Origin: Flavivirga algicola
GTDB taxonomy: Bacteria > Bacteroidota > Bacteroidia > Flavobacteriales > Flavobacteriaceae
Assembly: GCF_012910715.1 (NCBI RefSeq)
Contig: NZ_JABBHF010000003.1
Span: 248,001-312,000, forward strand
Reading direction: 5' to 3'
DNA length: 64,000 bases
The translations under genes and the position numbers were made by a program. The notes under the pieces are model-generated. The model saw nothing but the letters and a program-made list of their open reading frames with translations, did not search any database and had not been told where the DNA came from. The number at the start of each line of letters is the position of its first letter. Position 1 is the stretch's first letter. Positions 1 through 64,000 of this stretch are shown here, piece after piece.

Positions 1-1032
1 TTTGATAAAGAATTATTATTGGAAGCTATTATAAAAAATGCCACTGTGGCCAATGGTCGTCCGGTAAATAGTGTTGGTCGTGCAGGTATCGATTATTATA
101 ATGAGTTGGGCTATGTGCCGTATGATGTTGGTATTAACGAAAATGCGGCGAGAACTTTAGAATATGCTTACGCAGATTTTACAATTGCACAAATGGCAAA
201 GTCACTTGGGAAGGAGGATGTGGCCGAAAAATATTATAAAAAATCATTGAATTATAAACATCTTTTTGACCCTTCGAACAATTTAATGCGCGGAAAAAAT
301 AAAGATGGAAGTTTTCAATCGCCATTTAATCCTTTAAAGTGGGGCGATGCATTTACAGAAGGCAATAGTTTACACTATACATGGAGTGTTTTTCATGATG
401 TGCAAGGGTTGATTGATTTAATGGGAGGCGACGAAAAATTTGTAAATGCTTTAGACAATGTTTTTAATATGCCTCCAGATTTTGATGCTTCGTATTACGG
501 ATTTACAATTCATGAAATCCGTGAAATGCAGATTGTAAATATGGGCAATTATGCACATGGGAATCAGCCCATACAGCATATGGTGTATTTGTATAATTAT
601 GCCAAACAACCCTGGAAAACACAAACGAAGGTTCGTGATATTATGAATAAATTGTATTTGCCAACTCCCGATGGATATTGTGGAGATGAAGATAACGGAC
701 AAACATCTGCCTGGTATGTTTTTAGTGCCTTAGGGTTTTATCCTGTAGCACCAGCAACCAATCAATACATTATAGGAAGCCCACTTTTTGATGTGGTAAA
801 ATTGCACTTGCAAAACGGAAATACATTTACAATTTCTGCCAATAATAATCAAAAGAACCATCATTTTATTCAAAACGCAAATTTGAATGGTAAAGGTTTT
901 AACCAAACCTGGATTGATACACAAACCATTCAAAATGGTGGAAATTTAAAATTTAATATGGGAGACCAACCAAATATGAGCTGGGGCATTTCAACAGAGG
1001 TTGCCCCTTATTCACTGAGTAATAAAAAATAA
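1..1032 (+). CDS. GH92 exo-alpha-mannosidase, C-terminal part (5' end outside window)
   Basis: The reading frame is open from base 1, so the N-terminus lies upstream; a TTG at 19 is internal, not the start. About 343 codons of a roughly 750-residue family are present. The C-terminal GH92 signature is clear: a GDEDNG segment (codons at 682-699) followed by SAWYVFSALGFYPV. The family is Ca2+-dependent and removes terminal alpha-mannose by inversion; the acidic pair in GDEDNG is the known base region. The second GH92 in this locus has GNDDTG instead, so the two may differ in linkage preference (inference). The PNGase-like gene starts 9 nt downstream, which suggests co-transcription. The signal peptide and the acid/base Glu region cannot be assessed here. 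Confidence 0.9.
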   Translation, partial: FDKELLLEAIIKNATVANGRPVNSVGRAGIDYYNELGYVPYDVGINENAARTLEYAYADFTIAQMAKSLGKEDVAEKYYKKSLNYKHLFDPSNNLMRGKNKDGSFQSPFNPLKWGDAFTEGNSLHYTWSVFHDVQGLIDLMGGDEKFVNALDNVFNMPPDFDASYYGFTIHEIREMQIVNMGNYAHGNQPIQHMVYLYNYAKQPWKTQTKVRDIMNKLYLPTPDGYCGDEDNGQTSAWYVFSALGFYPVAPATNQYIIGSPLFDVVKLHLQNGNTFTISANNNQKNHHFIQNANLNGKGFNQTWIDTQTIQNGGNLKFNMGDQPNMSWGISTEVAPYSLSNKK

Positions 1033-1041
1033 GAAATATTT

Positions 1042-2253
1042 ATGAACCTACCTTTTTATATAAAATATACGTGTTGCCTTATTGTTTTTTTGTTTTGGAC
1101 CCAAGCTAATAGTCAGCATAATGATAAATCATTAAAAATAGAAGTTTTTAAAAATCGTCTTATAAATTTTGGAGGAGAGACAGGGGATACCACAACTGTA
1201 AAGAGGCTTCAAAACGGACGTATTGTATTTAAAAAAGTAACAGTACCGATTTATAAAAAAGGGACAGATGTTTCCATTAAAGTGAAACTAAGATCTAATG
1301 GCGATAAATGGGATAAATCGGGCTCCTGTTTTGTAGTGACTGATAGAGGGCAAATAGATATTATCGATGTTGCTTTAGGAAAAGAAAAATTTCCTGAAAA
1401 TTCGAATGTCCTTGAAGATTTTCAAGGCGTTTTAAAAACAAAGAATTATACGCCTGCCATAGAATTAATGCGATTCATGACGCCTTTTGGAGTAGGGTAC
1501 TATAGTGATGAAGAGAAACATCCAAGAATTAAATATAACAGACCTGTTTATGTGCCGAAATGGGAAGAGGAAGTGGTATGGGAAAGTGATATTTCAGAAC
1601 TAGAATCTTTAGTGACAGGTGAATTTTATATTGGTGTTTGGATCGATACCTGGACACCTGAAGGTTATGTTGTAGATGTTTCTTTACAATACTCTGGAAG
1701 GCAAAGACACAAGCTAAAAGTGATGCCATTAATGAATACAGTTTATTATGTTGATGGACAAAAAATACCAGACTTATTCTCTCAGTCAACCTTAGATCTG
1801 GATTTTTTTGTACCCAAAAATTTAAAAAACGTTCAATTATATTATACGACAACAGGTCACGGAGGTCATAGTGGTGGCGATGAATTCATTAAATTAAGAA
1901 ATGAAGTGTTTTTTGATTCAAAATTGGTTATTAATAAAATCCCTTGGCGAGATGATTGTGCTTCCTTTAGAAGGTTTAACCCGTCTTCTGGGGTCTGGAC
2001 AAAAAAAGATTCAGCTTATGCCTATAATAAAAACTTTAAAAGAGAGTTTAAAGAAATAGAAGAAAGATTAGCTTCGTCTGATATATCCAGATCTAATTGG
2101 TGCCCAGGTTCTATGGTAGCTCCATATAAAACTAATTTGAAAGACATAAAAAAAGGCAAGCATAAACTCCAGGTAAAAATTCCAGGAACTGCCAATAAAA
2201 AAGAACAATATAATCATTGGTTGGTGTCTGCATATATCACTTACCAAGATTAG
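1042..2253 (+). CDS. PNGase F-like peptide:N-glycosidase, secreted
   Basis: A 403-residue protein with an N-terminal signal peptide (hydrophobic residues about 9-20, ANS-Q cleavage near 24). It resembles PNGase F, which cleaves the amide bond between Asn and the first GlcNAc of N-glycans. Matching blocks are GDKWDKSG (88-95), RFMTPFGVG (144-152), VWIDTW (199-204), TTGHGGHSGGDEF (270-282) and SNWCPGSMVAPYK (351-363). From remembered PNGase F sequence, the catalytic Asp60 aligns with Asp91 and Glu206 with Glu281, while Glu118 aligns with Asp202, a conservative change. Residues 95-140 look like an insertion relative to PNGase F. Lying between two alpha-mannosidases and next to susCD, it fits release of N-glycans from glycoproteins. 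Family call is strong; activity is inferred. Confidence 0.83.
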   Translation: MNLPFYIKYTCCLIVFLFWTQANSQHNDKSLKIEVFKNRLINFGGETGDTTTVKRLQNGRIVFKKVTVPIYKKGTDVSIKVKLRSNGDKWDKSGSCFVVTDRGQIDIIDVALGKEKFPENSNVLEDFQGVLKTKNYTPAIELMRFMTPFGVGYYSDEEKHPRIKYNRPVYVPKWEEEVVWESDISELESLVTGEFYIGVWIDTWTPEGYVVDVSLQYSGRQRHKLKVMPLMNTVYYVDGQKIPDLFSQSTLDLDFFVPKNLKNVQLYYTTTGHGGHSGGDEFIKLRNEVFFDSKLVINKIPWRDDCASFRRFNPSSGVWTKKDSAYAYNKNFKREFKEIEERLASSDISRSNWCPGSMVAPYKTNLKDIKKGKHKLQVKIPGTANKKEQYNHWLVSAYITYQD

Positions 2254-2311
2254 TAAAATAAGCAAATTGAGGTATCTTCGATTCTGAGTAAAATACTTGA
2301 AAAGTAATCAA

Positions 2312-4546
2312 ATGAAAAATAAACTAGTTCTACTATTTTTTATGACCGTCTCGGTTGTTTTGTCTCAAAGCAAACCCATAGATTATGTAAACCCATTTAT
2401 TGGCACGTCTAACTTCGGAACAACAAACCCTGGACCTATTGCTGTTCGGGGCATGGTAAGTGTATCACCTTTTAATGTTGCTGGGACTCAAAATCTTCCT
2501 TTGGAAAAAGACAGTCGATGGTTATCAACGCCGTATATATATGAGAACACATTTTTAACGGGATTTAGTCATGTAAATTTAAGTGGTGTAGGTTGTCCGG
2601 AACTTGGTGTTATTCTCGCTATGCCAACTATTGGAAACTTGGAAACCGATCATTTAAAATATGGCTCAACGTATTCAGAAGAAAAAGCAGCTGTAGGCTA
2701 TTACACCAATAAAATTGATAAATACAATATAAAAGTAGAAGCAACTGCAACGACTAGGACTGGAATTAGTAAATATCATTTTCCTGCTGGGAAAGCTAAT
2801 ATTCTTTTAAATTTAGGACTAGGACTTACAAATGAAGAAGGTGCCATGGTGAAAGTGGTTTCGCCTACCGAAATTGAAGGGGTACGCTCGGTAGGTTCTT
2901 TTTGTTATTACAAACCTGAAGAAGCGTATCCCGTATATTTTGTAGCTCGTTTTTCAAAACCAGCCGATGAATTTGGTGTTTGGAAAAAACCTAGGAAATA
3001 TACTGGCACTGAAGCAGAATGGTTTTTAAAAAATGGAGAAAGCAGAATTAAAAGAGGCTATACAAAAGAAATTGTAGGCGATAGCATAGGCGCCTATATG
3101 CAATATAATTTCGAAAAACCTACGGAAATAGAAATGCAGATTGGGGTTTCCTATGTGAGTATTGAAAACGCACGAGAAAATTTAGAAAAAGAAACTTCAG
3201 GTAAGACATTTAATCAAATTTTGGCAGCTTCAAAAAAAGAGTGGAATAACAATTTATCAAGAATAAAAGTTGAAGGAGGAACCAAAGATGACAAAACTAT
3301 TTTCTATACGGCGTTGTATCATACATTAATCCATCCAAATACTTTAAATGATTTTAATGGAGAATATCCTAAAATGAAAACAAGAGAAACATTGCATACC
3401 ATAGGAACGCGGTACACAACATTTTCTTTTTGGGATACCTATAGAAACTTGCACCAGTTAATGAGTTTGGTTTATCCAGAACAACAATCCGATATGGTAA
3501 AGAGTATGTTGCAAGTTTATGATGAGTCTGGCTGGTTGCCAAAATGGGAGCTTAATGCGACAGAAACCACAACAATGGTAGGAGACCCTGCTGGCATCAT
3601 TATAGCAGATACATATCTTAAGGGGATTCAAGATTTCGATATAGAAAAAGCATATAGAGCGATGCTTAAAAGTGCAAATCAGTTAGAAAGCAATCCACTT
3701 AGGCCAGGCATTAAAGATTACCTGAACAAAGGGTATTTAACCACAAAAACGACTCATAGCGGATCTGTATCAACCACTCAGGAATACAATGTTTCCGATT
3801 TTGCCATAGCTCAATTAGCTAAAGCCCTGGGAAAGAAAGAAGATTACAAGGCATTCTTTAAACGTGCTACTTCTTATCGAAGTTTATTTGATAAAAAAAT
3901 CAATTTATTGCGGCCAAAAAATGACGATGGGAGTTGGCTAACACCTTATGATCCAGAATACGGAGCTAATTTTCAAAAAAATCTGGGGTTTATAGAAGGT
4001 AATGCCTGGCAATATACTTTTATGGTAACACATGATATAAAAAAGCTCATCAATTTAATGGGAGGTGAAAAACCTTTTGTAGCTCAATTAGAACAAGTTT
4101 TTAACAACAACTTGTTCGATATGGCTAATGAGCCCGATATAGCCTATCCATATTTATTTAATTATGTAAAAGGAGAAGAATGGCGTACTCAAGAAAAAGT
4201 GAGTCAATTGTTAAACAAATATTTTAAAAATACTCCTGATGGCTTGCCAGGGAATGATGATACAGGAACTATGTCTGCATGGGCTGTGTTTTCTATGATG
4301 GGTATTTATCCTGTATCTCCAGCAGAACCCATGTATGCCATCGCTATACCAGTTTTTGATAAGGTTACAATTCTGTTAAATAAAAAATATTATACTAACG
4401 ATAAAGTAGAAATTTATCGCGTACAAGAAAACAGTAAAAGTCACATTATTAATTCCATTTACATTGATGGAGAAAAGCTCTCTAAATACTTTATTAATCA
4501 TCGCAAATTAAGCAATACATCGGTTGTAAAAATAAAACTACAATAG
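2312..4546 (+). CDS. GH92 exo-alpha-mannosidase, secreted
   Basis: The start is taken at ATG 2312, which gives a signal peptide (MKNKLVLLFF..., cleavage near VLSQ). A TTG at 2297 would add five polar residues. The 744-residue length is usual for GH92. The mature protein opens with DYVNPFIGT, the standard GH92 N-terminus, and has the barrel motifs HTLIHPN and FSFWDTYRNLH, then GNDDTGTMSAW (residues 647-657) and GIYPVSP. Asp650 aligns with the presumed base. Compared with the upstream GH92, the first acid of the DED triplet is Asn here. It likely trims mannose from glycans freed by the PNGase-like enzyme. The short gap after the PNGase gene suggests one transcript; a 178-nt gap separates it from susC. 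Confidence 0.93.
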   Translation: MKNKLVLLFFMTVSVVLSQSKPIDYVNPFIGTSNFGTTNPGPIAVRGMVSVSPFNVAGTQNLPLEKDSRWLSTPYIYENTFLTGFSHVNLSGVGCPELGVILAMPTIGNLETDHLKYGSTYSEEKAAVGYYTNKIDKYNIKVEATATTRTGISKYHFPAGKANILLNLGLGLTNEEGAMVKVVSPTEIEGVRSVGSFCYYKPEEAYPVYFVARFSKPADEFGVWKKPRKYTGTEAEWFLKNGESRIKRGYTKEIVGDSIGAYMQYNFEKPTEIEMQIGVSYVSIENARENLEKETSGKTFNQILAASKKEWNNNLSRIKVEGGTKDDKTIFYTALYHTLIHPNTLNDFNGEYPKMKTRETLHTIGTRYTTFSFWDTYRNLHQLMSLVYPEQQSDMVKSMLQVYDESGWLPKWELNATETTTMVGDPAGIIIADTYLKGIQDFDIEKAYRAMLKSANQLESNPLRPGIKDYLNKGYLTTKTTHSGSVSTTQEYNVSDFAIAQLAKALGKKEDYKAFFKRATSYRSLFDKKINLLRPKNDDGSWLTPYDPEYGANFQKNLGFIEGNAWQYTFMVTHDIKKLINLMGGEKPFVAQLEQVFNNNLFDMANEPDIAYPYLFNYVKGEEWRTQEKVSQLLNKYFKNTPDGLPGNDDTGTMSAWAVFSMMGIYPVSPAEPMYAIAIPVFDKVTILLNKKYYTNDKVEIYRVQENSKSHIINSIYIDGEKLSKYFINHRKLSNTSVVKIKLQ

Positions 4547-4724
4547 AGTGATAACTTAGAATTGATAATCTTTATTTAATAATGTCTTTTAGCCTTTCAG
4601 CACCGTCATTGGTCGAAAAACTTTCAAAAAACTTAACATTATAATAAAATTTACCTAAAACCTTTTGCCCCAAAAAAAGGCGAAAAACTAAGCAAATAAA
4701 TTAATTTAAAAACTCAATTAACAC

Positions 4725-7700
4725 ATGTCTAAAAAACTACTATTTTTTTTAATATGGGTGTTTTTATTGTCAAGCAGTACAATAATTGCGCAAAATAAAA
4801 CAGTTACTGGAACCGTTACAGATCAGTACGGTGCATCCCTCCCAGGGACTAATGTTATTCTAAAAGATACCCCTGTTGGTACCTCATCAGATTTTGACGG
4901 AAAATATTCTATTGATTTACAAAGTGATGGTATCTTGGTATTCTCTATGGTAGGTTTCAAAACACAGGAGATTTCAACATCAGGAAAAAAAACAATCAAT
5001 GTCACATTAATTGAAGATATTTCTGAGTTAAAAGAGGTTGTTGTAACAGCTTTGGGTATAAAAAGAGAAGCCAAATCTGTAGGATATGCAACTCAAACCA
5101 TATCTGGAAGCGATCTGGTAGCAGCTAGAGAACCAAACGTAACTAACAGTTTAACAGGTAAAGTTGCTGGTGTACAAATTTTGCGAAGTAGTAACGGGCC
5201 TGCTGGATCATCGAAAATTGTATTGAGAGGTAACAATTCACTAACAGGAGATAACCAGCCATTAATTGTTGTTGATGGGGTTCCAATGGACAACTTTACA
5301 GGAGCTGCCAATAATGACTTTTTTAATCCTTCTCCCGATTTAGGAAATGGTTTGGGGGATTTAAATGCTGAAGATATTGAGAATATCTCGGTTCTAAAAG
5401 GAGCGGCTGCAGCTGCATTATATGGTACTAGAGCAGGTAACGGAGCCATATTAATAACTACAAAAACAGGTAAAGGACAAAAAGGTCTTGGAATTACATA
5501 TTCTGCAACGACATCTTTTGAGACCATTTTTATGTCTCCAGACTTACAGAGCAGTTTTGGTCAGGGATCTGATGGTTTATATGACAACCAGAGTGGGTCT
5601 AGTTGGGGACCAAAAATAGAAGGCCAAATTGTTGAACGCCCTAATGGATTAAGTGATGCTCCTTTGCTGGCACACGATAACTTAGATAGTTTTTTTAGAA
5701 CAGGTACATCTCAAGAGCATAGTTTGTCATTTCAACAACAAGTAAATGAAAAAACATCTATATATTCATCTATTAAACACTCAGATATTGAGAGTATGAT
5801 ACCAGAAGTATCACTTGAAAAATTAAATGTAACAACACGTAGTATCTCTAAGTTTGGAAAAGATGAAAATTGGCAAACAGATGTTAAGTTTCAGTACTTA
5901 AACATTATAGCAAATAATAGACCTGTTGGTGGAGATAGAACCAATAATTCTAACTTGTTTGCAACTATGTATTTATTGCCACGCTCTTTAAACATAAATG
6001 ATTATAGAATAAATGAAGATGAGTTTGGTAATATGATTTGGTACAGAGAAGATGGGCTTGGAGGTGCTGTAAATCCGTTTTTTGCTGTAAATAATCAATC
6101 AAGTTTTGATAAAAGGAACCGTTTTTTATTTAATGGTGCTATTAAAAACCAGATTAATAACTGGTTAAGTGCCGAGGTAAAAGCTGGTGTAGATTTATAT
6201 TCAACTAATAATGAATCGAGAATATATTCCGGAGGACCTCAAAAACCTACAGGAGCTTTTAGCTTAGGAAAAATTAACTTTGTTGAAAGAAACTTTAGTG
6301 CACTTATTACAGCCTCCAAAAAAGATGTTTTTGGAAAATTAGGAGGAACTGTAAACTTAGGAGGTAATTTGATGCACAGAGAAAATAGTTTCATAAACTC
6401 CCAAGCCGAAGATTTAGTTGTTCCAGATCTATTCTCTATAAATAATGCTGTTAACAGACCAAATATAAACGAGGGTATTGGAAGAAAAAAAATAAACTCC
6501 CTTTTTGGTACTTTCCAAATAAGTTACGATGATGTTGTATTTTTAGACTTTACAGGTAGAAATGACTGGTCTTCAGCTTTAAGTAAAGATAACAGATCGT
6601 TTTTCTATCCATCGGTAAGTTCCTCGGTTGTTTTATCCGAGTTATTTGGTTTGAATGATGAGAATTCAAAGGTGTCATATCTAAAATTAAGAGGTTCTTA
6701 TGCTGAGGTGGGTAATGATTTAGATGAATTTAGACTTGTAAATACTTTTAGAGTTGGTCTTGATCCTAATGGCGATTTAACAAGTACTACTGGAGAAACA
6801 TTACTTAATCCCGATATTAAAAGTGAGTTGATAAAATCTTGGGAAGTTGGTTTCGATGCACGTGTGCTTAACAATAGAGTAGGCATTAATTTAACTTATT
6901 ATAAAAGTAATGCCACTAACCAATTAATTAATATTCCTTTAGATCCATTGAGTGGTTTTAAAAACCAGATAATCAATGCAGGAGATATTGAAAATAAAGG
7001 TTTAGAGATATTGGCAAATGTAAGAGCTGTAGAAGCTAAAGATTTCACTTGGGATTTTACGCTAAACTATTCCAAAAATGAAAATACCGTAAAAACATTG
7101 TCGGGAGACGTAACCCAATTTAGATTGGGAGGTTTTGATAATGTTGAAATTTTGGCAGTAGCAGGAGCACCTTATGGTGAAATATACGGAACAGCATTTG
7201 CTAGGGTTGAAGATGAACAAAGCCCAGATTTTGGAAAAATAATTGTTGATGCTGAAGGTATCCCAACTGCATTGAATGATGGAGAATCTGTAAGGTTAGG
7301 AAACCAACAACCAGATGCATTATTAGGTTTTTCTAATACATTTACGTACAAGAACTTTTCTTTTAGTTTCCTAATAGATGCACGTATAGGAGGTGAAATC
7401 TTCTCTGCTTCCAACGTAGCTTTGCAAGTAGCGGGAACAGCAGCCAATACAGTGGTAAATGGAGAACGTCCTGATATAACATTTGATGGAGTTGTTGCCG
7501 ATGGTAGTGGCGGATTTACACAGAACACCGTTGCTGTAAATCCTGAGGTATTTTACCAAACAATTAATGGTAGAACTGGAAACTTGGGTATTTCAGAGAA
7601 TAATATTTACGACGCTACAAATGTAAGGCTTAGAAGTGCACAATTAAACTATTCTTTTTCGGATAGACTACTAAATAAAACGCCTTTCAACAAAGCCAAA

Positions 7701-7859
7701 ATTGGGGTTTCAGCCAATAATATTTGGATGATTTCTAGTAAACTTAATGGCATTGATCCAGAATCTGTTTATGCTACAGGAACTAACGCAGTTGGTTTTG
7801 AGAATTTATCGTCTCCAACATCGCGTACCGTATTCTTTAACATACTGTTAGGGTTTTAA
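4725..7859 (+). CDS. SusC-type TonB-dependent outer-membrane transporter
   Basis: A 1044-residue SusC/RagA-family protein that imports oligosaccharides across the outer membrane with its SusD partner. It has a signal peptide ending near IIAQ, a carboxypeptidase-regulatory-like domain (about 24-105: VTGTVTDQYGASLPGTNV, then FDGKYSI), the link VVVTALGIKREAKSVGYA typical of this family, a plug domain (about 110-235, with LRGNNSLTGDNQPL and LIVVDGVPMDN), and a long barrel ending in ILLGF. No FecR-interacting N-terminal signalling domain is seen, so it is not an ECF-type signal transducer. The susD gene follows after 33 nt. Substrate is inferred from the neighbouring mannosidases and PNGase to be an N-glycan fragment. 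Confidence 0.95.
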   Translation: MSKKLLFFLIWVFLLSSSTIIAQNKTVTGTVTDQYGASLPGTNVILKDTPVGTSSDFDGKYSIDLQSDGILVFSMVGFKTQEISTSGKKTINVTLIEDISELKEVVVTALGIKREAKSVGYATQTISGSDLVAAREPNVTNSLTGKVAGVQILRSSNGPAGSSKIVLRGNNSLTGDNQPLIVVDGVPMDNFTGAANNDFFNPSPDLGNGLGDLNAEDIENISVLKGAAAAALYGTRAGNGAILITTKTGKGQKGLGITYSATTSFETIFMSPDLQSSFGQGSDGLYDNQSGSSWGPKIEGQIVERPNGLSDAPLLAHDNLDSFFRTGTSQEHSLSFQQQVNEKTSIYSSIKHSDIESMIPEVSLEKLNVTTRSISKFGKDENWQTDVKFQYLNIIANNRPVGGDRTNNSNLFATMYLLPRSLNINDYRINEDEFGNMIWYREDGLGGAVNPFFAVNNQSSFDKRNRFLFNGAIKNQINNWLSAEVKAGVDLYSTNNESRIYSGGPQKPTGAFSLGKINFVERNFSALITASKKDVFGKLGGTVNLGGNLMHRENSFINSQAEDLVVPDLFSINNAVNRPNINEGIGRKKINSLFGTFQISYDDVVFLDFTGRNDWSSALSKDNRSFFYPSVSSSVVLSELFGLNDENSKVSYLKLRGSYAEVGNDLDEFRLVNTFRVGLDPNGDLTSTTGETLLNPDIKSELIKSWEVGFDARVLNNRVGINLTYYKSNATNQLINIPLDPLSGFKNQIINAGDIENKGLEILANVRAVEAKDFTWDFTLNYSKNENTVKTLSGDVTQFRLGGFDNVEILAVAGAPYGEIYGTAFARVEDEQSPDFGKIIVDAEGIPTALNDGESVRLGNQQPDALLGFSNTFTYKNFSFSFLIDARIGGEIFSASNVALQVAGTAANTVVNGERPDITFDGVVADGSGGFTQNTVAVNPEVFYQTINGRTGNLGISENNIYDATNVRLRSAQLNYSFSDRLLNKTPFNKAKIGVSANNIWMISSKLNGIDPESVYATGTNAVGFENLSSPTSRTVFFNILLGF

Positions 7860-7892
7860 AAATGATATACATTTATAATAAAAAATGAAAAA

Positions 7893-9845
7893 ATGAAAAA
7901 ATTAAAGATAAAATCAGAAAGATTTTTTAGTCTACTTCTTATAAGCTTCATTGTATTCTCATGCTCAGATTTTGAGGAAATTAATACAGACCCTAAAGCT
8001 GCAGGTGTAGAGCAAATTCAAGTAGAATACTTTATCAATGCGTCAATGAATGGCGCACAGTTAAATCCGCATTTGGCAGAACGTGCTTTTGAGTTGTACT
8101 GGGGTTCGGCTGGAAGAATGAGCAAAAGTTCGGGTTTAATGACTGGAAATGATAATGACGGCTGGAGCACAGATTATTTTAATGCATCCGCAAAGTGGCA
8201 AACAGATATTAATACAGCTATTTCGGTTGCAGAACAAAAAATAGAAAGTGGTCAGATTAAAGAATATACTAACAACCTTTTGCAAGTAGCGCGTATTTGG
8301 AGAGTGTATTTAATGAGTGAAATGACAGATACTTTTGGACCAACAACTATTGATGGTTTTAAAGGTGTAAACCCAAGTTTTAGTAGTGTTAAAGATGTAT
8401 ATTATTTTCTTCTAGCAGAATTAAAAGATGCCACCGAAGCTTTGGATGAGTCTATTGATGCGTCTACAATATCAAGTTTCGATCCTTCAACTTATGGATA
8501 CAATTTCACTAAATGGAAAAAGTATGGAAATTCGCTAAGAATGCGTTTGGCAATGCGATTATCAGAGGTAGATGAAGTTAAAGCTAGGCAAGAATTCGAA
8601 GAAGCTGTAAGTAGTGAAATAATAGCGTCTAACGAAGATAATTTTAAAGTTTTTGAAGGGCCAGGATGGAATGATCTTTCAGGAGTTATGTCAAGACCTT
8701 GGTGGTATCACCCAATTACTACAACACTAAATAATTTAATGATAGGTTTAGGGGGCATTACTACAGAGGAACAGTTTGCTGATAAGCCAGATTATCATAC
8801 TGCTTCTTTTGAAATTAACGATTCTATAAAAGATGAAAACTATTTAGGGATTAAATATACCGATCATTTACCTACTAAAACAAATGCACCAGCAAGTGAG
8901 TATTGGTTAGATGGTTTAGTTAATAAAATTGACCCAAGAGCATATAAGGCTTATACCATACCCAATGACCCTGCAGATGGAGATAGAATTTTCTTAAGAA
9001 CGTTAACTGGAAATCCACTTCAATTCCATGAGTTATTAAAAACAGATGGCTCAGGTGATGTATTGGAAACATTGGATGCAACAGTTACGTGGAATTCTTT
9101 CCCTGATGGCGATTGGGGTGTCAAAGGAAATTTTAACTCTAGGCTCGTATGGCATCCAGGAGCATTACCGTGTTTGGATAAAAAATTTAGAATTACAGAT
9201 GGTAGTGAAGCTCGAATATTCTTTGCTGCATGGGAAAGTCATTTTTTAATTGCTGAAGCAGCAGTAAGAGGTTGGAATGTGCCTATGTCTGCAAAGGCTG
9301 CTTACGAAGAAGGAGTTGCTCAAAATTTTGATTATTGGGGAGCAACTCAATATTTAGCAACTTATTTAGCGTCCGAAGATTATAATAGAGTAGGGACATC
9401 GGTTAGTTGGGACCATACTACGGAACCACCAGCATCGTATACTATGAATTTTGTAGATGGATATGATGGTACTCCAGGAACTGTAGATATAGAATATCCT
9501 AGTAACACGATATATGAAGGAGGAGCTGTTAAAAATGATTTACTAACAAAGATTATTACGCAAAAATACATTGCTCAAACACCATGGTTACCTTTAGAGG
9601 CTTGGAGTGATCATAGAAGGTTAGGCTTACCGTTTTTTGAAAATCCAGTAGCCGAAGAATCTCTACCTAACATTCCAGATTTAAACGATGGTAATTTAAA
9701 TACCAACCGCCCTCAGTTTTACCCTCAACGAATAAGGTATTACAGTGGTTTCTCGGCAAATAATCCCTCAAATTATGCCGATGCTGTAAATCTTTTAGAA
9801 GGACCTGATGAAATTTTGACTTCACTTTGGTGGGCAAAAAAATAA
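7893..9845 (+). CDS. SusD-like surface glycan-binding lipoprotein (SusD-like 2 type)
   Basis: A 650-residue lipoprotein with lipobox VFSC (Cys24), followed by acidic SDFEE, which fits surface export in Bacteroidota. The opening (EEINTDPKAAGVEQIQ) and helical tetratricopeptide-like regions such as LLQVARIWRVYLMSEMTDTFG match the SusD/RagB superfamily, closer to the group with the FxxINxDP opening. The C-terminal part has LPLEAWSDHRRLGLP, seen in that group. It would form the lid of the SusC transporter encoded 33 nt upstream and bind the glycan. A terminator-like hairpin follows, so the PUL transcript probably ends here. Confidence 0.93.
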   Translation: MKKLKIKSERFFSLLLISFIVFSCSDFEEINTDPKAAGVEQIQVEYFINASMNGAQLNPHLAERAFELYWGSAGRMSKSSGLMTGNDNDGWSTDYFNASAKWQTDINTAISVAEQKIESGQIKEYTNNLLQVARIWRVYLMSEMTDTFGPTTIDGFKGVNPSFSSVKDVYYFLLAELKDATEALDESIDASTISSFDPSTYGYNFTKWKKYGNSLRMRLAMRLSEVDEVKARQEFEEAVSSEIIASNEDNFKVFEGPGWNDLSGVMSRPWWYHPITTTLNNLMIGLGGITTEEQFADKPDYHTASFEINDSIKDENYLGIKYTDHLPTKTNAPASEYWLDGLVNKIDPRAYKAYTIPNDPADGDRIFLRTLTGNPLQFHELLKTDGSGDVLETLDATVTWNSFPDGDWGVKGNFNSRLVWHPGALPCLDKKFRITDGSEARIFFAAWESHFLIAEAAVRGWNVPMSAKAAYEEGVAQNFDYWGATQYLATYLASEDYNRVGTSVSWDHTTEPPASYTMNFVDGYDGTPGTVDIEYPSNTIYEGGAVKNDLLTKIITQKYIAQTPWLPLEAWSDHRRLGLPFFENPVAEESLPNIPDLNDGNLNTNRPQFYPQRIRYYSGFSANNPSNYADAVNLLEGPDEILTSLWWAKK

Positions 9846-9874
9846 AAAAAAGCTTGTAATGCTATTATTTAAAG

Positions 9875-9911
9875 AAGGTGAATACAGTTTTTCTGTATTT
9901 GCCTTTTTTTA
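9875..9911 (+). terminator. Rho-independent terminator after susD
   Basis: Arms AAGGTGAATACAG (9875-9887) and CTGTATTTGCCTT (9893-9905) pair with one wobble and one mismatch around a five-T loop, and a T run follows. It lies 30 nt after the susD stop. The 352-base gap up to the next gene holds this hairpin and a second one at 10072-10106; nothing else recognisable lies between. Confidence 0.75.
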
Positions 9912-10071
9912 TAGTTTTCTTGGAGGCTTATTTTGATTGACTTAAACTAGAAGTCTGTCTCTTAAAACCTATAGCTATCCACATTTGTTATTAGTCGAAA
10001 TTGTTCAATTGTTTTCACCATAATTTCATTTATTTATGCTCTCATAGTTAGTTTAGTTTGTTGTTAGTCAT

Positions 10072-10106
10072 AAGGAGAATTAGGTAGTTTCATAATTCTC
10101 CTTTTT
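10072..10106 (+). terminator. Second terminator-like hairpin, upstream of the NagB fusion gene
   Basis: Perfect 11-bp stem: AAGGAGAATTA (10072-10082) with TAATTCTCCTT (10093-10103), 10-nt loop, then TTTCT. It stands alone 160 nt after the susD terminator and 92 nt before the next start codon. It could end a short non-coding transcript from 9912 onward or act as a leader attenuator for the next gene. Confidence 0.5.
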
Positions 10107-10197
10107 CTATTTGTGTAAAAATGTTGTTTGTCGAAATACTTATCGGGTTAAATATTACTCTTTTAATTTTATAATTCATTCAAACAGTTAAATAGTT

Positions 10198-12135
10198 ATG
10201 ACAGCAGAAGTATATTTTCAAAACTTAAAAGACATAAGTTATAGAGAAGCAGGAATATTTGAGAACACGCGCTTTGAAAAAATTCACAATATCGTTTTTA
10301 AAGAATCAAATGAAGCTTCAAAAATCGTTGCCAGGGAAATAGCAGATTTAATCGAGCATAAACAATCTAAAAAGGAAAACTGCATATTAGGGCTAGCTAC
10401 TGGATCTTCACCTATTCGAGTTTATGAGGAGTTGGTACGATTACATAAAGAAGAAGGTCTGAGCTTTAAAAACGTTATTACTTTTAATTTGGATGAATAC
10501 TATCCCATGGAAAAGGAAAACGAACAGAGTTATCATTACTTCATGCATGATCATTTATTTAATCATATAGACATTTTGCCAGAAAACATTTATATCCCTA
10601 GAGGGGATTTAAAACCTGATGAAATTTTAGATTTTTGTATTGATTATGAGAAAAAGATAAAAAATCATGGAGGACTGGACTTTCAATTATTGGGCATTGG
10701 TAGAACTGGCCATATTGGATTCAATGAACCTGGTTCTCATAACAATTCTCGTACACGCTTAATAACACTGGACTATTTGACAAGAACAGATGCTGCATCC
10801 GATTTTTTGGGATTAGAAAAAGTTCCTAAACGAGCTATTACTATGGGGATTGGAACCGTTAAAGAAGCTAAAAGAATTGTGTTATTAGCGTGGGGAGATA
10901 ATAAAGCCTCTATAATTCAGGAAACTATAGAAGGAACTGTTTCATCTCAAGTCCCGGCGACTTACCTCCAAAATCATAAAAACACAACATTTATATTGGA
11001 TGAAGGTGCGGCATCCATGCTTACACAATATCATACCCCATGGTTGGTTGGTCATTGTGAATGGACAGAAAGTTTAATAAGAAGAGCTACTGTTTGGTTG
11101 TGTCATTTAACTTCAAAATCTATTTTAAAGCTAACAGATAAAGACTATAACGACCATGGCATGGAAAGTCTTTTGGCCCAAGAAGGAAGTGCATACGATT
11201 TGAACATTAAAATGTTTAACATCCTTCAACATACTATTACGGGGTGGCCAGGCGGCAAACCTCATTCAGATGATACTAGTAGACCCGAAAGAGCAACTCC
11301 TGAAAAAAAGCGTATAATTATTTTTAGTCCACACCCAGATGATGATGTTATTTCTATGGGAGGGACTTTTGATAGGTTAGTAGCTCAAGGACATGACGTG
11401 CATGTTGCTTTTCAAACATCAGGAAATATAGCAGTATCCAATCATGAGGCCTTAAAGTTTGCAGAAGTAGGTTTAGAAATGAATCCGGAAAATACCGTTT
11501 TTAAAAAAATTATAGAGCAGGTTAGGGCAAAGTCAGAAGAAGAATTTAACACGCCCGAATTATTAAAAGTAAAAGGCTTTATTCGTCAGAAAGAATCATT
11601 GGGTGCCACAAGATACATTGGGATAGACGATACAAATGTTCACTTTTTGAATTTACCTTTTTACGAGACCGGAAGTGTTAAAAAAAATGCTCTTGGGAAA
11701 GAAGATATAAACATTGTAGAAGCTTTGATTAGTTTGATTAAACCCCATCAAATATATGCAGCTGGTGATCTTACTGATCCTCATGGAACCCATAAAGTGG
11801 CTTTAGATAGTATTTTTATGGCTATTGAAAATATTAAAAACCAACCCTTTATGGAAGACTGTTGGGTTTGGCTTTATAGAGGCGCATGGCATGAATGGGG
11901 AATTCATGAAATAGACATGGCTATTCCTATGAGTCCAGATCAGGTTTTAAGAAAAAGAAAAGCGATATTCTTTCATCAATCTCAAAAAGATGGTGTCATG
12001 TTCCAAGGGGATGATTCACGTGAGTTTTGGGTTAGGGCTGAAGAACGGAATAAAGAAACTGCCTTGAAATATAGACAATTAGGTATGGCGGATTATGAAG
12101 CTATGGAAGCCTTTAAGAGGTATGTTTTTATGTGA
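10198..12135 (+). CDS. nagB: NagB-like glucosamine-6-phosphate deaminase fused to LmbE/PIG-L deacetylase-like domain
   Basis: A 645-residue cytoplasmic protein in two parts. Residues about 30-300 form a NagB-type domain: LGLATGSSP, NLDEYYP (Asp99, like E. coli Asp72) and GIGRTGHIGFNEPGS (His172 and Glu177, like E. coli His143 and Glu148). The residue aligned with E. coli Asp141 is Thr170. Residues about 372-600 form an LmbE/PIG-L domain with the metal motif HPDDD (379-383) and GGTFDRL, plus a late DPHGTH. PIG-L enzymes remove N-acetyl groups from GlcNAc derivatives. The combination suggests GlcNAc-6-P processing to fructose-6-P, fitting the N-glycan locus upstream, but acetyl removal by this domain is inference. 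Such fused proteins are usual in Bacteroidota. Confidence 0.85.
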   Translation: MTAEVYFQNLKDISYREAGIFENTRFEKIHNIVFKESNEASKIVAREIADLIEHKQSKKENCILGLATGSSPIRVYEELVRLHKEEGLSFKNVITFNLDEYYPMEKENEQSYHYFMHDHLFNHIDILPENIYIPRGDLKPDEILDFCIDYEKKIKNHGGLDFQLLGIGRTGHIGFNEPGSHNNSRTRLITLDYLTRTDAASDFLGLEKVPKRAITMGIGTVKEAKRIVLLAWGDNKASIIQETIEGTVSSQVPATYLQNHKNTTFILDEGAASMLTQYHTPWLVGHCEWTESLIRRATVWLCHLTSKSILKLTDKDYNDHGMESLLAQEGSAYDLNIKMFNILQHTITGWPGGKPHSDDTSRPERATPEKKRIIIFSPHPDDDVISMGGTFDRLVAQGHDVHVAFQTSGNIAVSNHEALKFAEVGLEMNPENTVFKKIIEQVRAKSEEEFNTPELLKVKGFIRQKESLGATRYIGIDDTNVHFLNLPFYETGSVKKNALGKEDINIVEALISLIKPHQIYAAGDLTDPHGTHKVALDSIFMAIENIKNQPFMEDCWVWLYRGAWHEWGIHEIDMAIPMSPDQVLRKRKAIFFHQSQKDGVMFQGDDSREFWVRAEERNKETALKYRQLGMADYEAMEAFKRYVFM

Positions 12136-12301
12136 TCTTTTTGTAGAATAAAATAATTAAGGCTGCGTTTTAATTAATAATGCCTAATCTTTTGATGTGT
12201 TAACGCGTACCTTTTGTAAAGCGTGAATAAAAAAAATGAGATTTCACGCAACTATTCTAAGATTTTGCATCTATATATATTGAACCTTAAATTTATTAAA
12301 T

Positions 12302-12820
12302 ATGAAAAAAAGGAATGCCCTAATGATCAGCTTGGCAGTCGTTGCGCTTATGATTGTTGGTTGTAACAATGATGATTCGAATTGTATCCCAGATTTAACG
12401 GGAGAACTGAGCAGTGAAGAAACTTCATTTTCGCATACATGGGTTTTGGCAGAAATCGTTTCAGATAAGGAAATTGATTTAACCGATGATAACGATGATA
12501 ACCCCAGCACCGATTTGTTTAGTCAATACTCAGCATGTGAAAGAGATGCTGTTTATGAGTTTAAAAATGACAGAAACTATGCTTTCAAGCAAGGACAATT
12601 ACCATCAGGTTGTAATAATAAACAAACATCGGTGGGTACCTGGAAATTAGAAGGGAATACTTTGACCTTAGTAAGTTTTTGTAATATGCGAATCATCGAT
12701 ATAGAAATTAATACAGAGAAGACGTCATTTTTTATTGAAGATAATTTCAACTTTACTGATGCAAAAGGAACTGTTGTTAACAGTAATGTTAAATTTACTT
12801 ATAATAAAGTGACTAATTAG
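12302..12820 (+). CDS. Small lipocalin-like lipoprotein, function unknown
   Basis: A 172-residue predicted lipoprotein: positively charged start, hydrophobic stretch and lipobox IVGC (Cys21), then NNDDSN. The mature part has the pattern of Bacteroidota lipocalin-like proteins: TWVLAEI near the start, YEFKNDRNYAF, then GTWKLEGNTLTL. These are short beta-strand repeats that form a barrel in related families. Ligand and role are unknown. It stands alone, 166 nt after the NagB fusion gene, and ends at a hairpin facing the convergent metZ. Confidence 0.72.
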   Translation: MKKRNALMISLAVVALMIVGCNNDDSNCIPDLTGELSSEETSFSHTWVLAEIVSDKEIDLTDDNDDNPSTDLFSQYSACERDAVYEFKNDRNYAFKQGQLPSGCNNKQTSVGTWKLEGNTLTLVSFCNMRIIDIEINTEKTSFFIEDNFNFTDAKGTVVNSNVKFTYNKVTN

Positions 12821-12846
12821 TTCTCATAAAAACATTTCGCTAAGAG

Positions 12847-12875
12847 AATTTCCTATTTCTGGGAATTTTTGTTTT
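12847..12875 (+). terminator. Terminator hairpin after the lipocalin-like gene
   Basis: Arms AATTTCC (12847-12853) and GGGAATT (12861-12867) pair with one G-T wobble, followed by TTTGTTTT. It lies 26 nt after the stop codon. Confidence 0.5.
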
Positions 12876-12876
12876 A

Positions 12877-12930
12877 ATATTTCAACCTTAAAATAATACG
12901 GACTCGATGTAAATTTTAAGGTTGAAATAT
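12877..12930. repeat. Perfect 18-bp inverted repeat between convergent genes
   Basis: The left arm, 12877-12894 (ATATTTCAACCTTAAAAT), is exactly complementary to 12913-12930, with an 18-nt spacer. It sits directly before the metZ stop (minus strand ends at 12939). A bidirectional terminator or 3' stabilising hairpin is likely, although there is no clean T run on the metZ side. Confidence 0.7.
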
Positions 12931-12938
12931 CAAAATAG

Positions 12939-14114
12939 CTATTCTTGTAGTGCTTGTGCCAGATCTTTTATTATATCATCGGCATGCTCTAAACCAACAG
13001 ATACTCTTACTAAGCCATCTGTAATACTAACTTCGAGCCTATCGGCTTCGGATAGTTTACTATGTGTTGTAGAGGCTGGGTGCGTTACAATCGTTCTTGT
13101 ATCTCCTAAATTGGCAGAGAGCGAACATAGTTTTATGGCATCTAAAAAGCTGCGCCCAGCTTCAATACCACCTTTAACTTCAAAAGCAACGATGTTGCCG
13201 CCAAGTTTCATTTGTTTTTTAGCTACTTCATATTGCGGGTGCGATTTCAAAAATGGATATTTCACCCAATTTACCTTTGGGTGATTTTCTAGAAACTCCG
13301 CAACTTTCAAGGCGTTTTCACAATGTTTATCTACTCTTACTGCTAGTGTTTCTAAACTTTTTGATAAGGTCCATGCATTAAATGGAGACAAGGCAGGCCC
13401 TGTATTTCTTGCAAATAAGTACACTTCACGAACTAGATCGGCATTACCAACTGTGATACCTCCTAAAACACGCCCTTGCCCGTCCATAAGCTTGGTTGCC
13501 GAATGAATTACCAAATGAGCACCGTGCTTTATAGGCTGTTGTATATAAGGCGTCGCAAAACAGTTATCGATGATTAAAATCAAATTATGCTTTTTGGCAA
13601 TTTCACCTAACAACTCTAAATCAATGATATCAATTGCTGGATTTGTTGGCGATTCTGCATATAAAATTTTTGTTTTTGGCGTAATACAACTTTCAATAGT
13701 TTCGGGCTTGTTGATATCGAAATACGTGGTTTCAATTTGCCACTTAGGTAAATACTTTGTAAACAATGTATGTGTAGATCCAAAAACAGAACGCGCAGAG
13801 ACAATGTGGTCGCCGCTATCCAGTAAGGCTGCAAAAGTTGAAAATATGGCCGCCATCCCTGTTGCAAAGGCATAGCCTGCTTCTGCACCTTCCATTTTGC
13901 ATACTTTCTCTACAAATTCAGTAGTGTTAGGGTTTGTAAAACGACTGTATATGTTACGTTCCTTTTCTTCTGTAAATGAAGCACGCATATCTTCGGCATC
14001 TTCAAATACAAAACTAGATGTTAGGTATAGCGGACTTGTATGCTCCAAAAATTCGGTACGTTCTAATTGCGTCCGAATGGCTTCTGTTTCAAATTGTTTT
14101 TTCTCTTTGCTCAT
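12939..14114 (-). CDS. metZ: O-succinyl/O-acetylhomoserine sulfhydrylase-type PLP enzyme (MetZ-like)
   Basis: A 391-residue member of the Cys/Met metabolism PLP family. Motifs: YSRFTNPN (56-63), the Gly-rich FATGMAAI (83-90), and HSATKLMDGQGRVLGG with PLP Lys208. The Lys context with DGQGRVLGG is typical of MetZ-type homoserine ester sulfhydrylases, which make homocysteine directly from sulfide. It is the last gene of the SAM-riboswitch operon, 135 nt after the MetX-AK-HSD fusion. Since that fusion carries an acetyltransferase, O-acetylhomoserine is the more likely substrate here (inference). Cystathionine gamma-synthase or gamma-lyase activity cannot be excluded from sequence. Confidence 0.85.
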   Translation of the reverse strand: MSKEKKQFETEAIRTQLERTEFLEHTSPLYLTSSFVFEDAEDMRASFTEEKERNIYSRFTNPNTTEFVEKVCKMEGAEAGYAFATGMAAIFSTFAALLDSGDHIVSARSVFGSTHTLFTKYLPKWQIETTYFDINKPETIESCITPKTKILYAESPTNPAIDIIDLELLGEIAKKHNLILIIDNCFATPYIQQPIKHGAHLVIHSATKLMDGQGRVLGGITVGNADLVREVYLFARNTGPALSPFNAWTLSKSLETLAVRVDKHCENALKVAEFLENHPKVNWVKYPFLKSHPQYEVAKKQMKLGGNIVAFEVKGGIEAGRSFLDAIKLCSLSANLGDTRTIVTHPASTTHSKLSEADRLEVSITDGLVRVSVGLEHADDIIKDLAQALQE

Positions 14115-14249
14115 AATTTTTATACTCCCTTAATATGGAATCAAGATATTAGATTGTATGCTTCAAGAACTAAGATTTGTTTCGAATTAGCTTCTTGTAT
14201 TCTTCTAATTATCTATGTTCTAGATTCTTTATGCTTAATTCCAATTTTT

Positions 14250-17200
14250 TCAATTAATATGTTTAGACAGCCTCAAAATATCTCCAAAAACACCTCTTGC
14301 TGTAACTTCTGCGCCTGCACCTGCTCCTTGAATAACGATAGGTTGTTCACCGTAAGATTCTGTGAAAATTTCAAAAATAGCATCCGATCCTTTTACATGA
14401 CCTAGAGTACTATCTTCTGGTACAGATACTAATTTCACCTCCAAATTTCCTTTGTCCTGTGAAAGGTCTCCAGATAAATCACCTACATACCTGAGCACAT
14501 GGCCTTCTTTTTGTTCGTCTTTTTTCTCCTGAAATGCTTCATCCAATACATCTAACTGTTGCAAGAATTCCTGAACCGAAATGTTCTGATAAGCTTCTGG
14601 AATTAAATTCTGAACAGCCACATCTTCAAATTCATTTTGTAGATCTAATTCCCTTGCCAGAATCAATAATTTTCTAGCTACATCATTTCCAGAAAAATCT
14701 TCTCTTGGATCTGGTTCTGTAAAACCTTTGTCGATAGTTTCTTGAACAATCACACTAAATGGTTTGTCTTGAACTGAAAAGTTATTAAACAAATAGCTTA
14801 AGGTACCTGAGAAAACACCTCGTATTCTGGTAATATTTTCTCCAGATTCATGCAATAGTTTAATGGTGTCAATTAATGGCAAACCTGCACCAACAGTAGT
14901 TTCATATAAATATTGCTTGTTGTGTTCCTCTAATTGCGAACGCAATTCTGTATAAAACTCATGAGATATGGTATTGGCTATTTTATTTGATGATACCAAA
15001 TCGAAACCAGCTTCCACCAATGGGACATAATTCATATGGAATTCTGAACTCGATGTGTTATCTACAGCAATTAAATTCTCTAAGTGATGGGCTTTGGCAA
15101 AAGCAATAATATCTTGAATAGAACTTTTTTGCGTTGTCGATTTTATGGTTTCTTGCCAATTATTTTCAACGCCATCTTTGTTTAGAAGAAGCTTTTTAGA
15201 ATTAGCAATAGCAAATACATTTAGATTAATGCCTTTTCTTTTTTCAATATCATTTTTAGACTTTAAAATCTGATTAATTAAAGCCCCACCAACCAAACCG
15301 TGTCCGAAAATGGCAATATTTATCTTTTTTGAAATTCCAAAAACCTCACCATGAATCACATTCATGGCTTTATGTAATTGCCTCTTTTTAACCACCAAAC
15401 TAACATTTCTGCCTGTAACTGTATTGTTGAACAATAAAGGCGTGATTTGGTTTTTAATCAATGCATTAAAAGGTTTGTGGAAAGAACTTAATTCTATGCC
15501 TATAATAGAAATCACAGAAACATCATCAACAATTTCAATCTTATTGACGTCTTGTGAGTAAAAATCATTTTCAAATTCACGTTCTAGTGCAATAACTGCC
15601 TGAGTCGCTTGGTCTGCATTTATAATTAATCCAATGCCTCTTTCTGAAGAGCCCTGGGAAATAATACTTACACTAATATTATGAATGCTCAAGGCTTTAA
15701 AAATCCTAGCATCTACACCAATCTTACCTAATAAACCTCTTCCTTCTAAATTTAATAATGCAACATCATCTAAAACCGACAGGGAAGTGACCTCCTTGGA
15801 ACTTGGCTTGGCCGTAATTAAAGTTCCTTCATCGTCAGAATTAAAAGTATTTAAAATACGAAGATTGATATTCTTTTCAACGAGTGGAATAATGGTTTTG
15901 GCATGTAACACGTTTGTTCCGAAATTGGCTAACTCGTTCGCCTCACTGAATGATAATTCTCTAATTTTTTGAGCATCTGCAACCAGATCGGGATTTGCTG
16001 TATAAATACCATTTACATGGGTGTAGTTTTGTAACTCTTCGGCATCCAGATAATTGGCTAATAAAGCAGCCGAATAATTGCTTCCATTTCTACCTAAAGT
16101 AGTCGTTTCATTTTTTGAATTAGAAGCTATAAACCCAGTTACTATATTAACAGTATCTCCATTATTTTGTTTAAAATAATTTCTGACATTGTCTTTGGTT
16201 AACTGTGAAATAGGCTGAGCATTACCAAAAGCATCATCTGTTTTTATTAATTGCCTTGCATCTGTCGCTTTTGCTTTAATACCTCGCTGGTTCAGTAATT
16301 CTGAAACTAATTTTACAGATAACAATTCGCCTTGTGCCAAAATTTCATCTTTTGTTTTTTGACTGCAATCTCGTAATAAGCTAACACCTTCAAAAAGTTT
16401 GCCCAGAATTGAAAATTGCTCGGAAAAATCTATGGATTTTAATGGTTCTTTTTGGTAGGCTTTAAAAGCATTTAATGCGTCTTGAAAAGGTTCACCTTTT
16501 AAAGCTTTATTTAGAATGTGCTCTAATTCGTCTGTAGCATGCCCCCTTGCCGAAACAACGGCAGTAACTCTCTCTCCATTATTGACCTTGTTTTCAATAA
16601 TGGAAATCACTTTGTTCAGGCCATCGCCATTTGCTAAAGATTTACCTCCAAACTTTAGTACTTTCATTTTTCTTTTTTTAGAATCTGGCACAAAAATGCC
16701 TTCAATAATTTTTTCTAGTTGTTCATATTCCATTAAAAAAGCATCATGCCCGTGTACCGAATGTATCTCATTATATGTTACATTTGGATGGGTTAACGCT
16801 AATTGCTTATGGGTTTGCCTGTTTTCTTCTGCTGTAAAAAATAAATCGGAGTCTACACCTATAATATGGATGTTAGCGTCGATACGCTCTAAAATAACTT
16901 GTGCTGAACTTGATTCAGTGTTAAAATCGTTTGTCCTATTTTTAGTGACATCAATGGTTTTTAATAATTGATTCATCAGTTTATAAGCCGATAACTGAAA
17001 ACGTTCCTGTAATTTTTTACCGTGGTGCAATAACCAGCTTTCTACATTAAAAATCTCCAAATCTTCATTTTTAGAACGATGAAAACGTTCTTTGAATGAT
17101 TCTGGAGTACGATAACACAACATAGCATGCATTCTGGCATCGTGCACAGGATTTTTTGAGTTTAGTAGAAACTGTTCTTGTATTTGGCAATTGGCAATTA

Positions 17201-17675
17201 ACCAATCGGTCGATTTCCAATCGGTTGCTACAGGGATTAAATGCTCGGTAATATCTGGCTTTATTGCAGCCATCTCCCAGGCAATACCACCACCTAAAGA
17301 TCCTCCTATAATAGCAAAAAGCCTGTCGATCTTTAATACTTTAAGACCTGTTAAGAATAACTTAGCAACATCTCTGGCTACAAAATCTTTATAGTTATCG
17401 ATTACAAAGCCATCAAAGCCATTCCCAGGAATATTAAATGCTAAAACGGTATATAAATTAGTATCTATGACTTTGTCATTACCAACCAATTCTTTCCACC
17501 AGCCATCATCTCCTGCAACGTTGCTATTACCTGTTAAAGCATGATTTACCAAAACAATTGGGGCTGTACCCAAAGTTTTTCCAAAAGACTGATAGCTCAG
17601 TTTAATTTCAGAGACTAAAACGTTACTTTCGGTTGTGTAATCTGGAATTGTGATATGTGACAACGCGTCTTTCAT
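14250..17675 (-). CDS. MetX-like homoserine acyltransferase / aspartokinase / homoserine dehydrogenase fusion
   Basis: A 1141-residue protein joining three steps. Residues 1-336 form an alpha/beta hydrolase of the MetX type with nucleophile Ser126 (GGSLGGG), Asp277 (GVDSDLF) and His310 (GHDAFL), a full catalytic triad. Met337 opens an aspartokinase domain (KVLKFGGKSL) with ACT-like regions to about 790. Residues about 800-1141 form homoserine dehydrogenase, starting with the NAD(P) motif AIFGHGLVGG. A ThrA enzyme therefore carries the next methionine enzyme at its N-terminus. Aspartate-semialdehyde dehydrogenase would still be needed between kinase and dehydrogenase. The gene follows metY after 17 nt and is under the same SAM riboswitch. 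The frame is intact across both junctions. Confidence 0.93.
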   Translation of the reverse strand: MKDALSHITIPDYTTESNVLVSEIKLSYQSFGKTLGTAPIVLVNHALTGNSNVAGDDGWWKELVGNDKVIDTNLYTVLAFNIPGNGFDGFVIDNYKDFVARDVAKLFLTGLKVLKIDRLFAIIGGSLGGGIAWEMAAIKPDITEHLIPVATDWKSTDWLIANCQIQEQFLLNSKNPVHDARMHAMLCYRTPESFKERFHRSKNEDLEIFNVESWLLHHGKKLQERFQLSAYKLMNQLLKTIDVTKNRTNDFNTESSSAQVILERIDANIHIIGVDSDLFFTAEENRQTHKQLALTHPNVTYNEIHSVHGHDAFLMEYEQLEKIIEGIFVPDSKKRKMKVLKFGGKSLANGDGLNKVISIIENKVNNGERVTAVVSARGHATDELEHILNKALKGEPFQDALNAFKAYQKEPLKSIDFSEQFSILGKLFEGVSLLRDCSQKTKDEILAQGELLSVKLVSELLNQRGIKAKATDARQLIKTDDAFGNAQPISQLTKDNVRNYFKQNNGDTVNIVTGFIASNSKNETTTLGRNGSNYSAALLANYLDAEELQNYTHVNGIYTANPDLVADAQKIRELSFSEANELANFGTNVLHAKTIIPLVEKNINLRILNTFNSDDEGTLITAKPSSKEVTSLSVLDDVALLNLEGRGLLGKIGVDARIFKALSIHNISVSIISQGSSERGIGLIINADQATQAVIALEREFENDFYSQDVNKIEIVDDVSVISIIGIELSSFHKPFNALIKNQITPLLFNNTVTGRNVSLVVKKRQLHKAMNVIHGEVFGISKKINIAIFGHGLVGGALINQILKSKNDIEKRKGINLNVFAIANSKKLLLNKDGVENNWQETIKSTTQKSSIQDIIAFAKAHHLENLIAVDNTSSSEFHMNYVPLVEAGFDLVSSNKIANTISHEFYTELRSQLEEHNKQYLYETTVGAGLPLIDTIKLLHESGENITRIRGVFSGTLSYLFNNFSVQDKPFSVIVQETIDKGFTEPDPREDFSGNDVARKLLILARELDLQNEFEDVAVQNLIPEAYQNISVQEFLQQLDVLDEAFQEKKDEQKEGHVLRYVGDLSGDLSQDKGNLEVKLVSVPEDSTLGHVKGSDAIFEIFTESYGEQPIVIQGAGAGAEVTARGVFGDILRLSKHIN

Positions 17676-17692
17676 TAGTAATTTTTTAGGAC

Positions 17693-18967
17693 TTAAATTT
17701 CACTAAAAGCAGCTTTTAAATCGGCTTTTAAATCTTCTACATCTTCTATACCAACAGATAATCTAATTAAATCTTTAGTCGCACCAGCCGATATTTGTTC
17801 TTCATCACTTAATTGCTGATGTGTTGTACTTGCTGGATGAATAATGAGTGATTTTGTATCTCCAATATTTGCTAACAAAGAGAATATTTTTGTTTTATCT
17901 GCGATGGTTTTAGCGGCATCGTACCCGCCTTTTGCTCCAAAAGTAACAATACCACTTTGTCCTTTAGGCAAATATTTATCAGCTAACGCCTTGTATTTGC
18001 TGCTTTCTAAGCCTGGATAATTTACCCAAGCAACTTCTTCTTGTTTTTCTAGCCATTTTGCAAGTTCTAAAGCATTTTCACTATGTTGTTTTATTCTTAC
18101 AGGAAGTGTTTCTAGACCTTGAATAATATTGAATGCGTTAGTTGGACTTAAAGCGCCTCCAAAATCTCTTAATCCTTCTAAAATTAATTTAAAAGTATAC
18201 GCTGCTGCGCCTAAAGTTTCACTGTAAACTAGTCCGTGATATCCAGCAGAAGGCTCTGTAAATTCAGGGAATTTTCCATTAGCCCAATCAAAGGTACCGC
18301 CATCTATAATAGCACCACCCAAAGAAGTTCCTTGTCCACCAATGTATTTTGTAAGGGAATGAATAACAATATTAGCACCGTGTTTTAACGGATTTAATAG
18401 AGCTGGCGTTGCTACTGTATTATCAACAATAAAAGGAACACCAGCTGCCTTAGAATGTACCGCAATAGCTTCTAAATCTAAAACATCTAATTTAGGGTTA
18501 CCTAAAGATTCTACAAAGAATGCTTTCGTATTATCTTTTACAGCAGCCTTAAAATTATCTGGATTAGAGGCATCTACAAATGTTGTAGTAATACCTAACC
18601 TGGGTAAGGTTACACTTAATAGGTTATAAGTTCCTCCATACAAGCTACTAGATGCTACAATATGGTCTCCAGCTTTTAAAAGCGTCAACAACCCTGTTGA
18701 GATAGCTGCAGTTCCTGAAGCAAATACAACAGCTCCGATACCACCTTCGACGGCAGCTAAACGTTCTTGAAGAATTTGATTTGTTGGGTTGTTAAGTCTG
18801 GTATATATAAACCCTAATTCTTGCAATGAAAATAAATTCGCTGCGTGATCGGAGTTATTAAAAACATATGATGTTGTTTGATAAATCGGTACGGCTCTTG
18901 TTCCGCCATTTGTTGTTACATCGTGTCCTGCATGTAATGCATTTGTTGCTAATTTTTGAGTACTCAT
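17693..18967 (-). CDS. metY: O-acetylhomoserine sulfhydrylase (MetY)
   Basis: A 424-residue PLP enzyme that makes homocysteine from O-acetylhomoserine and sulfide. The length and the insert around GAIIDGGTFDWANGKFPEF are diagnostic of MetY as against the shorter MetB/MetZ group. PLP Lys207 lies in HSLTKYIGGQGTSLGG; the N-terminal ALHAGHD and YTRLNNPT blocks are also present. It is the first gene after the SAM-I riboswitch and is followed after 17 nt by the MetX-AK-HSD fusion that would make its substrate. A second sulfhydrylase (metZ) lies at the operon end. Confidence 0.93.
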   Translation of the reverse strand: MSTQKLATNALHAGHDVTTNGGTRAVPIYQTTSYVFNNSDHAANLFSLQELGFIYTRLNNPTNQILQERLAAVEGGIGAVVFASGTAAISTGLLTLLKAGDHIVASSSLYGGTYNLLSVTLPRLGITTTFVDASNPDNFKAAVKDNTKAFFVESLGNPKLDVLDLEAIAVHSKAAGVPFIVDNTVATPALLNPLKHGANIVIHSLTKYIGGQGTSLGGAIIDGGTFDWANGKFPEFTEPSAGYHGLVYSETLGAAAYTFKLILEGLRDFGGALSPTNAFNIIQGLETLPVRIKQHSENALELAKWLEKQEEVAWVNYPGLESSKYKALADKYLPKGQSGIVTFGAKGGYDAAKTIADKTKIFSLLANIGDTKSLIIHPASTTHQQLSDEEQISAGATKDLIRLSVGIEDVEDLKADLKAAFSEI

Positions 18968-19126
18968 TTTTCTAATTTTTTTGAATTAATTCCCACTCAT
19001 ACCAAAACAAATTCAGCATGTGTACGATAAAAATATTTTAAAAGCTATCTAAATGAAAAACATTTAGAAATTCTTTACGATTAAGTCAAATACGCTACGA
19101 ATAGCTTACTTATATAGAAAAATGTT

Positions 19127-19159
19127 AAAAAGAAAATTTAAAATTACTGAATGTAATTT
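19127..19159 (-). terminator. Possible expression-platform terminator of the metY SAM riboswitch
   Basis: On the minus strand, just past the aptamer, AAATTAC and GTAATTT form a 7-bp AT-rich stem (19141-19159), followed by a U-rich run (19127-19140). The stem is weak, and no alternative pairing with the aptamer was worked out. Confidence 0.3.
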
Positions 19160-19165
19160 CGTTTG

Positions 19166-19308
19166 GTTATCTATCCGTATAATCCCAAAAATAATGCTGA
19201 AATAAATTCAGCTTATAGTTCAGGACGGGGTAGAATTTAGCACCTTCTTTACGCATAAAGGGTTGCTAAGGCTTCATTGGGTCTAATCCCTCCGCCTTTC
19301 TTGATAAC
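19166..19308 (-). promoter_or_regulatory. SAM-I (S-box) riboswitch upstream of metY
   Basis: Read on the minus strand, the element starts GTTATCAAG and contains the conserved S-box core in order: GGAGGGA, GACCC, TGAAGCC, GCAACC, then AAGGTGCTAAATTC. P1 closes between GTTATC (19303-19308) and GATAAC (19166-19171). SAM binding to this class normally lowers expression of methionine genes, here metY, the MetX-AK-HSD fusion and metZ. The element is 143 nt against 107 nt for the copy at 33867; the extra length is in the P4 side, which holds a repeat palindrome (19196-19212). A weak -7-like box (AATATTTG, minus) lies at 19339-19346. The 492-base gap between metY and the next gene holds only this leader. 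Confidence 0.93.
19196..19212. repeat. Short palindrome (CTGAA...TTCAG family), copy 1
   Basis: GCTGAA-ATAAA-TTCAGC lies inside the P4 arm of the SAM riboswitch. Its inner 15 bases recur exactly at 39448-39462 before metF, and a relative, CCTGAA-CTTGA-TTCAGG, follows queA at 60422. Confidence 0.55.
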
Positions 19309-19459
19309 ATTTCAATAAGTGATTGAACTTTGTGAATGCAAATATTCGTTCAGAAAAAGTTAAAATCCTAATTTTTTTTGAAAAATTTTATAAAAACTTT
19401 TTTTGACGGCTAAAATTTATGGTGCCCAATAGGCCATTTTTATTAAACGAGTATACTAT

Positions 19460-21010
19460 TTAGGTACCGCGTTTCGCTTCTTGAAACTTATCTCTAATAA
19501 CTAAGTCAATAGGTTTATTGTCTATTTTAGATTCCAACCATGAGATAATATCCAAATACAAGAAAGCACGACTTTGGTAGGGGTCATCTTCATACTGCTT
19601 TAGCTTTTTATGAAGTTTGATAAACTCTCTTTTTACTTCATTCGGATAAATATCGCCTAGGCCTCTCAAGAATTTAATAAACTCTTTTTGCACTTCATAC
19701 AAGTCTTCCATTTTAATTAAAAACTTATAAGTGCTTCTTATTAAAACGTCCAGGTTATAATCCAGACCAGCTTCATAATGGGCAACAAGATTTAAAATTC
19801 TTGAAAAACACAATAAATCCTCACGCATTTGCAAAGATTTGTTGCTTATTATTTTTTCTAAAAAATAAATACACTTCTTGTTCTCTCCAGCACCAAAATA
19901 CATACTCGCAATCTTATAATAGAATACCATAATATGGTGCTCGTCTATACGGTCTTTGTAATTTTTTAAACGCTCTAATACTTCTTCAATTAAAGGAAGC
20001 CCTTCTTTAAAGCTTCCATCCATGAAATGCAGATTGAACTTATTGTGGTAAATGTATAAAAAAGCCAACCCATCAACATTATCATCAACAGGGAACCATT
20101 TTTGCTTTGTAATGTCTTCTAAATTAAAAAGGGTTTCCTTAAATTTATCGTATTGTCTTAAGTAAAATAATGCTTCGAGTAAATAGTGGTTCCCTTTTAG
20201 AAAAAAGACTGGGTTTAGAATAACCTGATCTTTGTTTTCATAAAATAAGTCTACCCATTTAGAAGCATATTTATAACTCGCTAAAAAATCTGAAGTCAAA
20301 AAGCTATACCATAAATAGGCTTTGTACAGCCAAAGTTTTTCTCTAAAACCTAATTTGTTGATATCGTATTTTGGTATTCTATTGTTAAAGTAATCTGTAA
20401 CCCTCTGATTTTCTTTATCATTTTTTATATAGCCTGTTTTTAAAAATAAACCATACAACTGGAGAGATAAATTAGATAATTTACTGGCTATGACGTTTTG
20501 TTGACTTAGTTCTTTGGCCTGTACAGATAACTCGTCTGCTCTATTATTAAGACTTCTGGTGATATATTGAGATTCAATTATTTTTTCCAGTTCTACAATT
20601 TCATAGGCAACGTTCTTTTCTTCATTTGCAATAGCTAAACTTTTGGCTTTGTCCAATATTTTCAAACTTTGTTTGTAAAGCCCTTTATGGTATAAAATGG
20701 TAGCAAAATCTAATTGCTCACGAATTTGAATCCTAACATTTTGATGGGAAGGGTTTAATCTTAAACTAATTAGAATTTGTTTATATAAATGAGCCTTTAA
20801 ATTAGAAAGTTGTTGTTTTTTTACAATGCCTTTTTTAAGAATGGCAACTTCGTCATAAACAGATAGTTTATCAAGGATGTTAAAAAGCATCAAAAATTTA
20901 GAGTCCTCGTTTACACCCAAACGACCTACATAAAGCTTAAACTGCCTCTTTTCAGATTTAGACAGTGATTTTATTAACACAAACAAATTATCTTTTTGCT
21001 CTCTTGTCAT
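19460..21010 (-). CDS. Conserved helical-repeat protein, function unknown
   Basis: A 516-residue cytoplasmic protein without signal peptide or membrane span. The N-terminus (MTREQKDNLFVLIKSLSKSE) and the rest are strongly alpha-helical, with TPR-like helix pairs such as ILYHKGLYKQSLKILDKAKS (about 111-130) and further pairs to the C-terminus. I recognise the type from flavobacterial genomes but not a named family. It is transcribed away from leuA, with 148 nt between starts, and ends before the metY leader. No catalytic motif is visible; a scaffold role is possible. Confidence 0.75.
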   Translation of the reverse strand: MTREQKDNLFVLIKSLSKSEKRQFKLYVGRLGVNEDSKFLMLFNILDKLSVYDEVAILKKGIVKKQQLSNLKAHLYKQILISLRLNPSHQNVRIQIREQLDFATILYHKGLYKQSLKILDKAKSLAIANEEKNVAYEIVELEKIIESQYITRSLNNRADELSVQAKELSQQNVIASKLSNLSLQLYGLFLKTGYIKNDKENQRVTDYFNNRIPKYDINKLGFREKLWLYKAYLWYSFLTSDFLASYKYASKWVDLFYENKDQVILNPVFFLKGNHYLLEALFYLRQYDKFKETLFNLEDITKQKWFPVDDNVDGLAFLYIYHNKFNLHFMDGSFKEGLPLIEEVLERLKNYKDRIDEHHIMVFYYKIASMYFGAGENKKCIYFLEKIISNKSLQMREDLLCFSRILNLVAHYEAGLDYNLDVLIRSTYKFLIKMEDLYEVQKEFIKFLRGLGDIYPNEVKREFIKLHKKLKQYEDDPYQSRAFLYLDIISWLESKIDNKPIDLVIRDKFQEAKRGT

Positions 21011-21158
21011 AGTTTTGAAAACAATATTAATGTGCTGAATATTAGATATTTATAAAATCAATATATGGGTTAAACATCGTAAAAACGAAAGCTTTAATTC
21101 TGCTTTTAGGAAACCAAAATATAAATTCGTAGTACAATAAGAAAATATATTTAAATAA

Positions 21159-22334
21159 ATGTCTAATAATAACGTCCAAATTTTTGATACTACGCTTCGA
21201 GATGGCGAGCAAGTCCCAGGTTGTAAATTGAACACTGAGCAGAAGTTAATTATTGCTGAACAGTTAGACAATTTAGGAGTTGATATTATTGAAGCTGGTT
21301 TTCCTGTTTCAAGTCCTGGTGATTTTAAATCGGTTGAGGCTATTTCTAAAATTGTAAAGAATGCAACAGTTTGTGGTTTAACACGTTCTGTTGAAAATGA
21401 TATAAAGGTAGCTGCCGAGGCGTTAAAACATGCTAAAACACCTAGAATCCATACAGGTATCGGAACTTCAGATTCTCATATAAAATTCAAGTTTAAATCA
21501 ACACAGGAAGCTATTATAGAACGGGCTGTCAAAGCAGTTAGCTATGCGAAATCTTTTGTTGAAGATGTGGAATTTTATGCAGAAGATGCTGGTAGAACTG
21601 ATAACGAATACTTAGCACGTGTTTGTGAGGCTGTTATAGAAGCTGGCGCAACTGTTTTGAATATTCCAGATACTACAGGTTACTGTTTGCCACATGAGTA
21701 TGGTGCTAAAATTAAGTATTTAAAGGAAAATGTAAAAGGTATTGATAAGGCTATTTTATCGTGCCATTGCCATAATGACCTTGGTTTGGCAACAGCCAAT
21801 TCTATTGAAGGTGTTATTAACGGAGCAAGACAAATAGAATGTACGATTAACGGTATAGGAGAGCGAGCTGGTAATACTGCTTTAGAAGAAGTGGTCATGA
21901 TTTTAAAACAGCACCCGTATTTAAATCTTGATACTAGAATACAGACAGAAATGTTATATGGTATTAGCCAATTGGTTTCAGATAGTATGGGTATATACAC
22001 ACAACCAAATAAAGCCATTGTTGGAGCAAACGCATTTGCGCATAGTTCTGGGATTCATCAAGATGGTGTTATTAAAAACCGCGAAACTTACGAGATTATT
22101 GATCCTAAAGATGTAGGAGTAACAGAGTCTGCTATTGTATTGACAGCAAGAAGTGGAAGAGCGGCGTTGGCATATAGAGCAAAAAATATTGGATACGAAC
22201 TAACCAAGCTTCAGTTGGATGAAATTTATGTAAATTTCTTGAATTTTGCCGACAAAAAGAAAGAGGTTAATGACAGTGATATCCACCAAATTATAGAAAA
22301 TAGCAAAGTATATAACGAAATTACTTCTGCTTAA
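21159..22334 (+). CDS. leuA: 2-isopropylmalate synthase, short form without C-terminal regulatory domain
   Basis: A 391-residue HMGL-family enzyme that condenses acetyl-CoA with 2-oxoisovalerate in leucine synthesis. Motifs: [13 protein letters not shown] (9-21, metal Asp10), HCHNDLG with His203 and His205, and NGIGERAGN (231-239). The protein ends after the catalytic and linker region and lacks the LeuA dimer/allosteric domain found in 510-residue enzymes, so leucine inhibition through that domain is not expected. leuB follows after 76 nt. Homocitrate or citramalate synthase are alternatives within the family, but linkage to leuB favours LeuA. Confidence 0.85.
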
Positions 22335-22410
22335 CTAAAAAGAGTCCCAAGGGCAATCTTTGAGATTTTCTTTGAATTTTGTACATGTGGGAAGCTAAAT
22401 AAAATAAAAG

Positions 22411-23529
22411 ATGAAACTAAATATTGCCGTTTTACCAGGCGATGGTATAGGTCCAGAGGTTATAGCACAAGCCGTCAAGGTTTTGAAAGCTATTGCCATG
22501 GAGTTTAACCATGTATTTACTTTCGAAACTGGTTTGGTCGGCGGAGCCTCCATAGACAAAACTGGAGACCCTTTGCCAGAAGAAACCATAAGCATTTGTG
22601 AAAACGCAGATGCTGTTTTGTTTGGAGCTATTGGAGAAACCAAATATGATATGGATCCAGATGCTGAAGTACGACCAGAGCAGGGACTTTTAGGGCTTCG
22701 CAAGGTATTGGATTTATACACCAATATAAGACCTGTTATTGCTTACGAAGATTTATTAAACAAATCGTCGTTAAAGAAAAAACAAATTAAGGACACCAAT
22801 ATCCTTATTTATCGTGAGCTTACAGGGGGGATTTATTTTGGTGAGAAAAAGTTAAGTGAAGATGGTAATACAGCATCCGATATTTGCCAATACACGCGTT
22901 TTGAAATAGAACGCATTGCGCATTTGGCATTTAAGGCAGCGCAATCCAGAAAACGTAAGCTAACACTGGTAGATAAAGCTAATGTTTTGGCAAGTTCTCG
23001 TTTGTGGCGTAAAGTGGTTCAGGAATTGGCGGCTCAATATCCAGACGTAAAACTAGATTTTCTGTATATAGATAATGCGGCTATGGAGCTCATTATTAAC
23101 CCAAGGCAGTTTGATGTTATTTTAACCGAAAATATGTTTGGAGATATCCTGTCTGAAGAGGCTAGTGTTATTGTAGGCTCTATAGGTTTGTTAGCTTCTG
23201 CATCTATTGGCGACAAATATGCTATGTTTGAACCCATACATGGTGCATACACCAAAGCAGCCAATAAAGGTATAGCAAATCCGATCGCATCTATTTTATC
23301 GGCAGCCATGCTGTTGGATCATTTTGAATTGCATGAAGAAGCAGACCTTATTAGAGAGGGTGTCGATAAATCATTAAAGCTCCATATTACAACTCCAGAT
23401 TTAAACACAAAATACGACCATATAACGACCACTAAAGTTGGTGATTTTATAGAGGATTTTATAAATAACCCAGAGGAAACGAATTTAAACTTTACTAACA
23501 TACATTTAGGACAGTCCACAATCATTTAA
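22411..23529 (+). CDS. leuB: 3-isopropylmalate dehydrogenase
   Basis: A 372-residue isocitrate/isopropylmalate dehydrogenase family enzyme that oxidises and decarboxylates 3-isopropylmalate using NAD+. It begins with LPGDGIGPEV, has the substrate Arg region RPEQGLLGLRK, the YRELTGGIYFG block, the metal-binding LTENMFGDILSEEAS, and EPIHGAYTKAANKGIANP near the cofactor site. It follows leuA closely. leuC and leuD for the intervening isomerase are not in the window. A strong terminator follows. Confidence 0.95.
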   Translation: MKLNIAVLPGDGIGPEVIAQAVKVLKAIAMEFNHVFTFETGLVGGASIDKTGDPLPEETISICENADAVLFGAIGETKYDMDPDAEVRPEQGLLGLRKVLDLYTNIRPVIAYEDLLNKSSLKKKQIKDTNILIYRELTGGIYFGEKKLSEDGNTASDICQYTRFEIERIAHLAFKAAQSRKRKLTLVDKANVLASSRLWRKVVQELAAQYPDVKLDFLYIDNAAMELIINPRQFDVILTENMFGDILSEEASVIVGSIGLLASASIGDKYAMFEPIHGAYTKAANKGIANPIASILSAAMLLDHFELHEEADLIREGVDKSLKLHITTPDLNTKYDHITTTKVGDFIEDFINNPEETNLNFTNIHLGQSTII

Positions 23530-23570
23530 TTATTTGAGTTAGTCGCCAAATTAAAATTGTTGGGATTCAT

Positions 23571-23601
23571 GAAAAGCGCATTTCATATGCGCTTTTCTAT
23601 T
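23571..23601 (+). terminator. Rho-independent terminator after leuB
   Basis: Perfect 11-bp stem GAAAAGCGCAT (23571-23581) with ATGCGCTTTTC (23587-23597), 5-nt loop, flanked by T-rich sequence. It lies about 40 nt past the leuB stop. Confidence 0.85.
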
Positions 23602-23642
23602 TTATATTATTTTATGCTCTAAGGGGTGTTTGACCTATTCTT

Positions 23643-23697
23643 ACTAATTACATTAGTTTATTAACATTGGTAGCAAGCCCTAAATTAAGTATATTAG
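23643..23697 (+). promoter_or_regulatory. Putative promoter and palindrome upstream of the Rrf2 gene
   Basis: The 15-base palindrome ACTAAT-TAC-ATTAGT (23643-23657) precedes a possible Bacteroidota promoter: TTG (23667-23669), 20-nt spacer, TATATTAG (23690-23697; consensus TAnnTTTG). The start codon at 23702 would then lie at or next to the transcription start, giving a leaderless or almost leaderless mRNA. The box is imperfect. Confidence 0.35.
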
Positions 23698-23701
23698 CAG
23701 C

Positions 23702-24115
23702 ATGCTATCGAAAAAGACTAAATATGGCTTAAAAGCACTAACCTTTATAGCTAAAAGTGAAGGGGAAGCCCCTGTTCAAATAAGTGAGATTTCAAAGAGC
23801 GAAAATATTCCGCAGAAATTCTTGGAGAGTATTATGCTTACTCTCAGGAAATCTGGGTTCTTAGGCTCTAAAAAAGGAAAGCATGGGGGGTATTATCTTA
23901 TAAAAGAACCTTCTCAAATAAAAATGGCTGATGTTATGCGTGTTTTAGAGGGGCCTATTGCTATGGTGCCCTGTGTGAGTTTAAATTTTTATGAGAAATG
24001 CGACGATTGTCCAGACGAACATGAATGTAGTGTACATAAACTTATGATTCAAGTACGTGATAACACCTTAAAAGTATTAAGAAATAATACATTAGAGGAT
24101 CTGTCTGGGATTTGA
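23702..24115 (+). CDS. Rrf2-family transcriptional regulator
   Basis: A 137-residue winged-helix Rrf2 regulator: KTKYGLKALTFIA at the start, the recognition region IPQKFLESIMLTLRKSGFLGSKKGKHGGYYL, then a cysteine-rich segment with Cys91, Cys100, Cys103 and Cys109 (plus His107). IscR-type relatives bind an Fe-S cluster through three spaced cysteines; CymR-type relatives sense cysteine status through other proteins. Spacing here differs from IscR but could hold a cluster or metal. It lies directly upstream of the sulfate/cysteine operon in the same orientation, so control of that operon is likely (inference). Direction of control is unknown. Confidence 0.88.
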   Translation: MLSKKTKYGLKALTFIAKSEGEAPVQISEISKSENIPQKFLESIMLTLRKSGFLGSKKGKHGGYYLIKEPSQIKMADVMRVLEGPIAMVPCVSLNFYEKCDDCPDEHECSVHKLMIQVRDNTLKVLRNNTLEDLSGI

Positions 24116-24210
24116 ACGATGAAAACTTCATAAAAAAAATAGAATTTCCCTATAAATTCGGTTGATTAACCCCAAAATATTCCATTATTCCAAATAAGTT
24201 GTTAATAATT

Positions 24211-24240
24211 TTTGCCGTGTAACAAAAAGTGTTACTTTTG
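24211..24240 (+). promoter_or_regulatory. Bacteroidota-type promoter of the cysteine/sulfate operon
   Basis: TTTG (24211-24214), an 18-nt spacer, and TACTTTTG (24233-24240), an exact match to TAnnTTTG. The expected start near 24246 leaves about 38 nt to the first ATG at 24284. The region from 24116 to 24210 is AT-rich with no further feature I can name. Confidence 0.72.
24219..24235. promoter_or_regulatory. Putative operator: perfect palindrome between the promoter boxes
   Basis: GTAACA-AAAAG-TGTTAC is a perfect 6-5-6 inverted repeat that fills most of the promoter spacer and overlaps the first bases of the -7 box. A protein bound here would block RNA polymerase. The adjacent Rrf2 gene is the natural candidate, though no binding motif for it is known to me. 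Confidence 0.55.
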
Positions 24241-24283
24241 TAATTCCTATTAAATCGATAGGATTAATGTAATACAACGACAA

Positions 24284-24541
24284 ATGATAGCGCAGATGTT
24301 ATTTAAAAATAAAGAAAAATCTACTTACAAAGCCGATAGCTCAGGCGAAAAACCAATAAGGAGTGTTGCTAAGGCGCTTAGCTGGAGGGTTGTAGGTACT
24401 TTAGATACGCTTGCAGTTTCTTTTGTTTTGGCAAAGGATATTAAGATTGCTGCTTCAATAGCTTCAATAGATTTTATAACAAAATTGATTTTATACTTTT
24501 TCCACGAACGTGTATGGAACGCTATTAAGTGGGGAAAATAA
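24284..24541 (+). CDS. DUF2061 small membrane protein
   Basis: An 85-residue DUF2061 protein. A polar N-terminus (1-30) is followed by the family core KALSWRVVGTLDTLAVSFVLA (about 30-50) and two hydrophobic helices, ending FFHERVWNAIKWG. Function is unknown; the family often lies beside sulfate assimilation genes in Bacteroidota, as here, where it is the first gene of the cys operon, 14 nt before cysH. A link to sulfate or sulfite handling at the membrane is inference. ATG 24296 is an alternative start. Confidence 0.85.
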   Translation: MIAQMLFKNKEKSTYKADSSGEKPIRSVAKALSWRVVGTLDTLAVSFVLAKDIKIAASIASIDFITKLILYFFHERVWNAIKWGK

Positions 24542-24555
24542 AATAATATAAAGAC

Positions 24556-25176
24556 ATGTTTACAGAGACTCAAATAGAAGAATTAAATAAAAGCTTTGAA
24601 AAAGCTACGCCAGCTGAGATTATTAAAAAAGCTTTTGAGCTTAATAATAAGGCGGTTGTAACAACTAATTTCAGACCATATGAAGCTGCAATTTTACATG
24701 CTGTAAATTCGGTTGATCCTACTATTTCGGTGATTTGGTGCGATACGGGTTATAATACGCCTCAAACGTACAGGCATGCAGAACAGGTGATAAAAGATTT
24801 AAATTTAAATATCTTTTTGTACGTGCCAAAGCAAACATCGTCACACCGAGATGTAGTTATGGGAATTCCAAGTATCGATGCACCCGAACATGCGTTGTTT
24901 ACAGAACAAGTGAAGTTAGAGCCTTTTAGAAGGGCTATGGAAGAGCATAAGCCAAATATTTGGTTTACAAACCTGCGTCAAGGACAAACGGCATTTAGAA
25001 ACAGCATCGGAATTTTTAGTTTGAGTAAAGATGGTGTTTTAAAAGTGAGCCCTTTTTATTATTGGACTGATGAGAAATTAGATGGTTATTTAGAAGAAAA
25101 TGGTTTGCCAAACGAATTTAAATATTTCGATCCAACTAAAGCATTGGAGAATAGAGAGTGTGGATTACACGCGTAG
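24556..25176 (+). CDS. cysH: (Phospho)adenylylsulfate reductase
   Basis: A 206-residue PAPS/APS reductase that reduces activated sulfate to sulfite. It has the family sulfonucleotide region (IWCDTGYNTPQTYRHA), the LRQGQTAFRN block and the catalytic Cys202 in the C-terminal ECGLH motif. The Cys-Cys and Cys-x2-Cys pairs that bind 4Fe-4S in APS reductases are absent, so by family rule the substrate is PAPS. No APS kinase (cysC) lies in this operon or window, and the CysN here has no kinase domain, so PAPS must come from elsewhere or the rule fails here. It follows DUF2061 by 14 nt. Confidence 0.9.
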   Translation: MFTETQIEELNKSFEKATPAEIIKKAFELNNKAVVTTNFRPYEAAILHAVNSVDPTISVIWCDTGYNTPQTYRHAEQVIKDLNLNIFLYVPKQTSSHRDVVMGIPSIDAPEHALFTEQVKLEPFRRAMEEHKPNIWFTNLRQGQTAFRNSIGIFSLSKDGVLKVSPFYYWTDEKLDGYLEENGLPNEFKYFDPTKALENRECGLHA

Positions 25177-25240
25177 CAGTGTGCAAAGAAACAGTATGCG
25201 GTTGCAATAAACAGTTATAGAGAATAAAAGAGAAATCATA

Positions 25241-25289
25241 AACTTTTACCTCGCCCGAGTAAAAGTTCCCCCTTTAGGGGATTAGAGGG
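25241..25289. repeat. Hairpin cluster between cysH and cysD
   Basis: Two structures lie side by side. AACTTTTA (25241-25248) pairs with TAAAAGTT (25260-25267), continued inward by CTCG/CGAG with one bulged C. It is followed by CCCCCTTTAGGGG and ATTAGAGGG (25268-25289), a member of a C-rich/CTTT/G-rich palindrome family also seen at 27602 and 49031. It may set the ratio or stability of cysH and cysD messages. Confidence 0.5.
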
Positions 25290-25298
25290 CTAAAAATT

Positions 25299-26204
25299 AT
25301 GAATAAAGATACATCACATATCAATTCACTGGAAAACGAGGCGATATATATCATGAGAGAAGTAGCGGCACAGTTTGAAAAACCAGTGTTGTTGTTTTCA
25401 GGAGGAAAAGATTCTATTACTTTGGTGAGGCTTGCTGTTAAGGCATTTTATCCAGCTAAAATTCCATTCCCTTTAATGCATATTGATACAGGACATAACT
25501 TTCCTGAAACAATAGAGTTTAGAGATCGACTGGTTAAAGAATTAGGTTTAGAGCTTATTGTACGTAATGTACAAGATTCCATCGATCAAGGAAAGGTAAA
25601 AGAGGAAACGGGTAGATATTCTAGTAGAAATCAACTTCAAACAACTACGCTTTTAGATGCTATCGAAGAATTTAAGTTTGATGCTTGTATTGGTGGAGCA
25701 CGTCGTGATGAGGAAAAGGCCAGAGCTAAAGAGCGTATTTTTTCCGTGCGTGATGATTTTGGACAGTGGGATGAGAAAAACCAACGTCCTGAATTATTCG
25801 ATATGTTAAACGGTAATATCGAGCTTGGACAAAATGTTCGTGTATTTCCAATTTCAAACTGGACAGAATTAGATGTTTGGTCTTATATAGAGAAAGAAAA
25901 TATAGAAATACCTTCGATATATTTTGCGCATAAACGTAAAGTGTTCTTAAGAGATGGTATGATATGGTCTGCAGAAGATGGTGTTGTTTACAGAGATGAA
26001 CATGAAGAAGTTATAGAAGAATTGGTGCGTTTTAGAACTGTAGGGGATATGAGCTGTACTGCGGCGGTGTTATCAGATGCAGTATCTATTTCTAAAGTAG
26101 TACAGGAAATTAGAGAGTCTACGATTTCGGAACGCGGTGCGCGTATTGACGATAAACGTTCTGAGGCAGCTATGGAAAAACGTAAGCAACAAGGGTATTT
26201 CTAG
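25299..26204 (+). CDS. cysD: Sulfate adenylyltransferase subunit 2 (CysD)
   Basis: A 301-residue PP-loop ATP pyrophosphatase-type subunit that forms adenylylsulfate from ATP and sulfate. The PP-loop is FSGGKDSITLVRL (about 44-56). Other family blocks are HIDTGHNFPETIEFRD, ACIGGARRDEEKARAKERIFS and FPISNWTELDVWSYI. The length matches E. coli CysD (302). It works with the CysN GTPase encoded 128 nt downstream. It lies 122 nt after cysH, separated by a hairpin cluster. Confidence 0.96.
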   Translation: MNKDTSHINSLENEAIYIMREVAAQFEKPVLLFSGGKDSITLVRLAVKAFYPAKIPFPLMHIDTGHNFPETIEFRDRLVKELGLELIVRNVQDSIDQGKVKEETGRYSSRNQLQTTTLLDAIEEFKFDACIGGARRDEEKARAKERIFSVRDDFGQWDEKNQRPELFDMLNGNIELGQNVRVFPISNWTELDVWSYIEKENIEIPSIYFAHKRKVFLRDGMIWSAEDGVVYRDEHEEVIEELVRFRTVGDMSCTAAVLSDAVSISKVVQEIRESTISERGARIDDKRSEAAMEKRKQQGYF

Positions 26205-26332
26205 TAAGTACTAAGTGATTAGTACAAAGAATTAAGTACTGGAAAGTGGAGATAAAAAGATAATTAGAAAATAAAAAAGTAGAGAGAGGTAAGGTCTTAG
26301 TACTACCGACTTAATACTTAATACTAAATAAA

Positions 26333-27580
26333 ATGGAAGTATTAAAAATTGCAACAGCAGGAAGTGTAGATGATGGAAAAAGTACCTTAATAGGGCGTAT
26401 TCTATATGATACAAAATCATTAACTACAGATAAATTAGAAGCTATTGAAAAAACAAGTAAGCAAAGAGGCTACGATTATTTAGATTTTTCTTTAGCAACC
26501 GATGGTTTGGTGGCAGAAAGAGAGCAAGGTATTACCATAGATGTTGCTCATATTTACTTTTCAACGGCTAAGAAAAGTTATATTATTGCAGATACACCTG
26601 GTCATGTGGAATATACACGTAACATGGTTACGGGTGCTTCAACATCACAAGCCTCTATCATTTTAATTGATGCTAGAAAAGGGGTGATCGAGCAAACAAA
26701 TCGTCATTTTTTTATCAATAACTTATTGAGAGTTAAAGATATTGTTGTTGCTATTAATAAAATGGATTTGGTTGATTATTCAGAAGAAACCTATAATAAA
26801 ATTAAGGCAGACTTTGAAGCGTTGATGAGCAAGAGAGATTACCAAGGTCAAAAAATAACTTTTATTCCTGTTAGTGCCCTAAAAGGGGATAATGTTGTAA
26901 ATAAAACAGATAAGATGCCTTGGTACGAAGGTCAGACTTTATTAGAACATTTAGAGGAAATCGATAAAGCAGATATTTTTAATATTGGCACACCTAGGTT
27001 CCCAGTACAATATGTGGTACGTCCAAAAACTGAAGAATTTCACGATTTTAGAGGCTATGCAGGAAAAGTATACGGAGGAAATCTAAGTGTAGGAGATGAT
27101 ATCGTAGTATTACCATCTCAAACAAAATCGAAAATTAAAGATATTTATTTCTATGATGAAAAGTATGAAACGGCTTCAAGACGTTCGTCGGTAACCATCA
27201 CTTTAGAGGATGATATTAATGTAAGTCGTGGCGATATGATTGTTAAGGATGGTGATTTACCAACTATAGATAAACAATTTACAGCGAATGTTTGCTGGAT
27301 GGATTCTACACAATTAACAGCAGGATCTAAATATATAGTACAGCACGGTATTAATAAAGTATTGGCAAAAGTAGATGCGATTCACCATAAGATACATCCA
27401 GATTATTCAGGAATCGATACGGAGGTGTCTGGTATAGGAGTTAACGATATAGCATCGGTAACTTTCAAATTAAATAAGCCAATTTTTTACGATCAGTTTA
27501 AAAATCACAGAACAAACGGATCGTTTATTTTAATCGATACTCAAACAAATAATACGGTTGGAGCTGGCTTCATTCAATAA
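26333..27580 (+). CDS. cysN: Sulfate adenylyltransferase subunit 1, GTPase (CysN)
   Basis: A 415-residue EF-Tu-like GTPase that powers APS formation by CysD. Motifs: P-loop GSVDDGKST (about 10-18), DGLVAEREQGITID switch region, DTPGH, and NKMD, then two beta-barrel domains. It stops where CysNC fusions would continue into an APS kinase, so the kinase is absent. The 128-nt gap after cysD holds AT-rich sequence with repeated AGTACT/TTAGTAC-like words but no gene. Confidence 0.96.
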   Translation: MEVLKIATAGSVDDGKSTLIGRILYDTKSLTTDKLEAIEKTSKQRGYDYLDFSLATDGLVAEREQGITIDVAHIYFSTAKKSYIIADTPGHVEYTRNMVTGASTSQASIILIDARKGVIEQTNRHFFINNLLRVKDIVVAINKMDLVDYSEETYNKIKADFEALMSKRDYQGQKITFIPVSALKGDNVVNKTDKMPWYEGQTLLEHLEEIDKADIFNIGTPRFPVQYVVRPKTEEFHDFRGYAGKVYGGNLSVGDDIVVLPSQTKSKIKDIYFYDEKYETASRRSSVTITLEDDINVSRGDMIVKDGDLPTIDKQFTANVCWMDSTQLTAGSKYIVQHGINKVLAKVDAIHHKIHPDYSGIDTEVSGIGVNDIASVTFKLNKPIFYDQFKNHRTNGSFILIDTQTNNTVGAGFIQ

Positions 27581-27601
27581 AAAATATAAACACTAAATAA
27601 A

Positions 27602-27627
27602 TCCTTTCCCTTTGGGAAGGTAAGGAT
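27602..27627. repeat. C-rich/CTTT/G-rich palindrome, copy 2
   Basis: TCCTTTCCC-TTT-GGGAAGG followed by TAAGGA. It ends three bases before the sulfite reductase ATG. Same design as the elements at 25268 and 49031, each placed just before a start codon. Confidence 0.5.
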
Positions 27628-27630
27628 GGA

Positions 27631-29739
27631 ATGCAAAGTTTTAGAACAGAAATAGAAAATCCGATTGTCGAAAATGACATTATAGAATTAGCTAATAAAA
27701 TTGAGCTTTTTCATAACGGTAAAATAGACGAAGAGAAGTTTAGAAGTCTTCGTTTAGCAAGAGGTGTTTACGGACAGCGTCAAGAAGGCGTGCAAATGAT
27801 TCGTATTAAATTACCTTACGGAAAGGTTAAGAGTAATCAATTACGCAGAATTTCGGAAGTATCCGACGAGTATTCTCGTGGCCGTTTACATATTACCACA
27901 CGTCAGGATATTCAAATTCACTATGTGGATTTAAATAGAACGCCAGAGCTTTGGGCTGAGTTAGAACGTGATGATGTGACACTTAGAGAAGCCTGTGGTA
28001 ATACGGTTAGAAATGTAACAGCATCTGAAACAGCGGGAATAGATGTTAATGAACCGTTTGATGTATCGCCTTATGCAGATGCTTTATTCCGTTTTTTCCT
28101 AAGAAACCCTATTTGTCAGGAAATGGGACGTAAGTTTAAGGTGTCTTTCTCTGCTTCAGATGAAGATACAGGCTTATCATACATGCATGATTTAGGTTTT
28201 ATAGCCAAAATCAAAAATGGTGTTCGTGGATTTAAAGTGATGCTTGGTGGTGGGTTAGGTTCACAGCCACGTCATGCCGATGTACTATATGATTTCCTGG
28301 AAACAGATAAGATTATTCCAGTAATGGAAGGTGTTTTGAGAATTTTTGATCGTCATGGTGAGCGTAAAAGTCGAGCCAAAGCACGTATGAAATTCTTAAT
28401 AAAAGATATCGGATTAGAAGCTTTTAAAAGTTTGGTTGAAGAAGAACAAAATGCCATTGAGTTTAAATCGGTGGCTATTGATGCAGATGCGTATGAAACT
28501 TCTAGACCAGTTGAAGTAAATGAAATTCCACAAGTTGAAATAAAAGACCAAAAGGCTTTTGAAACTTGGAAGTCTACGAATCTCATTCCTCAAAAACAGG
28601 AAGGCTATGTAGCGATAGGTATTAAAGTGTTTTTAGGAGATTTCTATACAGATAAAGCAAGATTATTAGCCGATTTAGTAGAAAAATATGCGGCTGGAGA
28701 ATTAAGACTATCGTTACGTCAAAATATTGTGATTCCTTTTGTAAAGGAAGCATTAGTACCGTTTTTCTACAATGAATTAGAAAAGTTAGGATTTGTAGAA
28801 GCGGGTTATAATAAAGCTGTCGATATTACAGCATGCCCAGGAACGGATACTTGTAATTTAGGAATTGCAAGTAGTACAGGAATTGCAGATGAATTGGAGC
28901 GTGTTATTAAGTCGGAATACCCACAATATCTAAATAATGAAGATCTAGTTATTAAAATAAGTGGTTGTATGAATGCTTGTGGACAACACAATATGGCAAA
29001 TATTGGTTTCCAAGGCATGTCTGTTCGTACACCAGATAAATTAGTAGCGCCAGCATTACAAGTACTGTTAGGTGGCGGTAATTTAGGGGACGGTCAAGGC
29101 GTATTTGCAGATAAGGTCGTTAAAGTGCCAAGTAAAAGAGGACCAGAAGCTTTAAGACGTATTTTAGACGATTTTGAGGCAAATGCCAATGGAAAGCAAT
29201 TTGTAGAATATTATAAAGAAAAAGGAGAAAAGTATTTCTACGATTTCTTAAACGATCTTCAAGATGTTACTAACTTAGCCCAAGATGATTTTATAGATTG
29301 GGGTGAAGAAGAGAAGTATGTTAAGGAGATTGGTATTGGTGAATGTGCTGGTGTTGTTATCGATTTAATTGCCACGTTGTTTTTAGAAAGTGAAGAGAAA
29401 ATTGAAAATGCTAAAAAATCTTTTGATAATAAAGTATATTCAAGTGCTATTTACCATGCATATAGTTCTTTAGTTAATTCTGCGAAAGCATTGTTATTAG
29501 CAGAAAATAAGAAAACAAATACACATGCAGGTATCGTAAGCCAATTTGACGAATTGTTTGTTGCAAATGGAAATATAGATTTAGGAACATCTTTTTCAGA
29601 ATTGATATATCAAATTAATAAATTTGCTCCAACTGAAGATTTTGCATCAAAGTATATTAACAATGCAAATTTATTTTTAGAAAAAGTAAAAGCATATAGA
29701 GAAGCTGAAACTAACAAGCTTGAGAAAAAAGCTGTTTAA
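27631..29739 (+). CDS. Siroheme/4Fe-4S sulfite (or nitrite) reductase with C-terminal HEPN-like domain
   Basis: A 702-residue protein. Residues 1-560 are a siroheme-dependent reductase with two ferredoxin-like halves and the cluster ligands Cys402, Cys408 (CPGTDTC) and Cys446, Cys450 (CMNAC). The cys operon context makes sulfite to sulfide the likely reaction, with ferredoxin as donor since no CysJ flavoprotein is present. Residues about 585-690 add a helical extension with YSSAIYHAYSSLVNSAKALLL, like HEPN domains. The R-x4-H nuclease motif of toxic HEPN proteins is absent, so an assembly or regulatory role is more likely. Siroheme genes follow directly. Nitrite reductase is the alternative call. 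Confidence 0.88.
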   Translation: MQSFRTEIENPIVENDIIELANKIELFHNGKIDEEKFRSLRLARGVYGQRQEGVQMIRIKLPYGKVKSNQLRRISEVSDEYSRGRLHITTRQDIQIHYVDLNRTPELWAELERDDVTLREACGNTVRNVTASETAGIDVNEPFDVSPYADALFRFFLRNPICQEMGRKFKVSFSASDEDTGLSYMHDLGFIAKIKNGVRGFKVMLGGGLGSQPRHADVLYDFLETDKIIPVMEGVLRIFDRHGERKSRAKARMKFLIKDIGLEAFKSLVEEEQNAIEFKSVAIDADAYETSRPVEVNEIPQVEIKDQKAFETWKSTNLIPQKQEGYVAIGIKVFLGDFYTDKARLLADLVEKYAAGELRLSLRQNIVIPFVKEALVPFFYNELEKLGFVEAGYNKAVDITACPGTDTCNLGIASSTGIADELERVIKSEYPQYLNNEDLVIKISGCMNACGQHNMANIGFQGMSVRTPDKLVAPALQVLLGGGNLGDGQGVFADKVVKVPSKRGPEALRRILDDFEANANGKQFVEYYKEKGEKYFYDFLNDLQDVTNLAQDDFIDWGEEEKYVKEIGIGECAGVVIDLIATLFLESEEKIENAKKSFDNKVYSSAIYHAYSSLVNSAKALLLAENKKTNTHAGIVSQFDELFVANGNIDLGTSFSELIYQINKFAPTEDFASKYINNANLFLEKVKAYREAETNKLEKKAV

Positions 29740-29747
29740 AAATTAAT

Positions 29748-30509
29748 ATGAGTTTAAAAACCCCAAAATTAACTGTTGTAGGTGCTGGACCAGGCGATGT
29801 AGATTTAATAACACTTAAGGCTATTAAAGCTATTGAGTCTGCAGATGTTATCCTGTACGATGCACTTATAAATGAAGCCCTGCTAAAATATGCATCAAGC
29901 GAGGCAGAACTTATTTTTGTGGGTAAGCGAAAAGGATGTTATGCTTTTCAGCAAGAACAAATCAATGAACTTATAGTTAGTAAAGCAAAAAGTTCTGGTC
30001 ACGTCGTGCGTTTAAAAGGAGGTGATCCATTTATATTTGGGAGAGGTGCTGAGGAGATTGATTATGTAAGGTCTTTTGGGTTGGAAACTTTTGTAGTTCC
30101 TGGAATATCATCGGCTCTTGCTGTACCAGCATATCAAGGGATTCCTTTAACCAAACGAAATGCTTCCGAAAGTTTTTGGGTGATTACTGGAACAACTAAA
30201 AATCATCAATTGTCATCCGATGTTGCCTTGGCAGCAAAATCAAAGGCGACTGTAGTCATTTTGATGGGCATGAGTAAGCTGCGTGAAATTGTTCGTATTT
30301 TTTCAGAAGAAAACAAACAAGATACACCTATCGCGATTATCCAAAATGGAACGCGAGACAATGAAAATGTAGGTATCGGGACTATAGAAAACATCGTTGG
30401 TATTGTAACAGAAAAAGAGTTGGCAAACCCAGCTATTATTGTTATCGGTGATGTCGTTAAGGAGCGTGCTGTATTAACAACCATTTGTAAAGAGGTTAAC
30501 GCTATATAA
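29748..30509 (+). CDS. cobA: Uroporphyrinogen-III C-methyltransferase
   Basis: A 253-residue SAM-dependent methyltransferase that converts uroporphyrinogen III to precorrin-2, the first step to siroheme. It has the tetrapyrrole methylase signatures VVGAGPGDVDLITLKA, LYDALI, VRLKGGDPFIFGRG and VVPGISSALAVPAYQGIPLT. It starts 8 nt after the sulfite reductase that needs siroheme and lies 11 nt before the second siroheme gene. It stands alone, not fused as in E. coli CysG. Confidence 0.95.
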   Translation: MSLKTPKLTVVGAGPGDVDLITLKAIKAIESADVILYDALINEALLKYASSEAELIFVGKRKGCYAFQQEQINELIVSKAKSSGHVVRLKGGDPFIFGRGAEEIDYVRSFGLETFVVPGISSALAVPAYQGIPLTKRNASESFWVITGTTKNHQLSSDVALAAKSKATVVILMGMSKLREIVRIFSEENKQDTPIAIIQNGTRDNENVGIGTIENIVGIVTEKELANPAIIVIGDVVKERAVLTTICKEVNAI

Positions 30510-30520
30510 GTTGATTGGAT

Positions 30521-31105
30521 ATGGAAAGGAATAATTTATATCCTATTTTTTTAAAGACTAAAAATTTAAGTGTTCTCATTGTAGGCGGTGGTTATGTAGC
30601 TGAGGAAAAATTAACCTTTTTACTTAAATCGAGCCCTGACGCACATGTTACCATGGTATCGCCTATGTTTAGAGAGGGGACCGTAGCACTAGCAAAAAAA
30701 GGCGATGTTGCGTTGGTTGAAGATGTATATGAAAAAAGTTATTTAGAAGGAAAGCATATGGTTGTAGCTACGACTGATGTACCCGAAGTCAATATACAGG
30801 TCTGGAAAGACTGTAGGGTTGAGGCCAAATTAGTTAATGTAGCAGATAATCCACCATATTGTGATTTTTACATGGGTGGTATTGTAACAAAAGGTCATGT
30901 AAAAGTAGCGATATCCACCAATGGAAAATCGCCAACAACAGCTAAAAGGTTACGTCAGTTTTTTGAGGATGTCATTCCAGAAAATGTAGACGACTTGGTC
31001 AAGAATTTAAATGAATATAGAAAAACAATAAAAGGTGATTTCGAACAAAAAGTAGAAACGCTAAACGAATTTACCAAAGGATTAATTGCAAAAAAAGAAT
31101 CGTAA
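30521..31105 (+). CDS. Precorrin-2 dehydrogenase / sirohydrochlorin ferrochelatase-type protein
   Basis: A 194-residue Met8p/CysG-N-type protein from ATG 30521 (a TTG at 30515 would add two residues). It has NLSVLIVGGGYVAEEKL (NAD motif GGGYVA), ATTDVPEVN and a NVADNPPYCDFYMGG block including the Asp thought to act in Met8p, followed by VAISTNGKSPTTAKRLR. It would oxidise precorrin-2 with NAD+ and insert Fe2+ to give siroheme. It works with cobA just upstream. The next gene starts 2 nt after its stop. Confidence 0.92.
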   Translation: MERNNLYPIFLKTKNLSVLIVGGGYVAEEKLTFLLKSSPDAHVTMVSPMFREGTVALAKKGDVALVEDVYEKSYLEGKHMVVATTDVPEVNIQVWKDCRVEAKLVNVADNPPYCDFYMGGIVTKGHVKVAISTNGKSPTTAKRLRQFFEDVIPENVDDLVKNLNEYRKTIKGDFEQKVETLNEFTKGLIAKKES

Positions 31106-31106
31106 T

Positions 31107-32159
31107 ATGATTAAAACAGATATACTTATAATAGGTGCAGGACCAACGGGATTATTTACAGTTTTTGAAGCGGGTTTATTAAAACTTAAATGTCATTTAA
31201 TTGATGCGTTGCCGCAAGCAGGAGGACAATGTTCAGAAATTTATCCTAAAAAGCCTATTTATGATATTCCTGGGTTTCCAGAAATTTTGGCAGGTGATTT
31301 AACTAAAAACCTTTTAGAACAAGGAAAACAATTTGAACCTGGGTTTACTCTAGGCGAGCGTGCTGAAACTATAGAGAAACAAGAAGACGGCTCTTTTATC
31401 GTAACAACAAACAAAGGAACACAACACCATGCACCAGTAGTAGCCATTGCAGGTGGTTTGGGGTCTTTCGAGCCTAGAAAACCAGCTATCGAAGGTATTG
31501 CCGATTATGAAGATAAAGGTGTTGAATATATCATTAAAGACCCTGAAGTTTATAGAGATAAAAAAGTAGTGATTTCTGGAGGAGGAGATTCTGCTTTAGA
31601 TTGGAGCATCTTTTTAACTGATGTCGCTTCAGAAGTAACATTGATTCATAGAAGAAATGAATTTAGAGGGGCTTTAGATTCTGTTGAAAAAGTTAGGGAA
31701 TTAACCCTTCTAAATAAAATAAACTTGATCACGCCAGCAGAGGTTAAAGAACTTCATGGTGATGAAAAAATAGAAGCGGTTACTGTAGTGAAAGATGGAG
31801 AAGCTACTAAAATTGAAACAGACCACTTCATTCCATTATTTGGTTTATCTCCTAAATTGGGACCTATTGCTAATTGGGGATTAGAAATAGAGAAAAATGC
31901 TATAAAAGTTGATAATTCCTTAAACTATCAAACAAATATACCTGGTATTTTTGCTATAGGTGATGTCAATACATATCCAGAGAAATTAAAACTAATTCTT
32001 TGTGGTTTCCATGAGGCAACTTTAATGTGTCAGGCAGCTTATAGAATTATCAATCCAGGTAAAAAGTATGTATTAAAATATACAACAGTTAGTGGTATTG
32101 ATGGTTTTGACGGCACACGTAAAGAAGCACCTAAAGCAGTTGTTCAAGCGATTAATTAA
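31107..32159 (+). CDS. Thioredoxin reductase-like ferredoxin--NADP+ reductase
   Basis: A 350-residue FAD/NADPH protein. ATG 31107 is chosen because the frame upstream overlaps the previous gene. It has the FAD motif DILIIGAGPTGLF, the NADPH motif VISGGGDSALDW (about 161-172), and IFAIGDVN near the second FAD site. The CxxC redox pair of thioredoxin reductase is missing from the NADPH domain, and the C-terminus extends past the TrxR end, both features of TrxR-like ferredoxin-NADP reductases. In this operon it can reduce ferredoxin for the sulfite reductase (inference). Confidence 0.88.
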   Translation: MIKTDILIIGAGPTGLFTVFEAGLLKLKCHLIDALPQAGGQCSEIYPKKPIYDIPGFPEILAGDLTKNLLEQGKQFEPGFTLGERAETIEKQEDGSFIVTTNKGTQHHAPVVAIAGGLGSFEPRKPAIEGIADYEDKGVEYIIKDPEVYRDKKVVISGGGDSALDWSIFLTDVASEVTLIHRRNEFRGALDSVEKVRELTLLNKINLITPAEVKELHGDEKIEAVTVVKDGEATKIETDHFIPLFGLSPKLGPIANWGLEIEKNAIKVDNSLNYQTNIPGIFAIGDVNTYPEKLKLILCGFHEATLMCQAAYRIINPGKKYVLKYTTVSGIDGFDGTRKEAPKAVVQAIN

Positions 32160-32167
32160 ACAAATGC

Positions 32168-32911
32168 ATGAAAAAAAGTTACAATGTTTGTTTAAAGGAT
32201 ACGGTTAAAACGTTTACAAAAAGATTGTTTTATGCTTTGTTTGATGAAGAACAGGAAGTAACACATGCAGAATATTTAGAAAAAACGTTTCTTAAAACAC
32301 TATCTAAACTATCCATAGAAGACGGGGCAGGAACATGGAAACGTTTTAAAGAAAACCTTCCAGACATTAGAAGGCAATTAGATTTAGATGCTAAAGCTTT
32401 TGAGAATAACGATCCAGCTTCCTATAATTTAGAGGAAATCTATCTGGCATATCCTGGGTTTCATGCCATATCTATTTATAGATTGAGCCATGCACTTTAT
32501 AAATTGAATGTGCCAATTCTTCCCAGAATGATGAGCGAATATATTCATGGTATAACGGGTATAGACATACATCCAGGAGCAACTATAGAAGAATCATTTT
32601 ATATAGATCACGGAACAGGGATTGTAATAGGGGAATCGTCCATTATTGGTAAGAACGTAAAAATATATCAAGGAGTTACCTTAGGGGGGATTCAAGTATC
32701 TAAAAGTCTGGCATCAACAAAAAGACACCCAACTATTGAAGATAATGTATGTATCTATGCGAATGCAACCATTTTAGGAGGCGATATTGTTATAGGGGCC
32801 AATAGTATTATAGGGGCCAATGTATGGATAACCCAATCGGTACCAGAAAACTCGTTGGTAACTTATCAAACCGAAATTAAAATAAGACCTAAAAAGAATG
32901 GCATACGGTAA
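32168..32911 (+). CDS. cysE: Serine O-acetyltransferase
   Basis: A 247-residue hexapeptide-repeat acyltransferase that makes O-acetylserine. The helical N-terminal region is followed by a left-handed beta-helix with GIDIHPGATIEESFYIDHGTG (includes catalytic Asp-His), VVIGE-like turns, KIYQGVTLGG and KRHPTIEDNV. The repeated GANSIIGANVW block is normal hexapeptide structure. The C-terminus overlaps the start of the cysteine synthase gene by 14 nt. Inhibition by cysteine through the C-terminal tail is known for the family but cannot be judged here. Confidence 0.94.
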   Translation: MKKSYNVCLKDTVKTFTKRLFYALFDEEQEVTHAEYLEKTFLKTLSKLSIEDGAGTWKRFKENLPDIRRQLDLDAKAFENNDPASYNLEEIYLAYPGFHAISIYRLSHALYKLNVPILPRMMSEYIHGITGIDIHPGATIEESFYIDHGTGIVIGESSIIGKNVKIYQGVTLGGIQVSKSLASTKRHPTIEDNVCIYANATILGGDIVIGANSIIGANVWITQSVPENSLVTYQTEIKIRPKKNGIR

Positions 32912-33788
32912 AAGTATCCTGGATCAAATTGGAAATACACCAATTGTAGAAGCCAGTCATATTATAAAAAATAAAAACGTCCGATTGTTTTTAAAACTAG
33001 AAGGAAATAATCCTGGAGGTAGTGTGAAAGATCGTGCTGCTTTTAATATGATTAATGAGGCACTTAAACGTGGCGATATTAAAAAAGGGGGTACTTTAGT
33101 AGAAGCAACTAGTGGGAATACGGGAATAGCGCTGGCTTTTATTGCACAATTGCTAGGGTTGAATATGGTGTTAATTATGCCAGAGAATTCTACCGAAGAA
33201 CGGGTGAAGACGATGCGAGCTTATGGCGCGGAGGTAATTTTAACTCCAGCAGATATTGGTATTGAAGGTTCTAGAGATTTAGCTTTTAAATTGAGAGATG
33301 AAAAAGGATATACACTTTTAAATCAGTTTGAAAATGATGATAACTGGAAAGCACATTACAAAACGACAGGACCAGAAATATGGAGAGATACAGAAGGTGA
33401 AGTAACGCACTTTGTATCTGCTATGGGAACAACTGGAACCATTATGGGGACATCAACTTTTTTGAAAGAAAAAAATAAAAATATATCCATTGTAGGAGCG
33501 CAACCTGCTGATGGTGCCAGGATACCTGGTATTAGAAAATGGTCACCAGATTATGTGCCTAAGTTTTTTGATCGTTCTAGGGTAGATGTTGTAGTAGATG
33601 TGAATGAAGAAGATGCCAGAGTAACAACCCAACGTTTAGCAAAAGAAGAAGGGGTTTTTGCAGGTATGAGCAGTGGTGGCGCTGTATTTTGTGCTTTAAA
33701 AATAGCTGAGTCTATTGATAAAGGCGTTATCGTTGCCATTATTTGTGATAGAGGAGATAGATATTTATCATCACCTTTATTCGAATAA
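32898..33788 (+). CDS. cysM: Cysteine synthase, CysM-like
   Basis: A 296-residue PLP enzyme that makes cysteine from O-acetylserine and sulfide. It begins SILDQIGNTPIVE, has PLP Lys in NPGGSVKDRAA, the substrate loop EATSGNTG, and the phosphate loop AMGTTGTIMG. The short length and C-terminal end are closer to CysM than CysK. It ends the sulfate-to-cysteine operon and overlaps cysE by 14 nt, which supports coupled translation. Specificity for thiosulfate, known for some CysM enzymes, cannot be told. Confidence 0.93.
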   Translation: MAYGKSILDQIGNTPIVEASHIIKNKNVRLFLKLEGNNPGGSVKDRAAFNMINEALKRGDIKKGGTLVEATSGNTGIALAFIAQLLGLNMVLIMPENSTEERVKTMRAYGAEVILTPADIGIEGSRDLAFKLRDEKGYTLLNQFENDDNWKAHYKTTGPEIWRDTEGEVTHFVSAMGTTGTIMGTSTFLKEKNKNISIVGAQPADGARIPGIRKWSPDYVPKFFDRSRVDVVVDVNEEDARVTTQRLAKEEGVFAGMSSGGAVFCALKIAESIDKGVIVAIICDRGDRYLSSPLFE

Positions 33789-33866
33789 TACATTTTTCAG
33801 TAAATTATAAGGATAAGAGAAATATAGTTGTTATTTTTGCCCTTAGTTCATTAACGTATTAATATT

Positions 33867-33973
33867 GTTATCAAGAAAGGTAGAGGGAATAGACCCTGTG
33901 AAGCCTTGGCAACCCTTTAACTTTAAAGAAGGTGCTAAATTCTACTAATATTCAATAATATTAGAAAGATAAC
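33867..33973 (+). promoter_or_regulatory. SAM-I (S-box) riboswitch upstream of the split metH
   Basis: The element shows the S-box core AAGAAAGGTAGAGGGA, GACCC, TGAAGCC, GGCAACCC and AAGGTGCTAAATTC. P1 pairs GTTATC (33867-33872) with GATAAC (33968-33973). A -7-like box TATTTTTG lies at 33832-33839 without a clear upstream box. After the aptamer come 157 nt to the metH start; I see GAAAAGT/ACTTTTC (33974-33996) and an AT-rich hairpin near 34090-34110 but no strong terminator, so the mode of control is unclear. The 342-base gap between cysM and metH holds only this leader. Confidence 0.93.
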
Positions 33974-34130
33974 GAAAAGTGTTTCTTTTACTTTTCTTGA
34001 TGACAACATATAGATAAAACGAATATTTGAAAATCAAATAGACGTCAAACTGAATGTGTTTTAGTTTCTCATAATATTTGGATGAGATGATTCTGAAATT
34101 AATTTAGAATAAGGTTTAAAAAGTATTAAA

Positions 34131-35150
34131 ATGTCGAACATACAACAAGCTTTACAAGAACGTATTTTAGTGCTGGATGGTGCTATGGGTACCATGTTAC
34201 AGGCTTATAAGTTTACTGAAGAAGATTTTAGAGGCGAACGCTTCAAAGATTACCCTACACCATTGCAAGGCAATAACGATTTGCTATCAATTACACAGCC
34301 AGAAGCGATTAAAGAGATACATGCCAAGTACTTTGAAGTGGGTGCAGATATTGTGGAAACCAATACGTTTTCTGGTACAACAATTGCCATGGCAGATTAT
34401 CAAATGGAAGATTTGGTGTATGAGCTTAATTACCAATCTGCCAAGATCGCTAAGGAAGTAGCAGACGAATTTACAGCAAAAGAGCCGCACAAGCCTCGTT
34501 TTGTGGCTGGATCCATTGGACCAACAAACCGTACGGCAAGTATGTCTCCAGATGTTAACGATCCAGGCTATAGAGCCGTTACTTTTGATGAGCTGCGTAT
34601 AGCCTATAAACTACAGGTGGAAGCGCTCGTTGATGGTGGTGCCGATTTGTTATTGGTAGAAACAGTTTTTGATACTTTAAATGCTAAAGCGGCTTTGTTT
34701 GCCATAGAAGAAGTTAAAGAAGAGCGAAATATCGATATTCCCATTATGCTTAGCGGTACCATTACAGATGCATCAGGAAGAACACTTTCTGGCCAAACGG
34801 CAGAAGCTTTTTTAATTTCCGTGTCACATATTCCGTTACTGTCCGTTGGTTTTAATTGTGCTTTAGGTGCTAATTTATTACAGCCTCATTTAGAAGCCAT
34901 TGCCTCTAAAACCGATTTTGCTATTTCGGCACACCCTAATGCAGGCTTACCAAATGCTTTTGGTGAGTATGATGAAACACCAGAAGAAATGGGGGCTCAA
35001 ATAGAAGAGTACTTGAAAAAGAATTTAATAAACATTATAGGAGGCTGTTGTGGTACGAGTCCAGAGCATATTAAAGTTATTGCAGATATAGCTGCGAAGT
35101 ATAAACCTAGGCAAAGTGTCACCCTGAGCGCAGTCGAAGGGTCTCATTAA
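34131..35150 (+). CDS. metH: Methionine synthase N-terminal part: homocysteine S-methyltransferase domain
   Basis: A 339-residue homocysteine-binding domain equal to the first MetH module. [10 protein letters not shown] opens the barrel; zinc ligands are Cys243 (GFNCALG) and Cys306-Cys307 (GGCCGT). The folate, cobalamin and activation modules are on a separate gene at 35444, so MetH is split. The two parts must act together to transfer methyl from methyl-cobalamin to homocysteine. The last residues, [11 protein letters not shown], are read through an interspersed repeat (35118-35145) and are not part of the fold. The SAM riboswitch lies upstream. Confidence 0.92.
35118..35145. repeat. Interspersed repeat in the 3' end of the metH N-terminal gene
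   Basis: GTCACCCTGAGCGCAGTCGA continuing into AGGGTCTC is a known-looking flavobacterial repeat with ACCCT/AGGGT ends. It supplies the last codons (SVTLSAVEG) and lies 5 bases before the end of the gene. Confidence 0.7.
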
Positions 35151-35162
35151 TAGAAGCATATA

Positions 35163-35444
35163 ATGATACTGGAAGTAGCCATACTAAATATCAAAAAAGG
35201 ACTTTCTGAAGATTTTGAAAAAAGTTTTCAAGAAGCACAAAGTATCATTGTATCTATGAAAGGCTATATATCTCACGAATTAAAGAAGTGTATAGAACAA
35301 GAAGATAAATATATATTATTGGTGAATTGGGAAACTGTTGAAGACCATGACATAGGGTTCAGAAAATCGAATGCTTATCAAAAATGGAAAACACTATTAC
35401 ATCATTTTTATGAACCATTTCCAATTGTAGAACATTATAAATAA
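35163..35444 (+). CDS. ABM-family (antibiotic biosynthesis monooxygenase-like) small protein
   Basis: A 93-residue ferredoxin-fold protein: [21 protein letters not shown] at the start, [35 protein letters not shown] in the middle, and a closing [11 protein letters not shown]. This is the dimeric alpha/beta-barrel ABM family (YgiN-like), whose members include quinol oxygenases and haem-degrading enzymes; many have no known role. The gene sits between the two metH parts, 12 nt after the first and overlapping the second by one base, so it is co-expressed with methionine synthase. A function in that context is unknown. Confidence 0.83.
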
Positions 35445-38119
35445 TGAGCACGATTCAAAAAAAATACATGCGTTTGTCTGGATTAGAACCACTAATCCTA
35501 AATGAAAACAGCAATTTTATAAACGTTGGAGAACGTACCAATGTAGCCGGGTCACGTAAGTTTTTAAGATTAATAAAAGAAGAAAAGTTTGATGAGGCAC
35601 TAGATATTGCACGTCATCAGGTAGATGGAGGTGCGCAAATCATAGATATCAATATGGACGATGGTCTTATTGATGGAAAAGAATCTATGGTTCGTTTTTT
35701 AAATTTAATTGCTGCCGAACCAGATATCTGTCGTGTGCCTATTATGATAGATAGTTCTAAGTGGGAAATTATCGAAGCAGGGCTTCAAGTTGTGCAAGGA
35801 AAATGTGTGGTAAATTCCATTTCTTTAAAAGAAGGTGAAGAAAAATTTATTTGGGAAGCAAAACAGATTAAGCGATATGGTGCAGCCGTTATAGTCATGG
35901 CTTTTGATGAAGTTGGGCAGGCCGATAATTACGAAAGGCGTATTGAAATAGCCAAACGTTCTTATGATGTATTGGTAAACAAAGTAGGGTTCCCATCGGA
36001 AGATATTATTTTCGACTTAAATATATTTCCTGTAGCAACAGGGATGGAAGAGCACCGCAAAAATGCGATTGATTTTATTGAAGCCACGCGTTGGGTACGT
36101 GAAAATTTACCAAATGTTAGTGTTAGTGGAGGCGTAAGTAATGTATCGTTTTCTTTTAGAGGAAACAATGTGGTACGAGAAGCGATGCACTCGGTATTTT
36201 TATACTATGCCATTCAGGCTGGTATGAACATGGGGATTGTAAACCCAGCGATGCTGGAAGTTTACGATGATATTCCTAAAGATTTATTAGAACATGTCGA
36301 AGATGTTATTTTAGACAGACGTGATGATGCTACCGAGCGGTTATTGGACTTTGCAGAAACCGTTAAAGGATCTAAAGCGGAAAAGAAAGCCGATTTATCA
36401 TGGCGGGAAGCTTCCCTTCAAGATAGAATTACACATGCCTTGGTAAAAGGAATTGATGCATTTATAATTGAAGATGTCGAGTTGGCAAGACAAGAAGCTA
36501 AAAAACCTATTGAGGTTATAGAAGGACATTTAATGATAGGTATGAATGTCGTAGGGGATTTATTCGGAGAAGGAAAAATGTTTTTACCTCAAGTTGTTAA
36601 ATCGGCCAGGGTGATGAAAAAAGCAGTTGCCTATTTAAATCCGTTTATTGAAGCTGAAAAATCTGAAAAGCAACAAGCCCTAGGCAAAGTGTTAATGGCA
36701 ACGGTGAAAGGCGATGTACACGATATAGGTAAAAATATTGTGAGCGTTGTTTTAGGATGTAATAACTACGAAATAGTTGATTTGGGAGTTATGGTACCAC
36801 CAGAAAAAATAATTTCCGAGGCCAAAGAACATAATGTAGATGCCATTGGTTTATCGGGTCTAATCACGCCGTCTTTAGACGAAATGGTGTATTTGGCTAA
36901 AGAAATGGAACGTCAAAATTTCACGGTGCCTTTACTTATTGGAGGAGCAACCACATCGAAAGCACATACCGCAGTAAAAATTGATCCTCAGTACAAAAAT
37001 GCTGTAGTTCATGTCAATGATGCTTCTAGGGCTGTAACGGTTGTAGGGGATTTATTGAATGAGAAAACCTCTAATGCCTATGTTGCCAAACTTAAAAAGG
37101 ATTACGATGAATTCCGCGAGAAGTTTTTAAAGAGAGGTAAAGAGAAATCATATATATCTATAGAAGAAGCTCGGAGTAAAAAGTATCGTATAGATTGGGA
37201 AACATCTGAAATTGTGAAACCTAAAGAGTTAGGCGTTCAAATATTAAAACAATTAAGCTTAAAGGAGTTGTTGCCTTATATAGATTGGAAGCCTTTCTTT
37301 ATTTCTTGGGATTTACATGGTAAATTTCCAGAAATATTATCGGATGAGGTTGTAGGAGAACAGGCGACGCAATTGTATGAGGATGCTCAAGAAATGATTA
37401 AGCAGATTGTTGCTAAACAGTTATTAAAGCCAAAAGCTGTTTTTGGTTTGTTTGAAGCCAATGCTATTAATGATGACGATATCTCTATTCGGAAAAAAGG
37501 CCGTGAGATTGCTGTGTTTAGAACTTTACGTCAGCAATTAAAGAAAAGAGAAGGAGTTCCTAATATAGCATTGTCCGATTTTGTTGCGCCAAAAGAAACT
37601 GGTAAAACAGATTATATGGGGGCGTTCTGTGTAGGTATTTTTGGTGCGCAAGAATTAGCAACTTACTATAAGAAAAAAGATGACGATTATAACTCCATAA
37701 TGGCACAAGCCATTGCAGATAGATTTGCAGAAGCATTTGCCGAATATTTGCATAAGCAAGTGCGAACAAAACACTGGGGATATGCATTAGATGAAAATTT
37801 ATCGAATGAAGAATTGATAAAAGAAACCTATAAAGGAATTCGTCCAGCACCTGGTTACCCTGCATGCCCAGATCATTTAGAGAAAGAAACCATTTGGGAG
37901 TTGTTGGATGTTGAAAAACTGATTGGCGTTTCCTTGACAGAAAGTCTAGCCATGTGGCCGGCAGCAGCAGTATCAGGATATTATTTTGCCAACCCAGAGG
38001 CTAAATATTTTGGTTTGGGTAAAATAACAGACGATCAGGTAACCGATTACGCTACAAGAAAAGGGATTGAAAAGGATAAAGCCCGAAAATGGTTGCATCC
38101 TAATCTTGCCGATCAGTAG
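35444..38119 (+). CDS. metH: Methionine synthase C-terminal part: folate, cobalamin and activation domains
   Basis: An 891-residue protein that lacks the homocysteine module. Residues about 10-285 bind methyl-tetrahydrofolate ([26 protein letters not shown]). A helical cap and the B12 Rossmann domain follow, with the ligand motif DVHDIG (424-429, His426). The C-terminal activation domain (about 590-891) contains [12 protein letters not shown] and the SAM-binding region, used to re-methylate oxidised cobalamin. It overlaps the ABM gene by one base. No cobalamin riboswitch is seen; control seems to be through the SAM riboswitch. Confidence 0.95.
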
Positions 38120-38132
38120 TCAGTAACTTTTT

Positions 38133-38165
38133 AGACCTGTCAGGTTTAGAAAACCTGACAGGTCT
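38133..38165. repeat. Perfect 15-bp palindrome downstream of metH
   Basis: AGACCTGTCAGGTTT (38133-38147) and AAACCTGACAGGTCT (38151-38165) pair fully around the loop AGA. The 61-nt gap holds only this element. Its G+C-rich stem resembles repeats scattered in Bacteroidota genomes and may stop or stabilise the metH message. Confidence 0.7.
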
Positions 38166-38180
38166 TGATAAAAAGAAGAT

Positions 38181-38420
38181 ATGAATTTGAAATTTATAGA
38201 ATTGACATTAGGAAGTCATATGATATCTCATGGTTATGATGCCGATAACAAGGAAGTATTAGAAAATGTAACTGTTGACGGATTTTCTAAAAAAATTGTA
38301 GCAGTATCTCGAATCAAGTCGGTTAGTGAAACCTATATATTAACAGACTATTTGGATGGGAGATGGATTTATTGGGAGTATCAGGAATCTTTCGAAGATT
38401 TGAAAAAAATATTAGTGTAG
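38181..38420 (+). CDS. Small protein of unknown function (79 residues)
   Basis: I do not recognise this family. The protein has no signal peptide or membrane span and looks beta-rich: NLKFIELTLGSHM, KKIVAVSRIKSVSETYILTDYLDGRWIYWEYQ, ending in an amphipathic helix FEDLKKILV. The start ATG is 15 nt after the metH palindrome, and the MetF-like gene begins 3 nt after its stop, which argues for a real gene in the same transcript. It could be a small subunit or regulator of the one-carbon enzymes. Confidence 0.6.
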   Translation: MNLKFIELTLGSHMISHGYDADNKEVLENVTVDGFSKKIVAVSRIKSVSETYILTDYLDGRWIYWEYQESFEDLKKILV

Positions 38421-38423
38421 TAC

Positions 38424-39377
38424 ATGTTAGAAGATAAAATCAATAATAGAAAATCTGGAATTTTACTTTATGGGTTAACGCCACCTAAATTACATACAGA
38501 CGAAAGTAAAATTAAAACCATTGCTAATAAGCAAATAGAACGTATTAATGGTTTAGATATTGATGGCCTAGTCTTGTACGATATTCAAGACGAATCTTCT
38601 AGAAATAATACGGTTAGGCCATTTCCTTTTATGGAAACCCTTAGTCCAGATGTTTACAATAATAACTATCTAAAAGACTTAAATCTACCAAAGATCATCT
38701 ATAAAAGTGTAGGGAAATATTCTGTTAACGAATTAAGTATATGGATTAACGAAAACTCAAAGCATATAGATTATTCTGTTTTTGTAGGTACGCCATCAAA
38801 TAAACAGAAATCGATGCTTTCCTTGAACGATGCCTATCGAATTAATCAAAATTCCGATCCTTCAATCCGGTTAGGTGGTGTTACTATTCCTGAGCGTCAC
38901 CATAAAAAAAATGACGAGCATATGCGTCTTTTTAAAAAGTCAGAAAAAGGGTGTCGTTTTTTTATTTCGCAATGTGTATATAATATAAATAACACTAAAA
39001 ATTTCCTTTCAGATTATTACTATAGTTCGATAGAGAGTAATCGCGAATTGCTCCCCATTATTTTTACCTTAACACCTTGTGGTTCTCTGAAAACTATGGA
39101 ATTTATGGAATGGCTGGGTATTGATATTCCAAAGTGGTTGAAAAATGACTTAAAAAATTCAAAAGATATACTATCAAAGTCTGTAGACGTTTGTAAAGAT
39201 ATTGCTGTAGAATTATTGAATTATTGTGAAGACAAAAAAATACCCATTGGTTTCAACATAGAAAGTGTCTCAATACGAAAAGCAGAAATAGAGGCATCTA
39301 TTGAATTGCTGAAGGATGTAAAATTGTTGATGAATAAATATGAATATTCAACTGCTGCATTGGAATTAGAATATTAA
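38424..39377 (+). CDS. Divergent methylenetetrahydrofolate reductase-like protein, catalytic residues missing
   Basis: A 317-residue protein similar in length and layout to the true MetF 90 nt downstream. Shared blocks are TPPK near residue 20 (MetF: IPPQK), GGVTIPERHHKKNDEHMRLFKKSEKGCRFFISQCVYN (MetF: AGYPEKH... VTQMFFDN) and a similar C-terminal helix. By alignment with MetF, the catalytic Glu (E. coli Glu28, Glu19 here in metF) is Gly17, and the conserved Asp of LRGD (Asp127 in metF) is Thr124 in FVGTPS. Normal FAD-dependent reduction is therefore unlikely. It may bind folate, regulate MetF, or do another C1 reaction. Confidence 0.72.
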   Translation: MLEDKINNRKSGILLYGLTPPKLHTDESKIKTIANKQIERINGLDIDGLVLYDIQDESSRNNTVRPFPFMETLSPDVYNNNYLKDLNLPKIIYKSVGKYSVNELSIWINENSKHIDYSVFVGTPSNKQKSMLSLNDAYRINQNSDPSIRLGGVTIPERHHKKNDEHMRLFKKSEKGCRFFISQCVYNINNTKNFLSDYYYSSIESNRELLPIIFTLTPCGSLKTMEFMEWLGIDIPKWLKNDLKNSKDILSKSVDVCKDIAVELLNYCEDKKIPIGFNIESVSIRKAEIEASIELLKDVKLLMNKYEYSTAALELEY

Positions 39378-39447
39378 GTTTGCGTTAGCAATAAAGATGA
39401 GATTTGTTCTTTACACGGAAATGACAAATATAAATTAGAAACAGATA

Positions 39448-39462
39448 CTGAAATAAATTCAG
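39448..39462. repeat. Short palindrome (CTGAA...TTCAG family), copy 2
   Basis: CTGAAATAAATTCAG, identical to the inner 15 bases of the copy at 19197-19211, placed 5 nt before the metF ATG. Confidence 0.55.
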
Positions 39463-39467
39463 CATAA

Positions 39468-40424
39468 ATGAAAGTTACAGACCATATAAAAAAAGCAAAC
39501 GGAAAAACATTGTTTTCGTTTGAAATCATTCCACCACAAAAAGGGAGGAATATTCAAGAATTATATAGTAATATAGATCCGTTAATGGAGTTTAAACCGC
39601 CATTTATTGATGTAACGACTTCTAGGGAACAATATATATACATAGATAAGGGCGATGGGTTATTAGATAGGAAAATAACACGTATGCGTCCAGGGACTGT
39701 TGGTATTTGTGCAGCCTTAAAGCACAAATATAATGTCGATACAGTTCCGCATGTACTATGTGGTGGTTTTACAAAGGAAGAGACTGAATATTTATTGGTA
39801 GATTGCCATTATTTAGGTATCGATAATGTTATGGCGTTACGAGGAGATGCTATGAGTCATCAAAAATATTTTGAACCTTCAAAAGGAGGAAATCATTATG
39901 CGACAGAGTTGGTAACTCAAATTCAAAATTTAAATTGCGGCAAGTATTTACACGAGGTAATAGAGTCTGATCATAAATCTGATTTTTGTATTGGTGTTGC
40001 AGGCTATCCAGAAAAGCATATGGAAGCCCCTTCTTTACAAGCAGATTTAAGACGTCTTAAAGAGAAAGTAGAAGCTGGAGCAGATTATGTGGTTACACAA
40101 ATGTTTTTTGATAATAAAAAATACTTCGAATTTGTAGATAAAGCCAAAGAAGCAGGGATTGACGTACCTATTATCCCAGGAATAAAACCTATAGCTGTAA
40201 AACGTCATTTACAAATTTTACCACAGGTCTTTAAAATTGATCTTCCAGAGACTTTAGTCAATGAAGTTGAGAAGTGTAAAGATAATAAGCAAGTAAGGCA
40301 AGTAGGTATAGAATGGGCCATCAAACAATCTGAAGAGCTTAAAAAAGCGGGTGTTCCTGTGCTTCATTATTACTCTATGGGTAAAAGTGATAATATAAAA
40401 GCCATTGCATCGCATATGTTTTGA
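39468..40424 (+). CDS. metF: Methylenetetrahydrofolate reductase
   Basis: A 318-residue FAD-dependent TIM-barrel enzyme that makes 5-methyltetrahydrofolate for methionine synthase. It has LFSFEIIPPQKGR with catalytic Glu19, ALRGDA with Asp127, AGYPEKHMEAPS, GADYVVTQMFFDN and PGIKPI. The start follows a repeat palindrome by 5 nt. Together with the split metH upstream it completes the methyl branch of methionine synthesis. Confidence 0.95.
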   Translation: MKVTDHIKKANGKTLFSFEIIPPQKGRNIQELYSNIDPLMEFKPPFIDVTTSREQYIYIDKGDGLLDRKITRMRPGTVGICAALKHKYNVDTVPHVLCGGFTKEETEYLLVDCHYLGIDNVMALRGDAMSHQKYFEPSKGGNHYATELVTQIQNLNCGKYLHEVIESDHKSDFCIGVAGYPEKHMEAPSLQADLRRLKEKVEAGADYVVTQMFFDNKKYFEFVDKAKEAGIDVPIIPGIKPIAVKRHLQILPQVFKIDLPETLVNEVEKCKDNKQVRQVGIEWAIKQSEELKKAGVPVLHYYSMGKSDNIKAIASHMF

Positions 40425-40461
40425 TAATTCCGTTATTTTTGCTCTTTAAGCAAATCTATTA

Positions 40462-41562
40462 ATGAGATTATTTTTAGTCTGTATTTTTTGTGCAGTTTTC
40501 GGCATTTCTTTCTCACAAGAAAAGGAGCATACCTCTTATTTTGATATTAATTATTTTAAAGGAAATATAGCACTGCATAACAATGATATTTCACACTTAA
40601 TAAAAGGACATCCCGAAGGCGTTATTTTAAGTTGGAATAAAAAAACCTATGGGTTTAACGATTGGGAACGACGCTATAATTACCCCGATTATGGTGTGTC
40701 TTTTGCCTACCAAAACCTAAAAAATGATGTTTTAGGTAATAACTATGCCTTATATACACATTACAATTTCTATTTCTTAAACCGTCATTTAATGTTGCGT
40801 ATTGGTCAAGGTTTAGCCTTAACAACCCATCCTTATGATAAGGAAGAGAATTTTAGAAATATAGCTTTTGGCTCTAAAATATTAAGCAGTACTTATTTAA
40901 TGCTTAATTATAAAAAGGAACGTATTATAGATAGGTTTGGGCTGCAAGCAGGTTTATCGTTTATTCATTATTCCAACGCGAATGTAAAAGCACCAAACAC
41001 AAGTATAAATTCCATGGCTCTCAATGTTGGAGTAACTTATAATTTAGATGATGAAGAACCTGAATATATAAGAACACTCCATGATATTGAACAAGAAAAA
41101 TTTACAGAGCCCATAAAATATAACTTAGCTTTTCGAGTAGGTATTAATGAAAGTGATGTTGTTGGTAGCGGGCAATTTCCTTTTTATGTTTTTTCTGCCT
41201 ATGCCGATAAACGCATTAATATAAAAAGTGCCTTGCAGTTTGGAACGGATATTTTCTTTTCAAATTTTTTAAAAGAGTTTATTAATTATAGATCGGTTGC
41301 TTTTCCAGAAGATAATACATCTGGAAATGAAGATTATAAAAGAGTAGGGGTTTTTGCTGGGCATGAATTATTCATTAATAAAACATCGCTTGTTTCACAG
41401 TTTGGGTATTATGTATATTATCCATTTGATTTTGAAGGGCGAACCTATATAAGAATAGGTTTAAAGCGGTACTTTAGTAATAAGTGGTTTGGAGCATTAA
41501 CACTTAAATCGCATGGAGCGAAAGCAGAAGCGGTGGAATTTGGAGTTGGGCTAAGGTTATGA
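40462..41562 (+). CDS. PagL-like acyloxyacyl hydrolase / lipid A 3-O-deacylase family outer-membrane protein
   Basis: A 366-residue secreted beta-barrel protein with signal peptide (cleavage near SFSQ). The block FIHYSNANVKAPNTSINS (about 168-185) matches the His-x-Ser-Asn motif of PagL, whose His and Ser remove an acyl chain from lipid A. The acidic third residue of the triad is not obvious: Asn sits 12 residues after the Ser. The C-terminus ends as a barrel (GVGLRL). The protein is about twice the length of PagL, with a second barrel-like half from about 215. Substrate and activity are inferred. Confidence 0.7.
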   Translation: MRLFLVCIFCAVFGISFSQEKEHTSYFDINYFKGNIALHNNDISHLIKGHPEGVILSWNKKTYGFNDWERRYNYPDYGVSFAYQNLKNDVLGNNYALYTHYNFYFLNRHLMLRIGQGLALTTHPYDKEENFRNIAFGSKILSSTYLMLNYKKERIIDRFGLQAGLSFIHYSNANVKAPNTSINSMALNVGVTYNLDDEEPEYIRTLHDIEQEKFTEPIKYNLAFRVGINESDVVGSGQFPFYVFSAYADKRINIKSALQFGTDIFFSNFLKEFINYRSVAFPEDNTSGNEDYKRVGVFAGHELFINKTSLVSQFGYYVYYPFDFEGRTYIRIGLKRYFSNKWFGALTLKSHGAKAEAVEFGVGLRL

Positions 41563-41588
41563 ATAGAGTAAAGCAAGAATAACAACAT

Positions 41589-42335
41589 ATGAAAAGAATA
41601 GTTTATATCTTGATTTTATTTTTAACTACAGCTTGTAATAGTGAGCATGCAGGGGATTGTTTTCAAAAAACAGGTCCCATTATTCAACGGGAAGTAATTG
41701 TTGAAGTTTTTGATAAAATACGAGTCAATCGTGACATAGAACTGATTATTAAAGAAGGTGTAGATCAAAAAGTTGTTATTGAAACAGGTAAAAACTTAAT
41801 GAATGATGTAGAGGCCATTGTTTTAGATAACAAGTTAATATTGACCGATAACAATACTTGTAACTACGTACGCGATTACGGTATAACCAAGGTTTATGTA
41901 ACAGCTCCTAACATTACAGAAATAAGAAGCTCGACACAGTACGATATAAGCTCCGATGGCATTTTAAATTATCCAAGTTTAACAATTCTGTCGGAAGATT
42001 TTGGAGAACCAGATACCTTTACAAATGCCAATTTTAGGTTACAAATAGATAACAATACCTTTCGATTAGTTTTTAATGGTATATCTAATTGCTTTATTTC
42101 AGGCAAAACAGAAAACTTAAATCTTACTTTTGCCGCAGGAATTTCGCGGTTTGAAGGTCGAGATCTGATTGCTCAAAAAGTACAATTATGGAACAGGGCA
42201 TCAAACGATATGATTGTCAACCCACAACAAGAAATAAAAGGTACTATTTCTGGAACGGGTAACGTGATTTCCGTAAACCGTCCATCTATAGTTGAGGTTG
42301 ATGAATTATATAAAGGACGCCTGGTCTTTGAATAA
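41589..42335 (+). CDS. Head-GIN (DUF2807) domain lipoprotein
   Basis: A 248-residue predicted lipoprotein (TTAC lipobox, Cys16). The mature part opens with EVFDKIRVNRDIELIIKEG and has VYVTAPNITEIRSS and repeated short beta strands (ISGKTENLNLTF), typical of the DUF2807 right-handed beta-helix. These proteins are common on Bacteroidota surfaces; function is unknown. The 3' end overlaps the convergent ackA by 30 bases, with no terminator between. Confidence 0.83.
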   Translation: MKRIVYILILFLTTACNSEHAGDCFQKTGPIIQREVIVEVFDKIRVNRDIELIIKEGVDQKVVIETGKNLMNDVEAIVLDNKLILTDNNTCNYVRDYGITKVYVTAPNITEIRSSTQYDISSDGILNYPSLTILSEDFGEPDTFTNANFRLQIDNNTFRLVFNGISNCFISGKTENLNLTFAAGISRFEGRDLIAQKVQLWNRASNDMIVNPQQEIKGTISGTGNVISVNRPSIVEVDELYKGRLVFE

Positions 42336-43508
42336 ATCAGTAGCCTGTTTGGCTATTTCCAATTCTTCATTAGTTGGAATGACTAAAATGTCCACTTTTG
42401 AATCTTCCGTATTAATGGCGAGAGTTTCCTTTGATCTAATTTTATTTTTTTCAGTATTTAAACGAATACCCAAAAAGTCCAGATCTTTGCAAACAAGTTC
42501 CCGCATTAACTGTGAATTTTCTCCAATACCAGCAGTGAATACAATAGCATCCAGTCCGTTCAAAATAGCTGCATAACTACCAATATATTTCTTTATGCGA
42601 TATACATTCATTTCTAAAGCTAATTGACAGGCTTTGTTGCCTTGGGCTGCCTGCTCTTGAATATCTCTCAGGTCACTAAAGCCAGTAAGCCCCAGCATAC
42701 CACTCTTTTTTTGCAGCAATGTATTAATGTCGTTTAAACTGAAATCTAATTTGTTTGCTAGATGAAAAATAATGGCAGGATCGATGTCACCCGAACGGGT
42801 TCCCATAATTAAGCCGCTTACAGGAGAAAACCCTAAGGAATGATCAATACTCTTACCATTTTTAATGGCTGTCATACTACAACCATTACCCAAATGAATT
42901 GTGATGATTTTAGAGTCTTTTTTATTTAAATAGTCGATGGCTTTTTCTGAAACATATTTGTGGCTCGTACCGTGAAATCCATATAGGCGAATATGATGAT
43001 CGTCTAAAAAGTTATTAGGGATGGCATATTTATAAGCATGTTCTGGTATGGATTGATGAAAAGCCGTATCGAAAACAGCAACCTGCTTTGCATTTGGAAA
43101 TATATCTTCAGCGACTTCAATGCCTTCAAGGTTAGCAGGGTTATGTAAAGGTGCCAAAGAGGATAGTTCCTTTATTTTTTCTTTTACAATCTCAGTAATC
43201 TCTGTGGTTTCATTAAAATAAATACCACCATGAACCACGCGATGTCCAACTATTGAGATATCTTCGGGCGATTTTATAATACCAGTATTTTTATCTAAAA
43301 GCTGTTTTGATAATAATTGTAAGCCATCTTTATGGTTTAAAATGGCACTTTCAAATTCAATAGCGTCCTTCTGGGTTTTGAATTTAAAGATAGCATCTTC
43401 AAAACCAATACGTTCAATTTGTCCCGAACATAAAATACGGGCTTCTGGCATTGAAAATAATTGAAATTTTATTGAGGAACTACCAGAGTTTAAAACTAAT
43501 ACTTGCAT
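42306..43508 (-). CDS. ackA: Acetate kinase
   Basis: A 400-residue ASKHA-fold kinase that interconverts acetyl phosphate and acetate with ATP. It has VLNSGSSSIKFQLF at the start, GHRVVHGG, FDTAFHQSIPEHAYKYAIP, HLGNGCSMTAI and GLIMGTRSGDIDPAI. It starts 2 nt after the pta stop, so both are translated from one message. Its 3' end overlaps a convergent lipoprotein gene by 30 bases. Confidence 0.97.
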   Translation of the reverse strand: MQVLVLNSGSSSIKFQLFSMPEARILCSGQIERIGFEDAIFKFKTQKDAIEFESAILNHKDGLQLLSKQLLDKNTGIIKSPEDISIVGHRVVHGGIYFNETTEITEIVKEKIKELSSLAPLHNPANLEGIEVAEDIFPNAKQVAVFDTAFHQSIPEHAYKYAIPNNFLDDHHIRLYGFHGTSHKYVSEKAIDYLNKKDSKIITIHLGNGCSMTAIKNGKSIDHSLGFSPVSGLIMGTRSGDIDPAIIFHLANKLDFSLNDINTLLQKKSGMLGLTGFSDLRDIQEQAAQGNKACQLALEMNVYRIKKYIGSYAAILNGLDAIVFTAGIGENSQLMRELVCKDLDFLGIRLNTEKNKIRSKETLAINTEDSKVDILVIPTNEELEIAKQATDLFKDQASFI

Positions 43509-43510
43509 AT

Positions 43511-45601
43511 TTATTGGTTTTGGGCTTGAATAGCAGTTATGATAACAGTGCTATAAATATCATCGACAGTACAACCTCTACTTAGGTCGTTAACTGGTTT
43601 GTTTAATCCTTGTAAAACAGGACCTATAGCTAATGCGCCTGTTTCACGTTGTACGGCTTTATATGTGTTATTACCTGTATTTAAGTCTGGAAAAATTAAA
43701 ACACTGGCATGCCCAGCAACTTCAGAGTCTGGTAATTTGGTTTTTCCAATACGCATATCTACGGCAGCATCGTATTGAATTGGACCTTCTATTTTTAAAT
43801 CCGAATTTTGTGCTTTTACAATATCGGTAGCCTCTCTAACTTTTTCTACATCGGCACCTTTACCAGAAGCACCCGAAGAGTAAGAAAGCATGGCAACTTT
43901 AGCTTCTATACCAAATTCTTCAGCAGTTTGAGCAGATGAAATAGCTATTTCTGCTAATTGTTGGGCATTGGGATTTGGATTAATGGCACAGTCTCCAAAT
44001 ACAGAAATTCTATCTTCCAAACACATAAAGAAAATTGACGATACCAGATTAACACCAGGTTTCGTTTTTATAAATTGTAATGCAGGGCGTAAAGTGTGTT
44101 GGGTTGTGTGTACTGCCCCAGACACCATACCATCTGCATGTCCTTTATAGATCATCATTGTACCAAAATATGAAACGTCTGCCATAGTGTCCTTTGCCAT
44201 TTGTAAAGTCACATTTTTGTGTTTTCTAAGCTCATAAAAGGTGTTGGCATAATCTTCAAAGTGAGGCGATTTTGTAGGTGATATGATGTTTATTTCATCG
44301 GTATTTAAGGGAATATCTAATTTTTCAATAAGTTCTTTGATTCTATCTTCTTCGCCAAGAATTGTTAAGTCTACAACATGGGCATTGATTAATTTGGCAG
44401 CAGCACGTAAAACGCGTTCATCATAACCTTCAGGTAACACAATATGCTTTTTGTCATTTAAAGCACGTTGCAATAAATTATATTGAAACATTCTAGGAGT
44501 GAATACTTCAGATTCAAAAGTGATGAGTTTATCTGCAAGCCTATCGGTGTCTACATGCTTTTCAAAAGTGGCTATAGATGTTGTGATTTTTTCGGTGTTT
44601 TCAGCATATATTCTAGCCTTTATGCTTCCAATACTACTGGTTACATTGTAGGTGCCGCCTTTAACACTAATAAGAGGAACAATACTGGAGAGTCCTTCGA
44701 TAAGCTTTAAAATAGGCTCTTCAGGAATAAGACCGCCTGTTAGAATAATTCCAGCAATTTTGGGGTAATTTTTAGAAATATTAGCTTGTAATGCGCCTAA
44801 GATAATATCGGCTCTGTCGCCAGGGGCAATAACTAGTGCATTTTCCTTAAGATGTATTAAATAATTCCGTAATTGCATAGCACCCACACTAAAATTCTCT
44901 GTTAAGTTATTTAGCATGTCCTGCCCAAAAAGAACCTCACCGCCTAAAGCTTTCGAAATCTCTTTTACAGTAGGGCTACTAAGGCTAGGTATCTTAGGGA
45001 TTACTGTGATATTGGTACCATTATTAATACGTTCTTTTAATTGCGTTTTAAGAGCAGAAAGATCATCTGGGTTTGCTTTGTTCGTTATTATAGAAAGTAC
45101 ATCAACGTCCTGTGTAAAGGTGTCATGTGCCAATTGCACACTGTCTACAATCTCTTTAAGCGCCTTCTTATCACCTTGAGACACTATAATTACAGGGAGT
45201 CCAAGATTTTTAGAGATTAAGATATTTATGTCTAATTCTAAACTTGAGTTTTCATGAGAGAAATCAGTGCCTTCAACTAAAACAAAATCAAAACGCTCTT
45301 CAAGATTTTTATATTTCTTAATGATTTCATCGATGACTTCACCAGATTTTCCTTGATTATATAAATCAAGCACCTGGTTTCTTGTATATGCAAATGTTTT
45401 CTTATAATTGATATCTAATTCAAAATGAGACATGACCGTATTGATATGATTGTCCATTTCTCCTGCTTCAAGATCTTCGATAATTGGTCTAAAATAGCCA
45501 ACCTTTGCAGTTTTTCCTAAAAGCATACGCATTAAACCAAGAACAACAACAGATTTCCCGCTGTTAGGTTCAATAGTAGCTACATAAATTCCTTTACTCA
45601 T
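43511..45601 (-). CDS. pta: Phosphate acetyltransferase, long form
   Basis: A 696-residue Pta of the long type. An N-terminal P-loop-like domain (EPNSGKSVVVLGLM, about 10-23) and a DRTGG domain precede the C-terminal acetyltransferase (about 375-690: RMFQYNLLQRA, YGTMMIYKGHADGMVSGAVH, FGDCAINPNP, VAMLSYSSGASG). It converts acetyl-CoA and phosphate to acetyl phosphate. The long form is the E. coli type and may be allosteric. It lies 2 nt upstream of ackA. Confidence 0.96.
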   Translation of the reverse strand: MSKGIYVATIEPNSGKSVVVLGLMRMLLGKTAKVGYFRPIIEDLEAGEMDNHINTVMSHFELDINYKKTFAYTRNQVLDLYNQGKSGEVIDEIIKKYKNLEERFDFVLVEGTDFSHENSSLELDINILISKNLGLPVIIVSQGDKKALKEIVDSVQLAHDTFTQDVDVLSIITNKANPDDLSALKTQLKERINNGTNITVIPKIPSLSSPTVKEISKALGGEVLFGQDMLNNLTENFSVGAMQLRNYLIHLKENALVIAPGDRADIILGALQANISKNYPKIAGIILTGGLIPEEPILKLIEGLSSIVPLISVKGGTYNVTSSIGSIKARIYAENTEKITTSIATFEKHVDTDRLADKLITFESEVFTPRMFQYNLLQRALNDKKHIVLPEGYDERVLRAAAKLINAHVVDLTILGEEDRIKELIEKLDIPLNTDEINIISPTKSPHFEDYANTFYELRKHKNVTLQMAKDTMADVSYFGTMMIYKGHADGMVSGAVHTTQHTLRPALQFIKTKPGVNLVSSIFFMCLEDRISVFGDCAINPNPNAQQLAEIAISSAQTAEEFGIEAKVAMLSYSSGASGKGADVEKVREATDIVKAQNSDLKIEGPIQYDAAVDMRIGKTKLPDSEVAGHASVLIFPDLNTGNNTYKAVQRETGALAIGPVLQGLNKPVNDLSRGCTVDDIYSTVIITAIQAQNQ

Positions 45602-45670
45602 AGTGTTCTATATTATAAGAAGGCTCATTTCTAAGCCAGATAACTATACTTATTTTTAAATATTCTACCG

Positions 45671-45706
45671 CAAAATTAGCACCTACATATTATCATAAGG
45701 ATGATA
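45671..45706 (-). promoter_or_regulatory. Possible pta promoter box with adjacent palindrome
   Basis: On the minus strand TAATTTTG (45671-45678) matches TAnnTTTG, 70 nt before the pta ATG. No TTG box precedes it; at that position lies the palindrome TATCAT-AAGG-ATGATA (45691-45706), which could bind an activator. Confidence 0.35.
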
Positions 45707-45751
45707 TTTGTCATACTTTTCATTTAAAACGTATTCAATTATAAAGAAAGG

Positions 45752-46648
45752 TTATTTTGATGTTAAATCCCTAAAGAGAGATTCCAAACTTGCATTTTTT
45801 TGATTAAGTTGTAAAATTTTTAATTGATTGTCGTGAGCAAAATCAAATACATGAGATCGCATGTCTTCTGAGGTTTTAAAAGTAATTTCATAAACAAAAC
45901 CATGCGTATTGTTTACACTTTTAACTTTTGGAAGTTTAAGTAAAAAAGCATCTTCAACACGATAATCAAATTCAACAACAACAATCTGTTCCTTTTCATC
46001 CCGTAACTCACTAAGCTTTTTGTCTGCAACAATTTCACCTTTATTGATTATGATCACACGATCGCACATAGCTTCAACCTCTTGCATAATATGTGTAGAT
46101 AGGAATACGGTTTTGGTTTCTCCAATGGTTTTAATGAGGTTTCTAATATCAACCAATTGGTTTGGATCTAGACCAGTGGTTGGTTCGTCTAATATTAAAA
46201 CATCAGGATCATGCAATAAGGCATTTGCCAAGCCAACACGCTGGCGATACCCCTTTGAAAGCTGCCCTATTTTTTTATGAACTTCTGGGGTTAAGCCAGT
46301 AAGTTCAATAACATCATTAATACGCTGTTTCGAAACCTTGTAAATATTGGCATTAAAGTTTAGATATTCTTTAACAAACATGTCCAAGTATAAAGGATTG
46401 TGTTCTGGTAAATATCCGACGCTTTGCTGAACAAGTTGCGTGTGCTCTTTTATATCATGTCCATTGACTTTGGCAGCACCTTCAGTAGGGTTGATATAAG
46501 TAGTTAATATTTTCATCATGGTAGATTTTCCAGCACCATTGGGACCTAAAAATCCAACAATTTCCGGTTTGTTAACCTTAAATGAAACCTGGCTTAAAGC
46601 TTTTTGTTCACCATAGTGTTTTGAAATTCCTACTACTTCAATAGACAT
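45752..46648 (-). CDS. gldA: Gliding-motility ABC transporter ATP-binding protein
   Basis: A 298-residue ABC ATPase: Walker A GPNGAGKS (35-42), signature LSKGYRQRVGLANALLHD, Walker B VLILDEPTTGLD, and the switch His in STHIMQE. The length and C-terminal part (FDYRVEDAFLLKLPKV... SLESLFRDLTS) match GldA of gliding Bacteroidota, which acts with GldF and GldG. The partners are not in the window, which is normal since gldA is usually separate. General multidrug or lipid export ATPases are alternatives. Confidence 0.85.
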   Translation of the reverse strand: MSIEVVGISKHYGEQKALSQVSFKVNKPEIVGFLGPNGAGKSTMMKILTTYINPTEGAAKVNGHDIKEHTQLVQQSVGYLPEHNPLYLDMFVKEYLNFNANIYKVSKQRINDVIELTGLTPEVHKKIGQLSKGYRQRVGLANALLHDPDVLILDEPTTGLDPNQLVDIRNLIKTIGETKTVFLSTHIMQEVEAMCDRVIIINKGEIVADKKLSELRDEKEQIVVVEFDYRVEDAFLLKLPKVKSVNNTHGFVYEITFKTSEDMRSHVFDFAHDNQLKILQLNQKNASLESLFRDLTSK

Positions 46649-46753
46649 AATTAAAATTATTTATTCAAAAATAATAATAATATAATGCTATAGAAGTTTT
46701 GTTGTATAATCTTTAAAACTTTTAAAAAATTCAAAAAAAACCGATACCACAAT

Positions 46754-46783
46754 TTTGATTTCTTAAAATATTATTTACTTTAG
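46754..46783 (+). promoter_or_regulatory. Promoter of the phe/tyr operon leader
   Basis: TTTG (46754-46757), an 18-nt spacer, then TACTTTAG (46776-46783), one base off TAnnTTTG. The expected start near 46789 lies about 5 nt before the leader peptide ATG at 46794, so the leader RNA would begin almost at the peptide. Confidence 0.6.
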
Positions 46784-46793
46784 CCTCATAATT

Positions 46794-46877
46794 ATGACAA
46801 CAACAGTATTTTATACATATTATAACAACTGGTTTTATTTCTTTTTTAGCAAAAGGAACGAGGCGTTGTATGTATAA
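46794..46877 (+). CDS. Aromatic leader peptide of the phe/tyr operon attenuator
   Basis: A 27-codon reading frame, too short for usual gene finding. It starts MTTTVFYTYYNN, continues W-F-Y-F-F-F-S-K-R-N and ends EALYV. It has 5 Phe (6, 14, 16-18), 5 Tyr (7, 9, 10, 15, 26) and Trp13: 11 aromatic codons of 27, including five Phe/Tyr in a row after Trp13. A terminator starts 25 nt after the stop and pheA 112 nt after it. The layout matches E. coli pheL-type attenuation: slow decoding when Phe or Tyr is short lets transcription pass the terminator. Composition and position make chance unlikely, but expression is unproved. Confidence 0.85.
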   Translation: MTTTVFYTYYNNWFYFFFSKRNEALYV

Positions 46878-46931
46878 TTTATAACTATAAATTTTAAATA
46901 TGAGTCTCGATGAAAATCGGGACTTTTTTTT
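46859..46931 (+). terminator. Attenuator terminator with candidate antiterminator upstream of pheA
   Basis: AGTCTCGAT (46903-46911) and ATCGGGACT (46916-46924) make a 9-bp stem with one G-U pair and a GAAA loop, followed by eight T's (46924-46931). CGAGGC (46859-46864), in the leader codons for Asn-Glu-Ala, can pair over 6 bp with GTCTCG (46904-46909) of the terminator's left arm. A ribosome stalled on the Phe codons (16-18) would leave CGAGGC largely free; one at the stop would cover it. The pairing was worked out by eye. Confidence 0.82.
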
Positions 46932-46989
46932 GTTCAACCTTTAGTTGAATAACCTCCATTAAAACGAGGTCTTATAAAAAAAATGAATT

Positions 46990-47817
46990 TTGATTAAAAC
47001 AGTAGCCATACAAGGAGTAAAAGGATCTTTTCATCACATTGTGTCACAACAATTTTTTGAGAAGTCTGTCGATGTTATTGAATGTCTGACATTTGATAGG
47101 GTTGTAGATTCGTTAATTACAAAAGAATGCGATGCGGCTATTATGGCTTTAGAGAATTCTATTGTAGGATCCATTATTCCTAATTACGCTTTAATTGATA
47201 CGTATGGTTTACATGTTGTTGGCGAACATTATTTAGATATTCAACACAATTTAATGGCATTGCCGAATCAACGTATAGAGGATATAGAAGAAGTGTATTC
47301 GCACCCTATGGCATTATTGCAATGTAAGGAATTTTTTAAACAGTATCCCCACATTAAGTTGGTAGAAGATAAAGATACAGCCGAGGTAGCACAGCGTATC
47401 CAAGAAAAAAAACTTAAAGGGGTTGGCGCAATTGCAAGTGTTATGGCCGCCGACATATTTGAATTGGATGTTCTGGCAACAAGTATTCAAACGATAAAGC
47501 ATAACGAAACACGATTTGTTATTGTAAAACGAACAAATTCTGAAGTGTCTGAAAATGAAATCAACAAGGCTTCTGTTAAATTTGAAAGCGATCATAAAAG
47601 AGGTAGTTTGGCAGCAATTCTTAATGTGATGAGCGATTGTAAATTGAATTTAACCAAGATTCAATCCTTGCCAATAATTGAAACACCATGGAAGTATGCC
47701 TTTTTTGTTGATGTTACTTTTGAAAAATATGTGGATTTTAAAAAATCAAAATCCATAATTGATATTATGGGAGAAGGATTTAAAGTATTAGGCGAATATA
47801 AAAATGCTAAATTATGA
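46990..47817 (+). CDS. pheA: Prephenate dehydratase
   Basis: A 275-residue monofunctional PheA that makes phenylpyruvate. The start is TTG 46990: an in-frame TGA at 46984 closes the frame upstream and no ATG lies near. The dehydratase domain (1-180) begins TVAIQGVKGSFHH and has the catalytic T-R-F triplet (174-176). The ACT domain (about 203-275) has NLTKIQSLPIIETPWKYAFF, where the Phe-binding ESRP of other PheA enzymes is QSLP (225-228), so allosteric inhibition may differ. It lies downstream of the attenuator and overlaps the aminotransferase gene by 4 bases. Confidence 0.93.
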   Translation: MIKTVAIQGVKGSFHHIVSQQFFEKSVDVIECLTFDRVVDSLITKECDAAIMALENSIVGSIIPNYALIDTYGLHVVGEHYLDIQHNLMALPNQRIEDIEEVYSHPMALLQCKEFFKQYPHIKLVEDKDTAEVAQRIQEKKLKGVGAIASVMAADIFELDVLATSIQTIKHNETRFVIVKRTNSEVSENEINKASVKFESDHKRGSLAAILNVMSDCKLNLTKIQSLPIIETPWKYAFFVDVTFEKYVDFKKSKSIIDIMGEGFKVLGEYKNAKL

Positions 47818-48959
47818 TTGAAGCTGCTAATAGATTGCAAACGGTAGAGGAGTATTACTTTTCAAAAAAATTAAGAGAAGTAAATTTCCTTATTACTAGT
47901 GGAAAACCTATTATTAATTTAGGTATTGGGAGTCCAGATTTACAGCCGCCACAACGTGTTTTGGAAGCTATAAAAGAAGGGCTGTTGGAACCTAATGCAC
48001 ATAAATATCAAAGCTATCAGGGACTTCCAGAATTAAGAGAAGCTATAACAGGATTTTATAAAGATCATTTTTCGGTGTCTTTAAGTGCTTCCACTGAGGT
48101 TTTACCGCTCATGGGAAGCAAAGAAGGTATTATGCATATATCGATGGCATATTTAAATGAAGGTGATAAGGTTTTGATTCCAAATCCAGGATACCCAACG
48201 TACCAATCTGTTACCAAATTAGTAGGTGCAAAACCTGTTTTTTATGATTTAGATGCAGCAAATAATTGGCTGCCAGATTTTGAAGCTTTAGAACAATTAG
48301 ATTTAAGTCGCGTGAAATTGATGTGGGTAAATTATCCCCACATGCCAACAGGCGCTAAACCTATTGCAAGTTTATTTGAAGAATTAGTAGCCTTTGCAAA
48401 ACGGCATGATATTTTAATTGTTAACGATAACCCATATAGTTTTATATTGAATGAAGATCCAAAAAGTATATTAAGTGTTGAAGGAGCAAAAGAGGTCTGT
48501 TTAGAGCTTAATTCATTAAGCAAGACGTTTAATATGGCAGGATGGCGCGTAGGAATGGTTGTTGGAGATAACAAGCATATAAATAATATTTTGAAGGTAA
48601 AGAGTAATATGGATTCAGGGATGTTTTATGGAATTCAAAAAGGAGCTATTGAAGCTTTAAAATGTTCAAATATGTGGTTTGTAACTTTAAACAGTGTTTA
48701 TAAAAAACGTCGTGATTTGGTTTGGAAATTAGCAGATGCGCTAAACTGTACTTACGATAAAAATGCAACTGGTCTTTTTGTTTGGGCTAAATTACCAGCC
48801 TCAGAAAAAGCTGAAGCCTATATAGATTCGGTGCTTAAAAACAAGCATATATTCATTACGCCAGGAACCATTTTTGGAAGTCAGGGCGAGGGCTATATCC
48901 GATTTTCTTTATGTGCATCAAACGACGTTTTAGAAGAAGCTATAAAAAGAGTTGAATAG
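47814..48959 (+). CDS. Class I/II PLP aminotransferase, probably aromatic
   Basis: A 381-residue fold-type I aminotransferase. Motifs: INLGIGSPDLQPP (34-46), MGSKEGIMHIS, NPGYPTYQS, NYPHMPTG (173-180) and PLP Lys237 in NSLSKTFNMAGWR. It lies between pheA and tyrA, overlapping pheA by ATGA, so it probably transaminates phenylpyruvate and hydroxyphenylpyruvate, or prephenate to arogenate. Aspartate or diaminopimelate aminotransferases are alternatives from sequence alone. Confidence 0.85.
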   Translation: MIEAANRLQTVEEYYFSKKLREVNFLITSGKPIINLGIGSPDLQPPQRVLEAIKEGLLEPNAHKYQSYQGLPELREAITGFYKDHFSVSLSASTEVLPLMGSKEGIMHISMAYLNEGDKVLIPNPGYPTYQSVTKLVGAKPVFYDLDAANNWLPDFEALEQLDLSRVKLMWVNYPHMPTGAKPIASLFEELVAFAKRHDILIVNDNPYSFILNEDPKSILSVEGAKEVCLELNSLSKTFNMAGWRVGMVVGDNKHINNILKVKSNMDSGMFYGIQKGAIEALKCSNMWFVTLNSVYKKRRDLVWKLADALNCTYDKNATGLFVWAKLPASEKAEAYIDSVLKNKHIFITPGTIFGSQGEGYIRFSLCASNDVLEEAIKRVE

Positions 48960-49030
48960 TCCGCAATTTTCAATTGCAGTTACTATGAATAGAGAAGTAA
49001 AATAGTAAAAATAATACCCATTACAGAACG

Positions 49031-49058
49031 CTCTTCTTTGGAGAGGGTTAGGGCAAGG
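49031..49058. repeat. C-rich/CTTT/G-rich palindrome, copy 3
   Basis: CTCTT-CTTTGG-AGAGGG followed by TTAGGGCAAGG, 3 bases before the tyrA ATG. It shows the same plan as copies at 25268 and 27602. Confidence 0.5.
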
Positions 49059-49061
49059 AAA

Positions 49062-49913
49062 ATGAAAAATATATACATTATAGGCGTTGGATTAATAGGT
49101 GGTAGTCTTGCTATAGATATAAAAAAGAACGATCCAGAAGTGGTTATTCATGGTATTAGCAGGAAGCAAACAACGTTAGATGAAGCACTGTCACTTAAAT
49201 TAATTGATAAAAAAGCAACGCTAGATGATATAGGAAATGCCGATTTGGTCATTATATCCATCCCCGTAGATGCTACAGTAAAATTGTTACCAACTATTTT
49301 AGATAAGATTTCAGATTCTGGATTAGTTGTGGATGCAGGATCTACCAAAGTAGATATATGTAAAGTTATTGAAGATCATCCTAAGCGTAGAAATTTTTTA
49401 GCGATGCATCCTATTGCTGGAACGGAACATTCGGGACCTGGTGCTGCAATTCCTAGCTTGTTTAAAGGCAAAACAAATATTGTTTGCGAAGTTGAAAAAA
49501 CAGCATTTAAACTTCAAGAAAAAGCCTTAAAGCTTTTTGCAGATATTGGGATGCGTATGCGTTATATGAACCCTGAGGCACACGATAAGCATATAGCATA
49601 TATGTCACATTTATCGCATATAAGCTCTTTTATGTTGGGAAAAACCGTGATAGAGAAGGAGAAGAATGAGCGTGATATTTTTGATATGGCGGGTAGTGGA
49701 TTCGCTTCTACGGTTCGTCTGGCAAAAAGCTCGCCAGAAATGTGGACTCCCATTTTTAAGCAAAACAAAGAAAATGTCATTGAAACTTTAGAAGAGTATA
49801 TCAATAACCTAAGACAGTTTAAGGAACTTATGGAAAAAGATGACTTTGAAGAAGTTTATAATGAAATGAAAAATACGAATCATATAAAACAAATTTTAAA
49901 CGGAATAGCTTAA
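49062..49913 (+). CDS. tyrA: Prephenate dehydrogenase
   Basis: A 283-residue TyrA from ATG 49062; a TTG at 49038 would read through the repeat. It has the NAD motif IIGVGLIGGSL (6-16), DAGSTKVD, the substrate block HPIAGTEHSGPGAA, HDKHIAYMSHLSH and DMAGSGFASTVRLA. It oxidatively decarboxylates prephenate to hydroxyphenylpyruvate (or arogenate to tyrosine). It has no chorismate mutase domain; that activity is in the next gene, which starts 20 nt later. Confidence 0.95.
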   Translation: MKNIYIIGVGLIGGSLAIDIKKNDPEVVIHGISRKQTTLDEALSLKLIDKKATLDDIGNADLVIISIPVDATVKLLPTILDKISDSGLVVDAGSTKVDICKVIEDHPKRRNFLAMHPIAGTEHSGPGAAIPSLFKGKTNIVCEVEKTAFKLQEKALKLFADIGMRMRYMNPEAHDKHIAYMSHLSHISSFMLGKTVIEKEKNERDIFDMAGSGFASTVRLAKSSPEMWTPIFKQNKENVIETLEEYINNLRQFKELMEKDDFEEVYNEMKNTNHIKQILNGIA

Positions 49914-49933
49914 GCAGCTAAATATTAAAAATC

Positions 49934-51016
49934 ATGGAAAATAAAAAAGAAATGAGAAACTGGTTGGATGCGTTAAATTTAGATCATCCTTTGGTTATAG
50001 CAGGACCTTGTAGTGCTGAAACAGAAGAGCAAGTATTAAAAATTGCTCATGAGTTAAAAGACACAGATGTTAACTATTTTAGAGCCGGTATTTGGAAACC
50101 AAGAACAAGACCAGGAATGTTTGAAGGTGTTGGAGCTTTAGGTTTAAAATGGCTACAAAAAGTAAAAGAAGAAACAGGCATGAAAACCTGTACGGAAGTA
50201 GCAAATGCTGCCCATGTGAAATTAGCTTTAGAGCATGATGTTGATTTATTATGGATTGGAGCGCGTTCTACAGTGAGTCCGTTTATCATGCAAGAAATTG
50301 CAGATGCTTTAGAAGGAACAGATAAACCTGTGCTGATAAAGAATCCTGTAAATCCAGATTTATCTTTATGGTTAGGTGGTATAGAGCGAATATATAAAGC
50401 AGGTGTTAAAAATATTGGAGCTATACACAGAGGGTTTTCAACCTACCAAAAAACCAAGTATAGAAACATTCCAGAATGGCAATTAGCTATCGAATTTCAA
50501 AATAAATTTCCAGATATCCCTTTAATTTTAGACCCATCTCATATTACAGGAAATAGAGAGATGATTTTTGATGTATCTCAAACAGCTCTAGATTTAAATT
50601 ATGATGGGCTTATGATTGAAACACATTACGATCCTGAAAATGCATGGAGTGATGCTGCACAACAAGTTACACCTAGTACTTTAGTGCAAATTATGAAAGA
50701 TCTTAAGATTAGAAAAGAGACAGATGCAGAAGCAGAATATAACAATGCATTAAATAATTTAAGAGCACAAATTGATGTTGTTGATAATGATATTATTAAC
50801 TTATTAGGAAAACGTATGGTAGCAGCAGATGGTATAGGAGCACTTAAAAAGAAAAAAAATGTTGCTGTTTTACAATCTAAACGCTGGAATGAGATTTTAG
50901 GAAAAATGGTTTTAGAAGGACAAGAGCACGGACTTAGTGAAGAGTTTATCTTGAGAATGTTTAAGGCGATTCACCAAGAATCGATTAATCATCAAGAGAA
51001 GATTATTAACGGCTAA
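49934..51016 (+). CDS. DAHP synthase / chorismate mutase fusion
   Basis: A 360-residue protein. Residues about 10-260 are a type I-beta DAHP synthase (VIAGPCSAET, FRAGIWKPRTRPGMFEG, WIGARSTVSPF, PLILDPSHITGNR), which starts the shikimate pathway. Residues about 265-355 are an AroQ-type chorismate mutase (NLRAQIDVVDNDIINLLGKR; KSKRWNEIL), which turns chorismate to prephenate. In related enzymes the mutase domain also mediates prephenate inhibition of the synthase. It ends the phe/tyr operon; a clear terminator follows. Confidence 0.95.
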   Translation: MENKKEMRNWLDALNLDHPLVIAGPCSAETEEQVLKIAHELKDTDVNYFRAGIWKPRTRPGMFEGVGALGLKWLQKVKEETGMKTCTEVANAAHVKLALEHDVDLLWIGARSTVSPFIMQEIADALEGTDKPVLIKNPVNPDLSLWLGGIERIYKAGVKNIGAIHRGFSTYQKTKYRNIPEWQLAIEFQNKFPDIPLILDPSHITGNREMIFDVSQTALDLNYDGLMIETHYDPENAWSDAAQQVTPSTLVQIMKDLKIRKETDAEAEYNNALNNLRAQIDVVDNDIINLLGKRMVAADGIGALKKKKNVAVLQSKRWNEILGKMVLEGQEHGLSEEFILRMFKAIHQESINHQEKIING

Positions 51017-51038
51017 TAAATAAGTCATAATAAAGCAA

Positions 51039-51066
51039 AAGCCTCGCAATTGCGAGGCTTTGTTGT
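51039..51066. terminator. Terminator of the phe/tyr operon, possibly bidirectional
   Basis: AAAGCCTCGCAATTGCGAGGCTTT is a perfect 24-base palindrome (51038-51061, written here in full only as its symmetric halves AAAGCCTCGCAA and TTGCGAGGCTTT). T-rich sequence follows, and A-rich sequence precedes, so it can also serve the convergent gene ending at 51085. Confidence 0.85.
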
Positions 51067-51084
51067 TTTGAAGGGAAATAAAAA

Positions 51085-51534
51085 TTAATTATTTCTTTTA
51101 AAGATATAACGTGTTATAAAAATACCTTGCTTATCATCTTTACCACCTTTACTTTCTACAGCACTAGTAACAAAAGCTAACTCCCAGCCTTCTTCTATCA
51201 TCGTATTGATTTTTGAAGTAATTAAAGCATCATTGGCAGCAATGTTTTGGAAACGAATACCTCCTAGGTTGTAAAAGTTTAATAATTTTGTTTCATCAAA
51301 CCCTTTAACTCTAATGTCTCCACGTTTAGATTTATTACGAGTATTATCCTCCTCAGTTTGTGTGCTGGTATATTCCTTGTAATCTTTTTCTTCGTTGGCA
51401 CTAATAAGTCTAGAACGACCTAATCCATTAGGAACAATAGATTCCACACTGGTAATAACTTTGTACTGAACTTGGGCGTTACCATCGATAAAAGAAAATA
51501 AAGCAATAGTAAAAACGATAAGTAATTTTTTCAT
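51085..51534 (-). CDS. Secreted protein of unknown function
   Basis: A 149-residue protein with a signal peptide (MKKLLIVFTIALFSF, cleavage near GNAQ). The mature part has VITSVESIVPNGLGRSRLI, a polar lysine- and glutamate-rich stretch, and EEGWELAFVTSAVE followed by GIFITRYIFKR, a pattern seen in periplasmic proteins of flavobacteria, but I cannot name a family. It is transcribed toward the phe/tyr operon and away from rsgA. No enzyme motif is visible. Confidence 0.7.
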   Translation of the reverse strand: MKKLLIVFTIALFSFIDGNAQVQYKVITSVESIVPNGLGRSRLISANEEKDYKEYTSTQTEEDNTRNKSKRGDIRVKGFDETKLLNFYNLGGIRFQNIAANDALITSKINTMIEEGWELAFVTSAVESKGGKDDKQGIFITRYIFKRNN

Positions 51535-51622
51535 GTTGTTGATTGTTTAAAAATTTATAATGACAAGTTTAAACAATATCTATGCCAAAAAAAATATTTT
51601 TTAGCTTTACTTTTGAAAAAAT

Positions 51623-52573
51623 ATGACAGGACTCGTTTATAAATCTACTGGAAGTTGGTACACGGTTAAAACCGATTTAGGCCATATATATGAATGCCGT
51701 ATAAAAGGCAAGTTTCGTATAAAGGGTATTAAAAGTACGAATCCTATAGCGGTTGGAGATAGGGTAGATTTCGAACTTGAAACCCATAATAATCAAGAAT
51801 CGGGGATTATATACAAGATTCATGATAGAGCGAATTATATCGTTAGAAAATCTGTTAATTTATCTAAGCAAACACATATTATTGCTGCCAATTTGGATCA
51901 GGTTTTTTTAATGATTACTATTAATAACCCACCAACATTAACCAGTTTCATCGATAGGTTTTTGGTAACGGCCAATGCGTATTCCATAAAAACGATATTG
52001 TTGTTTAATAAAATTGATGTTTACGATGATGAAACTCTTTTAGAAGTTAAATGTTTAGCCCATCTTTATAGAAAAATAGGTTATGAGTGTATAGGCGTTT
52101 CTGCAAAAACTGGTAAAAATGTTGATAAAGTAAAAGGGCTCATGCTCGATAAAACCAGTATGTTTTCAGGACACTCTGGAGTTGGTAAATCTACACTTGT
52201 AAACGCGATTGAACCCACTTTAAATATTAAAACAAAAGAAATTTCGTCACAGCATATGCAAGGGCAGCATACAACAACCTTTGCAGAAATGTTCGATTTA
52301 AGTTTTGGAGCAAAAATTATTGATACACCAGGTATAAAAGGGTTTGGAGTGGTCGATATGGATAAGGAAGAAGTTGGTGATTACTTTCCAGAGATATTTA
52401 AATTGAAACAAGACTGTAAGTTTAATAATTGCCTACACATTCAAGAACCCAAATGCGCTGTTAAAAAAGCATTGGATAATGATGAGATTGCGTTTTCAAG
52501 ATACCGAAGTTATTTACAAATTATTGAAGGAGAAGATGAGCATTACAGAACAGATAATTGGGATAAGGAGTAA
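51623..52573 (+). CDS. rsgA: Ribosome small-subunit-dependent GTPase A
   Basis: A 316-residue circularly permuted GTPase that aids 30S maturation. An OB-fold domain (about 1-70) precedes the GTPase with motif order G4 (NKID), G1 (GHSGVGKSTLVN), G3 (DTPGIKGFG). The C-terminal zinc motif is CKFNNCLHIQEPKC. The length is usual. It is followed by dtd. Confidence 0.95.
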   Translation: MTGLVYKSTGSWYTVKTDLGHIYECRIKGKFRIKGIKSTNPIAVGDRVDFELETHNNQESGIIYKIHDRANYIVRKSVNLSKQTHIIAANLDQVFLMITINNPPTLTSFIDRFLVTANAYSIKTILLFNKIDVYDDETLLEVKCLAHLYRKIGYECIGVSAKTGKNVDKVKGLMLDKTSMFSGHSGVGKSTLVNAIEPTLNIKTKEISSQHMQGQHTTTFAEMFDLSFGAKIIDTPGIKGFGVVDMDKEEVGDYFPEIFKLKQDCKFNNCLHIQEPKCAVKKALDNDEIAFSRYRSYLQIIEGEDEHYRTDNWDKE

Positions 52574-52633
52574 GTAGTTTGTATAGGTGATATCAGTTTT
52601 AATTAATAAAGACCTAGGGATATAGGAGAGAAC

Positions 52634-53086
52634 ATGAAAGTTGTTATTCAAAGAGTATCTGAAGCAAGTGTAACCATCGATGGAGAGCAAGTAGCATCCA
52701 TGTCACAAGGCCTTTTAATTCTTTTGGGGATTGTAAATGAAGATACACCAGAAGATATAAAATGGCTAATTAATAAAATCGTAAATCTTCGTGTTTTTGC
52801 CGACGAAAATAATATAATGAATCGCTCTTTATTAGATGTTAAAGGGGAGGCTATAGTGGTAAGCCAATTCACTTTACATGCTTCTACAAAAAAAGGAAAT
52901 AGGCCTAGTTATATTAAGGCAGCAAAACCTGATGTTGCCATACCGCTTTATGAAAACTTTGTAAAACAATTAGAGCTTAGCTTAGATAAAAAAGTACAGA
53001 CAGGGCAATTTGGAGCCGATATGAAAGTGACGTTGATTAACGACGGACCAGTTACTATAATCATCGATTCAAAAGACAAAACATAA
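52634..53086 (+). CDS. dtd: D-aminoacyl-tRNA deacylase
   Basis: A 150-residue DTD that removes D-amino acids from tRNA. It has MKVVIQRVSEASV at the start, the catalytic-site SQFTLHA (116-122 region) and the Gly-cisPro-containing NDGPVTI near the end. Its stop overlaps the next ATG by one base (TAATG). Confidence 0.95.
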   Translation: MKVVIQRVSEASVTIDGEQVASMSQGLLILLGIVNEDTPEDIKWLINKIVNLRVFADENNIMNRSLLDVKGEAIVVSQFTLHASTKKGNRPSYIKAAKPDVAIPLYENFVKQLELSLDKKVQTGQFGADMKVTLINDGPVTIIIDSKDKT

Positions 53087-53607
53087 TGGCATCAGTATTT
53101 GGGCATGGTATCGTTGGTTTTACATTAGCTAAAGTTATCGATAATCAAAATACAAGATGGTTGATGATATTAGCTGTGTTTTCAACTATTCTCCCAGACT
53201 TTGATGTTATAGGTTTTAAATGGGGTATTCCCTACGCGCATCCTATAGGGCACCGCGGGTTTTCGCATTCTATATTGTTTTCTGTAATATGGACCTTTCT
53301 TTTAATGCTTACTTTTGGTCGGAAAAACAAACTCATATGGTTTTGTGTTATTTTTTTATCCACACTCTCGCACGGTATTTTGGATGCCATGACATCGGGA
53401 GGTATGGGAGTTGGCTTTTTAATTCCATTTAATAATGGTCGTTTTTTCTTTCCATTTCGAGAGATACAGGTGTCACCAATTGGAGTAGAATCGTTTTTCT
53501 CTAAATGGGGACTGAAAGTGTTATATAGTGAGTTTAAATATATTTTTGTCCCATCTTTTCTTATATTGGCTGTGAGATTTTTAATTTGCCGTGTCAAAGA
53601 TATTTAA
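53086..53607 (+). CDS. Membrane-bound metal-dependent hydrolase family protein (YdjM/DUF457-like)
   Basis: A 173-residue integral membrane protein with HGIVGFTLAK near the start, LPDFDVIGFKWG, the motif HRGFSHSILF, and a later HGILDAMTSGGMG. These conserved His/Asp residues define the YdjM-type membrane hydrolase family, whose substrates are largely unknown. Four to five hydrophobic segments are visible. It is translationally coupled to dtd through TAATG. Confidence 0.85.
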   Translation: MASVFGHGIVGFTLAKVIDNQNTRWLMILAVFSTILPDFDVIGFKWGIPYAHPIGHRGFSHSILFSVIWTFLLMLTFGRKNKLIWFCVIFLSTLSHGILDAMTSGGMGVGFLIPFNNGRFFFPFREIQVSPIGVESFFSKWGLKVLYSEFKYIFVPSFLILAVRFLICRVKDI

Positions 53608-53679
53608 TAATAAAACTGATTTTCCTCATAGATTAATCAATATTATACAAATATCTTCCGCGTTTAAAACCCTTAATAT

Positions 53680-55590
53680 ATGATTGTTAAAAAAATTGTG
53701 GGCATTCTTATGTTGCTCATGACTTTATCCCTCACTTCTCAAGAAAATTTATATACAAGTTTCACAATTCCAGTCAACCTTAAAGAAAAAGCCAATGCCG
53801 TTATTCGGTCTGATGATGTACATATTTTGTTAAAATCTTCAAGTGAAATGTATGTCACTAGGAAAAAAATTATTACAGTTTTAAATAAAAAAGGAGATGA
53901 CGATGTCGATGCTTATGTGTATTACGATAATAATGCAAAAATAAGGCGTTTAGAGGTTTTGGTTTTTGATAATTTCGGCAAAGAAATTAAAAAAATAAAA
54001 AAGAATGATTTTAAAGACGTGAGTGCAGTAGATGGAGGTACTTTATACTCAGATTCTAGAGTTAAGTACTTAGATTATACACCGATTAAATATCCCTATA
54101 CTATTAAATTTACTAGTGAATTTGTAAATAATAACACAGCTTTTATTCACCCCTTCATGCCAGCGAACGGTTATTTTTTAAGTGTAGAAAATAGCACTTA
54201 TACTATAGAATTCCCAGAAGATATAACCATTAGAACTAAGGAAAAGAATTTTGAAACGCTTGATTTAGAAAAAGAGATACTTCCTGGGAAAATCACATAT
54301 AAGGTGAAAAATATTCAAGCGGTTAAACCTGAGGCATATAGCCCTGGGACAGCCAATATATCTCCTAAAGTATTAGTGGCTTCAAAGCAATTTGCATTAG
54401 AAGGCGTGCATACACAGGTGGAAAACTGGAACGATTTTGGAAAATGGATGTATCATGATTTGATAAAAGATACTTATGATCTACCAACAAGTACTATTAG
54501 CATGATACAGGATCTGGTAAAAGATGAACCGAATGATGTGGCAAAGGCAAAAAAAATCTACCAGTACGTGCAAGATAAGACACGTTATATAAGTGTACAA
54601 GTGGGGATTGGGGGCTGGAAGCCTTTTAATGCTTCAGAAGTAGATAAACTAGGTTATGGAGACTGTAAAGCCTTAACAAATTATACCATGTCACTTTTAA
54701 AAGCAGCTGGAGTTAAGTCTAATTATACGGTTGTTTATGCGGGTAGCTCTCAAAGAAGTTTAGAGAAAGACTTCGCAGCGATGCAGGGTAATCATGTCAT
54801 TCTCAATATTCCTCAAGATAATAAAGAAGATATCTGGCTAGAATGTACAAGTCAAAAACTGCCCTTTGGTTTTATTGGAGATTTTACAGACGATAGGGAT
54901 GTATTGGTTATCACCCCGGAAGGCGGAAAAATCCAGCACACAAAAAAATACAAAACGGAAGAGAGTATTCAACGAATTAAAGGGAACTATAAAATTTCAA
55001 ACGAGGGCGCTATTATTGCAAATGTAAATGTTGCCTCTAAAGGTATTCAATATGATGATAAATATTGGTTAGAAACCGAAACAGAAAGAGACCTTGATAA
55101 ACATTATAAAAAACGCTGGAAATACATTAATACTATTAAGATCAATAGTATGAAGATTACAAATAACAAAGAAGCTATCGAATTTATTGAAGATATTAGT
55201 TTTCAGGCAACTAAATACTCCAAGAAACTAGGAAATAGAATGTTACTTACATTAAATGCTTTGAATAGAAATACAGATATACCAGACCGTTATAGAAATA
55301 GAAAACTTCCTCTTAAAATTAAAAGAGGTTTTACAGATGTTGATGAAGTTGAAATAATATTACCACAAGATTATAAGGTAGAATCGAAACCTCATGATAA
55401 AATTATTGAAAACAAGTTTGGTAGTTATAAAGCTAAGATCATTGTAAAAGATGAAAATACACTTATTTATAAAAGAGAATTTGTAGTAAAAGATGGTGAG
55501 TTTCCTAAAGAAGATTACGATGCATTTAGAAACTTTTATAAAGAAGTGAACAAACAAGATAATGCCAAAATAGCACTGATTAAAAAATAA
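53680..55590 (+). CDS. DUF3857 transglutaminase-like protein, probable intact active site
   Basis: A 636-residue secreted protein with signal peptide (cleavage near LTSQ). DUF3857 spans about 25-230, followed by a transglutaminase-like domain with Cys329 in YGDCKALTNY and a His in GNHVILN. A C-terminal beta region follows. These proteins are common in Bacteroidota; substrate is unknown. The next gene encodes a related protein 18 nt downstream in which the Cys is lost. Confidence 0.85.
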   Translation: MIVKKIVGILMLLMTLSLTSQENLYTSFTIPVNLKEKANAVIRSDDVHILLKSSSEMYVTRKKIITVLNKKGDDDVDAYVYYDNNAKIRRLEVLVFDNFGKEIKKIKKNDFKDVSAVDGGTLYSDSRVKYLDYTPIKYPYTIKFTSEFVNNNTAFIHPFMPANGYFLSVENSTYTIEFPEDITIRTKEKNFETLDLEKEILPGKITYKVKNIQAVKPEAYSPGTANISPKVLVASKQFALEGVHTQVENWNDFGKWMYHDLIKDTYDLPTSTISMIQDLVKDEPNDVAKAKKIYQYVQDKTRYISVQVGIGGWKPFNASEVDKLGYGDCKALTNYTMSLLKAAGVKSNYTVVYAGSSQRSLEKDFAAMQGNHVILNIPQDNKEDIWLECTSQKLPFGFIGDFTDDRDVLVITPEGGKIQHTKKYKTEESIQRIKGNYKISNEGAIIANVNVASKGIQYDDKYWLETETERDLDKHYKKRWKYINTIKINSMKITNNKEAIEFIEDISFQATKYSKKLGNRMLLTLNALNRNTDIPDRYRNRKLPLKIKRGFTDVDEVEIILPQDYKVESKPHDKIIENKFGSYKAKIIVKDENTLIYKREFVVKDGEFPKEDYDAFRNFYKEVNKQDNAKIALIKK

Positions 55591-55608
55591 TAAATTGAAA
55601 ATAACTAT

Positions 55609-57612
55609 ATGAGAAGCACATTGATTTTGTTTAGTTTATGCTTTGCTTTAACAGCGTTTACCCAAGATTACAAATTTGGAAAAGTTTCTAAAGAGGAGTT
55701 GCAAGAAAAATTTAATCCCTTAGATTCATCGGCAAGTGCCACATATTTGTATAAGTACAGAAGAACTTTTTTTGAATATATACAAAGTGAAGGTTTTCGT
55801 TTGGTGACGGATGTACATGAGCGCATAAAAATATACAACCAAGAAGGGTTTGATTATGCCACTGAACAAATAAGATTGCATAAAAATGGAAGTGATGAAG
55901 AAGAAATAAATAGTATTAAAGCTTATACCTACAATTTATTGGAAGGTAAAATCGAAGAGACGAAGCTCACTAAAAGTGGTATTTTTAAAACAGAAAGGTC
56001 TAAATATTTAGATGAAACAAAATTTACGATGCCAAATATTAAAGAAGGCTGTGTGGTTGAGTTTAGGTATAAGATCCTATCTCCTTTTTTTTCAAACGTT
56101 GATGACTTTGTTTTTCAGTATGACATCCCTGTAAAAAAATTAGATGCTATTTTTGAAGCACCCGAGTATTTTGTCTTTAAAACGAATGCAAAAGGTTTTT
56201 TGTCAGTAATTCCTAAAACAGAAACGAAAAGGGATAAAATTACTTTTACAAGTAAAAGCCGATCAGGGAATTATGTAAGTAACACATCATTTCATTCCTC
56301 AGATATAAACTTTACGAAAGAAGTATCATCATATAACCTTGCCAACATACCTGCCTTAAAAGAAGAACCTTATGTAAATAGCATAAATAATTACAGGTCG
56401 TCTATGCAATACGAGTTGTCTTATACGAAGTTTCCACAATCGCCCGTTAAATATTATTCAACCACTTGGGAAGATGTCGTTAAAACCATTTATAAAAGCT
56501 CCTATTTTGGTGAGGAATTAAATAAAACAGGCTATTTCAAAGAAGACATAGATGCTATAATCAGTTCGATATCAGATCCTATGAAACGCACAGCTTTGAT
56601 TTTTGATTTTGTTAAATCTAAAATGCGATGGAATAGAGGCTATGGCAAGTATACCAATGTTGGCGTTAAAAAAGCATTTAAAGAACATGTGGGAAATGTT
56701 GCAGAGATAAATTTAATGTTAACTTCTATGTTAAAGTATGCAGGTTTAAATGCATATCCCGTTTTGGTGAGTACAAGGCAAAATGGAGTCCCGTTATTCC
56801 CAACAAGAGAAGGTTACAATTATGTTGTTAGTTATGTTAAATTTCCTCAAGGAAGCATACTGTTAGATGCCACAAGTAAGTATAGTATACCAAATGTTTT
56901 ACCATTTAGAACATTAAATTGGCACGGACGAGTAATTGCAGAAAAGGGTGGGTCTACGTTGGTAGATTTATACCCAAAACAAAAATCAAAAGACAATATT
57001 TCCATGATGGTTAATTTAAATGAGGAAGGGATTATTGAAGGAAGTTATAGGAGTGTAAAAACGAACCATATGGCATTATCGTATAGACAGAAGTATAATA
57101 AAGCTAATGAAGAAGATTTTTTAGAAAAATTAGAAAACAAATACAGCGATTTGGAAATTTCCGATTTTCAGGTGAAAAACAAAAATGATTTGTCCAAGCC
57201 AGTTATAGAATCCTATAAATTTAATAAAGAGAGCCAAGCAGATATTATAGGCGATAAGTTATATTTCTCACCTATGTTCTTTTTAAAGACTGTAGAAAAC
57301 CCTTTTAAATTAGATAGTCGTGAATTTCCCGTAGATTTTGGTTATCCAGCTGCTACTAAATATCAAATTATAATAAAAATACCAGAAGGGTATAAAGTGG
57401 AGTCGGCTCCAGAGAAAGTAGCTTATAGTATGCCAGATAATTTAGGAGTTTTTAAATATAATGTGTCCCTATCAGATAATACGATGCATTTTTTAATTAT
57501 ATTAGAAATGAATCAATCGATTATTTCTCCTACATATTATGATGCTCTAAAAGAGTACTTTAAGCAAATAATAGAAAAAGAAAATGAACAGGTAGTATTA
57601 ACAAAAGTATAG
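55609..57612 (+). CDS. DUF3857 transglutaminase-like protein, catalytic Cys missing
   Basis: A 667-residue relative of the preceding protein with signal peptide (cleavage near AFTQ). DUF3857 is followed by a transglutaminase-like region in which VGNVAEINLMLTSML replaces YGDCKALTNYTMSLL, with Val364 in place of the nucleophile, and the His position is not conserved (EGYNYVVSYV). LLDATSKY keeps the Asp. It may act as a non-catalytic partner of the upstream protein. A MazG-like gene starts 1 nt after its stop. Confidence 0.83.
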   Translation: MRSTLILFSLCFALTAFTQDYKFGKVSKEELQEKFNPLDSSASATYLYKYRRTFFEYIQSEGFRLVTDVHERIKIYNQEGFDYATEQIRLHKNGSDEEEINSIKAYTYNLLEGKIEETKLTKSGIFKTERSKYLDETKFTMPNIKEGCVVEFRYKILSPFFSNVDDFVFQYDIPVKKLDAIFEAPEYFVFKTNAKGFLSVIPKTETKRDKITFTSKSRSGNYVSNTSFHSSDINFTKEVSSYNLANIPALKEEPYVNSINNYRSSMQYELSYTKFPQSPVKYYSTTWEDVVKTIYKSSYFGEELNKTGYFKEDIDAIISSISDPMKRTALIFDFVKSKMRWNRGYGKYTNVGVKKAFKEHVGNVAEINLMLTSMLKYAGLNAYPVLVSTRQNGVPLFPTREGYNYVVSYVKFPQGSILLDATSKYSIPNVLPFRTLNWHGRVIAEKGGSTLVDLYPKQKSKDNISMMVNLNEEGIIEGSYRSVKTNHMALSYRQKYNKANEEDFLEKLENKYSDLEISDFQVKNKNDLSKPVIESYKFNKESQADIIGDKLYFSPMFFLKTVENPFKLDSREFPVDFGYPAATKYQIIIKIPEGYKVESAPEKVAYSMPDNLGVFKYNVSLSDNTMHFLIILEMNQSIISPTYYDALKEYFKQIIEKENEQVVLTKV

Positions 57613-57613
57613 T

Positions 57614-57940
57614 ATGGATATAAAAAATGCACAAAAAGTAGTTGATAACTGGATTAATGAACATGGTGTTCGCTATTTTAACGAGCTTACCAATATGGCT
57701 CAACTTACCGAAGAAGTAGGTGAAGTGGCTCGTATTATAGCTAGGCGCTATGGAGAACAAAGCGAAAAAGAAAGTGACAAAGATAAAGATCTTGGGGAAG
57801 AATTGGCAGATGTTTTATTTGTAGTTTTATGTTTAGCAAACCAAACAGGGGTTGATTTACAAAAAGCATTTGATAAAAGAATGGATAAGAAAGCAAAACG
57901 AGATCATGATAGACACCATAATAACGAAAAATTAAAGTAA
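57614..57940 (+). CDS. MazG-like nucleotide pyrophosphohydrolase
   Basis: A 108-residue all-helical MazG-family protein: LTEEVGEVARIIARRYG (about 31-47) and LGEELADVLFVVLCLANQTG (about 60-79) carry the E-x2-E and E-x3-D metal residues. Members hydrolyse non-canonical or excess NTPs. The C-terminus is rich in His, Asp and Lys. It is tightly linked to the DUF3857 gene upstream and lies 27 nt before aroA. Confidence 0.87.
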   Translation: MDIKNAQKVVDNWINEHGVRYFNELTNMAQLTEEVGEVARIIARRYGEQSEKESDKDKDLGEELADVLFVVLCLANQTGVDLQKAFDKRMDKKAKRDHDRHHNNEKLK

Positions 57941-57967
57941 ATTTGCAGCTTGATTAAAAGAGAATCA

Positions 57968-59200
57968 ATGAGTATGCATATTACACTTCAAAAATCGATA
58001 ATTTCTAAACAATCCTCAATTCAAATAACAGGATCTAAAAGTGAGTCCAATAGATTATTGCTTTTAAAGGCACTGTATCCCGAAATGAGTCTTGAAAACG
58101 TGTCAAATTCTGATGATAGTAACCTAATGACGAATGCTTTAAGCACAGATTCAGATGTGGTCGACATTAATCATGCAGGAACAGCGATGCGCTTTTTAAC
58201 GGCATACTTTTCAGTTCAAGAAGGAAGAGACGTCACGCTTACAGGTTCTAAACGAATGAAAGAACGTCCTATTGCTGTGCTTGTAGATGCGCTTCGTGAG
58301 CTTGGTGCAGATATTAGTTATGTAGAGAATGAAGGACTTCCTCCAATAAAAATAAAAGGGAAAAAGTTAACGAAACATAAAGTAGCGCTAAAAGCAAATG
58401 TAAGTAGTCAATACATTTCTGCGTTATTACTCATAGCTTCTAAACTCGAAAATGGATTGGAACTTATCCTGGAAGGAGACATAACATCGGTGCCTTATAT
58501 AAAAATGACACTTAGTTTATTAGATGAGATTGGTGTAGAATCTTCATTTAATGAAAATGTTATAACTGTAAAACCAGGAAGTAAGGACCAGAGTCCAAAA
58601 ACATTAACTGTAGAATCCGATTGGTCATCAGCATCCTATTTTTTTAGTATTGTTGCGATGAGTGAAATTGGAACAGAAATTACAATATCCTCATATAAAG
58701 AAAACTCCTTACAAGGAGATTCCGTTTTAGTAGATGTCTACAGGCATTTTGGAATTAGTACCGTTTTTAATGATAACAATAGTGTTACTTTAAAGAAAGA
58801 ATTTTCGAATTTAGAACCGCTGACATTAAATTTAAAAGATGCACCAGATATTGCTCAAACAATTGCGGTCACCTGTTTTGCTATAGGAATACCTTGTGAT
58901 TTAACAGGGTTGCATACGCTTAAAATTAAAGAAACCGATAGGTTGGTTGCTTTAAAAAATGAAATTGAAAAATTAGGCGGTCATGTTGAGATCACAGGTA
59001 AGTCGCTGCATTTAGCGGCTTCTAAAACGATTAACGAATCTGTATCAATTGCAACTTACCATGATCATAGAATGGCCATGGCATTTGCACCTTTGGCTCT
59101 TAAAACACCAATTATTATCGAAGATGCCATGGTTGTTTCAAAATCATATCCAGCTTTTTGGGACGATTTGAAATCCATCGGATTTAAAATAACCAAATAA
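57968..59200 (+). CDS. aroA: 3-phosphoshikimate 1-carboxyvinyltransferase (EPSP synthase)
   Basis: A 410-residue EPSP synthase from ATG 57968 (57974 also possible; a TTG at 57950 would add six residues). It joins shikimate-3-phosphate and PEP. Motifs: TGSKSESNRLLLL, HAGTAMRFLTA (the usual PEP-site NAGTxMRP block with Phe after Arg), RMKERPI, DAPDIAQTIAV, KETDRL and YHDHRMAMAFAP. It stands apart from the other aromatic genes. Confidence 0.93.
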   Translation: MSMHITLQKSIISKQSSIQITGSKSESNRLLLLKALYPEMSLENVSNSDDSNLMTNALSTDSDVVDINHAGTAMRFLTAYFSVQEGRDVTLTGSKRMKERPIAVLVDALRELGADISYVENEGLPPIKIKGKKLTKHKVALKANVSSQYISALLLIASKLENGLELILEGDITSVPYIKMTLSLLDEIGVESSFNENVITVKPGSKDQSPKTLTVESDWSSASYFFSIVAMSEIGTEITISSYKENSLQGDSVLVDVYRHFGISTVFNDNNSVTLKKEFSNLEPLTLNLKDAPDIAQTIAVTCFAIGIPCDLTGLHTLKIKETDRLVALKNEIEKLGGHVEITGKSLHLAASKTINESVSIATYHDHRMAMAFAPLALKTPIIIEDAMVVSKSYPAFWDDLKSIGFKITK

Positions 59201-59215
59201 TAATCACTCATTTAC

Positions 59216-59247
59216 TTGACAACCCCTATTCACAGATTGTATATTTG
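59216..59247 (+). promoter_or_regulatory. Promoter of queA
   Basis: TTG (59216-59218, within TTGACA), a 21-nt spacer, and TATATTTG (59240-59247), an exact TAnnTTTG box. The expected start near 59253 leaves about 117 nt of leader containing CTCATT/AATGAG and GCGTCA/TGACGT inverted repeats. I see no preQ1 riboswitch motif. Confidence 0.72.
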
Positions 59248-59369
59248 CAGCTTTCAAAAAAAAACTAAACAACTCATTAAATGAGCCTTTCAGTATTTTA
59301 AGGTGTTTTTTATCTAAGCTTTATGTTATTGAAAGCGTCATTTGACGTACTAAAACAAAAAACTAACAA

Positions 59370-60419
59370 ATGAAATTATCACACTTTGGTTTCAATCTTC
59401 CAGATGAATTATTAGCAGAATACCCTGCAGAAAACAGAGACGAGTCACGTTTAATGGTTTTAAATAGAAAAGAACAAACCATTGAGCATAAAATGTTCAA
59501 GGACCTAATAGATTATTTTGATGAAGAGGATGTATTAATCCTTAATAACACTAAAGTGTTTCCAGCAAGATTATATGGTAATAAGGAAAAAACAGGTGCT
59601 AGGATAGAAGTATTCTTATTAAGAGAATTAAATGAAGAACAACGCCTTTGGGATGTTTTGGTAGACCCTGCACGTAAAATAAGAATAGGTAATAAACTAT
59701 ATTTTGGTGATGATGATACATTGGTAGCAGAGGTTATAGACAATACGACATCTAGAGGGCGTACATTACGTTTTTTATATGATGGTTCCTATACGGAGTT
59801 CCGTAGAAAGTTAAATGAGCTTGGAGAAACACCACTTCCCAAATATATAAAAAGGGATGTAGAGCCAGATGATGAGGAGCGTTACCAAACCATATATGCA
59901 AAAAATGAAGGCGCTGTGGCGGCTCCTACAGCAGGTCTTCACTTTTCTAAGCACTTACTAAAAAGACTGGAAATTAAAGGTGTTGATTTTGCAGAAGTAA
60001 CTTTACATGTAGGATTGGGTACTTTTAATCCAGTGGAGGTTGAAGATTTGTCGAAACACAAAATGGATAGCGAAGAGCTAAAAATTGATGAGAAAGCAGT
60101 CAATATCGTAAATAAAGGTATAGAGAATAAAAAACGTATCTGTGCAGTAGGAACTACCGCTATGCGAGCTATAGAAAGTTCTGTGTCATCAAATGGTAGA
60201 TTAAATGAAATTGACGGATGGACCAATAAATTTATTTTTCCTCCTTACGATTTTAGTATTGCTAATAGCATGATTACTAATTTTCATACCCCAAAATCAA
60301 CGTTGCTAATGATGGTTTCGGCATTTGCGGGACACGATTTTATTAAGAAAGCATATGAGGAAGCTGTAAAAGAAAAGTATAAATTTTATAGCTATGGTGA
60401 TGCCATGTTAATCCTATAA
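59370..60419 (+). CDS. queA: tRNA preQ1(34) S-adenosylmethionine ribosyltransferase-isomerase
   Basis: A 349-residue QueA that transfers the ribosyl of SAM to preQ1 in tRNA wobble position to form epoxyqueuosine. It has [35 protein letters not shown], the [13 protein letters not shown] block, [10 protein letters not shown] and [18 protein letters not shown]. Full length for the family. A terminator follows 2 nt after the stop codon. Confidence 0.96.
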
Positions 60420-60421
60420 AA

Positions 60422-60447
60422 CCTGAACTTGATTCAGGGGCTTTTTT
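60422..60447 (+). terminator. Terminator after queA
   Basis: CCTGAA (60422-60427) pairs with TTCAGG (60433-60438) around CTTGA, followed by GGC and six T's. It also belongs to the CTGAA/TTCAG palindrome family. Confidence 0.72.
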
Positions 60448-60459
60448 AAACATATCTTG

Positions 60460-60504
60460 AGGTCTTAAAAGTATTAAAACGGAAAGTACTTTTAAGACCT
60501 TTTT
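60460..60504 (+). terminator. Second strong hairpin with T run after queA
   Basis: AGGTCTTAAAAGTA (60460-60473) and TACTTTTAAGACCT (60487-60500) form a perfect 14-bp stem around a 13-nt loop, then TTTT. It lies 12 nt past the first terminator and 106 nt before rlmN. Confidence 0.65.
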
Positions 60505-60609
60505 AGTGTCAATTAATAAAAAACAAAAACAAGACCTTTAACTTTTGAGAATTAATCAATAAATCAAAAACAGTAAATAGTAAAACCTTTCACTATTTTT
60601 GCAACACTT

Positions 60610-61650
60610 ATGGCAGCAAGTAAAAAAGACATTCGTGCATTAACCAAAGAAGATTTAAGAGTGTTCTTTGTAGAGCAAGGAGATAAAGCCTTTCGTGGGA
60701 ACCAGGTTTATGAGTGGCTTTGGCAAAAATCGGCACATACTTTTGAGGATATGACGAATGTTTCAAAAGAAACACGCCAGATGTTGGAAGACAATTTTGT
60801 TATTAACCATATTGAAGTAGATACCATGCAGCGTAGTAAAGATGGAACGGTGAAAAATGCAGTTCGGCTACATGATGGTTTGGTAGTAGAATCGGTTTTA
60901 ATACCAACAGCCACAAGAACAACCGCTTGCGTATCCAGCCAAGTGGGTTGTAGTTTAGATTGTAAGTTTTGTGCAACAGCGCGTTTAAAGCGTATGCGTA
61001 ACCTAAACCCAGATGAGATTTATGATCAGGTAGTGGCCATCGATAAAGAAAGTCGTTTATATCACAATCGCCCATTGAGTAATATTGTATTTATGGGGAT
61101 GGGAGAGCCTCTTATGAATTATAACAATGTTATGAAGGCCATCGATAAAATTACATCCTCAGAAGGTTTAGGGATGTCTGCAAAACGAATTACAGTATCA
61201 ACATCGGGTGTGCCAAAAATGATAAAGAAAATGGCAGATGATGATGTGAAATTTAATTTGGCAGTGTCTTTACATTCGGCTATCGATGAAGTACGCACGT
61301 CAATTATGCCCTTTAATGAGACCTTTCCCTTAATAGATTTAAAAGAAGCATTAGAATACTGGTATGCCAAAACCAAACGTAAAATAAGTTACGAATATGT
61401 AGTTTGGAAAGGGATAAATGATACACAAAAGGATGTAGATGCCTTGGTGGAATTCTGTAAGCATGTACCAAGTAAAGTAAATATAATTGAATATAATCCT
61501 ATCGATGATGGTGATTTTAAGCAGGCAACCAATGAGGCTCTAGAAAACTATATCCATGCCTTAGAGAAAAATAGAATTGTTGTCAATGTGCGCCGCAGTC
61601 GCGGAAAAGATATTGATGCTGCTTGCGGACAATTAGCCAATAAAAAATAA
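60610..61650 (+). CDS. rlmN: 23S rRNA (adenine2503-C2)-methyltransferase
   Basis: A 346-residue radical SAM methylase acting on 23S rRNA A2503 and some tRNAs. The cluster motif is C-x3-C-x2-C with Cys114, Cys118 and Cys121 (GCSLDCKFCATA). The methyl-carrying Cys339 (DAACGQL) and the second catalytic Cys107 (TTACVSS) keep the E. coli spacing. A TATTTTTG box lies at 60594-60601, 9 nt before the ATG, but without an upstream TTG. Confidence 0.96.
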   Translation: MAASKKDIRALTKEDLRVFFVEQGDKAFRGNQVYEWLWQKSAHTFEDMTNVSKETRQMLEDNFVINHIEVDTMQRSKDGTVKNAVRLHDGLVVESVLIPTATRTTACVSSQVGCSLDCKFCATARLKRMRNLNPDEIYDQVVAIDKESRLYHNRPLSNIVFMGMGEPLMNYNNVMKAIDKITSSEGLGMSAKRITVSTSGVPKMIKKMADDDVKFNLAVSLHSAIDEVRTSIMPFNETFPLIDLKEALEYWYAKTKRKISYEYVVWKGINDTQKDVDALVEFCKHVPSKVNIIEYNPIDDGDFKQATNEALENYIHALEKNRIVVNVRRSRGKDIDAACGQLANKK

Positions 61651-61834
61651 AAACCCCTCTAAAAACTCTTTTGACATGCTCTGTTAGGGCAGAATTATTT
61701 TTCTGGTATAAGAATCTCATCGATTAAACATTTTTTAGAGATTAATAGTAAACAGATAGAAAAGGAACTTTCGAGAGTCAATAGTAGTAATATCTTAACT
61801 TTATTAGTAATTTCGCTGAGATTAAGTTTTTACA

Positions 61835-62812
61835 TTGAAGATAGTAGAGCAAATAAAACAGCCTATAGCTTATGAAATGGATCTTTTCGAGCAAAAGTTT
61901 CAACTCTCTATGTCTAGTAGGGTTGCATTACTTAATAGGATTACGCACTATATTGTAAACAGAAAGGGGAAGCAAATGCGGCCCATGTTTGTGTTTTTGG
62001 TTTCTAAAATGGTGTCTAATGGCGAGGTTAGTGAGCGAACTTATAGAGGTGCTTCGGTCATTGAACTTATACATACAGCAACCTTAGTGCACGATGATGT
62101 TGTTGATGATAGCAATAGAAGACGCGGTTTTTTCTCTGTAAATGCCCTTTGGAAAAATAAGATAGCTGTTTTAATAGGCGATTATTTACTGTCTAAAGGC
62201 TTGCTTTTAAGTATTGATAATAATGATTTCGACTTACTCAAGATTATTTCTATTGCGGTTCGAGAAATGAGCGAAGGTGAATTGCTTCAGATTGAAAAAG
62301 CAAGGAAATTAGATATTACAGAAGCTGTTTACTATGAAATTATTCGTCAAAAAACAGCAACTTTAATTGCGGCTTGTTGTAGTTTAGGAGCTGCATCTGT
62401 AAAACCAGAATCGCAGCATGTGGAATCCATGCGAAAATTTGGTGAATTAATAGGCATGGCATTTCAAATAAAAGACGACTTATTTGATTATGGTGATGCT
62501 CAAATAGGAAAACCTACAGGTATTGATATTAAAGAGCAAAAAATGACCTTGCCTTTAATTTATGTACTTAATCAGTCTTCAAAAAAAGATAAAAACTGGC
62601 TTATTAACTCTATAAAAAACCATAATAAAGATACTAAGCGTGTTAAGGAAGTTATTGCTTTTGTGAAAAATAATGGCGGATTGGACTATGCTATAAAAAA
62701 GATGAAAGCATTTCAAGAAGAAGCTCTGCAAATACTTCAAACATACCCAGAATCGGATTATAGAAATTCGCTGGAGCTTATGGTGAACTATGTGATTGAT
62801 AGGAAGAAGTAG
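61835..62812 (+). CDS. Polyprenyl diphosphate synthase
   Basis: A 325-residue trans-isoprenyl diphosphate synthase with first DDxxD at Asp87-Asp88-x2-Asp91 (HDDVVDD) and second KDDLFDYGD, plus KGKQMRPMF for substrate binding. It likely makes the side chain of menaquinone. The start is TTG 61835; an in-frame stop lies at 61823 and no ATG between, and the next Met (residue 15) would remove the conserved KIVEQIKQPI opening. The 184-nt gap upstream holds no further feature. Confidence 0.92.
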   Translation: MKIVEQIKQPIAYEMDLFEQKFQLSMSSRVALLNRITHYIVNRKGKQMRPMFVFLVSKMVSNGEVSERTYRGASVIELIHTATLVHDDVVDDSNRRRGFFSVNALWKNKIAVLIGDYLLSKGLLLSIDNNDFDLLKIISIAVREMSEGELLQIEKARKLDITEAVYYEIIRQKTATLIAACCSLGAASVKPESQHVESMRKFGELIGMAFQIKDDLFDYGDAQIGKPTGIDIKEQKMTLPLIYVLNQSSKKDKNWLINSIKNHNKDTKRVKEVIAFVKNNGGLDYAIKKMKAFQEEALQILQTYPESDYRNSLELMVNYVIDRKK

Positions 62813-62940
62813 TTTGCTTTTTTATTGATAACAGATAGTTTTTTAATTAAATCTCTTATTTTTTTTAATAAATCAAACGCCTCATTTTTAAGGTGTTATT
62901 TTTAATTTCTTTTTAGATTACATTTATATTTTTATACTGG

Positions 62941-62966
62941 GCAACCATTTGCATAGAATTTGCGTC
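62941..62966 (+). promoter_or_regulatory. Putative ECF-type promoter upstream of the sigma factor gene
   Basis: GCAACC (62941-62946) and CGTC (62963-62966) with a 16-nt spacer look like an ECF promoter (AAC-type upstream box, CGTC-type downstream box), 20 nt before the sigma ATG. This fits autoregulation. The match is short and made by eye. Confidence 0.5.
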
Positions 62967-62985
62967 TTTAAAAATAGAAGACTAA

Positions 62986-63564
62986 ATGAAAACATTTTTG
63001 AAAGTAATCCAACTGCATAAAAACGAATTGTTACTTATAAAAAAAGCGATTAAAAACAATCGTGAGGCGCAACATTTATTATTTGAAATACATGCTCCAA
63101 AAATGTTGAGTGTTTGTAGATATTATATAAAAGATTTACAGCAAGCAGAAGAAGTTATGCTTAATGGATTTTTTAAAGTGTTTTCTAATTTAAAAAGCTT
63201 TAAAAATAAAGGTAGTTTTGAAGGTTGGATCCGACGGATTATGGTGAGAGAGTCTATCTCGTTTTTAAGGCAAAAAAAGCAAATAGAATTTTCTGTTGAA
63301 AATTTTGAGTATGGTAATGATTATACAAATAATATTCATACCAATATGGAAGTTGCGGAAATACAACAGCTCATAGATACGCTTCCTGAAGGTTATAAAA
63401 TAGTATTTGTGATGCATGCTATTGAAGGATATAAGCATAGTGAAATAGCAAAGGTGCTAAACATAACGGAAGGTACATCGAAATCACAATTGTTTAAAGC
63501 ACGAAAAATGCTTCAGGAAAAGATTAAAAAATTGAATAAAACAACAAGCTATGGAACCAATTAA
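62986..63564 (+). CDS. ECF-type RNA polymerase sigma factor
   Basis: A 192-residue sigma-70 family protein with region 2 (AEEVMLNGFFKVFSNLKSFKNKGSFEGWIRRIMVRESISFL, about 54-95) and region 4 (LIDTLPEGYKIVFVMHAIEGYKHSEIAKVLNITEGTSKSQLFKARKML, about 129-176). No region 3, so it is of the extracytoplasmic-function class. It overlaps the next gene by 14 nt; that gene encodes a membrane protein likely to be its partner. Confidence 0.93.
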   Translation: MKTFLKVIQLHKNELLLIKKAIKNNREAQHLLFEIHAPKMLSVCRYYIKDLQQAEEVMLNGFFKVFSNLKSFKNKGSFEGWIRRIMVRESISFLRQKKQIEFSVENFEYGNDYTNNIHTNMEVAEIQQLIDTLPEGYKIVFVMHAIEGYKHSEIAKVLNITEGTSKSQLFKARKMLQEKIKKLNKTTSYGTN

Positions 63565-64000
63565 ATTTGAAGAAAATATAAAAAATAAGCTTGATAAAAG
63601 AACATTGCAACCGTCTAATGATGCTTGGGGTAAACTTTCAGAACGATTAGATAGTCAGGGGGCTAAAAGAAAAAACAGGTCGCTTTTATGGGTAGGTCTT
63701 GCAGCAAGTATTGTTGGGGTTTTGTTAGTGATTTCCCAGTTTTTTAATAATGAAACAGGTGTGAACGATATGCCAAAAATAGTGGTGGTACCAGAAGTTA
63801 TAGAGCAGCATACAGATAAAACTATAGCTGTTGAAGCGCATGTTAATATTGAGACAGTTTCTCAGGATATCAATAAAAACCGGAAAGAAGACATCAACGA
63901 AATCATTAAAAAACCAGTTTTAATTACCTCGGAATTTAATGATGAACAAGCAATTATTACTCAAGAAAATAACATGGAAAAATTGAAGAAAGAGTCAGTT
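63551..64000 (+). CDS. Probable anti-sigma partner, membrane protein (3' end outside window)
   Basis: The frame runs from ATG 63551 through the window end: 150 codons with no stop. A polar N-terminal part (1-43; NDAWGKLSERLD) is followed by one membrane span (about 44-62; LLWVGLAASIVGVLLVIS) and a periplasmic region rich in Glu, Asn and Ile. It starts 14 nt inside the sigma gene. The layout is that of sigma/anti-sigma pairs of flavobacteria, with the N-terminal part free to hold the sigma factor. No zinc ligand motif (HxxxCxxC) is seen. Confidence 0.72.
   Translation, partial: MEPIKFEENIKNKLDKRTLQPSNDAWGKLSERLDSQGAKRKNRSLLWVGLAASIVGVLLVISQFFNNETGVNDMPKIVVVPEVIEQHTDKTIAVEAHVNIETVSQDINKNRKEDINEIIKKPVLITSEFNDEQAIITQENNMEKLKKESV

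Follow-up and report, generated by a model that had tools for sequence, protein, structure and literature searches.

A predicted leader-peptide attenuator with mixed phenylalanine and tyrosine codons upstream of the pheA operon in Flavivirga algicola and related Flavobacteriaceae

The window analysed in this study is a stretch of 64,000 nucleotides of the Flavivirga algicola genome (RefSeq assembly GCF_012910715.1, contig NZ_JABBHF010000003.1, positions 248,001 to 312,000, forward strand). Its forward strand carries four aromatic amino-acid genes that were identified by Pfam matches, in the order given by a first-pass annotation of this DNA: pheA for prephenate dehydratase, with a TTG start (46990..47817, PF00800), a class I/II aminotransferase gene (47814..48959, PF00155), tyrA for prephenate dehydrogenase (49038..49913, PF02153 and PF20463), and a gene for DAHP synthase fused to chorismate mutase (49934..51016, PF00793 and PF01817). 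The TTG at 46990 overlaps a four-codon ATG frame (46983-46997, ATG AAT TTT GAT TAA), and many close relatives likewise have a TTG where the pheA match begins. Upstream of pheA and on the same strand, a -33 element TTTG (46754..46757) is followed after an 18-nt spacer by the -7 box TACTTTAG (46776..46783), a box of the TAnnTTAG type that is common in related leaders. Both elements were read directly from the sequence, as were the control codons and the T-run mentioned below. An ATG at 46794 opens a frame of 27 codons, MTTTVFYTYYNNWFYFFFSKRNEALYV*, that ends with the stop codon at 46875-46877 (46794..46877). Eleven of these codons are aromatic (F6, Y7, Y9, Y10, W13, F14, Y15, F16, F17, F18 and Y26, that is five Phe, five Tyr and one Trp), the control codons W13 F14 Y15 F16 F17 F18 (46830..46847) consisting of Trp13 and the F-Y-F-F-F that directly follows it. 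An intrinsic terminator (46902-46931) separates the leader from the first structural gene. Its hairpin (46902..46925), recognised by folding, terminator search and alignment, has the core GTCTCGAT-GAAA-ATCGGGAC (46904-46923) with 9-10 bp once the flanking bases are counted, and is followed by eight T (46924..46931). The first-pass annotation had described this promoter, frame and set of 11 aromatic codons exactly to the base, and the terminator with its GAAA loop and eight T's is present as claimed. The terminator search found one terminator where 0.2 were expected, and the 166-nt leader was more stable in folding than 200 of 200 shuffles (z -4.61). Two more small inverted repeats, TTCAACCTTTAGTTGAA and ACCTC...GAGGT, occupy the interval from the T-run to pheA (46932-46975). 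Similar repeats are found in several Flavivirga relatives and are impossible in some loci because pheA adjoins the T-run there.

Related loci were taken as the best 80 of at least 575 stretches encoding a pheA relative in the public genome collection. Among the matches listed, the closest named relatives by pheA protein are Flavivirga species. A leader frame and a terminator precede pheA in 79 of these best 80 loci (of at least 575), the exception being L110, for which only 150 nt of upstream sequence is available. A larger family set of 191 upstream regions, made of the window, the 80 loci and 110 further genomes with near-duplicates included, was examined with a fixed rule: a frame of 14-45 codons, at least 7 of them aromatic, and a terminator 5-75 nt past the stop. 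The rule was satisfied in 184 of the 191 regions, some of which are weak as individual cases (e.g. G151, G064 and G004). The seven misses comprise L110 and G048, where contigs end, G035, with 382 nt available, G013, G080 and G128, in which the leader is present farther upstream than the rule allows, and G023, where the leader is absent from the 1450 nt upstream of pheA. When applied to dinucleotide-shuffled regions, the same rule was satisfied in 0, 1, 0, 0 and 0 of 188. Chunks of the window gave 2 matches in 284, neither of them the pheA leader, since the chunk boundary at 46800 cuts it. A chance frame was thus rejected, the joint occurrence of aromatic frame and terminator being found in 0-1 of 188 shuffled regions versus 184 of 191 native ones.

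The promoter box is also recurrent. A TAnnTTAG box is located at most 160 nt upstream in all 80 close leaders, and a TAnnTTnG at most 45 nt upstream in 163 of the 184 family leaders, versus 10.6% of shuffles. Because the -7 box is placed at -12 to -5 relative to the transcription start in a study of Flavobacterium psychrophilum (PMC9723704), transcription is predicted to start at 46788, with a 5' UTR of 6 nt. A start codon about 5 nt after the presumed RNA end had been proposed for this locus. That proposal agrees with the 6 nt predicted here and with the close relatives, for which a 5' UTR of 5-15 nt is predicted in 75 of 80 leaders and one of exactly 6 nt in 44 of them, but it does not extend to the genus-level set, in which 54 of the 90 leaders with a nearby box have a predicted 5' UTR of 12-15 nt. 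At the other end of the leader, 91 of 184 regions have at most 12 nt between the T-run and the in-frame pheA start codon that lies farthest upstream, and hence little space is left there for a promoter past the terminator.

Four relatives (L075, L077, L082 and L091) carry an insert of about 85-90 nt exactly 5' of the ATG of the pheA leader, between promoter and leader start, and a remnant is seen in L078. Its layout is ATGAARC-stem-...-stem-GTTGCATGT..., then ATG or GTG, and the stem halves co-vary between the pheA inserts. Other Flavobacteriaceae have similar elements right before an ATG, which in most cases opens an unrelated gene (L283, L284, L302, L305, L306, L309, L311, L314, L317, L319 and L321). 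Of 12 matches inspected, 11 have the ATG 38-39 nt past the point where the GTTGCATGT-like motif begins, with L308 as the misfit, and in genome G370 six of the seven matches inspected have the shape of the insert. One insert, used as a query, hit a single place in each of three out of four genomes, and a pattern search in 397 genomes returned many chance-like matches. No Rfam match to the insert was obtained at curated scores, and a literature search on it gave nothing relevant. Possibly, the insert is a small element of 5' UTRs, mobile or repeated, that targets start codons.

Folding separate parts of the leader RNA gave three mutually exclusive stems: a protector (1:2), an antiterminator (2:3) and the terminator (3:4). 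In the protector, UUAUACAUAU (46811-46820) pairs with GUAUGUAUAA (46868-46877), supplemented by AAC/GUU, so that region 1 (UUAUACAUAU...AAC, 46811..46826) with the early Tyr-Thr-Tyr codons is joined to the 3' end of the leader frame. The 3' arm of the protector (46865-46877) is situated within region 2, and the whole 104-nt part folds at -18.3 kcal/mol. Region 2 (46859..46882) is composed of CGAGGC (46859-46864, its outer part, read directly from the sequence), GUUGUAU... and AAUUUAU. Region 3 (46887..46909) runs AUAAAUU...AUAUGA-GUCUCG. The antiterminator formed by these two regions combines CGAGGC/GUCUCG with an A+U-rich stem including AAUUUAU/AUAAAUU, at -13.9 kcal/mol. The antiterminator excludes the terminator and is itself excluded by the protector hairpin. 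All these regions were delineated by folding together with aligned pairing.

The three stems were then scored per cell in an alignment of 78 distinct leaders from close relatives, named A1. All 780 terminator cells are paired, as are 467 of the 468 cells in the outer 6 bp of the antiterminator. Pairing amounts to 90.2% of cells for the antiterminator as a whole and to 96.2% of 981 cells for the protector. When partners were slid by 1-3 columns, pairing dropped to at most 56.0% for the terminator, 50.3% for the whole antiterminator and 61.9% for the protector. On folding, at least 5 of the 6 outer pairs of the antiterminator formed in 76 of 78 leaders, the two zeros being L080 and L084, in which the motif search began at an earlier AGAGA. 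The CGAGGC-GTCTCG pairing put forward in the first-pass annotation is therefore borne out, and the structure is richer than had been supposed, with the inner stem AATTTAT/ATAAATT and the protector stem also found. The comparison across Flavobacteriaceae that had been suggested as a check finds all three features conserved: the aromatic codons and the pairing of both terminator and antiterminator. Protector pairing rounds out the classical 1:2 / 2:3 / 3:4 scheme.

The decisive evidence for an attenuator is that region 2 covaries with the terminator arm. Terminator arms vary by genus (GTCTCG, GTCCCG, GTCCTG, GTTCCG, CCCGG, GCCTCG, GCCTTG), and the segment just past the aromatic codons varies in step with them. 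In 172 of 184 regions the native stem outscored the average over swapped arms, and in the remaining 12 it did not. Native stems scored 15.66 on average in 104 genus-level regions, versus 12.53 (sd 0.27) for permuted arms, and 15.68 versus 13.32 in the 58 regions without a GTCTCG arm, none of 300 permutations reaching the native value in either case, with a permutation that ignores kinship among genomes. Exact Watson-Crick complements were found for GTCTCG in 21 of 46 regions, GTCCCG in 13 of 24, GTCCTG in 2 of 14 and CCCGG in 5 of 5. Among the rarer arms they were found for GCCTCG in 1 of 1, GTTCCG in 0 of 4 (three of which pair through G-U) and GCCTTG in 0 of 1. The covariation of region 2 is visible only in this wider set and not in the close set A1, where the whole antiterminator exhibits no two-sided change and its observed values are attained by 426 to 500 of 500 shuffles. 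Terminator covariation in A1 likewise equals that of its shuffles. For the protector in A1, two-sided changes occur in 9 cells, and U-A is replaced by C-G in 6 sequences at columns 21/81. The covariation score of the protector was reached by 0 of 500 shuffles, in a test that used five measures of which two were matched by shuffles: the covarying pairs (3) by 68 and the pair types (12) by 51 of 500.

All 184 family leaders found have at least 2 Phe and at least 2 Tyr codons. A Trp codon is present in 113 of them, and in 72 of 104 genus-level leaders. Aromatic codons represent 40% of leader codons, with per-codon frequencies for F, Y and W of.221,.152 and.024 in the 184 leaders versus.037,.028 and.012 in the four operon proteins. 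Because the rule demanded at least 7 aromatic codons, it inflates the sum of the three frequencies in these leaders, but not the split between F, Y and W. F, Y and W swap places among genera and families, and Y precedes FFF in 77 of 78 leaders, rows having been chosen for FFF with only L110 of the 80 left out. The short frame, predicted to be translated, is thus enriched in codons for the products of the operon. An excess of third-position changes is absent from the leader codons (positions 1, 2 and 3 vary at.140,.209 and.197), and coding selection is not demonstrated that way. Gaps in the leader frame are a multiple of 3 in 39 of 39 cases, a periodicity that is partly circular because the starts were picked using the frame. 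Joint sensing of phenylalanine and tyrosine is a reasonable proposal, since the operon makes both and holds the DAHP synthase. That the Trp codons matter for sensing is a suggestion only. The earlier reading of this leader as a sensor of Phe and possibly also of Tyr and Trp fits the two first residues, whereas Trp appears as an optional component rather than a constant one.

The C-terminal residues of the leader peptide are variable (KRNEALYV, KEIETLYV, or a stop after FFFS), while the RNA pairing is kept. In six relatives (L051, L052, L055, L056, L060 and L073) the leader stops directly past the aromatic core, after 18-19 codons, and the downstream pairing RNA is kept. There it is retained with no part in encoding the peptide. 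These early-stop leaders appear to be a natural separation of the RNA role from the peptide role.

Taken at the level of the sequence, these data make it very likely, with a probability of about 0.93, that a ribosome-mediated transcriptional attenuator working by the trpL/pheL mechanism controls the pheA-aminotransferase-tyrA-DAHP synthase/chorismate mutase operon. The parts of this attenuator, their conservation and the covariation of region 2 with the terminator arm were observed directly, and from them we infer the start site, the ribosome footprint, the stalling and the response to starvation. Transcription would begin at about 46788, and a ribosome would load on the leader nearly at the end of the RNA. 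With charged Phe-tRNA and Tyr-tRNA available (perhaps Trp-tRNA also in this leader), it would reach the stop codon at 46875-46877 and, given the size of a ribosome footprint, would cover region 2, allowing the terminator at 46902-46931 to form. If charged aromatic tRNA is scarce, the ribosome would stall in the aromatic codons 5' of region 2 and mask region 1, and region 2 (46859-46882) could then pair with region 3 (46887-46909). The antiterminator so formed would block the terminator, and the operon would be transcribed. In 75 of 80 loci the first FFF nucleotide and region 2 are 20 nt apart, and for that reason a ribosome stalled in the core would spare most of region 2. If the leader is not translated, the 1:2 and 3:4 hairpins would form together and transcription would stop. 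Leader-peptide attenuation, which the first-pass annotation had proposed for pheA, thus gains support from conservation and covariation, and its response to starvation would follow from this scheme.

A structured leader ending in a terminator would at first look alike if it were a riboswitch or a T-box, binding a metabolite or a tRNA, with the short frame incidental. However, no Rfam 15 family (leader, T-box or riboswitch) matches the pheA leader region at its gathering score. Three matches at E<=1, all on the minus strand, remain well short of their gathering scores (for the best, E 0.0012 and 24.9 bits where 114 are required), and the conserved signal is the aromatic frame itself, in 184 of 191 family regions. 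A switch of this type was rejected on the absence of Rfam matches at curated scores and is in our opinion very improbable. A promoter, a short gene and a terminator would also be self-sufficient, and the leader could then be a small gene for a functional peptide, pheA being expressed from its own promoter and unattenuated. Such a gene would have no need for a region 2 that covaries with the terminator arm, its C-terminal residues vary while the RNA pairing stays, and the short distance from T-run to pheA start in 91 of 184 regions also speaks against it. A second promoter past the terminator was rejected as unlikely on this scant space in family loci. We give the small gene an equally slim chance.

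Slightly less improbable, though still unlikely, is that the same RNA switch responds to a general slowdown of translation or to a nascent-peptide arrest, of which TnaC and ErmC are examples, rather than to the charging of aromatic tRNA. This explanation overlaps with aromatic attenuation, as the RNA mechanics are common to both, and a stall anywhere 5' of region 2 would antiterminate likewise. The aromatic codons nevertheless make up two fifths of the leader, and the exchange of F, Y and W among genera and families does not suggest a fixed arrest motif. In addition, other leaders in the same genome carry codons that match their own operons, which argues against both a general slowdown and an arrest. 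A leader with His codons and a terminator precedes hisG (MNFIQLHHHFHICSQAK), one with Trp codons and a terminator precedes trpE (MNTILNNTWWWSFRNLRS), and one with Ile/Val codons and a terminator precedes ilvD (MKKQILNIVSFIVIVISSQR). No convincing leader was found upstream of the homoserine dehydrogenase genes.

Attenuation by an aromatic leader peptide is known from the enterobacterial pheA leader, pheL, in which a Phe-rich leader peptide and a protector, an antiterminator and a terminator precede pheA. The arrangement in F. algicola is alike in these respects. It differs in that the flavobacterial leaders mix Phe and Tyr (184 of 184, with Trp in 113), that the operon also comprises tyrA and DAHP synthase, that the promoter is of Bacteroidota type and the predicted 5' UTR very short, and that the leader region is matched by no Rfam family. 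The trpE leader MNTILNNTWWWSFRNLRS lies inside a match to Rfam RF01692, Bacteroid-trp (58.7 bits), a family included in Table 1 of PMC2864571. Bacteroid-trp is likewise a leader-peptide RNA of the same phylum, but it has Trp codons and trp genes, and it does not match the pheA leader region at gathering score. Two SAM riboswitches (RF00162) are located elsewhere in the window, at 33865-33975 (+, 89.6 bits) and 19210-19310 (-, 61.6 bits), and the ilvD leader region is preceded at a short distance by a SAM-II long-loop riboswitch (RF01726) encoded on the other strand (L271:867-920, -).

The 2021 study of F. psychrophilum (PMC9723704) reports strong clues of leader-peptide attenuation before amino-acid operons, and describes 5' elements before pheA, hisG and others that recur in other genera and match no Rfam family. 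The F. psychrophilum pheA element, conserved 5' of pheA as here, can be likened to the F. algicola leader by its description in the main text, which gives no anatomy, codons, pairings or presence outside the family. Passages of a study of Bacteroides thetaiotaomicron (PMC7366714) mention leader-like short frames. The earlier statement that such attenuation is known in enterics is right as to the mechanism and understated as to its range, since Bacteroid-trp and PMC9723704 already place attenuation in Bacteroidota. No account of the anatomy of a pheA attenuator or of its spread in the class was found in the main texts consulted. The mechanism was already known, also in this phylum, and the F. 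algicola leader is a well-supported further case of it, with a mixed Phe/Tyr code and a wide occurrence.

The class was sampled with 149 genomes at least 90% complete, 41 of which have a pheA relative, 37 of them outside the family; pheA was located by tblastn for L224-L252. We judged 22 of these 37 outside loci to have a predicted aromatic leader, a terminator and a complement, a count obtained with a looser terminator rule and with no shuffled control behind it. They belong to families f3, f7, f14, f16, f17, f31, f32, f35, f39, f48, f55 and f61. All 22 leaders have at least 2 F and at least 2 Y, and six have W. Three loci are doubtful (L253, L259 and L261), and 12 of the 37 are without a leader, with L257 giving a spurious frame. 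On balance we lean towards the idea that the class has long shared a Phe+Tyr, often also Trp, attenuator, acting as a multi-tRNA sensor with an almost leaderless start without Shine-Dalgarno.

To our knowledge, the control of amino-acid synthesis is poorly described in Bacteroidota compared with enterics and Bacillus, and the coupling of transcription and translation has hardly been studied in these bacteria. A conserved and easily spotted attenuator at the gate of the aromatic pathway predicts regulation across many genomes, and may account for short unannotated frames 5' of pheA. In organisms that initiate translation without Shine-Dalgarno, the pheA leader also offers a convenient way of assaying how transcription and translation are coupled. 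If the class-wide reading is true, a tight coupling of transcription and translation at these leaders would be implied. As for the cell itself, the aromatic operon is very probably switched on only at aromatic amino-acid shortage.
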